Shown in pieces: positions 1 to 28,331 of a stretch of 28,331 nt of DNA. Every line of letters begins with the position of its first letter. Position 1 is the first letter of the stretch. The notes below the pieces were generated by a model that was given only the letters and a program-made list of their open reading frames with translations, ran no database searches and was not told where the DNA came from. Source of the stretch: a virus; the IMG/VR virus record IMGVR_UViG_3300032236_000999, positions 1 through 28,331 of that record. The stretch is one strand, 5' to 3'. Both the position numbers and the translations under genes were made by a program.

Positions 1-248
1 CGCCATTTTAGACGAGCATTAATAGCGTTATCGGAGTTATCCAGCCAGCATAGTCGGTCATACATAAAGTCCCCTGCCTTGGTCAGCCGCTCGACCTCGG
101 CCTTGAGGCGGGCGTAGTCATCGTATGACACCCAGCGACCTTCAAATGCTTCGACCATACTTGCCGCATAATCGCATTCGATTTCACCGCAAGGGTCGCC
201 ATCAGAGATATCCACCATCTCCTCGTTGTATCGCTTCGGCTCGCTCAC
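1..248 (-). CDS. Coiled-coil hypothetical protein, cut by the window edge
   Basis: The gene starts with GTG at 248 and runs off the left edge without a stop, so only the first 82 or so codons are seen. An AAGGAGGTG Shine-Dalgarno sequence lies at 254-262, six bases before the start, one of only two clear ones in the window. The start overlaps the stop of the preceding gene by four bases (GTGA). The N-terminal part is acidic and shows no family I recognise. It is followed by YARLKAEVERLTKAGD, a leucine-heptad segment that also occurs at the end of the neighbouring gene and is identical there over 44 DNA bases. Function unknown; the shared segment suggests oligomerisation. Confidence 0.7.
   Translation of the reverse strand, partial: MSEPKRYNEEMVDISDGDPCGEIECDYAASMVEAFEGRWVSYDDYARLKAEVERLTKAGDFMYDRLCWLDNSDNAINARLKW
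76..119 (-). repeat. 44-base direct repeat, copy 1
   Basis: Identical to 336-379. It encodes DYARLKAEVERLTKA in two neighbouring genes. Related shorter versions lie at 552-571 and 456-472. Confidence 0.95.
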
Positions 249-670
249 GACTGCACCTCCTTGGCGGCGTTCCAGCCACGGACTTCGCTCTGCGGGTTTC
301 CACAGCAGGAGAGCAGTTTAGCCATCGCATCCCCGGCCTTGGTCAGCCGCTCGACCTCGGCCTTGAGGCGGGCGTAGTCGGCGTAGCACAAGAGGTTTCC
401 CTTCTCATCCTGCATCAAGAAGTTACGCAAGTTGAAATTGAAATCTTCAAGCCTATCGACCTCGGCCTTAAGGTGCTGGTTTTCTATGTCAAGACGCTGT
501 GCTTCCTCACGGATACCAACGCCATCATCACATTCTTCTCTAATGATTTTAGTCAGCCGCTCGACCTCGGCTTTAAGTTGGTCGGCCTCAGCCTTAACTC
601 TAGCCAGTTCGGCCTCGCAAGCCGCCACCGCTTGGTCGGCGATGTGCAGCGGGATCATGCGGTCGCTCAT
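245..670 (-). CDS. Coiled-coil hypothetical protein with repeated leucine-heptad modules
   Basis: This is a 141-residue protein. The start at 670 was chosen because its ATG shares one base with the TGA of the SSB-like gene upstream (TGATG); an open frame extending further upstream overlaps that gene. Residues from about 15 to 110 are nearly all coiled coil, with three variants of the LKAEVERL or LKAEVDRL heptad block (near residues 34, 68 and 104). The last block lies in a segment that matches the next gene downstream at the DNA level. The C-terminal 25 residues include a Cys-Cys pair. It sits in the recombination cluster, but nothing shows an enzymatic function; a small structural or adaptor protein is possible. 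Confidence 0.75.
   Translation of the reverse strand: MSDRMIPLHIADQAVAACEAELARVKAEADQLKAEVERLTKIIREECDDGVGIREEAQRLDIENQHLKAEVDRLEDFNFNLRNFLMQDEKGNLLCYADYARLKAEVERLTKAGDAMAKLLSCCGNPQSEVRGWNAAKEVQS
336..379 (-). repeat. 44-base direct repeat, copy 2
   Basis: Identical to 76-119, in the same frame of the upstream coiled-coil gene. Exchange between the copies would fuse the two genes and delete about 260 bases. Confidence 0.95.
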
Positions 671-1161
671 CAGAAGGGGACGTTGGAGGTCGGTTCGCCG
701 TCCGCCGAGGGCTTGGGGAAGCCACCGCCAGCGGGGAGCGTGTGCGGGACGATGGCCTTGAACTTGTAGCGGAACTGCGGCTTGCCGTTCCATTCCTTGT
801 CGGGGGTCACTTCCAGCTCGCAGGTCGCCAATTTGCCGAAGGCGGGTTCGACGTAAGCCCACAATTCTTCCACGCTGATTTCGGACGCGGGGGTCGGGGC
901 GTATTTGCCGGAATACTTGCCGACCAGGATGGCGAGACGCTTGGCGTGCCACTTGAGGTTGAAACGATCGGTGAGGCAGTTGCCGTCGCCGTCGAGGAAG
1001 AAGAGGGCGCAGGTGGCATACTGCTTCCCTTTGGCGTCGGGCTTGGACAACTTGAAGCGGTCGGCGGCCTTCTCGTCCTTGGGGCGGATGAGCTTGAGGA
1101 GATACGAACCGCTCTCGGTGATGTTCTTGAGCGGGGGCAGGTTGCCGGAGTTGGGGGTCAT
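670..1161 (-). CDS. Putative single-stranded DNA-binding protein
   Basis: This is a 163-residue protein with an N-terminal GSYLLKLIRPKDE segment and alternating beta-type segments consistent with an OB-like fold. The C-terminus is flexible, Gly/Pro/Ser-rich, and ends in NVPF. Bacterial SSBs end in an acidic tip finishing with PF that recruits partner proteins, so the ending is suggestive, although this tail is only weakly acidic. The gene lies beside a RecE-like exonuclease gene, with an ERF annealing protein and a RuvC-like resolvase further upstream, where phages usually keep an SSB. Similar small phage proteins are often annotated as DUF669 or SSB-like. The family call rests on pattern and context, not on an alignment. 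Confidence 0.55.
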   Translation of the reverse strand: MTPNSGNLPPLKNITESGSYLLKLIRPKDEKAADRFKLSKPDAKGKQYATCALFFLDGDGNCLTDRFNLKWHAKRLAILVGKYSGKYAPTPASEISVEELWAYVEPAFGKLATCELEVTPDKEWNGKPQFRYKFKAIVPHTLPAGGGFPKPSADGEPTSNVPF

Positions 1162-1234
1162 GTGGTTATTCGTTTGAGTTATACGGAAGTCAGTATGCTC
1201 GGGAAGCGTGCAGGGTCGATAGATGAATGTCCGC
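1162..1234. other. 73-base intergenic gap
   Basis: The gap between the RecE-like and SSB-like genes is relatively AT-rich near the downstream start. On the minus strand a TATAAC hexamer occurs, but no matching -35 hexamer is found at 16-18 bases. I see no hairpin, so no promoter or terminator is called. Confidence 0.3.
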
Positions 1235-2146
1235 TTATGCGAACGGGATGGGAGAGGACGCGGTAGGCTTCCAAGGGGCGACCTTGACCACCTCGACGGG
1301 GTAGCAGTCGAACCCGGCGTCCGACATCCCGTTGCGGCAGGCTTCGGCGTAGACCTTGTAGCGGTCGAGGGCGAGCATCATGGCTTGGACGCCTTTGGCG
1401 AGGATGTCGGGGTCGGCCTCGAAGACGCGGAAGCCGTAGGGGGCGTCGGTCTCGACGACCAAGTGTCGGAAGCCTTGGGGCGGTTCGCCGAAGTTCTCGC
1501 GGAAGAGCAGGGAATAGACCGCCATCTGGAGGGCAAGGCCGAGGTCGCGCTCAAGGGTGCGTCCCCAATCCTCGCGGGTCGCCTCAAGGCCGGTGGTCTT
1601 GACGTCGTAGATCCAGCCATCCTCGGTCACGATGTCCAGGCAGCCCTTCAATTCAAGGTCGCCCCATTCGGTGGTCAGGGCGACTTCCGTCCCAAGGGGC
1701 TTGATGTCGTAGGCGTGCAGGGCTTGGGTGATGCGGTAGCCGACCTGCTCAGAGTCGGCGAGCATCTCCGCGTCGACGATTTCGAGGCCAGCGTTGTCCT
1801 TCTCGAAAGCCGACCACCAAGCGATGGCTGCGATGGTCTCCTCGGACGGCTTCTTGGCGTTGAGCTGCACCTTGGTCGGACGCTTCGGGGCGTTGGGCGG
1901 GACGACGACGTAGCGCTTGTCGATGGCGGGCTTGCCTTCCAAAGCCCAAGCATGGGCGAGGATGCCCAGGAGCATGGCGTCGGTCTGCTTGCGGGGTTCG
2001 TTGAGGGCTTGGACGCCGTGGGCGACCGACTTGAGGAACGGACGGAGGCGGGACTGCGAGACGCCGGGGAGGGCGTCGTAGGCGGCGCGGTCTCCGGCAT
2101 CGGAGGCTCGGGCGGCGTTGAGTTGGGTGCGGGTGAGTTTCGGCAT
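1235..2146 (-). CDS. RecE-like PD-(D/E)XK exonuclease
   Basis: This is a 303-residue protein predicted to be a 5'-to-3' double-strand exonuclease that makes 3' single-stranded tails for phage recombination. It shows the RecB/RecE-type nuclease signature in order: GILAH (H65), E154 in a beta strand, LKGCLD (D171), DVKTT (D181 and K183), and a QMAVY motif (Q207, Y211). The N-terminal ALPGVSQSRL segment is typical of the RecE C-terminal family (PF12684). The start at 2146 was preferred over an upstream extension because that extension overlaps the SPFH gene; the leader is ACGCTCCCATG with no Shine-Dalgarno. The protein ends in SPIPFA. Partners are probably the ERF annealing protein at 5370-5852 and the SSB-like protein downstream. 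Confidence 0.85.
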   Translation of the reverse strand: MPKLTRTQLNAARASDAGDRAAYDALPGVSQSRLRPFLKSVAHGVQALNEPRKQTDAMLLGILAHAWALEGKPAIDKRYVVVPPNAPKRPTKVQLNAKKPSEETIAAIAWWSAFEKDNAGLEIVDAEMLADSEQVGYRITQALHAYDIKPLGTEVALTTEWGDLELKGCLDIVTEDGWIYDVKTTGLEATREDWGRTLERDLGLALQMAVYSLLFRENFGEPPQGFRHLVVETDAPYGFRVFEADPDILAKGVQAMMLALDRYKVYAEACRNGMSDAGFDCYPVEVVKVAPWKPTASSPIPFA

Positions 2147-2160
2147 GGGAGCGTGGGTGG

Positions 2161-2976
2161 TTATTTTTTGATGTCGATGGTGGGTGTGACGGAGGTATTC
2201 GGAAGGACGAGGGATTGGGGGGCGTGACCATCCCACTTCTTGACGGCTTCCATCAGGGTGACGGTCGGCGACTTGGCAAGGGCTTCGCCGGTGATGCGGA
2301 TGGCTTCGGCTTCGCCCTTGGCCTTGGCAATGGAGATTTCCGCGTCCTTGTTGGCGGCTTGAAGCTCATATTCCTTCGCCAACGCCTTTTGTTCGGCGAC
2401 CTGCTTGCCTTCGATGGCTTTCTCAAGCATGTCGGTAAGGTCGATGTTCGTGATCGGCAGGTCGGCGACGATGACCAAGCCTTCCAACTGTTTCTTGACC
2501 TCTGCAAGCGATGCGGCCTTGACCGTCTCGCGCTGCTTTACGATGGCCTCGGCGGTCAGCGTGCTGGAGGCAAGTTTGATGGCTTCCTCGATGCGGGGCT
2601 TTACAAGCGAGTCAAAAGGGTCGCCTGAGTATTTCTGGAACAAGGTTAGCACCTTGTCCTGCGGGATGGCATACATGCAGGAATAGGTCACCTTGACCGT
2701 CTGTAGGTCTTTGGAAAAGCACTCGGTCTTGCCGACAACGGTGACTTGCTTGACGTTGACCTTGTGGATTTCAGCCCACGGAGCCTTGAGGTGGATGCCC
2801 TCGCCCTGCAGGTCGTTGGACATCGAACCCATGCTGACGTAGACGCCACGCTCGCCAACGCCGACGATGGTGAAGCAGGTCAACGCCAGGATGATTAGGA
2901 TGACGGTTGCGGTGATGAGTCCGGCAATCTTCATGAAATTGCGGCGCTCGGCTTCTTGTTTTTCTTCGTAGGTCAT
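2161..2976 (-). CDS. SPFH/Band 7 (prohibitin-like) membrane protein
   Basis: This is a 271-residue protein with a short charged N-terminus, one membrane segment at about residues 15-36, then an SPFH domain (about 38-215) beginning VGVGERGVYVSMGS and containing GIHLKAPWAEIHKV and the DITD-like NIDLTDMLEKAIE helix. A long Ala/Glu/Lys coiled coil (about 185-235) follows. These are the standard parts of prohibitin/stomatin proteins, which form ring-like membrane scaffolds and often control membrane proteases such as FtsH. A membrane-anchored phage copy could protect phage proteins or remodel the host membrane; this is inference. It is embedded in the recombination cluster, just upstream of the RecE-like gene. 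Confidence 0.85.
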   Translation of the reverse strand: MTYEEKQEAERRNFMKIAGLITATVILIILALTCFTIVGVGERGVYVSMGSMSNDLQGEGIHLKAPWAEIHKVNVKQVTVVGKTECFSKDLQTVKVTYSCMYAIPQDKVLTLFQKYSGDPFDSLVKPRIEEAIKLASSTLTAEAIVKQRETVKAASLAEVKKQLEGLVIVADLPITNIDLTDMLEKAIEGKQVAEQKALAKEYELQAANKDAEISIAKAKGEAEAIRITGEALAKSPTVTLMEAVKKWDGHAPQSLVLPNTSVTPTIDIKK

Positions 2977-2996
2977 GGATGGTGGGTGGTAGGTGG

Positions 2997-3335
2997 TTAG
3001 AGTTGTTCGTCTTCGTTGTCTTCGACTTGGGCGGCGATGGAGCCGAGGGCTTCCTGCGCCCGCTCTAGGGCGAGTTCAGCCCGGTCGACGGAGCCTCGGA
3101 GGATGCGGAGGGATACTTGGATGGCCTTCACGCGATCGTGGAGCAGCTTGATTTGCCAGAGTTCCTCGACCTCGTTCGGTTGGACGCGGACGGCCTCGCG
3201 GGAGGCGGACTTGACGCCTTCGGTGACGTGGCGGCAGTCGTCGCCGAGTATCTCCTGGTCGAGGATGAGGTCGATGTCGCCCAACGCGTCTAGGACGGTG
3301 TTGAGGTGCTTGCGGATGGCTTCGGGGTTCGGCAT
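2997..3335 (-). CDS. Helical hypothetical protein
   Basis: This is a 112-residue, acidic, almost wholly helical protein with heptad-like stretches (for example LWQIKLLHDRVKAIQVSL and AELALERAQEAL) and an acidic tail ending DNEDEQL. It follows the upstream gene by two bases and precedes the SPFH gene by 20 bases, so it is probably co-translated with both. I do not recognise a family. Helical bundling or binding to a partner is the most that can be said. Confidence 0.65.
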   Translation of the reverse strand: MPNPEAIRKHLNTVLDALGDIDLILDQEILGDDCRHVTEGVKSASREAVRVQPNEVEELWQIKLLHDRVKAIQVSLRILRGSVDRAELALERAQEALGSIAAQVEDNEDEQL

Positions 3336-3337
3336 GG

Positions 3338-3634
3338 TCAGTCGGGTTGGTTAAGGTTGTCGGATTTGAGGCGGGCGATTTCGGCCTTCAATCGGGCAAT
3401 GACGTCCTTCGACTGCTCGGCGGCGTAGAGGTAGGCGGCGGTCATGTCGCGCTCGTCGCCCTTGCGGAGCTTATCGACCTCGGCCTGAAGGCTGATTACT
3501 TTTTCAAAGAGTTTCCAGCATTCAGAGTGTTCTACATAAATGCCGTCATCTCTTGGTTCGACCCCAAATGATGCAAGCCCAGTATCTCCATTGCGTAGCG
3601 TGTAAAATGGGGAGTATCGCTTTGGGTATCTCAT
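3338..3634 (-). CDS. Mosaic hypothetical protein with C-terminal coiled coil
   Basis: This is a 98-residue protein; the ATG at 3634 overlaps the preceding stop by four bases (ATGA). The first 45 residues (MRYPKRYSPFYTLRNG onward) look like a small beta-rich domain and are encoded by DNA that is clearly more AT-rich than its surroundings (about 3490-3634). The second half is a GC-rich coiled coil (SLQAEVDKLRKGD, then IARLKAEIARLKSD) similar in pattern to the heptad modules at the left end. The composition break inside one gene suggests a domain junction made by recombination. Function unknown. Confidence 0.65.
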   Translation of the reverse strand: MRYPKRYSPFYTLRNGDTGLASFGVEPRDDGIYVEHSECWKLFEKVISLQAEVDKLRKGDERDMTAAYLYAAEQSKDVIARLKAEIARLKSDNLNQPD

Positions 3635-3927
3635 GACAGGTGGGGCTTGGCCTCCTCGACGATCGCGGCGTAGGTCGTGCGGGCGGGGATGCCCTTCGTC
3701 ACCTTGAACCATTGGAGGCCGGGGTCGGTGTCGGCGGTTAGGTTGGTCCTGGCGTAGCGACGGAAGGCGGTGTAGGCCGAGTCCTCGTCGTAGCCGCCGC
3801 ACTTCATAAGGACGATGTTCGGGCCTTGGACGGCGACGAGGCCGTAGGTGAGGCCGGAGAAGCGGAGCATCTCGACCACCTTGTTGAGGACAGGGTCGAT
3901 GGGCGTGAGCATGGGTTGTTGGCTCAT
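3631..3927 (-). CDS. Hypothetical protein, 98 residues
   Basis: The ATG at 3927 overlaps the stop of the preceding gene by four bases. The protein has an alpha/beta pattern (NKVVEMLRFSGLTYGLVAV, then QGPNIVLMKCGGYDEDSAYTAF split by a loop) and a central YDEDSAYTAFRRYART helix. No catalytic motif or membrane segment is seen, and no family is recognised. It belongs to a string of small translationally coupled genes between 2997 and 5852. Confidence 0.6.
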   Translation of the reverse strand: MSQQPMLTPIDPVLNKVVEMLRFSGLTYGLVAVQGPNIVLMKCGGYDEDSAYTAFRRYARTNLTADTDPGLQWFKVTKGIPARTTYAAIVEEAKPHLS

Positions 3928-4163
3928 TTGATTTGTGCGAGATGGTCGTTGATGTAGTAAGCAGCCGAAGGGAGTTCCCTGTCGGTGTATGCCCAGCAAC
4001 GGCGAAGAAGCTTCTTCATCTGTCGGTGGGAAATCTTGAGCGAACGCCGGACTTTGCGGCGAGAATTGCCTTTGGTGAGCATCTGGAATGCTTCGTTTCG
4101 GAGGGCAAAGTGTTTGCTTCTCTTGTCCTCTGGTAAAACTTTGTAGAATACTTGGGTGGTCAT
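3924..4163 (-). CDS. Small basic hypothetical protein, possible helix-turn-helix
   Basis: This is a 79-residue, strongly basic protein. The segment RRKVRRSLKISHRQMKKLL resembles a helix-turn-helix pair, with SHRQMKKLLRR as the would-be recognition helix. A small nucleic-acid-binding regulator is possible, but basic charge alone is weak evidence. The ATG at 4163 overlaps the preceding stop by four bases. The DNA is less GC-rich than most of the window. Confidence 0.55.
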   Translation of the reverse strand: MTTQVFYKVLPEDKRSKHFALRNEAFQMLTKGNSRRKVRRSLKISHRQMKKLLRRCWAYTDRELPSAAYYINDHLAQIK

Positions 4164-4447
4164 TTGATTTTCGGGAAGGTGACTTCGGTGATGGAGATGG
4201 TCGAGACCTTGGCGGCTTCCTTGACCGCGTGGAAGTAGCGCACCTCGGAGCGGGCGAGGGAAGGGTAGATGCAACGCTTCCAGAGTTCCATCTTCTCGGC
4301 GAAGCGGGTCGGCGTGGCGGCCTCGACGTCGACGCAGGGGATGCCGTCCAAGAGCAGGGCGAGGGCTTCGCCTTTCTTGGTCATCGCCTTGCCGAGGTGC
4401 TTGACGATGGCGGCAGGGAGGGGCTTGGGGGGGGTAAGGGGCTTCAC
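4160..4447 (-). CDS. Hypothetical protein, 95 residues
   Basis: A GTG at 4447, one base after the preceding stop, gives the tightest fit; an ATG at 4384 (MTKKGEALAL) is the alternative. No Shine-Dalgarno is seen for either. The protein starts with a proline-rich stretch (KPLTPPKPLP), followed by a mixed helical region with FAEKMELWKRCIYPSLARSE. No membrane segment or catalytic motif is visible. Family unknown. Confidence 0.55.
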   Translation of the reverse strand: MKPLTPPKPLPAAIVKHLGKAMTKKGEALALLLDGIPCVDVEAATPTRFAEKMELWKRCIYPSLARSEVRYFHAVKEAAKVSTISITEVTFPKIK

Positions 4448-4448
4448 T

Positions 4449-4838
4449 TTAAAGATAGGAGATGACCTTGCGGATTTCCTTGAACCGCTTGGCACAGATT
4501 GACACCTGGACGAAATCACCGGCACGCACATAGGAGGTCGAGTAGATGCGGTAGTCGTTGCCGTTGTAAGAAAGCACGAGGCCGCACCATTGGGGCAACT
4601 CGAAACGCTTCCGCTTCATGTAGTCCTTGGCTAAAATCACGACATCGAGCTTGAGCGAGTGCGCGTCGCCTTCCACCCATCGACCATCAGGCATGCCTGT
4701 TTGGACGTGACGATCGGATGGGTTGAATGAGTCGACGATGTCATGCCCTTCCCGAACGATTTCCTCGGATGTATTCAGGACGGTCAGTTGGATTTTCTTC
4801 CTGCCTGAAACGATGTAGGTTTTGGCTTTGGTTTTCAT
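4449..4838 (-). CDS. Hypothetical protein sharing a beta-hairpin with the head-tail stopper
   Basis: This is a 129-residue basic protein; ATG 4838 overlaps the preceding stop by four bases. It is mostly beta-rich. Near the C-terminus, GLVLSYNGNDYRIYSTSYV matches LVTYNGNDYRIVAIND in the FII-like stopper at 20569-20913; 24 DNA bases are identical between the two (4545-4568 and 20641-20664). Such a strand-turn-strand occurs in small beta-barrel neck proteins, but this gene is far from the structural module. Function unknown; the match suggests that a piece was copied within the genome. Confidence 0.6.
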   Translation of the reverse strand: MKTKAKTYIVSGRKKIQLTVLNTSEEIVREGHDIVDSFNPSDRHVQTGMPDGRWVEGDAHSLKLDVVILAKDYMKRKRFELPQWCGLVLSYNGNDYRIYSTSYVRAGDFVQVSICAKRFKEIRKVISYL

Positions 4839-5053
4839 TGTTGTTCGGGTTTGATAGATGCTTCCTTGACCTTGTCGCACCATTTGACCCACGCAACACG
4901 CAACCGCTCGGCCTCAACGTCGGCGAGCCTCTGCTTTTCCTTCCTGTCGGCCTCGATGGCAATCTTGGCGGCTTCCGCACAGGTGGCTAGCATGGCTTCC
5001 TGTGCCGGCGTGAGGAAGGGCGTGGGGACGCATCTGATGTAAGGGTAAATCAT
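4835..5053 (-). CDS. Small helical hypothetical protein
   Basis: This is a 72-residue protein with a short proline-rich start, followed by one long charged helix (AQEAMLATCAEAAKIAIEAD, then KEKQRLADVEAERLRVAWVKW). ATG 5053 overlaps the preceding stop by four bases, and the upstream sequence is C-rich without Shine-Dalgarno. No family is recognised. Confidence 0.55.
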   Translation of the reverse strand: MIYPYIRCVPTPFLTPAQEAMLATCAEAAKIAIEADRKEKQRLADVEAERLRVAWVKWCDKVKEASIKPEQQ

Positions 5054-5373
5054 GGGCGTGTGGGGGCGACGGGGAGTTCGGGGTTGACCATGTGCCAATC
5101 TCCAGGGCCGAAGGAGCGACCGACCTTCATCCAGCACTCGAAACCACGCTCTCCGCTGATGCGGGGGTAGTTGTGCCGCTTCCAGCGTTGGAGTTCGCCG
5201 ACGAAACCGTCGTCGCCTTCCCAGAAGTCCGCCACGAACTCCGGGTTCTCATACTGCCCATCTTCCCAGAGGACGACGAAGGCAAAGGCCGGGAGTTTCG
5301 GGGTCAAGGTCAGGAGGAGCTGCGGGACTTTGCGATCACGCGCCGACGAGTAGATGAGGCGGGGGTTGTTCAC
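5050..5373 (-). CDS. Hypothetical protein rich in aromatics, 107 residues
   Basis: The gene begins with GTG at 5373, overlapping the ERF gene stop by four bases (GTGA). The protein is rich in Trp, Tyr and Phe (FVVLWEDGQYENPEFVADFW; RWKRHNYP; ECWMKVGRSF) with an alternating beta pattern. No membrane span or catalytic motif is seen, and no family is recognised. Its tight coupling to the ERF gene suggests coexpression with recombination functions. Confidence 0.6.
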   Translation of the reverse strand: MNNPRLIYSSARDRKVPQLLLTLTPKLPAFAFVVLWEDGQYENPEFVADFWEGDDGFVGELQRWKRHNYPRISGERGFECWMKVGRSFGPGDWHMVNPELPVAPTRP

Positions 5374-5852
5374 TTCGCGGGCTTGGGCGGGAAGGGGGAC
5401 GGCTTGGGCGGGAAGGGGGACGGCTTGGGGGAGAAGGGGGACGGCTTGGGGGAGAAGGCGGGAGCGGACGGCAGGACGGAAGAGGAGGCCGCGTCGTCGT
5501 CCAAGTCGACGGAGATGCAGCAGGCCGTCTGAAGCCCCTGGCGTCGGATGTAGGTGAGCGCCGAACCGAGTTGCTGGGGCGAGAGCGTGTCGGCCTTCAC
5601 CGCGAGGACGCCACCGGGAAAGGTCTCGCCGCTTTCGTGCTGGAAGAAGGTCTGGACGCGGAGGGAGCCTTCATGGCTGTCGGCGACTTGGCGGATGCAG
5701 AAGCCATGCTTCAGGGCAACGGGCTTCACGGTGTCGAGGATTTCGGCGAGGGAGGCATAGCGGGACTTAAAGTCAGGGTTGACCTTATCGGCATGGGCGT
5801 TGCCGAGGTCGTTCATGAACGCCACGAAGGCGGTGGAGGGGGTCTTACTCAT
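5370..5852 (-). CDS. erf: ERF-family single-strand annealing protein
   Basis: This is a 160-residue protein. Residues 1-115 match the ERF recombinase pattern (PF04404): NPDFKSRYASLAEILDTVKP near the start, ending with QQLGSALTYIRRQGLQTAC and an acidic DLDDD. ERF proteins anneal complementary single strands during phage recombination and genome circularisation. The C-terminal tail is four tandem 7-residue units built on KPSPF, encoded by four 21-base repeats (5380-5463). ERF proteins are often around 200 residues, so this one is short. ATG 5852 overlaps the upstream gene by eight bases. With the RecE-like exonuclease and SSB-like protein it forms a recombination set. Confidence 0.85.
   Translation of the reverse strand: MSKTPSTAFVAFMNDLGNAHADKVNPDFKSRYASLAEILDTVKPVALKHGFCIRQVADSHEGSLRVQTFFQHESGETFPGGVLAVKADTLSPQQLGSALTYIRRQGLQTACCISVDLDDDAASSSVLPSAPAFSPKPSPFSPKPSPFPPKPSPFPPKPAK
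5380..5463 (-). repeat. Four tandem 21-base repeats in the ERF tail
   Basis: The units start at 5380, 5401, 5422 and 5443. The first two are identical, the third differs slightly, and the fourth is degenerate. Each keeps the reading frame and adds seven residues around KPSPF, so unit number can change without frameshift. Confidence 0.9.
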
Positions 5853-6081
5853 TGGAGGAATTGGCGATGGGGTTGATTTCGGCGATCTCGGCGGCGGTGA
5901 GCTGGGTCATCGACTTCTTGCCGGGGATGAAGATGTTGAAGTATTCCTGCGGCTCGACGCCACGGATGGTCGGCTTCAAAAGGCGGGCGACATACTTGCC
6001 GTCAATGACGACGTATTTTGTGCCAGGGACTGCCTTGATGGAGGCGGTCGGCGGGATGGTGATTTTCTTTTTGGAGGTCAT
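5845..6081 (-). CDS. Small basic hypothetical protein
   Basis: This is a 78-residue protein with a lysine-rich start (MTSKKKITIPP), a short beta region (GTKYVVIDGKYVARLLKP) and a C-terminal helix (LTAAEIAEINPI). The start at 6081 lies seven bases after the resolvase stop; the end overlaps the ERF gene by eight bases. No family is recognised. It is co-located with recombination genes. Confidence 0.6.
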   Translation of the reverse strand: MTSKKKITIPPTASIKAVPGTKYVVIDGKYVARLLKPTIRGVEPQEYFNIFIPGKKSMTQLTAAEIAEINPIANSSNE

Positions 6082-6088
6082 GGGAAGT

Positions 6089-6553
6089 CTATTTGATTTC
6101 ACCGCGGGCGGCGGCGTGGAGGATGAGCAACGCATCGCAGGTGGCGAGCGTCACGGGATGGTCGGGGAAGAGTTCCGAAGCCCGCTGCTTGAGGATGTTC
6201 TTCCAGACCGTCGTCGTGCGGTCGCCTTTCGTGCCGACAGGGTGCGTCTTCATCCAAATGGCGGGCTTGACGCGGTGAACCTTGAAGCCTTCGCAGATTG
6301 CCGCTCCGTAGATCACGCCGACGTTGAACTGGAGTTTGCCGACGGAATGAACGGAAGCCTTTCCCCAGCCGCCTGTGGACGGTTCCTCAAGGTAGAGTTC
6401 CACTAGCTTCGATTGCTTGCCCAGCGTCTTGAGCAGCGCGATTACATCAAACTCGGTCGGCGGCATCTTGACGGCGTAGGTCTTGCCCAGAAACGAGTAA
6501 GCGACCCCTCCGTTCTGGCCGGGGTCGACCGCAATCCTGAGCATCTCGTCCAT
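6089..6553 (-). CDS. RuvC-like Holliday junction resolvase
   Basis: This is a 154-residue protein with the RNase H-like fold signature of RuvC-type resolvases. The first acidic residue is in LRIAVDPGQNG (D10), the second in ELYLEEPSTGG (E56/E57), and the third in TLATCDALLIL (D140). A VKPAIWMK motif at about 96-102 fits the VxPxxWK pattern of the family. It probably cuts branched DNA left by recombination or replication before packaging. ATG at 6553 is preferred. A TTG at 6571 keeps the frame open, with an AAAGGGG only one base before it, too close for a normal ribosome site. If the promoter-like element at 6562-6588 is real, the mRNA would start almost at the ATG. Confidence 0.85.
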   Translation of the reverse strand: MDEMLRIAVDPGQNGGVAYSFLGKTYAVKMPPTEFDVIALLKTLGKQSKLVELYLEEPSTGGWGKASVHSVGKLQFNVGVIYGAAICEGFKVHRVKPAIWMKTHPVGTKGDRTTTVWKNILKQRASELFPDHPVTLATCDALLILHAAARGEIK

Positions 6554-6554
6554 G

Positions 6555-6588
6555 CAGAGAATGTTTACCAAGCCCCTTTAACAGTCAA
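6555..6588 (-). promoter_or_regulatory. Candidate promoter before the resolvase gene
   Basis: On the minus strand TTGACT (6588-6583), 15 bases, then TAAACATTCTCTG (6567-6555). The 13-base downstream part differs at only one position from TAAACATTCTTTG at 8914-8902, upstream of the next operon. The spacer is short and the -10 match to the sigma-70 consensus is poor, so this is a weak call based mainly on the shared sequence. Confidence 0.3.
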
Positions 6589-6612
6589 CGGGGCAGACTG
6601 ACCAGATGTCCA

Positions 6613-7041
6613 CTAACGCCCCACGAGGGCGACGACGCGGCGGGCGTAGTCGGTCGCCGGGAAACCTCGCTTGCGGGCGGCGGTAAAGCCAAGGTTCCAA
6701 GCGGAGGCCAGTTGGGTCGGGGAGGGGTTGGGTATGCCTACGAGGGCGAAACGGCGTCTCAAGTCACGCAGGAAGGCAAGGGCGACGATGTCTTGCGAGG
6801 ACGGGGTGCGCCAATCGGTGCGGGGGACGGTGCGGAGACGCTCGCGGGCTAGTTGGGCGTTGGCATCACGCCAGGAGGAGGCGTGAAGCTGATAACGACC
6901 CAAGGCCGCTCCGTGATCGCCGACCGCCAGCCGATTGCCGCCAGACTCGACCTGACCGAGGGCGACCAACAGGCGGGCGTCCGTCTGGGCGAGGGCCGAG
7001 CAACCGAAGAGCAGCAGGGCGACGACAGGGAAGTGGGTCAT
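6613..7041 (-). CDS. Secreted lysozyme-like transglycosylase (candidate endolysin)
   Basis: This is a 142-residue protein with an N-terminal export signal (MTHFPVVALLLFGCSALAQ); cleavage after ALA or lipidation at C14 are both possible, though FGC is a poor lipobox. The mature part carries VALGQVESGGNR, with E32 as the expected catalytic glutamate, then ALGRYQLHASSWRDA, the Gly-x-x-Gln pattern of SLT/goose-type lysozymes. It should cut peptidoglycan glycan strands. The Sec-type signal suggests holin-independent export, or a virion/plug role. It lies in the left block, away from the holin, and overlaps its upstream gene by four bases. Confidence 0.75.
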   Translation of the reverse strand: MTHFPVVALLLFGCSALAQTDARLLVALGQVESGGNRLAVGDHGAALGRYQLHASSWRDANAQLARERLRTVPRTDWRTPSSQDIVALAFLRDLRRRFALVGIPNPSPTQLASAWNLGFTAARKRGFPATDYARRVVALVGR

Positions 7042-7292
7042 GGCTTAATTCCTTCTACGCGGTGGATGACCTTGCCGTTTTCCACGAAGTCGATGCCGGG
7101 CGTCTGCGGATTGAACGCACCAATGGACGCACCTAGGAAGACCGCCAAGACCTTGGACTTTCCGTGTTCGTCAATCAACGCCTGGACTTCGGGCGTCGGT
7201 TCGTCGATTGCCTTGCGTGCAGATGCGATGATTTCGTTGGCAAGTTGCTCAGGGGTAATGCCCTTGAGGACGTATGGCTTAGGTTCCTTCAC
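7038..7292 (-). CDS. Hypothetical protein, 84 residues
   Basis: This GTG-started gene (7292) has a good Shine-Dalgarno, GGAGGTG at 7298-7304, and a four-base overlap with the preceding stop. The protein has an amphipathic N-terminal helix (PEQLANEIIASARKAIDE) and a short hydrophobic stretch (SKVLAVFLGASIGAF) too weak to call as a membrane span. No family is recognised. The start region nearly duplicates that of the gene at 1-248. Confidence 0.6.
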   Translation of the reverse strand: MKEPKPYVLKGITPEQLANEIIASARKAIDEPTPEVQALIDEHGKSKVLAVFLGASIGAFNPQTPGIDFVENGKVIHRVEGIKP

Positions 7293-7507
7293 GACCGCAC
7301 CTCCACAGGGTTGAGCGGGGACAGGCGGCCTCGGTGCGACCAGTTGCGGTCGGGCTTGAACTTGAGGTTCAGCCGCTTGGCGGCGTGCGCCACCGAGTTG
7401 TATTTCAGGCCGTGTTGCTTGGCGAAGGCCGACAGCATCACGGAGGACGGGTCGGGGACTTCAGCCAGGAGCGACTTCACGAGGCCGTAGCGGGTGCGGG
7501 TCTTCAT
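7289..7507 (-). CDS. Small putative helix-turn-helix protein
   Basis: This is a 72-residue basic protein. LSAFAKQHGLKYNSVAHAAKRL fits a helix-turn-helix: a first helix, a GLKYNSV turn, then a second helix with basic residues. It could be a small DNA-binding regulator, but no particular family is recognised. It is coupled by four-base overlaps to both neighbours. Confidence 0.55.
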   Translation of the reverse strand: MKTRTRYGLVKSLLAEVPDPSSVMLSAFAKQHGLKYNSVAHAAKRLNLKFKPDRNWSHRGRLSPLNPVEVRS

Positions 7508-7821
7508 CGGTTCTTAGGGGTCAGGGAGTGGCAGACCTTCGTCCCGCAGGGGAACGTGTAGGACATCTGGACGCCGACAAGGCTACCAGCGGCGACGTAG
7601 GGCTGGAAGGACACGTCGTAGAGTCCGTCCTCCTTGCACATCGACGCGTAGGAGTCGCAATGACGCTTGGCGTGGGGCAGGGCGTGCTTGGCGGAGACAT
7701 AGTCGCCGGTGATCACGCGGTCGTTGAGGAAGCCAAGCTCCCAGATGAGGGCTTTGACTGCTGGGTGGTGGGTGAATGCCCCGACAAGCGGGGCGAGGTC
7801 TTCGTTGGGTGGTGTGGGCAT
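7504..7821 (-). CDS. Hypothetical protein, 105 residues
   Basis: The leader contains ACGCTCTCCCACC immediately before ATG 7821, related to the leader motif of the genes at 8218, 8543 and 8829. The protein has four cysteines (CDSYASMCKEDG; FPCGTKVCHSL) that could bind metal or form disulfides, but their spacing matches no family I know. The N-terminal half is helical. Function unknown. Confidence 0.6.
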   Translation of the reverse strand: MPTPPNEDLAPLVGAFTHHPAVKALIWELGFLNDRVITGDYVSAKHALPHAKRHCDSYASMCKEDGLYDVSFQPYVAAGSLVGVQMSYTFPCGTKVCHSLTPKNR

Positions 7822-7833
7822 GGTGGGAGAGCG

Positions 7834-8103
7834 TTATCGGATGCGGAGGGTCTTGAGGATGACGGCGTCGTGCTTTGCGCTGGCCTCGTCGACCTTGAGG
7901 CGGGCTTTGAGCAGTCGGTGGTGGACGCGGCGACGGACGGCGGGCGACACGTCCCGCAGGAGGTGGCGGTATTCGCGGTTCCAGAAGAAACCGAAGCCCA
8001 TGTAGTCGGGCGTTCCGGCAAGGGTATGGTCGATGCCCATGAGGATGGCGAAGGCAGGGGCGGTGACCGTTGTCTGGATGTCGATGCGGCGGGGTTCAGC
8101 CAT
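7834..8103 (-). CDS. Hypothetical protein, 89 residues
   Basis: The N-terminal half has an alternating pattern (RRIDIQTTVTAPAFAILMG) and an aromatic loop (DYMGFGFFWNREY). The C-terminal half is a basic helix (AVRRRVHHRLLKARLKVDEA). No family is recognised. It starts four bases after the stop of the small membrane peptide gene. Confidence 0.6.
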   Translation of the reverse strand: MAEPRRIDIQTTVTAPAFAILMGIDHTLAGTPDYMGFGFFWNREYRHLLRDVSPAVRRRVHHRLLKARLKVDEASAKHDAVILKTLRIR

Positions 8104-8107
8104 GGGA

Positions 8108-8218
8108 TTAGAACTTGGGGTTGTCGATGATCTCGATGACGTTGGGGCCGTCGGCGAGGGCGAGGACGAGCAGCGTCAAGGCGGCGATGGCGAGGAGGAT
8201 GAGGATGAGGCGGGTCAT
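8108..8218 (-). CDS. 36-residue single-span membrane peptide
   Basis: The start at 8218 gives 36 residues: a membrane segment (LILILLAIAALTLLVLALA) and a short polar tail (DGPNVIEIIDNPKF). The leader CCCAACAACGCTCCCATG is part of a 32-base repeat also found before the gene at 8543. Such tiny membrane peptides occur in phage lysis and superinfection regions, but no specific function can be assigned. Confidence 0.6.
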   Translation of the reverse strand: MTRLILILLAIAALTLLVLALADGPNVIEIIDNPKF

Positions 8219-8249
8219 GGGAGCGTTGTTGGGTGGGAGATTAGATGAC
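8218..8249 (-). repeat. 32-base direct repeat, copy 1
   Basis: Identical to 8546-8577. It spans the last two codons (Val-Ile) and stop of the 8241-8543 gene and the whole spacer up to the A of the next ATG. Confidence 0.95.
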
Positions 8250-8543
8250 AAACCAAGAACAGGCGCTTTCAAGGTCGCCGTTAGCCCAGAGGCGGCGGGG
8301 CTTGCCGTCGAACATATACAGGCAATAAGTGTAAGGCGTGCCGACCGGATAGCCGTCACCTTCGACCGCGTAGCCAGAGCCGGGAACCTTGCGGGCGGCC
8401 TGCTCGGCGACTAGGTTGGCTTGGGCTTCGCTGGCTTCCTTGATTGTAGCCGCGTTGTTGCTCTTGCGGGCTTGCCAGTAAGCAGCGGCGACTGCGGAGG
8501 CGGCTTGGATTTCTGGCGACTTGTTGTTGATGCGTTGTTTCAT
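8241..8543 (-). CDS. Repeat-flanked hypothetical protein, 100 residues
   Basis: ATG 8543 is preceded by AACGCTCCCACA. The N-terminal half is an alanine-rich helical region (AASAVAAAYWQARKSNN; EAQANLVAEQAARK). The C-terminal half is a small beta-type domain with GSGYAVEGDGYPVGTPYTYC and a Trp-Phe-Val-Ile end. No family is recognised. The gene is bracketed by perfect 32-base direct repeats (8218-8249 and 8546-8577), so recombination between them would remove it cleanly and join its neighbours with an intact spacer. This is the structure expected of an exchangeable cassette. Confidence 0.65.
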   Translation of the reverse strand: MKQRINNKSPEIQAASAVAAAYWQARKSNNAATIKEASEAQANLVAEQAARKVPGSGYAVEGDGYPVGTPYTYCLYMFDGKPRRLWANGDLESACSWFVI

Positions 8544-8545
8544 TG

Positions 8546-8577
8546 TGGGAGCGTTGTTGGGTGGGAGATTAGATGAC
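8546..8577 (-). repeat. 32-base direct repeat, copy 2
   Basis: Identical to 8218-8249. Here it spans the final Val-Ile codons and stop of the 8569-8829 gene and the spacer before ATG 8543. A shorter relative (15 identical bases ending at the start codon) lies at 8827-8841. Confidence 0.95.
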
Positions 8578-8829
8578 GAGAAGTTTGCGGCACGCCGTGT
8601 AGATGGCATTGTAGGACTTTTCGGCTGCTTGGTAGCGAGACAAGGCGTTGACGCGAACGCAGCGGGCGTCGTTGCGATCACCGGCACAGGCAGAAGTGTC
8701 GGCAAGGACGGACTGCAATTCATGCTCGGCGGTGGCTACTGCGGAAGCGGCGTCCTTAAACTCTGCCTTGGCGGCGTAAAGAGCGCGGAGCAGATAATCT
8801 TCGGTGGCGGCGATGTTGGTGTTGGTCAT
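8569..8829 (-). CDS. Helical hypothetical protein, first gene of the left operon
   Basis: This is an 86-residue, alanine-rich helical protein (LLRALYAAKAEFKDAASAVATAEHEL) with three cysteines, ending LLVI. ATG 8829 has the AACGCTCCCACA leader. An upstream TTG (8904) would add 25 residues but lies in the intergenic region and lacks support. It is the first gene after the intrinsic terminator, so its level probably reports the promoter of the left operon. Family unknown. Confidence 0.65.
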   Translation of the reverse strand: MTNTNIAATEDYLLRALYAAKAEFKDAASAVATAEHELQSVLADTSACAGDRNDARCVRVNALSRYQAAEKSYNAIYTACRKLLVI

Positions 8830-8901
8830 TGTGGGAGCGTTGGGTTGCTTGGTGCGTTCATGAACTTGTCCACTTTGCTCCCATCCGTCAATGTCCTTTT
8901 T

Positions 8902-8937
8902 CAAAGAATGTTTAACCCGCCAGAAAAGACGCGTTAA
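8902..8937 (-). promoter_or_regulatory. Candidate promoter of the left operon
   Basis: On the minus strand TTAACG (8937-8932), 17 bases, then TAAACATTCTTTG (8914-8902). The position just after a terminator and before a new gene block fits a promoter. The downstream 13 bases recur with one change at 6567-6555. Hexamer matches are weak, so confidence is low. Confidence 0.35.
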
Positions 8938-8973
8938 GCCCCCAGCCCGACCCTAAGACGCCAGCCATGGCGT

Positions 8974-9013
8974 AAAAAGAAGACTCCCCCTTGTCACTCG
9001 ACAGAGGGGGGAG
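8974..9013 (-). terminator. Intrinsic terminator after the late/lysis operon
   Basis: On the minus strand a GC-rich stem (CTCCCCCCTCTGTC paired with GACAAGGGGGAG, with small bulges; loop GAGT) is followed directly by TCTTCTTTTT. This is a standard Rho-independent terminator and marks the border between the two transcription units. Confidence 0.85.
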
Positions 9014-9081
9014 CCGTTATGCCTTCAGGTTGCCCGACCTGCCCAGCCTGTCAACCCCTTGTTAGACCCCTCTAGGATGCC

Positions 9082-9366
9082 CTAGGAAGCCTTTTGACGG
9101 CGGAAGCGTAGGAAGACCGCCACCCCTACCCCGACGCACCCGACCGCCAACGCCCAGCCCAAGTCCCGGCAAGCCTTCAGCCCCAAGGTCGCGGAGGTGA
9201 GTTGCCGTTCAAGGTTCTTGTCGTCCGACTTCGTGCCAGCGTCGGTAATCAGCATGACCATGGCGTTGGTGTCCTGGAACGAGCTCAAGATGTAATCGGC
9301 GATGTAGGCCACGGCGAACGCCCCGACAGCCGAACAGACGAGCAGGGCAACGGTCGCCCACATCAT
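9082..9366 (-). CDS. Two-span membrane protein of the lysis cassette
   Basis: The ATG at 9366 (MMWATVALL) was chosen because it lies seven bases after the holin stop, with AGGAAG upstream; a start at 9411 would overlap the holin gene by 38 bases. The 94-residue product has a membrane segment right at the N-terminus, a polar middle (DAGTKSDDKNLERQLTSA), and a second membrane segment (LGWALAVGCVGVGVAVFLRF) followed by a basic tail. The topology would suit a second holin, an antiholin or an accessory lysis protein. It is the last gene before the terminator. Confidence 0.65.
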   Translation of the reverse strand: MMWATVALLVCSAVGAFAVAYIADYILSSFQDTNAMVMLITDAGTKSDDKNLERQLTSATLGLKACRDLGWALAVGCVGVGVAVFLRFRRQKAS

Positions 9367-9373
9367 GTTCGTC

Positions 9374-9760
9374 TCACTTCCTGCGCTTGGCTGGCTTTTT
9401 GGCTTTGCCATTGGAAGGGAGTTTCTTCGACACCTTGGCTACTTCGGCCTCGCCGCGTGCCTTGATGTATTTCAGGAGATAGTCCAAGACCTCGGGGGCT
9501 GCGTAGCCCGCCGCACCGATGGCTCCCATCCGCAGTCCAGGGGAAGAGATATGGTCTTGGATGGCGTACCCGACAAGGGCCGCCGTGATCGCAGCAGCGC
9601 TGATGCGGCGGAAGACCCAGCCCGGTGAGACAGGTTCGGTCGATAGGAGCAGTCGTGCCGTCATCGCCAGCCCGCCGAGGATGGAGGCCACCAGCCCGTC
9701 TTTGACGATGGCTTGGGTCTGCTCGGAGTCGAGCGGCGAGGCGGGGGGAGGGGGACTCAT
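9374..9760 (-). CDS. LydA-like phage holin
   Basis: This is a 128-residue protein with three hydrophobic segments (about 22-39, 50-68 and 76-98) and a strongly basic C-terminus (KKPAKRRK). The pattern GLVASILGGLAMTARLLLS, RRISAAAITAALVGYA and GYAAPEVLDYLLKYI resembles LydA/holin-3 family proteins (PF16083). It would form membrane holes that time lysis. It overlaps the HExxH gene by four bases and is followed by a two-span membrane protein, forming a compact lysis cassette. Confidence 0.75.
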   Translation of the reverse strand: MSPPPPASPLDSEQTQAIVKDGLVASILGGLAMTARLLLSTEPVSPGWVFRRISAAAITAALVGYAIQDHISSPGLRMGAIGAAGYAAPEVLDYLLKYIKARGEAEVAKVSKKLPSNGKAKKPAKRRK

Positions 9761-10053
9761 CGGCTGATGCGGACGGGCGTTGAATGCTTGCCCAACAATA
9801 CTCGGCGATAGTTCTGCGACCAGAGGGTGCGGGACAGTTCCTTGCCGAGTCGGTCAATCTCGCCTTCGGGGAGGTCGGGAAGGCTGATGTGCAGTTGCTC
9901 ATGGCAAAGCACCTCAAGTTCCCGACGCGGGGACAAGCGGGGGTCAATCTCGATGAGGGGGTGGTCGGGGTCGCAGGTCGCCTGACCCCACGCCTGTTCC
10001 TTCCCCAGCGGCCTCCAGACGACCTTAGGCTGTCGGGTCTTTCGGCGCGGCAT
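9757..10053 (-). CDS. Small HExxH zincin-like protein
   Basis: This is a 98-residue protein with CHEQLHISLPDLPEGEID: H51, E52 and H55 form the zinc-protease motif, and E64/E66 could give the third ligand. The rest is short, with a basic start (MPRRKTRQPK) and a helical C-terminus. Proteins of this kind, with HE-x-x-H followed by LPDLPE, are known to me from phage genomes as putative metallopeptidases of unknown substrate. ATG 10053 overlaps the upstream gene by 29 bases. Its place between spanin candidate and holin suggests a role in lysis or envelope processing, which is inference. Confidence 0.65.
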   Translation of the reverse strand: MPRRKTRQPKVVWRPLGKEQAWGQATCDPDHPLIEIDPRLSPRRELEVLCHEQLHISLPDLPEGEIDRLGKELSRTLWSQNYRRVLLGKHSTPVRISR

Positions 10054-10753
10054 CGGGCTTCGGGCGTTTGAACCACCAGAGGACGCCGCCCACGATTGCC
10101 GACAAGGCGACGATGCCGATGATGGCAGGGACGAAGTAGGGCGAGGCGAAGAGGTAAGGCATCGCACCGATCGCGGAGCCGACAAGGAATGCCGCACCCG
10201 CTCGGATGTATTGACCGAGGATGGCAAGACCTAGGGCGGCGAGGAAACAAGCCCCAGCGGCGACGGTGAAGGCGTTCCTGATGCCCTCCGTCTTGACCCG
10301 CTCGACTTCTGCCGTCAGGTCGGTGATGCGCTTGTTGGCGGCATCAAGGGCGGCCTTGTTCTTGGAGGCGTCCGCTTCGGCCTTCGCCCAGTTTGCGTCA
10401 ATCGCCGCCAAGAGCTTCGCCCCGGCTTCCATCGCCCGCTTATACTCCGCAGGGTCAGCCCGCTTCACGCGTTCGCCGATGTAGGCGAGGTTGTGGGGGT
10501 CGGGGGCAGGGAGGTAGGAGGCCACGACGGCAAGTTCCTTTTCCACGACCTCGGCCTTTCCCTGGGCGTTGGCGTTGCGGGCGACCTGCACCCCAGCGGA
10601 TACGCGGGCGTCGGATTTGTCGATCTGGTCGCCGACCTTGGTGAAGTTGTCGACAGGGGGCGTGGCAACGCCCGTCCCTTGGGTGTCGGGGGAAACCGCA
10701 TTACACCCCAGGAGCAGGATTACCAAAATCGACCCTATCGTAAAACGGTTCAT
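10025..10753 (-). CDS. Lipoprotein with coiled coil and C-terminal membrane segments (spanin candidate)
   Basis: This is a 242-residue protein with an N-terminal lipoprotein signal ending LLLGC (C17 would be lipidated). A soluble region (about 20-158) follows, including a coiled coil near 108-156 (AAIDANWAKAEADASKNKAA; ITDLTAEVERVKTEG). Three membrane segments come next (about 161-183, 184-203 and 206-228), then a basic tail. A lipid anchor at one end and inner-membrane segments at the other is the layout of unimolecular spanins (such as T1 gp11), which join inner and outer membranes in the last step of lysis. Known u-spanins have a single C-terminal span, so three spans is unusual. Position beside the holin supports the call; other membrane roles remain possible. 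Confidence 0.6.
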   Translation of the reverse strand: MNRFTIGSILVILLLGCNAVSPDTQGTGVATPPVDNFTKVGDQIDKSDARVSAGVQVARNANAQGKAEVVEKELAVVASYLPAPDPHNLAYIGERVKRADPAEYKRAMEAGAKLLAAIDANWAKAEADASKNKAALDAANKRITDLTAEVERVKTEGIRNAFTVAAGACFLAALGLAILGQYIRAGAAFLVGSAIGAMPYLFASPYFVPAIIGIVALSAIVGGVLWWFKRPKPDAAPKDPTA

Positions 10754-10765
10754 GCCGAATTACGA

Positions 10766-10906
10766 TTACTTGCCTTTGAGGGCGTCGAGCAGCTTGCGGC
10801 CTTCGGTCTCCTTGGCTTCCAGCTTCGCCTTGTTGTTGCGATAGACGAGGATGCCGCCGAGGATGCCGATGAGCAGGCCGGTGAGGAAGATATAGACGTA
10901 GGACAT
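10766..10906 (-). CDS. 46-residue single-span membrane protein
   Basis: The start at 10906 gives MSYVYIFLTGLLIGILGG, one N-terminal membrane segment to about residue 22, then a charged helix (NNKAKLEAKETEGRKLLDAL). Topology is N-out or signal-anchor like. The layout resembles a minimal inner-membrane spanin or lysis accessory, but the coiled coil is too short to span the periplasm. It sits directly upstream of the spanin candidate. Confidence 0.6.
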   Translation of the reverse strand: MSYVYIFLTGLLIGILGGILVYRNNKAKLEAKETEGRKLLDALKGK

Positions 10907-10910
10907 TGTT

Positions 10911-11105
10911 TTACGAGAGTTGGAGTTCCGCGATCTTCGCATCCACCTCGGCGTCGGTCCCGATGATGGCCTGCCACGCGGTGAAGTAGCGGGTGGCCTT
11001 CGTGGCGATGGCTCGGAGGATGACCTTCTTGCCATCGTGGAGGACGATGGTCTGACCGGCCTTGATGTTGATGTCGCGGGGCGACGGAAGGATGGGGGAG
11101 GACAT
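10911..11105 (-). CDS. Small hypothetical protein, 64 residues
   Basis: ATG 11105 shares one base with the preceding TAA (TAATG). The protein is beta-rich in the middle (INIKAGQTIVLHDGKKVILRAIATKA split by turns) with a helical end (DAEVDAKIAELQLS). No family is recognised. It lies between tail-tip genes and the lysis cassette. Confidence 0.6.
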   Translation of the reverse strand: MSSPILPSPRDINIKAGQTIVLHDGKKVILRAIATKATRYFTAWQAIIGTDAEVDAKIAELQLS

Positions 11106-11530
11106 TAGACGTAGTTGATGGGAAGGGTCGCCTTCACGCCGTTGACGACGAGGTAGAGGTAGGCGTCGGCGGGGAAGGTGTCGAAGGTGGTCGTATAAGT
11201 CCACGTGGAGGTCGTGGAGACCGCACCCTTGGCGTCCTGGGAGATAGAGCCGTCGGCATTCTCGACGACGATGGTCACCGCGTTGGCGACGTAGGAATTG
11301 ACTGGCTTGAAATCAATCTGCCATTGGCCAGGGGATGGATAAGTCCCGGAGAAGGCCACGGTCGTCACGTTGGCAAAGGAGAAGACGTCCCCGAGGTTGA
11401 CGCCAGCGGTCGCCGCCGTGGTCTGGACGGAGCCGTCGTTGAAGGTGATGCCCGAGGACGGCACAGGGTTGGAGAGCTTCCCTGCAAGGAGGGAGTCCGT
11501 CGTGCCTGCGCTGTATAGGTTCAGAGCCAT
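11105..11530 (-). CDS. Small tail-fibre-like protein
   Basis: This is a 141-residue Ser/Thr/Val-rich protein of beta type. The motif SSGITFNDGSVQTTAA closely resembles SSITFADSTVQTTAAV in the large fibre just upstream, a segment common in phage tail fibres near chain-folding domains. The N-terminus (MALNLYSAGTTDSLLAGKLSNP) looks like an attachment sequence, and the C-terminal 90 residues could be a small beta-sandwich. It is probably a second fibre or fibre-tip component. It shares one base with each neighbour. Confidence 0.6.
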   Translation of the reverse strand: MALNLYSAGTTDSLLAGKLSNPVPSSGITFNDGSVQTTAATAGVNLGDVFSFANVTTVAFSGTYPSPGQWQIDFKPVNSYVANAVTIVVENADGSISQDAKGAVSTTSTWTYTTTFDTFPADAYLYLVVNGVKATLPINYV

Positions 11531-11748
11531 TAGGAGAGTTTAGCCAGCAGGGCTTTGACCTGTGCCTCAAGTTCGGCGATGCGGTCGGCGTCCGTCTTGA
11601 TGGGCTGTTCGGCTTGGTAGGCGACCGAGACGAGATACTCGTCCGTCATCTCTTCGTTGCCGAGGACTTGGCGTCCGTCTTGGCAGGTGATGGAGAGGCG
11701 GTCGTCGGAGCGAGTCCAAGTTAGGCCGTTGTGATCGGTGAAGGGCAT
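11530..11748 (-). CDS. Small hypothetical protein with C-terminal coiled coil
   Basis: This is a 72-residue protein with a beta-rich start (LTWTRSDDRLSITCQDGRQV) and a heptad-type end (ADRIAELEAQVKALLAKLS). It lies between two tail-fibre genes; the layout suits a fibre chaperone or trimeric tip piece, but there is no direct evidence. Confidence 0.6.
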   Translation of the reverse strand: MPFTDHNGLTWTRSDDRLSITCQDGRQVLGNEEMTDEYLVSVAYQAEQPIKTDADRIAELEAQVKALLAKLS

Positions 11749-11757
11749 GGTCGTAAA

Positions 11758-14700
11758 TTAGAAATAGGTCACGATACAGGCGAAGCCGTGGGCGCCTGCT
11801 CCCCCTGCTCCTGAGGCGAACCCGTTATCCGATGCTCCCCCGGCACCGCCACCACCTCCGGGCCAGCCGCCCGCACCGCCTGTGCCGCCTGCCACGCCAG
11901 TTCGGTAGTAGCCTCCGCCGCCACCAGTGCCGCCTTGCATATATTGGGTTGTAGCAGAAGTTCCTGCGGTTGCTGCGGTTCCACCAGAAGTTCCGCCAGA
12001 ACCTCCGGCGATACCTGAAATCACGCCAGATGCACCAACGTTTGCGGACATAAATCCGCCATCTCCACCAGCCGCATTGGTGGTGCTAGATGCACCTGCG
12101 CCTGCTCCACCTCCACCACCAGAAGAAGTGATGTTTTGACCAGAAGTTGATGTTGCAGAAGTCCCCGTGGTGGAAGCGCCAGCACCAGCACCGCCAGCCG
12201 TGACAGCAGAAGGAAAGATTATTGAAATCCTAGTTCCGCCAGCCGTTCCTGCGGTATTGGAGCCGCCAGAGCCAAAGTTTCCTCCGATTGCCCTGTAAAT
12301 CGAGAAGGTGGTATTATTGCCGACGGTTCCATTATTTCCTGCGGTAGTGTCAACGGACACCGAAGCACCGCCAGCAGAACCTGCACCGACCACGACCGTC
12401 TCTGTCGCACCAAGGTAAGCCGCGTTGATGCGACTGTAAAAGACGCCTCCTGCTCCGCCACCGCCTCCGCCGAAGCGAGCCGAACTGGTGGCATAGCGAC
12501 CGCCGCTTCCACCGCCTCCGCCAGCACCGAACAGCAGGATTTCCACCCACTTCGCACCAGCAGGCTTCGTCCAAGTAAAACTCCCGCTGCTAGAGGCCGA
12601 GCCGAAGGTCTGGACGTCGCAGCCGCCGGAACCGCCAGAGGACACCGCCGCCCATGCGCCGTTCTTGCGTCCGTAGGTCGTGCCGTCGGAGGCCGCGTCG
12701 TTGAAGGTGGCAATCGTGCCTAGGCCGAGGTTCGTGCGGGCGGTCGCCGCGTTGGCGAGGTCGGAGAGGTTGGACGCCTTGGCGAGGTAGGTCGAGCTAG
12801 CGGAGGCGGTCGTCAGATACGAGGACATCCCAGAGATAGTCTGGTAGGTCGACGCCGCGTTCGTGATCGTCAGGTAAGTGGACGCCGCCGATGCCGTCGT
12901 AAGGTAGGACGACATACCCGCCAAGGTCTGGTAGGTCGACGCCGCGTGGCTGGACGTCTCGAGGCCGAGGGTGCTGAACGTCTTGTTCTTCCAAAGAGCC
13001 GTGGACGATTCGTAAGCCAGCAGGTCGAGGTTGGCGGGGGACGTGATGGCTACGTCGTGCAGTTCGTCGATTTCGTAGGCGTCTCGGATGTTGAGCGTGA
13101 TGCTACCCTGCGTAGGATGGGCACGAGATACCACGCCGATGACCACATAGTGGTTGGGAGCCAGGACTTCCGTGGAGGTGTAGCCGCCAGCCACCGTCGC
13201 CGAAAGGTAGAGCGTGTCGCCGTCCGTAAACGCGTGGGTGTCGAGGTTGCCGATAGTCCCGGAGGTGACGACCGTACCAGTTCCGTTGTTGGCGATGTCA
13301 GCCGTGGCGAGGCCAGCGACGTTGAAGGACGTGGACTCCGCGTTGGCTTGGGCGAGGATGACCGTAGGCAGGTTGCCGTGTGCCCCAGCAAGGCTGACGA
13401 CCGCACCCTTGGGGATGGTCACGCCCGACTGGTTGCTGACCGTGATGAGCAGTTGGGTCGCCGAGGTGAAGGTCGGAAAAGTCTGAAGCGAGCCTGTGCC
13501 GTCGATGTATTGAGACGAAGTCCCCGTGGGCTTGGGGAAGTAGGTCGCGGCGGCGTTGCTGATCGTCAAATAGGTCGCGCTAGCCGTCGAGCTGAGCAAA
13601 TAGGGCGACAGAGCAGACGCCGTGATAAAGGCTGAAGGGTTCGACAGCGGGTAGTAGGTCGCGCTGGCGGTCGAGGACAGCAGGTAGGGGCTGAGAGCCG
13701 CCGAGGTGATGTAGCCCTGCGAGGTCACCCACGACTGCGTGGCGTAGCCGGTGAGGTAGGACGAGGTGATGTAGCCGTTCGGGTTGCTGTTCGGATACTT
13801 GCCGTCCAACGCCGTCTGAAGGTCGGTCTGGGCAGAGAGCGTGCCCGTGATGCTTCCCCAAGAGACGGACGAGGTCGAACCAATCACTTCCCACGCGGCG
13901 TCCTTGCGTCCGTAGGTCTGACCATCGGAAGGGGCGTCAGGGATGCCGGAGACGGCTGCGGTCGTCTGCACCGTCGAGTCGGCGAAGGTGATGGACGAGC
14001 CGTTGATGACGATGCCAGAAGCCGTCGAGCCGTTGCCGAAGTTCAGGACGCCCTTGTCCAGACCCGCAAAGTTGTCGGACGAGTCGTAGGACTTGATGGT
14101 CGCGCCGTAGGCGTTGAAGTTAGTCGAGCCGTTCCAAGTGGCGTAGCCCGTCAACGAAGCGGACGTGAGGTAGCCCGCTGGGTTGGAGGACAGGGGGTAG
14201 AGGTGGGAGGTCGCCCAAGCCTGCGTGGCGTAGGCCGACAGGTCGATGGAGATGGTCTTAGTCCCGCTGTTGTAGGACAGGGGAGCGGTCGCCGCGACGA
14301 CGCCAGTAGGGCCGGTCGGGCCGACAGGGCCTTGGATGCCCTGGATGCCTTGGTCGCCGCGCGGGATGGTGAAATTGAACACCGCCGCCGAGGACGTGCC
14401 GACATTGGTCACGATCGCCGAAGACCCAGCCGCACCCGTGGTCGTAGAGCCAACGGTGATGGTCGCCGCCGTCCCAGTATCGCCCTTGACGCCCTGCGGG
14501 ATGCCGAAGTCGAAGACCGCGTTGGTCGCCGTCCCCACGTTGTTGACCGTGGCGTTGGAGCCAGCGGCGAGGGTCGTCACCGAACCGACCGTGATGGTCG
14601 CTCCAGGGCCGGGAAGACCCGTGGCAAGGTCAACGGTCGCGGGCTGGACGTAGGAGACGTCGACCGAGGAAGGCGGGTTCGCGGGGGTGATCGTCACGAC

Positions 14701-14763
14701 CGCCGAAGCGGGCGTCGAGGCCGTCAGCGTAGCCGACTCCGTGAAAACGAGGGTTAGACCCAT
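11758..14763 (-). CDS. Large tail fibre with collagen-like and glycine-rich regions
   Basis: This is a 1001-residue virion protein, the main candidate for host recognition. The N-terminus has two copies of an ATITVGS...GxxGT...FNFxIPxG unit, then a short collagen-like stretch (GDQGIQGIQGPVGPTGPTG, about 133-151). Next come repeated shaft-like units (SSYLTTASAASTYLTI, LSPYLLSSTASATY), a central beta domain (SGVTIPKGAVVSLAGAHGN to SITLNIRDAYEID), two SDGxTYGRKxxAW motifs, and from about residue 735 a glycine-rich domain ending HGFACIVTYF. Glycine-rich tips of this sort form polyglycine-sandwich adhesins in some phages. DNA for part of the tip (about 11930-12360) has different codon use from the shaft. 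It overlaps the preceding gene by ten bases. Confidence 0.85.
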   Translation of the reverse strand: MGLTLVFTESATLTASTPASAVVTITPANPPSSVDVSYVQPATVDLATGLPGPGATITVGSVTTLAAGSNATVNNVGTATNAVFDFGIPQGVKGDTGTAATITVGSTTTGAAGSSAIVTNVGTSSAAVFNFTIPRGDQGIQGIQGPVGPTGPTGVVAATAPLSYNSGTKTISIDLSAYATQAWATSHLYPLSSNPAGYLTSASLTGYATWNGSTNFNAYGATIKSYDSSDNFAGLDKGVLNFGNGSTASGIVINGSSITFADSTVQTTAAVSGIPDAPSDGQTYGRKDAAWEVIGSTSSVSWGSITGTLSAQTDLQTALDGKYPNSNPNGYITSSYLTGYATQSWVTSQGYITSAALSPYLLSSTASATYYPLSNPSAFITASALSPYLLSSTASATYLTISNAAATYFPKPTGTSSQYIDGTGSLQTFPTFTSATQLLITVSNQSGVTIPKGAVVSLAGAHGNLPTVILAQANAESTSFNVAGLATADIANNGTGTVVTSGTIGNLDTHAFTDGDTLYLSATVAGGYTSTEVLAPNHYVVIGVVSRAHPTQGSITLNIRDAYEIDELHDVAITSPANLDLLAYESSTALWKNKTFSTLGLETSSHAASTYQTLAGMSSYLTTASAASTYLTITNAASTYQTISGMSSYLTTASASSTYLAKASNLSDLANAATARTNLGLGTIATFNDAASDGTTYGRKNGAWAAVSSGGSGGCDVQTFGSASSSGSFTWTKPAGAKWVEILLFGAGGGGGSGGRYATSSARFGGGGGGAGGVFYSRINAAYLGATETVVVGAGSAGGASVSVDTTAGNNGTVGNNTTFSIYRAIGGNFGSGGSNTAGTAGGTRISIIFPSAVTAGGAGAGASTTGTSATSTSGQNITSSGGGGGAGAGASSTTNAAGGDGGFMSANVGASGVISGIAGGSGGTSGGTAATAGTSATTQYMQGGTGGGGGYYRTGVAGGTGGAGGWPGGGGGAGGASDNGFASGAGGAGAHGFACIVTYF

Positions 14764-15098
14764 ACGGCGTTGGCGGGGTTCTGCGTGCCGGTGATGGAGG
14801 GCAGGACGTCGACCGCGACCGTCTCGGTGTAGAAGACGGAGCCTGCGCCGTAGGTCATTTGGATGTCAAAGTAAGCCGAACCCGTCACCCAGTTGATGGT
14901 GTTGCCGCTGTAGGTGACGTCAAAGGTGGTCGGGGAGGTCTTGACCACCGTCAGGGGGTAATAGTTGTAGCCCGCGTCGCGGAGGGCGACCTTGATGGTG
15001 ACGCCAGTCAGGTCGGCGGGGGCCGAGGGGTTGTCCTGATGGTAAGTCCCCGTAAACGCGAAGGACGTCCCCTGCTTAAAGATGACGGTCTGAGCCAT
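14754..15098 (-). CDS. Small beta-rich tail protein
   Basis: This is a 114-residue protein: KQGTSFAFTGTYHQDNP, ADLTGVTIKVALRDAGYNYY, then a further alternating region ending in PSITGTQNP. The pattern (an unmodified X-x-G-T start and a DLTG-type loop) resembles small phage tail proteins that sit next to fibres, of the BppU N-terminal type. It is preceded by one copy of the 13-base element and overlaps the fibre gene by ten bases, suggesting coupled production and probably a fibre-attachment role. Confidence 0.6.
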   Translation of the reverse strand: MAQTVIFKQGTSFAFTGTYHQDNPSAPADLTGVTIKVALRDAGYNYYPLTVVKTSPTTFDVTYSGNTINWVTGSAYFDIQMTYGAGSVFYTETVAVDVLPSITGTQNPANAVWV

Positions 15099-15104
15099 GA
15101 GAGG

Positions 15105-15117
15105 GGGCGGCAGTCCA
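15105..15117 (-). promoter_or_regulatory. 13-base intergenic element, copy 1
   Basis: Sense strand TGGACTGCCGCCC, ending 6 bases before the 15098 ATG and preceded by TTT. It is one of six perfect copies in intergenic gaps of the structural module. No Shine-Dalgarno lies between it and the start. Confidence 0.8.
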
Positions 15118-15143
15118 AAACGCCTCCTAGGCCAAGCCAGAGG
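15117..15143 (-). terminator. Weak terminator-like hairpin
   Basis: On the minus strand CCTCTGG and CCTAGGAGG can pair with a small bulge, and are followed by CGTTTT. The stem is imperfect and the U-run is short, so at best it is a partial terminator or RNA-processing hairpin. It leads straight into copy 1 of the 13-base element. Confidence 0.35.
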
Positions 15144-15156
15144 GGTCTAATGGGGC

Positions 15157-16158
15157 TTAGGATGGGAAGCCAGCGGGCGTCACAAGCTGCGAGGGAACAG
15201 GGACAGCCTTGGTGTAGCCCGTCCAAGTCCCGTTCCATGCGTTGCACTGGGACTCAAACTGAGGCCAGTAAAGGTCAGGGGACGGGGCAGGTGCGCCAGT
15301 GTAGATGACCGACCCAGAATACTGGACGGTGTTGGGCATAGTAACCGACCCGCTCAGATACTGGAAGACCATCCAAGAACTTGAGCCATCCCAGACCATC
15401 GAGGCAATCTTTACGCGCTGGCAGTTGTAGTTATACTGCGAGGGGTAGTTGCTGAAATTGTCGACGAAGTTCCCGGCAAACGAGCCGTCGACATTGATGG
15501 CGGTCGCGTGGGCGATGGAATAGAGCTGGATGACGTCGCTCGTGCCCGCGTCACCCCAAGGGGTGGTTTTCTCGAAAGCATCATCGGAGACGGAAGGGTC
15601 ATCGCTCATGATCACAACGCGAGGCGACTCGCCCATCTCAGGCTTGTTCAAGGGCTGGCGGACGATGTAGACGCCCCAGTTATCGGCTCCACCGTTGGCG
15701 GCGTTCTTCACCGTGACGAACCCTCCGTTATCCATCCAAGGGCTGTTGGTGACCGTTCCTGCTGTCTTTGAGCCTGTCGGGTAAGCCCAGACGCCAGTCA
15801 GGTAAAACTCAGCCGTCACGACCAGCGGGCGGGTCGTCCAATAGTCTTGGATGATAGCCGACAACTTGGCGACCTTGGCTTGGGCGACGCCAGGGATTTC
15901 GGGGTTGGGGATGGTCAGTTGCACCTCGCCGCCGTCCGGTGGCTCATAGGTCTGCTGCTGACCAGAGTCTGGCAGGGAGGTGATGATTGACCCACCGGGG
16001 ATGTAGGAGACCACCGTCCCGCCGCCGAGGTAGGGCGTGGGCAGGGAAGCCTGCAGGCCAGCGGCGAGGTCGTTGAGTTGCTTGGCGTAGATTTCCTCGC
16101 CCTGCACGAAGCGGGAATTGAACCGCGACCCGCTGCCGTTGAAGGAGTCCGTCCCCAT
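15157..16158 (-). CDS. Tail-tip or baseplate protein of unknown family
   Basis: This is a 333-residue protein. It starts with FNSRFVQGEEIYAKQLNDLAAGLQ split by turns, a pattern often seen at the start of phage tip and fibre-hub proteins. A Gly/Pro-rich linker (about 40-90) and a large beta-rich domain with many Trp and Tyr residues follow. No catalytic motif is visible. It lies two genes after the tape measure and just before the fibre module, so it probably belongs to the distal tail. The start is two bases upstream-adjacent to the previous stop (TAAGATG). Confidence 0.6.
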   Translation of the reverse strand: MGTDSFNGSGSRFNSRFVQGEEIYAKQLNDLAAGLQASLPTPYLGGGTVVSYIPGGSIITSLPDSGQQQTYEPPDGGEVQLTIPNPEIPGVAQAKVAKLSAIIQDYWTTRPLVVTAEFYLTGVWAYPTGSKTAGTVTNSPWMDNGGFVTVKNAANGGADNWGVYIVRQPLNKPEMGESPRVVIMSDDPSVSDDAFEKTTPWGDAGTSDVIQLYSIAHATAINVDGSFAGNFVDNFSNYPSQYNYNCQRVKIASMVWDGSSSWMVFQYLSGSVTMPNTVQYSGSVIYTGAPAPSPDLYWPQFESQCNAWNGTWTGYTKAVPVPSQLVTPAGFPS

Positions 16159-16159
16159 C

Positions 16160-17017
16160 TTAGGAGAAGATGGACACAGTGGCGACTTGGTAGATGTCCA
16201 AGTCCCAGCCCAAGGTGTCGTTGGCGATCATCAGGTCGTAGGTCGCCTTCACGATGTGCTTGCCCGACTCGATGCTGCCGATGGACTCAAGGTTGACCGA
16301 GGTGATGAGCGCGTGTTTGTGGGGGTCGGTTCCGCCAGGGATGACGGGGGCGACCAACTTGGTCAGGTCGGCGGTGTCGTGGACGAGCATCCCGACCATG
16401 TTGGCGAGCTTGTAAGCCTTGGCCTCCGACTCGAAACCGAAGAGGATTTGCCCACGGATGTTGACCATCGGGCGGAGATACTGGCGGACGCCTGCTTTCT
16501 TGTTCTGGGTCGAGGTGTCGGAAGGGGCGAAGCCGTTGAAGGAATACTTGCCCGTCGGCGCGCCGGTCGCCGGGTTCATGATGGGCAACCAGATGGAATT
16601 GTTCTTCGGGGAGGAGTAAGTCCCAGCCAGAGGGCCTGAGGCAAAGCGAGCGTCGAAGGAGGTGAAGTTCGGGTGCGTCTCGATGGGCTGGGCCATCGTG
16701 TTGGCGACGCCCGTGATCTGTGCGTCCGTGTAGTCCACGCCGCGAGACACGCCGATGTAGTCCACGACCAGCATCGAGACCCCGGCCTTAGCCGAGGAGA
16801 TGTGATACTTATAGGACTTCATCGAGAAGCCCAAGTCGTCTGGGTAGTCGACGCCAGTCTCGTAGGTGTCGATGACGTCCGTCAGGTTCGACGCGGAGGA
16901 GTCGACGGCGAAGGTCAACTGAGCCTGGGCAAGGCCGTAGGCGTCGATGGAGATTGACCCCGATGGCTGACGCTGACCGGGGTTGAGGAGGTTGTTGCCG
17001 AAGTCGACGCGGGGCAT
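16160..17017 (-). CDS. Distal tail protein candidate, unknown family
   Basis: This is a 285-residue, mostly beta protein (GSISIDAYGLAQAQLTFAVD; GVSMLVVDYIGVSRGVDYTD; ESGKHIVKATYDLMI), directly after the tape measure, where siphophages keep the distal tail protein or tail-tip genes. It has no sequence motif that I recognise as a Dit domain. A repeat of beta strands with long loops also suits a tube-like or hub protein. The call rests on gene order. Confidence 0.55.
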   Translation of the reverse strand: MPRVDFGNNLLNPGQRQPSGSISIDAYGLAQAQLTFAVDSSASNLTDVIDTYETGVDYPDDLGFSMKSYKYHISSAKAGVSMLVVDYIGVSRGVDYTDAQITGVANTMAQPIETHPNFTSFDARFASGPLAGTYSSPKNNSIWLPIMNPATGAPTGKYSFNGFAPSDTSTQNKKAGVRQYLRPMVNIRGQILFGFESEAKAYKLANMVGMLVHDTADLTKLVAPVIPGGTDPHKHALITSVNLESIGSIESGKHIVKATYDLMIANDTLGWDLDIYQVATVSIFS

Positions 17018-17023
17018 GGGAGG

Positions 17024-18250
17024 TTATTTCGTGGCGGGGATGACAGGACGACCAGTGACGACTTGCGGCTGGGTGTTCTCGGCGGTCTTGACGGAGGCGT
17101 CCGCGATGCGGGTCGTCTGGGCCAGCATGGTGTCCTGATAACTGCCGCTGAAGATGGAGGAGATGTCGCCGCCGCCGAGGGCTTGGAGGGAGGAAACGGC
17201 GAGGGCGGGGGATGATGCGCTGGGTGCGGCTGCTTCTTCGGTCTTCTTCTGCTTGGCTTCCAGCTCAGCCTTAGCCATCGCGGAGATGAGGCCGGAGAGT
17301 TCCGAGGCGATGCCAGCGCGGGTCGCCGCGTCCAAGCCAGGGGTCGCCAACTGCTGTTGCATGTAGGCACGCGTTCCGGCCTGTTGGGCGGCAAGGCCGA
17401 CACCCTTGGAGGAAAGGTCTTTAATCAGTTCCTTTTGATACTGCTCAAGGCCAGCACCTGAGCGGATGTCGATGCCCTTGGACTGAAGGCGTTCGGCGAC
17501 ATCTTGGATGGACGCCCCGACAATGCCCTTGGTTTCCTGCTCGTCGACCGACACCTCGATGAACTTGAAGAACTTCTTCCAAGCTGCGGTGCGGCGTTCG
17601 GCGGCACGCTCGGCGGCGGCGGCGGCCTGAAGCTCCGCGTCAGAGTAGGTCTTTAGGGCGGACGACTGCTCGGTGATCGCGGACTCGCCCTTGGCGATGA
17701 TGGGGAGCAGTTCACGACCAGAGCGTCCGAAGATGGTCGTCGCGTTGGCGGCGACTAGGGCTTCGTTGCCCGTGTCCTGGAGTTGCTTGCCTAGGGCGGC
17801 GAGGGCTTGGGTCGCCGTGATGTTGCCCGACGCAATCTGCTCGTCGGTGAAGCCAAGTTCCTTCAGCACCTTGCCGTGACCGTTCACGTCCTTGGAAGCC
17901 TGACCGATGTATTTCGAGAAAAGGCCGACCGAGCGGGCGACCGCGTCCATGCTGACGCCGACGGATCGGGCTAGACCAGCCACGCGCTGAAACTCCTCGC
18001 CGCCTCCTGCGGTCGTGCGGATAGCCTTGTTGAGTTCGGAGAAGTATTCCTTAGCCCCGGCGATGCCTTCCTTGAACTTGTCGAAAAGGGCGGTCGCGGC
18101 GAACATCCCGCCGAGGGCGGAAGTCACGCTGGTGGCGAGGCTTTGAAACTGGCCAGAGATTGCCGTACCGGCGGTCTTGGCGGCTTCGGACGCTCCCTTG
18201 GCGACATCGGAGAAATCGCCGCTAAACTTTACTTTTACGTCGTCAGCCAT
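17024..18250 (-). CDS. Short tail tape measure protein
   Basis: This is a 408-residue, helical, Ala-rich protein. It starts VKVKFSGDFSDVAKGASEAAK, and its first 60 residues and following hydrophobic patch (SALGGMFAATALFDKFKEGI) are typical of tape measures, as are the FSKYIGQASKDV region and the C-terminal TTRIADASVKTAENTQ. Tape measures set tail length at about 0.15 nm per residue, so a tail near 60 nm is expected, short for a siphophage. The middle holds an Ala/Arg-rich coiled coil (AAAAAERAAERRTAAWKKFF). It starts one codon after the stop of the chaperone candidate, in the same frame. Confidence 0.85.
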   Translation of the reverse strand: MADDVKVKFSGDFSDVAKGASEAAKTAGTAISGQFQSLATSVTSALGGMFAATALFDKFKEGIAGAKEYFSELNKAIRTTAGGGEEFQRVAGLARSVGVSMDAVARSVGLFSKYIGQASKDVNGHGKVLKELGFTDEQIASGNITATQALAALGKQLQDTGNEALVAANATTIFGRSGRELLPIIAKGESAITEQSSALKTYSDAELQAAAAAERAAERRTAAWKKFFKFIEVSVDEQETKGIVGASIQDVAERLQSKGIDIRSGAGLEQYQKELIKDLSSKGVGLAAQQAGTRAYMQQQLATPGLDAATRAGIASELSGLISAMAKAELEAKQKKTEEAAAPSASSPALAVSSLQALGGGDISSIFSGSYQDTMLAQTTRIADASVKTAENTQPQVVTGRPVIPATK

Positions 18251-18253
18251 GGG

Positions 18254-18835
18254 TCAGTTTCGGGTGGTTTGTTTCTTTTGTTCTTCCAGCTCCCGCTTAT
18301 ATGCTTCCATCGCGTCCCACTCCTTGTCGGAGATGACGTCGACTTCAGCACCAGCGGCCTTGATGTGTGCGATGTGCAGCCAGATTGCTTCGGCCTCAGG
18401 CATCGTCCATGCGTCCTTTGTGGAATGTCCGTTGCGGACGAGCGAAGCGATCACGGCGAGATGCCAGGGGATGCCGGTCTCCTTGGAGCGGTTCTCCTTT
18501 TCCCAGAAGCGAGGCCAGAGGGACTGAGCCGACATATAGATGAGGATTTTGGACGCCTCCTCTTTCAGTCGCTTGATGCTCAGTTGCATCGACTTAAGGT
18601 GATAACCCTCGCGGAAGGTCAATGGCGCTCCGAGGGCGTTGATTTCGTGGGACGACAGGATGCGGACGGCCTTGATGATGTCCATCGCCCCGAAGGGGCG
18701 AGACAGGTCAAGGATGGGCGAGTCGATGGCCTCCAAAGCCACGCGGTGGCGAAGGCAGAAGGGCAAAAGACGACGACCGCAGACCTCAAGGGTCGGCGGC
18801 AGTATCGTCGCAGCTTGCGTCCACCGGGAGGCCAC
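18254..18835 (-). CDS. Tail assembly chaperone candidate
   Basis: This 193-residue, GTG-started protein lies between the tube candidate and the tape measure, the standard place for the lambda G/GT chaperone. It is helical and charged, with LPPTLEVCGRRLLPFCLRHRV near the start and a Lys/Glu-rich end (AYKRELEEQKKQTTRN). Lambda and most siphophages make an extended form by a -1 frameshift. I looked at the last codons in the -1 and +1 frames and both stop soon after, so no frameshift product is supported. The family call is positional. Confidence 0.55.
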   Translation of the reverse strand: MASRWTQAATILPPTLEVCGRRLLPFCLRHRVALEAIDSPILDLSRPFGAMDIIKAVRILSSHEINALGAPLTFREGYHLKSMQLSIKRLKEEASKILIYMSAQSLWPRFWEKENRSKETGIPWHLAVIASLVRNGHSTKDAWTMPEAEAIWLHIAHIKAAGAEVDVISDKEWDAMEAYKRELEEQKKQTTRN

Positions 18836-18857
18836 GGCGGTAAAGCCCTGCGGGGGC

Positions 18858-19196
18858 TTAGGTGATGCCCTGGTACTTGACCAGCTTGAGGGTGACCTTG
18901 CGGAAGCCGTTGTTCGTGCCAGCGTCGTCCACCTGCTTGATGATGTAGGAGATGGTGTTATAGGTCAGAGTCTGACCAATGGCGGGAACGGTCGCACCAG
19001 TCTTGAGGACACCGGACAGGCTCGTTTCGTAGCGGAGGTCGTCTAGTCGGTCGGTAATGACCACGCCCGTTTCGTTCATCACTTCGACGTCAATGGCGGG
19101 CTTCGTAGCGATGTCGTCGCTCTGGAGCGTGACGAAGCTCGCGGTATCATAAAGACCCCAGACGTGGGCAGTTCCGAAAGTGGTGGGCAGGGACAT
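18858..19196 (-). CDS. Tail tube protein candidate
   Basis: This is a 112-residue beta protein: TLQSDDIATKPAIDVEVMNE, then DLRYETSLSGVLKTGATVPAIGQTL (with breaks) and a closing strand KVTLKLVKYQGIT. The pattern (short loop, strand, P-x-x-G-x-x-L, paired strands) and the place right after the tail terminator fit the tube protein (lambda gpV position). It is shorter than most tube proteins. The alternative is a small neck or completion protein. Copy 2 of the 13-base element lies 20 bases upstream, in a setting with no Shine-Dalgarno. Confidence 0.55.
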   Translation of the reverse strand: MSLPTTFGTAHVWGLYDTASFVTLQSDDIATKPAIDVEVMNETGVVITDRLDDLRYETSLSGVLKTGATVPAIGQTLTYNTISYIIKQVDDAGTNNGFRKVTLKLVKYQGIT

Positions 19197-19216
19197 GGGC
19201 TATTAGAATTAAAGGG

Positions 19217-19229
19217 GGGCGGCAGTCCA
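19217..19229 (-). promoter_or_regulatory. 13-base intergenic element, copy 2
   Basis: Sense strand TGGACTGCCGCCC, beginning six bases after the tail terminator stop and ending 20 bases before ATG 19196. Confidence 0.8.
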
Positions 19230-19235
19230 GCAGGG

Positions 19236-19673
19236 TCAGGCAGCGGGCGGATAGACCCCTACCAGCGTGTAGGTGATGACGTTGCCCCAGCGGCGGTCGG
19301 CGACCCCTTCGTCGTCCGAGACGATCGTGGAGAAGTAGAGGCTACCTTGAGTCCAAGCGGCCTGAAGTCCGGCGAGGTCGGTCATGATGCCTTGAACGGC
19401 TTCCACGCGGGCGCGGTGTTCGGCGAGGGTCGAGTCGTCGGCGGAGGAGTAGACGTAAATCTTCACGGTGACCTCGAAGTTGCCGAGGTTGACGTAGCCG
19501 AAGTCGCGGTGGGCTTGGGCGGACTCCGCGTGGAGGATGACGATGGGCAGGGAGCGGATTTCGTCCGTCTGACCAGCGTGGATTTGGACGCCAGGGAGTC
19601 CGCTGGCGTTGGTCGTGAACCAAGCGAGGAGGGATTGTTCCGAAATCGTGCGGATGCCGTAGAGGGTGGTCAT
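19236..19673 (-). CDS. Tail terminator protein (gpU-like position)
   Basis: This is a 145-residue alpha/beta protein: an N-terminal helix (ISEQSLLAWFTTNA), a PIVILHAESAQAH strand, a GNFEVTVKIYVYSSADDST strand, a helix (HRARVEAVQGIMTDLA) and a final strand (RRWGNVITYTLVGVYPP). This order matches tail terminators of the lambda gpU/HK97 gp10 neck region, which cap the tube and join it to the head. It overlaps the upstream gene by four bases. Confidence 0.7.
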   Translation of the reverse strand: MTTLYGIRTISEQSLLAWFTTNASGLPGVQIHAGQTDEIRSLPIVILHAESAQAHRDFGYVNLGNFEVTVKIYVYSSADDSTLAEHRARVEAVQGIMTDLAGLQAAWTQGSLYFSTIVSDDEGVADRRWGNVITYTLVGVYPPAA

Positions 19674-20569
19674 GAGAAGTATTGTGCGGTGTTGGCGGTC
19701 TTGCCTTGGGCGGTGGCAATCCAGAGGTTGCTCTTCTGCTTCTTGAGTTCTTGGATCATGGCTACCCGCATGGCGTAGGCTCGGCGGTTCAAGGCAATCT
19801 GCGTGAAGCGGGCGTTGCCAAGCTTGTTGCCGATGATGTTCCCGACGGTCACTTCGGGCTTCATGGGCTTATCGGCCTTGTTGTCGGCGATGGCGTTGGA
19901 TGCGCCGGCAGACTGTTTAGCCCACGCGGGAACGACGATGTTCTCGGAGATGCGTTGGGCGGCGAACCAATAGGCCGATTTGAGCGTGCCGACGTCCTTG
20001 GCCTTCTGGCGGGCGTAGGAGGCGATTTCGGACTCCTTTGTCACGAACGCAAAAGGACGTTCGCTTTTCTTTGCAGTAGGGATAAGGCCGCCCTTACCTC
20101 CGTCTAGTCGCAGGGAAGCGTGAAGCCTTTCCATCGCGGACTTGTCTCCGTCGATAAAGGCTGGGGCTTTGCCACCTGTTCGGAATCTGTCTTGGAACTG
20201 CGTCCAACGCATCTTGCGTCCTTTGGCGGTGAAGTTTGAGTCCCGCTTCTCCCACATTTTGAAAACCTCGTATGAACCTAGGTTGGCGATGTCGGAAGGA
20301 AGGGCGTTCTTAAGGGGTTGGAAAACCTTAAAAACGGATGCCGTCACCGCTGTGACGCCAAGTTTTTTGGCTTCGCCAGTGGCTCCGTCCCCGCCGTCCT
20401 TGGAGACAAAGGGGCGGGTAAAGGAAATCATGTCCTTGCAGAAAAGCCCGGCCTGTTGCTTCACGACGACGCCGAGGCTCTTTCCCATGACGAGAGAGTA
20501 GTCCTTCAAATGGGCTTGAAACGCCGTGTCATCGACGACGACGTTCCGCCCTGCGTCCATCTTGCCCAT
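19670..20569 (-). CDS. Neck/tail-completion protein (gpZ-like position)
   Basis: This is a 299-residue basic protein. The start at 20569 shares one base with the stopper stop (TGATG). It has a helical N-terminus, a central Lys/Arg-rich region, and VGTLKSAYWFAAQRI followed by VPAWAKQ. The latter pattern (V-G-x-x-K-x-x-W near a P-A-W) occurs in phage proteins annotated as tail-completion or HK97 gp10-like. Position between stopper and tail terminator equals lambda gpZ, though this protein is longer (gpZ is about 190 residues). The DNA between 20030 and 20470 is somewhat less GC-rich than its surroundings. Confidence 0.6.
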   Translation of the reverse strand: MGKMDAGRNVVVDDTAFQAHLKDYSLVMGKSLGVVVKQQAGLFCKDMISFTRPFVSKDGGDGATGEAKKLGVTAVTASVFKVFQPLKNALPSDIANLGSYEVFKMWEKRDSNFTAKGRKMRWTQFQDRFRTGGKAPAFIDGDKSAMERLHASLRLDGGKGGLIPTAKKSERPFAFVTKESEIASYARQKAKDVGTLKSAYWFAAQRISENIVVPAWAKQSAGASNAIADNKADKPMKPEVTVGNIIGNKLGNARFTQIALNRRAYAMRVAMIQELKKQKSNLWIATAQGKTANTAQYFS

Positions 20570-20913
20570 CAGCGCACACCGGCCTTCGTCTGGACGCGGG
20601 CGATGATCCACGCGGACGGGGGGCGGTCGTTGATGGCGACGATGCGGTAGTCGTTGCCGTTGTAGGTGACGAGATTGCCGAAGACCACGTAGTTAGGGTG
20701 AGCCGCCGCGTCGGTCTTGAGGAACTTGACGTCAAAGGAGGTCGAGTTGAGGAAGCCGCCCGTCTCCATGTCCTGCTGAACCATCGGAGGCCCCATGAGG
20801 ACGTTGAAGGCCACAGGCGTCCCGCTGGGCGTGTGACGGACGGTAACGGCCTTGGGGATTTCCCCGAGGATGACGGCGGCGTCTCTATCCCATTCGTCCT
20901 GGATTAGTCCCAT
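20569..20913 (-). CDS. Head-tail stopper (FII-like)
   Basis: This is a 114-residue protein starting at 20913 (MGLIQDEWDRDAAVILGEIP). An N-terminal helix is followed by a small beta barrel with VTVRHTPSGTPVAFNVLMGP, FDVKFLKTDA and LVTYNGNDYRIVAINDRP. This layout fits gpFII-type stoppers, which close the portal and bind the tail. The order after the major capsid gene is the lambda order. Copy 3 of the 13-base element ends six bases before the start. A piece of this gene is shared with 4449-4838. Confidence 0.65.
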   Translation of the reverse strand: MGLIQDEWDRDAAVILGEIPKAVTVRHTPSGTPVAFNVLMGPPMVQQDMETGGFLNSTSFDVKFLKTDAAAHPNYVVFGNLVTYNGNDYRIVAINDRPPSAWIIARVQTKAGVR

Positions 20914-20919
20914 GCGGTT

Positions 20920-20932
20920 GGGCGGCAGTCCA
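20920..20932 (-). promoter_or_regulatory. 13-base intergenic element, copy 3
   Basis: Sense strand TGGACTGCCGCCC, immediately after the U-run of the capsid terminator and six bases before ATG 20913. Confidence 0.8.
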
Positions 20933-20967
20933 AAAGAGAAACCCCCGCCACCTTTCGGCAGCGAGGG
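20932..20967 (-). terminator. Intrinsic terminator after the capsid gene, second hairpin
   Basis: On the minus strand CCCTCGCTGCC pairs along all 11 positions (with G-U pairs) with GGTGGCGGGGG around a GAAA tetraloop, then TTTCTCTTTT follows. A good intrinsic terminator in the middle of the structural operon, probably partial, so that downstream genes still get some transcription. Confidence 0.8.
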
Positions 20968-20971
20968 CTTC

Positions 20972-20994
20972 AAAAGCGGAACCCGAAGGCTCCG
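20972..20994 (-). terminator. First hairpin after the capsid gene, UUCG loop
   Basis: On the minus strand CGGAGCC and GGTTCCG pair around a TTCG loop closed by C-G, a very stable RNA tetraloop, followed by CTTTTG. It starts six bases after the capsid stop. It could act as a weak terminator or protect the capsid mRNA 3' end. Confidence 0.65.
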
Positions 20995-20999
20995 AGGGT

Positions 21000-21938
21000 T
21001 TAGCCGTTGATGGCGATGCGGAGGAGGCCAGCCGAGTTGCCGACCGACACGCCGTTGACGAACGACATGTTGAGGTGCATCTTGCCTTCGTTCCACATGT
21101 AATACTGGCGGAAGGCGAGGGAGAAGTCGCTGTCCGGGTCGGTGATGGTTTCCTGCACGCCGCCACCAGTGACAGGGGCGTTGGTGACGCGCGTGGCGAT
21201 CACGAAGCCTTCCTGACAGGAAGCGATGCCAGCGAGGTGTTCCGTGTAGGCAGTGCCGGAGGTCGGGAAGCCGTTGTATTCATACAGCTCGAGACCATGG
21301 ATGCGACCGAGGAAGCCGTGGCCCTGGCCACCTTCGACGATGTTATCCGTCGAGCCGATGGAGAGATACTGGGAGACGGTGGGGTCGGCGAGGAGGGCGC
21401 CGTAAGCGGCCGGGGTGATGAGGGCGGCGCGGTTGTCGTAGGGCAGGTTGGCAGCCGTCATCGCGGTGATCGTGGGGACGATACCACCAGCGCGGGTGAA
21501 GCCAGCGGCAGTGCCGTTGTAGGCGACGCCGGAGAAGTTGGCGGCGGTGGCCTGCGAGAGGACGCTGTCGAACAGGGACTTGCCGACGGCGTTCACGAGC
21601 GGGGCGAGGAAGACGCGCTTCAGCATTTCGGGGCTGATGGCGTTCTGCTCCTGGTCGGTGAAGCCGACATCGACGTAGGTGAAGTTCGTCAGCGTGACGG
21701 CGACGTCCGTGGAGACGGCGTTCTGCGGGACGAAGCCCACGGAGGCGTCATAGTTGCTCGCGGTGAACGGCGAGGCCAGACGGGTGTGGACGACGTTGCC
21801 GATGCGGGACACGTAGGAACCGAAGTCGGTGACGGCGATTTTCTTGAGCGGCTGGAGAACCGGGACAAGGGTGCGGAGGGTTTCGGCCGCAACGAACTGC
21901 GGAGCAAGACCCTGATTTAGGACGCTATTAGTAGCCAT
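21000..21938 (-). CDS. Major capsid protein
   Basis: This is a 312-residue protein, probably of the HK97 fold. The N-terminus (LNQGLAPQFVAAETLRTLVPVLQPLKK) is an extended arm and helix. RIGNVVHTRLASPFTASNY and SVGFVPQNAVSTDVAVTLTN resemble the E-loop region of coat proteins of the P22-coat/DUF type. Then come a long helix (LKRVFLAPLVNAVGKSLFD), a conserved ALITPAAYGALLADP segment, and the closing beta strands. It is flanked upstream by a coiled-coil scaffold candidate and the protease, and downstream by two strong hairpins, as expected for the most abundant virion protein. Confidence 0.85.
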   Translation of the reverse strand: MATNSVLNQGLAPQFVAAETLRTLVPVLQPLKKIAVTDFGSYVSRIGNVVHTRLASPFTASNYDASVGFVPQNAVSTDVAVTLTNFTYVDVGFTDQEQNAISPEMLKRVFLAPLVNAVGKSLFDSVLSQATAANFSGVAYNGTAAGFTRAGGIVPTITAMTAANLPYDNRAALITPAAYGALLADPTVSQYLSIGSTDNIVEGGQGHGFLGRIHGLELYEYNGFPTSGTAYTEHLAGIASCQEGFVIATRVTNAPVTGGGVQETITDPDSDFSLAFRQYYMWNEGKMHLNMSFVNGVSVGNSAGLLRIAING

Positions 21939-21971
21939 GAGGGGGAGTGATTATTGGGGGTTGAAAGGGGA

Positions 21972-22445
21972 TTACTTGGACGCGCCAGCGAACACCTTGG
22001 CGGCGATGAACGCCGAGCGGTGCTTGTTGTAGAAGGCGGTCTTTTCCTTGGAGGGAGCCATGGAACAGTATTCGTTCCAGAGATCTTCCGTGGACTTGGC
22101 GGCGGCTTCGACAGCCGGGGCGATTTCCACAGGGGTCGCACCAGCAGCGGCGACGATCGTGGCGGCCTTCTTGCCGACCGACTCGATGGCGGCTTCGGCC
22201 TGAACCTTGGCGGACTCGACGGAGGCCAGGGAAGCCGCAAGGGCTTCGACCTTGGCGGCGAGGGCGTCACGCTCCGAGGCGACAGCCGACGCGGCGTCGA
22301 GCTTCTCGGTGAGGGTGGCGACTTCGGAGGCGAGGGCGTCGGCCTTGGCGTTGGCAGCCGAGAGGGAAGCGTTGAGGGCTTCGACTTCGGAAGCCTTGCC
22401 GGAGAAGGCAGACTTGAGGGCGGTCAGGGACTGTTCCAGAGTCAT
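21972..22445 (-). CDS. Coiled-coil scaffold candidate
   Basis: This is a 157-residue protein. Residues 1-95 are an Ala/Glu/Ser coiled coil (LNASLSAANAKADALASEV; ERDALAAKVEALAASLASV); then comes an Ala-rich hinge and a C-terminal region (LWNEYCSMAPSKEKTAFYNK). Helical rods with a short basic C-terminus, coded between protease and capsid genes, are typical of capsid scaffolds (lambda Nu3, HK97 delta domain). A decoration protein would usually be smaller and beta-rich. Copy 4 of the 13-base element ends ten bases upstream. Confidence 0.65.
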   Translation of the reverse strand: MTLEQSLTALKSAFSGKASEVEALNASLSAANAKADALASEVATLTEKLDAASAVASERDALAAKVEALAASLASVESAKVQAEAAIESVGKKAATIVAAAGATPVEIAPAVEAAAKSTEDLWNEYCSMAPSKEKTAFYNKHRSAFIAAKVFAGASK

Positions 22446-22455
22446 GTTGAGAAGT

Positions 22456-22468
22456 GGGCGGCAGTCCA
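22456..22468 (-). promoter_or_regulatory. 13-base intergenic element, copy 4
   Basis: Sense strand TGGACTGCCGCCC in a gap of only 27 bases: it starts four bases after the protease stop and ends ten bases before ATG 22445. Confidence 0.8.
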
Positions 22469-22472
22469 GCGT

Positions 22473-23756
22473 TCAGGAGATTTTCGACCCGGCGCGGTGA
22501 CGGGGAGTGTCCTTGCGGTCGTGCTTCTCGTCGGTGTCGACCGCCTTCTCGGAGGCGTCCGCATGCTTCTTGGCTTCCGCGTCGTCATGCTCTTTGTCGT
22601 CGTCTTCGTCCTCGTCATCCTCGGACTTCATGTCGGCTTGCGGCGGTTCGCCGTCCTTCTTCTCGTCCTCGGCGGAGTCGCCCTGCTCGGCCTTCTCTTC
22701 GGGGTCGGGGGTCGCTTCCTCGGCTTCGTCTTCCTTGTCCTTTTCGTCCTCGTCCTCGTCCGTCTCGATGGTCACCTTGAGGGACTGCTTGGACAGGGAG
22801 GAAAGGAGCGTCTTGCCGATGGCACGCTGGGCGGCGGACATGTGCTTGGCGTATTCGCCGGACTCGTCCGACTCGCCTTCCTCGGCTTCCTCTTCGCGGG
22901 CGTCGTTCTCTTCGTCCGCTTCCATCTGCTCGGCGACCGCCTTGTCGAGCGACTCCATCAGCTCGTCGAAGCCGTTGACGATGCCGGTCACGAGGCCGTT
23001 TTCGGCGGCCTTCTTGCCGGAGTAAATCTTGGCTTCCATGGACTCGTCCGAGGCGAACGTGCGGACGGCCTTAACGGCGGCCTTGAACTCCTCGTGGATC
23101 TCGGAGACCTCTTCCTGAAGCATCGACTTCTGGTCGGAGTCGAGGGACGTGCCGGGGATGCCAGCGCCCTTGAACTTGCCAGACTTGATGACGTCGACCT
23201 TCAGACCTTCGTCGGCGTAGGCTTGGGACTCGTCGAGGTAGGCGATGTAGCAGCCGATGGAGCCGACCGAGGCGGACGGCGTGGCGAAGACCTGTTCGCA
23301 TTGGGACGCCAGCCAATAGGCGGCGGAGCAGGCTTCCGAGTCGGTGAAGGCGATGGTCTGCTTCTTGGACGAGCGGATGCGGTTAGCCAGTTCGGGGACG
23401 CCGACCGACGTGCCGCCAGGGGAGTCGACGGCGAAGATGATGGTCTTCACGCGGGGGTCACGCTCGACCGCCTCAAGCATCTCTTCCACGTCCTTCAGGT
23501 CAACCGCCCCGCAGTAGGACTCCAATTCGGAGAGGCCGCGACCGATGACGCCCTTGATGGGGACGATGGCGTAGGGCGGGAAGACCTCAAGGGTCGGACG
23601 CTTGCCGAACATCGTCTCAAGCATCTCGCCCATGTCGGCGAGCTTCGCACCGGCAGGGATGGAGATTTGGGCGCAGTTAGCCAAGAACTCCTTAGCCACG
23701 GCGGGCTGGATAAGGAGCGGGCGGTTATTGGCGTAGGCTTTCGAGAGGGACTTCAT
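22473..23756 (-). CDS. S49-family capsid maturation protease with acidic tail
   Basis: This is a 427-residue protein like lambda gpC. The SppA-type serine protease domain (about 60-270) has VDSPGG (111-115), the nucleophile S144 in SEACSAAYW, and K196 in SGKFKGAG, 52 residues later, the usual Ser-Lys spacing. It would process the portal, scaffold and coat during head assembly. The last 150 residues (about 278-427) are extremely rich in Asp, Glu and Lys, with no fold, and could serve as a scaffold extension or be trimmed. ATG 23756 was chosen because it lies 11 bases after the portal stop; a longer open frame overlaps the portal gene. Confidence 0.85.
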   Translation of the reverse strand: MKSLSKAYANNRPLLIQPAVAKEFLANCAQISIPAGAKLADMGEMLETMFGKRPTLEVFPPYAIVPIKGVIGRGLSELESYCGAVDLKDVEEMLEAVERDPRVKTIIFAVDSPGGTSVGVPELANRIRSSKKQTIAFTDSEACSAAYWLASQCEQVFATPSASVGSIGCYIAYLDESQAYADEGLKVDVIKSGKFKGAGIPGTSLDSDQKSMLQEEVSEIHEEFKAAVKAVRTFASDESMEAKIYSGKKAAENGLVTGIVNGFDELMESLDKAVAEQMEADEENDAREEEAEEGESDESGEYAKHMSAAQRAIGKTLLSSLSKQSLKVTIETDEDEDEKDKEDEAEEATPDPEEKAEQGDSAEDEKKDGEPPQADMKSEDDEDEDDDKEHDDAEAKKHADASEKAVDTDEKHDRKDTPRHRAGSKIS

Positions 23757-23767
23757 GGGGGCGATTG

Positions 23768-25318
23768 TTAGAGGGGTTTGAAGCCGTCCGTGGGGGCGGC
23801 GGTTCCAGCCGCGTCGATGTCGGTCGTGGAGGTGTTTTCGGGCTTCCAGACCATGGACAGCGGGACGCCAGCGGCCTTGGCCTTGTCGATTGCCAACTTT
23901 GCGTCGGCGATGCGCTGGTCGAGTTCGACCTCGTAGGACGAACCCAGCTCGGAGAAGTGTTCGGTGAGCGTCTTGAGGCCCATCGAGATGTCCTTTTGGT
24001 TCGCGGAGGCTTCGCGGCCCGCGTCGACCGTGATGCGGCGAGGCCCGATCCATGCGACCTTGTGGAACTCGTCGTTGGGAGGTAGTTCGCCGTTGGCGAT
24101 GAAAGTCCCGATGACGTAAGCCCAGACCTGATTGTTCAGGCGGGTGTCAAGGACGGCTCCACGCATCTGGAAACCTCGGTCAGCCTTGGCGGTGACGAGA
24201 CGCATCCCCGCGCCGGCGGCGTCAGGGCGGACGGTGAACTCGTAGGGCGTGTTGCCGAGGGTCGAGTCGCGGTCGACGTGGTCGATGAAGCCGTTAAAGG
24301 ACGCGTTGGGACGCTGGGACTCAAAAGACTTGAGTTCTTCGCCAGGGGCTAGGGCGAGGATTTTCCCGCCGATGAAGGAACCGACCTCGTTGGGGTTGTT
24401 GTAGACGCCGTTGGGATAATCCTGCGGCTTCATGCCGAAGGCTTCAAAGTCGGCGATGTCCCCGGCAAACTGACCGCCCTCGCGGGTGATCGTGCGAACC
24501 ACGTCGCCGTTGGACTTCACGCCCAGTTTCTCCAGAGATAGGATTTCCAGCACGTCCACGACGTTGTTGATGCTATGCTGAAGCGGGGAATAGGCACGTG
24601 CGCCCGACACCTGTTCGGGGTGGTAGACGTGCATGATGGACTGGGCAGGGATGATGCGGGCCGTCCCGTCCGAACGGATGACCGAGTAGCCGATGACCGC
24701 ACCGAACTTGTTGAACAGGATGCCGTCCGTCAGGCCGTCGGCGGTTCCGCCCGGCTGGTTGACGTTGCCCACGCGGTGGGACTCAATCATCTGCAACGCA
24801 GGGCGACCGTTGGCAAAGGAGGTCTTCAGGTTGAAGAGTTCGCCATCAATGTCGATTTTCGAGGAGTTGATGCCTTGGACTTCCCAGAAGTTATACCGTC
24901 CCGTGATTTCGCAAGGGTGGTTCGCCCACTCAAGGAACTTCTCAAGGGCCATGCGGTTCCAGTTGGCGTCCTTGGTCTGCGGATGGGGGCGACGACCATC
25001 GGCTCCGACCGAGTAGGTGCGGTTGTCGTTCACCATCTGGCGGATGAGGCCGGAGTTGACCGACAGCCAACGCATCTTACGCGTCAGTTCCTGGCGGTCG
25101 AAGGTCGACATGACCTTCTTGAAGTCCGCAGGGTAGGGCGTGTTAATCCACTCCCGCTTGTTGATGAACTTCGCCCCTTCAAACTGCGAGAAGACGCCAG
25201 ACCCGCCGCCGTAAGCCCCGCCCATGCCGTCGGCTCGCGCCTTCAGGCCGTTCTTCTTAGCCTTCGCTTTGGCGTCGGAAGCGGTTGATTTGCGGGGACT
25301 TGGCTTCTTCTTTTGCAT
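23768..25318 (-). CDS. Portal protein (lambda gpB-like)
   Basis: This is a 516-residue protein with a basic N-terminus (MQKKKPSPRKSTASDAKAKA). The typical portal features follow: LTRKMRWLSVNSGLIRQMV with NDNRTYSVG, KFLEWAN and INSSKIDIDGELF, then MIESHRVGN, IMHVYHPEQVSGARAYSPLQ and a C-terminal PRRITVDAGREASANQKDI. This order matches the lambda-type portal family (PF05136). It forms the dodecameric ring through which DNA is pumped. It lies between the gpW-like joiner and the protease, as in lambda. Confidence 0.9.
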   Translation of the reverse strand: MQKKKPSPRKSTASDAKAKAKKNGLKARADGMGGAYGGGSGVFSQFEGAKFINKREWINTPYPADFKKVMSTFDRQELTRKMRWLSVNSGLIRQMVNDNRTYSVGADGRRPHPQTKDANWNRMALEKFLEWANHPCEITGRYNFWEVQGINSSKIDIDGELFNLKTSFANGRPALQMIESHRVGNVNQPGGTADGLTDGILFNKFGAVIGYSVIRSDGTARIIPAQSIMHVYHPEQVSGARAYSPLQHSINNVVDVLEILSLEKLGVKSNGDVVRTITREGGQFAGDIADFEAFGMKPQDYPNGVYNNPNEVGSFIGGKILALAPGEELKSFESQRPNASFNGFIDHVDRDSTLGNTPYEFTVRPDAAGAGMRLVTAKADRGFQMRGAVLDTRLNNQVWAYVIGTFIANGELPPNDEFHKVAWIGPRRITVDAGREASANQKDISMGLKTLTEHFSELGSSYEVELDQRIADAKLAIDKAKAAGVPLSMVWKPENTSTTDIDAAGTAAPTDGFKPL

Positions 25319-25324
25319 GGGAAA

Positions 25325-25600
25325 TTAGAGACCGCGGAACGTCCAGAGTCCGTTGTAGACGCGGACGGTGTCGCGAGCGCCGTATTTGTTCGGGTCGCGG
25401 ATCTGGAGGGCGTGACGCAGCTCGACGAGGAACGTGCGGGTATCCATGGCAAACTGTTTGGTCACGGTCGTCCCGCTGTCCGAGTAGGAAAGCATCACCT
25501 TGTTGCCTGAGATGGACGTGAACTGACCGTCCTTCATCGCTTCCAATTGGGCGGTGGAGAAGATGAGGAGACAACCTGTCGGACGGATACTGTCGGCCAT
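25325..25600 (-). CDS. gpW-like head-tail joining protein
   Basis: This is a 91-residue protein between the large terminase and portal genes, the lambda W position. The segment LEAMKDGQFTSISGNKVMLS, then TKQFAMDTRTFLVELRHAL, gives the helix, beta hairpin, helix order of gpW. It would stabilise the filled head before tail joining. ATG 25600 lies six bases after copy 5 of the 13-base element; an upstream in-frame GTG at 25639 would swallow the element and is rejected. Confidence 0.7.
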   Translation of the reverse strand: MADSIRPTGCLLIFSTAQLEAMKDGQFTSISGNKVMLSYSDSGTTVTKQFAMDTRTFLVELRHALQIRDPNKYGARDTVRVYNGLWTFRGL

Positions 25601-25606
25601 GAAGTC

Positions 25607-25619
25607 GGGCGGCAGTCCA
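25607..25619 (-). promoter_or_regulatory. 13-base intergenic element, copy 5
   Basis: Sense strand TGGACTGCCGCCC, preceded by TTT and ending six bases before ATG 25600. G-rich sequence just upstream (GGGGGGAGCC) can partly pair with it around a TTTT loop. Confidence 0.8.
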
Positions 25620-25645
25620 AAAGGCTCCCCCCGCGTCACCTATTG

Positions 25646-25690
25646 AAAAACGAGGGGAAGCGACCGAGGGGAGGTCGGCGTCCGCTTCCC
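25646..25690 (-). terminator. Intrinsic terminator between large terminase and gpW-like genes
   Basis: On the minus strand an eight-base stem GGGAAGCG/CGCTTCCC with an inner CCGA/TCGG pairing is followed by CTCGTTTTTC. It should lower or condition transcription of the head genes after the terminase genes. Confidence 0.75.
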
Positions 25691-25718
25691 ATGCCGAGGT
25701 CGCGTGCCAGACGAACGG

Positions 25719-25731
25719 GGGCGGCAGTCCA
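25719..25731 (-). promoter_or_regulatory. 13-base intergenic element, copy 6
   Basis: Sense strand TGGACTGCCGCCC, beginning one base after the large terminase stop. It is the only copy not followed closely by a recognised gene: an 18-codon frame (25636-25692) and the terminator lie downstream. Confidence 0.8.
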
Positions 25732-25732
25732 A

Positions 25733-27592
25733 TCACGCGGAGGGCTTCTCCGCTTCCTCTTCGCCCTCGACCAGCGACGACGCGGAACCGACCAGACGCC
25801 ATGCCAGGGCAGGGAGGATGCCAATGACCTCGCAGTCCCAAAGGTGGTTCGCCCGACCTTCGGCGATAGGCTCCCAGATGGGTTTTCCGTTGTGGACGTT
25901 GCGTTTTTCGGACTGCATCTGGGCGATGTAGTCGTCTGGGACGTCGGCGGCCCGCGTATGCCGCCCCTTGCGGATGAGCAAAGAAAGGGTATCCTTGAGG
26001 CGGAGATTGGAGAAGTGGAAGACCTTCACCTTCTTTCCGGCGGCAGACTCAATCTTAGGGGTGTCGTAGGGTCTGGTCTCCGTCTTGCGACCCATCGGCG
26101 TCTCGATGACCCAAGAAAACTCGTTGCGCTGGTCGCCTCGCGTCCCGACGTAGCCGTAGGTCGCGCAGACAGCCAAGTTTTTGTCCCGCTCGTTGCCGAT
26201 GTCGACGAAGGTATTGGCGGGGTCGATGCCGAACCTCTTGCGGACGGCGTCAATCTCCGCCCAAGTCATCAGATACCCGCAACCGACCAGACGCGAGTTG
26301 CCCAAGCCGTCCCACGATCGGGCGACCCAATACATGCCCGCCTTTTGAACGTCGACGGAGAGGAAACGCATCCGCACGAAGGAAGGCGACCGCCGCATCT
26401 CGTCCGTGAGCTGCGTGCCGGGGACGGGGCGGGTGCGGGGGCGGTTGTATTTGTCGACCACGGTGACGAAGCCGCCCTCGTCTCCCCAATCCTCGCCCAG
26501 CTTGTAGTCGCCGCTGGTCGCCGTCATCTGCACCTCGTCGGCCTCCTCCTTCCAAGTCAAAGCAAGCCGCTTCTGCACGAACTCCTGGCGTAGGACGTTA
26601 TTGCCGGTCTCTTCGTAAGACCGCTTGGCCTCGATGCATTCCACCGCCAACTGACCCCACGACAGGCCGAGGTCGAGCATGGAGAGAGCGCCGTATTGAT
26701 ACCCGCGTCGGAAGGACGGGGCTTCTGGGTTAGTCACGACATAACGGCTCGCCTTGTTCATGTCGTAGCGGGTCGCCACGTTGTCGTTGAAGGTGGCTGG
26801 GCAGCACTTGCACTTGTATTTCGTCCCGGCCTCAATCTTGTCCAAGTTCCAGCCGCCGTTGTCCCGCTTGGCGTTTTCTGGAAAAATAATATTCTCCCAG
26901 TCCCAGCCTTGGAGCGTCCCGCAGTCAGGGCAGGTGAACCGATAGATGCGATGGTCGGTTGTGTTGAACCACGTCGACCAGTCGTCGCCTTCCGTCCCGC
27001 CCTGAGAGACGAGGATGGCTTTGGACTGCCACTTGTAAGCGGTGACGCGGTGCAAAGCGTCCTTGATGGCTCCGGGGTTCCATTGCCAGACCTCATCGCA
27101 AAGCAGATAACGGATGGATTTGCCCTGAAGGTTCTTGTAATTGTTCGCACCGTCCACCCAGCAGGTGTTGCCCTTGAAGATGATGGTTCCGTCCTTCGTC
27201 ACGCCGTCGGCGGAGAGCATGTCACGCACCTTGGGGATGGATTGCCAGAGCAGGGAGAGGCGGGTCTTGACGTAGTTCACCGCGTCCTTGTCGCGGGCTT
27301 GGAGGATTAAGGTCGGGCCGGGGAAGAGGACGGGGATCATGCAGGACATGCCCTCGATTGTCCACGACTTGCCCGACTGCACGCACCCCTGGATGCCGAG
27401 TTCCAGCACCGTCGGGTCAGCCAACGCCTCCAACGGTTCGCGGAGGTGCGGAGTGTTCTCGATGCGGAACGCCCCGGCCTTCGGCGAGTAGGGGATGCGC
27501 TTCACGTTGGCCTCAAGGAAGTCGATGGGGTTCCTGTGCGGGTCGGGAGCCAGCACCGAACGGAGCGATGACTCAAAACCTGTGCCGGTCAT
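25733..27592 (-). CDS. Terminase large subunit (lambda gpA-like)
   Basis: This is a 619-residue packaging motor and nuclease. The ATPase has GCVQSGKS (69-76) as Walker A and YLLCDEV (162-168) as Walker B. A zinc-binding-like insert has CPDC at 221-224 and CKCC at 261-264, as in the GpA family (PF05876). The nuclease domain has FLSVDVQ with D414 and FVDIGNE with D464. It cuts concatemeric DNA and pumps it into the prohead; GpA-type enzymes usually work on cos sites. It overlaps the small subunit by four bases. The stop is followed at once by copy 6 of the 13-base element. Confidence 0.92.
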   Translation of the reverse strand: MTGTGFESSLRSVLAPDPHRNPIDFLEANVKRIPYSPKAGAFRIENTPHLREPLEALADPTVLELGIQGCVQSGKSWTIEGMSCMIPVLFPGPTLILQARDKDAVNYVKTRLSLLWQSIPKVRDMLSADGVTKDGTIIFKGNTCWVDGANNYKNLQGKSIRYLLCDEVWQWNPGAIKDALHRVTAYKWQSKAILVSQGGTEGDDWSTWFNTTDHRIYRFTCPDCGTLQGWDWENIIFPENAKRDNGGWNLDKIEAGTKYKCKCCPATFNDNVATRYDMNKASRYVVTNPEAPSFRRGYQYGALSMLDLGLSWGQLAVECIEAKRSYEETGNNVLRQEFVQKRLALTWKEEADEVQMTATSGDYKLGEDWGDEGGFVTVVDKYNRPRTRPVPGTQLTDEMRRSPSFVRMRFLSVDVQKAGMYWVARSWDGLGNSRLVGCGYLMTWAEIDAVRKRFGIDPANTFVDIGNERDKNLAVCATYGYVGTRGDQRNEFSWVIETPMGRKTETRPYDTPKIESAAGKKVKVFHFSNLRLKDTLSLLIRKGRHTRAADVPDDYIAQMQSEKRNVHNGKPIWEPIAEGRANHLWDCEVIGILPALAWRLVGSASSLVEGEEEAEKPSA

Positions 27593-28266
27593 CCTTCGGC
27601 CTCCGCGTCAAAGGGCGTGTCGAGGGAGGACAGGTCAGGGGCTTCCGCCTCCGTAACTTCCTGCTCGCTCATCTCGGAGTCGGCGGCCTCGGCGAGCTTA
27701 GACCACTTCTCCAGCAACTTGTCGGCCTTGGCGTTGCAGGCGGCGAGCGCGATCTGCGGGTTATCTGGGTTCGCCTTGGTCGCCACCTCCAGCCCGAACG
27801 ACTGCATATCGGCCTTGACCTCCATCAGCACCTTCCAGAAACGCTCCAACGCCAGGAAGGACTCGACAAGTTTCTTGGAGTCGATGCGGCGGGCGAGGGC
27901 TTCGCGTTCAAGGGTGACGAGGGTCTTAACGACGTTCTGGTAAATCTCGTAGAGTTTCTTTTGGGACGGCTCGCCGGCCTCGGCAGCCGCCACGAAGCGA
28001 AGTCGGGAGGCTTCCTTCAGTTCGCGGTGACGCTCGACCGTCTGCTCGAAAGAGTCGTCTGGGTTGATGTCTGCTGGGTCGATGGAGTCGGCGGCGGAAC
28101 TGACGCGCTGGGCCACGCCGCCATGTTTTCCACGGAGAAGGCGGGCGTCTCTCCAGGCGGTGGCCTCGGCGATGGAGGTCGTCGGCATCCCTTGCTTGAT
28201 CAGGGTCTTCGCCCGCGTAAGTCCGAAGCCAAAGTGGTTGGAAATCTGGTTCGCTGTGAGCTTCAT
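27589..28266 (-). CDS. Terminase small subunit (Nu1-like)
   Basis: This is a 225-residue protein. Residues 1-40 (LTANQISNHFGFGLTRAKTLIKQG, in two parts) fit the winged helix-turn-helix of Nu1-type subunits that bind the packaging site. Then comes a helical region (DSFEQTVERHRELKEASRLR; TLVTLEREALARRI) and an acidic C-terminus (LDTPFDAEAEG) that would contact the large subunit. It is the first structural gene seen; the leader is the AT-rich stretch at 28267-28331. Confidence 0.8.
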   Translation of the reverse strand: MKLTANQISNHFGFGLTRAKTLIKQGMPTTSIAEATAWRDARLLRGKHGGVAQRVSSAADSIDPADINPDDSFEQTVERHRELKEASRLRFVAAAEAGEPSQKKLYEIYQNVVKTLVTLEREALARRIDSKKLVESFLALERFWKVLMEVKADMQSFGLEVATKANPDNPQIALAACNAKADKLLEKWSKLAEAADSEMSEQEVTEAEAPDLSSLDTPFDAEAEG

Positions 28267-28331
28267 GGCAGGCGGGACAGCGTCCTATGCGAAAATTGAG
28301 GGTTTTTGTGCATTTTTAACGAGGTCGCGAC
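28267..28331 (-). promoter_or_regulatory. AT-rich leader upstream of the terminase genes
   Basis: This 65-base stretch contains TTAAAAATGCAC and CAATTTTCGCATAG on the minus strand and an 8-base palindrome GTCGCGAC at the window end (28324-28331). In lambda-like genomes the cos site and the late promoter region lie on this side of the small terminase gene. Nothing here is a clear promoter or cos, and the feature is cut by the window edge. Confidence 0.3.

Follow-up and report, generated by a model that had tools for sequence, protein, structure and literature searches.

The window analysed in this study is the whole of IMG/VR virus record IMGVR_UViG_3300032236_000999 (28,331 nt), and its gene content is that of a tailed phage, with a GpA-type terminase, a lambda-type portal, an S49-type head protease and a major head protein. 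It holds six exact copies of the 13-mer TGGACTGCCGCCC, every one of them intergenic. All six lie on the minus strand; this is the sense strand of the window genes and also the strand of the copies, genes and hairpins given below. Copy 1 (25719-25731) begins 1 nt past the terL stop, in tandem with copy 2, and has no start codon within 20 nt, the next ATG being 29 nt on. Copy 2 (25607-25619) lies ahead of a gpW-like gene of 91 aa (25325-25600), which has no Pfam or PHROG match and takes its name from the first-pass annotation; copy 3 (22456-22468) lies ahead of a scaffold-like gene (21972-22445), to which the MCP gene (21000-21938, phrog_283) is next. Copy 4 (20920-20932) precedes the gene in stopper position (20569-20913, 114 aa), copy 5 (19217-19229) the gene in tube position (18858-19196, 112 aa) and copy 6 (15105-15117) a fibre-associated gene of 114 aa (14754-15098; phrog_1084, unknown function). 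The names gpW-like, scaffold, stopper and tube reflect gene position only.

No further match to TGGACTGCCGCCC with 0-2 mismatches was found on either strand of the window, and matches with 3 mismatches (20, against a shuffle mean of 15.4) were near chance level. An order-2 Markov model predicts 0.0015 copies, and TGGACTGCCGCCC is the only 13-mer with at least five copies on the window's sense strand. Copies 2 to 6 end 6, 10, 6, 20 and 6 nt before an ATG, respectively. The first-pass annotation had described the six copies as exact, one-way and intergenic at these coordinates, with none noticed elsewhere, had judged such a 13-base word not to be expected by chance and had placed five copies 6-20 bases ahead of an ATG; the searches bear it out on all of these points. 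Among other repeats, the three minus-strand copies of CCCAAGCCGTCCC at 5396-5450 form a tandem repeat within coding sequence (FSPKPSP) and have nothing to do with the element, and GCCGAGGTCGAGCGGCTGAC-like repeated segments at 80-600, near the record end, look like coding repeats.

The same annotation had put three copies after a hairpin ending in TTT, which is well founded for two of them. A terminator-like hairpin (25624-25661; fold -19.4 kcal/mol, z -3.7, with all hairpin z-scores taken against mononucleotide shuffles) adjoins copy 2, and a strong intrinsic-terminator hairpin (20938-20971, z -5.8) follows the MCP gene with its T-run beside copy 4, but the CCTC...GAGG hairpin ahead of copy 6 (15123-15143) is weak (z -1.2). 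The sequence of this last hairpin, CCCCTCTGGCTTGG, recurs ahead of the stopper genes of relatives, and the hairpin sequence GACCCCTCTGGCTTGGC (relatives' stopper junctions; 15123-15150 in the window) shows cross-phage conservation beyond the need of a plain terminator. Hairpins directly upstream of gpW sites have a mean z of -3.4, with z below -1.5 in 21/23, and those ahead of stopper sites a mean of -1.6 (18/42); they are not consistent ahead of fibre, scaffold or tube sites. RNA transcribed from copy 1 would stop at the hairpin ahead of copy 2, at a length of about 90 nt (25623-25712, minus strand), and an 18-codon ORF, MGSGRRPPLGRFPSFFNR, lies between the two tandem copies and is partly conserved in the relative L007.

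Where a terminator stands directly upstream, the next gene has to have a promoter of its own. Sigma-70 promoters are not in excess in the window's late region (3 found, 2.5 expected), and of the five matches to TTGACA/T with a -10 in 11 genomes, none lies at an element site. Neither a full sigma-70 promoter (TTGACA, TATAAT, 16-18 nt) nor a sigma-54 promoter, whose GG-GC spacing does not fit, accounts for the sites; the TTGAC that they share in the phage family described below was rejected as an ordinary -35 box because no -10 stands at the right spacing and the start would fall inside genes. Canonical TTGACA-N16/17-TAT promoters do occur in some relatives, after the MCP gene and ahead of inserted genes. 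In L011 (7850-10240) a small-gene insert between MCP and stopper carries a terminator and a canonical promoter of its own, and a repeated CCAACCCAACGCTCCCAATGA-like sequence precedes six start sites in it; the MCP-stopper insert of L016 (about 1900-2700) resembles, by eye, an ATP-dependent DNA ligase gene, and this gap seems to be an insertion spot in the phage family.

The annotated absence of a Shine-Dalgarno (SD) sequence between element and ATG is real but not special, because an SD-like 4-mer was found in only 2/36 window genes and most of the 34 genes without one are also without the element. A published survey counts some Verrucomicrobia among SD-scarce bacteria (PMC10783764).

Homologous elements in related phages

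The first-pass annotation took the element for a real one-way regulatory element, to be judged by its fate in relatives, and a homologous element is indeed present there at the same junctions. In L007 and L008 (MCP 88% identical) the window's sequence is exact at all six and all three junctions covered, respectively, copy 1 being conserved in L007, and the flanks differ. Relatives with 65-77% MCP identity are without it, and most carry TTTGACTCCCGCGGAGG at the same junctions, nearly or fully exact at all sites. Scans with capsid and stopper alignments, by which the family was collected, gave about 80 loci; an exact scan of 2.9 million viral contigs for the 16-mer TTGACTCCCGCGGAGG gave 17 stretches, most of which lie on contigs that had already been found to belong to the family, and a wide-gap pattern scan of viral contigs returned, among the matches listed, mostly single chance matches. 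A homologous element stands at the same five junctions, ahead of the gpW-like, scaffold, stopper, tube and fibre-associated genes, in about 100 loci of one phage family, near-complete genomes of 30-36 kb among them.

A motif check in these relatives also favours the annotation: the near-complete genomes each carry their own version at the five sites, always on the coding strand; beyond these, whether elsewhere or on the other strand, similarity grouping yields no more than a few weak look-alikes, each occurring singly. In the divergent G009, similarity grouping listed 2/5 sites and direct reading of the junctions shows 5/5. Numbering from the first T of TTGAC as 1, the common form of the element is TTGAC(T/A)NNN(G)CG with Y-A at positions 19-20, and phage-particular versions include TTGACTGTGGCGGAGG, TTGACTGCCGCCTAGTC, TTGACAACATCGCAT and TTGACTCCCGCGCTATTT; the window's version is TTGACTGCCGCCC plus one G after TTG, at all six sites. 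In many relatives the upstream gene seems to end on the TGA of TTGAC at the scaffold and tube sites. Searches for Rfam families and for tRNA or tmRNA genes gave no match. As a target of antisense small RNA the element was rejected because its longest antisense matches, of 8-11 nt, are comparable to those of control elements, and a self-hairpin, possible in the CTCCCGCGGAG version and not in others, is no common feature.

The versions change in concert within a phage. At positions 6-17 the within-phage identity is 0.852 as against 0.550 with phage labels permuted, 0/2000 permutations being as high (34 loci with at least four sites), a result that is not a strict probability because some loci come from the same or very similar phages. 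At positions 6-14 identity is 0.90 between genes of one phage and 0.61 between phages at the same gene, whereas for the left flank the relation is reversed, with 0.26 within a phage and 0.38 between phages at orthologous sites. Such joint change at all sites leads us to expect a trans-acting, phage-specific reader, that is, one phage-encoded factor for all sites.

The distance to the start codon distinguishes two classes of sites. At class 1 sites (gpW, stopper and fibre), which lie immediately upstream of the start codon, the ATG follows the first T of TTGAC by 19 nt in 82/97 cases, a count that, like the other family counts, comes from related phages and is hence not independent. At class 2 sites (scaffold and tube) the ATG mostly comes 25-36 nt after the first T (range 20-40); position 20 is then not part of a start codon, and yet it is A in 94% of 86 such sites, with C/T at 19 in 93% and T at 18 in 88%, the start codon lying 1-21 nt beyond the conserved A. 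A pyrimidine-A that stays fixed even where no start codon lies resembles a transcription start. Of the window copies, four carry an A at position 20: in the class 1 copies 2, 4 and 6 this predicted +1 is the A of the ATG itself (25600, 20913 and 15098), and in copy 5 (class 2) it lies at 19210, ahead of the ATG at 19196. The scaffold copy, copy 3 (class 2), has its A at position 21 (predicted +1 at 22448, ATG at 22445), and copy 1 has G at position 20 (predicted +1 at 25712).

A candidate reader of the element

The core genes of eleven records include a helix-turn-helix (HTH) gene directly ahead of terS, and an HTH gene stands beside terS in 10/10 larger records that reach this point. The window holds the last 16 nt of this gene (28316-28331), cut by the record end, with bases identical to the end of the L007 gene. 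Pfam matches of the HTH protein are generic and weak (MarR_2, 0.0036; Sigma70_r4, E 0.24), and its predicted model is good only in the HTH part (mean pLDDT 79); many of the top PDB matches of the model are sigma-A region 4, none of them significant (best 4g8x, probability 0.82, E 0.77). When contigs were sought by the HTH protein alone, 62 were retrieved, with the element present wherever their late junctions are readable; other core genes also co-occur with the element. GLGKT at the HTH turn was seen, among the contigs read, only in the clade with the added G. The correlation of protein distance with element distance was best for the HTH protein (r 0.77), but other core proteins are close (0.74, 0.71), so this measure does not clearly single it out. 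Together, co-occurrence, fold likeness and the GLGKT clade are suggestive, and we regard the HTH protein as the likely reader of the element. A T7-type RNA polymerase (PF00940) was absent from 22 records, with T7 as positive control. Sigma region 2 was looked for in the phage records and not found, the positive control having worked. Of regions 2 and 4, which together make up a phage sigma factor, region 4 has a weak likeness in the HTH protein.

Discussion

Our data suggest that the element forms the core of a late promoter specific to each phage and recognised by a phage-encoded factor, a reading to which we give a probability of about 0.6. It explains more of the observations than the other readings do, namely the position of the sites, their concerted change, the fixed pyrimidine-A, the upstream terminators and the copy without a start codon. 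The first-pass annotation was thus right to see a regulatory element, but the functions that it proposed (repressor or antiterminator site, translation element, RNA-processing site) have less in their favour than the late promoter, which it had not named. An antiterminator site, for instance, would be expected ahead of terminators, and the element stands directly after them. The closest parallels among known systems are stoperators and Start-Associated Sequences (SAS), and by the tests made the element is neither.

The stoperators of cluster A mycobacteriophages (L5, Bxb1) are 13 bp long, asymmetric and one-way, and each phage has its own version, which tracks phage divergence (PMC6550527). 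The present element is likewise short, asymmetric, predominantly in one orientation and placed in short gaps, with phage-specific versions that follow the divergence of the phages, and it might accordingly be an operator at which a repressor blocks or halts transcription until late infection. However, stoperators are bound by the immunity repressor of temperate phages, whereas here an integrase was not found in nine family records, with positive controls working, two scans of about 85,000 species genomes returned no prophage relative, and no repressor gene was identified. Moreover, the five or six sites all lie ahead of late genes, with a constant spacing to the start, and a repressor has no need of the conserved A20; we therefore consider an operator rather unlikely.

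An RNA element is also unlikely. Were the element a site at which a nuclease of the phage or the host processes or cleaves a long late mRNA, with the cut at position 20, leaderless or short-leader 5' ends would result, and the fixed position 20 and the one-way orientation do fit a cut 5' end, so that the A at this position could be an RNA-processing end. At two junctions, however, the site is directly behind a terminator-like hairpin, where RNA would rarely arrive; the versions have no RNA structure in common, and the candidate that co-occurs with the element belongs to a type of protein that binds DNA.

SAS and ESAS of Cluster K phages are 13 bp long, lie immediately upstream of start codons, nearly all in one direction, and have no known function; the SAS, GGGATAGGAGCCC, has 16S rRNA pairing potential and is common to three subclusters (PMC3203893). 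At class 1 sites the present element resembles them in length, direction and closeness to the start codon, as it does at five of the six window copies, and a phage factor or RNA that acts on the mRNA there and enables the ribosome to start can be imagined, the more so as some relatives have versions with GGAGG near the ATG. Unlike SAS, however, the element does not have the sequence GGGATAGGAGCCC and varies between phages; the window's version contains no SD-like core, and A20 is fixed even where no start codon is present. The distance from TTGAC to ATG varies from 19 to 40 nt while A20 stays, one copy has no nearby start codon, most of the 34/36 genes without an SD do without the element as well, and an antisense partner RNA was not above control level, all of which makes a role in translation very unlikely. 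Site-specific single-strand nicks in virion DNA, as in T5, tf and the phiKMV group, also occur in short one-strand consensus sites such as CGACxxxxxCCTA/CTCCGG and TACT/RTGMC (PMC3517423), but a nicking target would leave the fixed link to five gene starts and the A after C/T unexplained and seems far-fetched.

We return to the late promoter, for which the following mechanism may be proposed. The promoter core would span positions 1-12, that is, -19 to -8, with the start at the conserved A at position 20, after C/T. The gpW, stopper and fibre mRNAs would then be leaderless, their first A being that of the ATG, and the scaffold and tube mRNAs would have leaders of 1-21 nt. A phage DNA-binding factor, most likely the HTH protein encoded ahead of terS, would recognise its own phage's version and bring host RNA polymerase to the virion genes. 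These would form five transcription units, some starting right behind the terminator of the unit before. The start site, the reader and the host enzyme are what we infer from this arrangement. GC-rich phages also have a GC-rich -10 region, and since nothing in this region looks like a known -10 element, such a promoter could hardly be opened by a standard holoenzyme alone.

Phage-specific promoters are familiar from other phages. T7-type promoters are compact, end near the start site and have a phage-specific sequence read by a phage protein; unlike those systems, the 22 records examined here have no single-subunit RNA polymerase. T4 late promoters serve late genes through a phage factor and host RNA polymerase without a -35 box, TATAAATA at -10 being used with gp55. 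The element resembles them in serving late genes and in the proposed use of a phage factor with host RNA polymerase, but it consists of TTGAC plus CG between -19 and -8, and a protein with sigma region 2 was not found.

Of isolated phages, Verrucomicrobia phage P8625 is nearest by capsid protein (MCP 30% identical), and for this reason our guess is that the host is verrucomicrobial. No element of the present kind was found in P8625 (L220), which has TTGACA exactly 36 nt ahead of the ATG at four genes (upstream of 5448, 10772, 15594 and 22442), with GTATC plus GGATAC-like repeats at three of the four. This spacing suggests that the TTGACA sites may be promoters giving leaderless mRNAs, and unlike the family element they have TTGACA at the usual -35 distance.

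A more specific version, which we put forward only tentatively, is that a small sigma-region-4-like protein without region 2 guides host RNA polymerase to compact promoters, which lie at -19 to -8 and have neither a -10 nor a -35 box, with leaderless starts at the ATG, and that reader and sites have co-evolved into many specificities. Late promoters that depend on phage factors are already known, and the present layout would be new if confirmed. The element also offers a concrete, testable parallel to the Start-Associated Sequences, whose function was left open in the paper describing them. If the late promoter reading is right, a whole family of uncultured phages runs its late genes by a promoter type without standard boxes; the family would then be a natural panel of matched reader-site pairs, of use for orthogonal expression tools, and would allow one to ask how a regulator and all of its sites change together.
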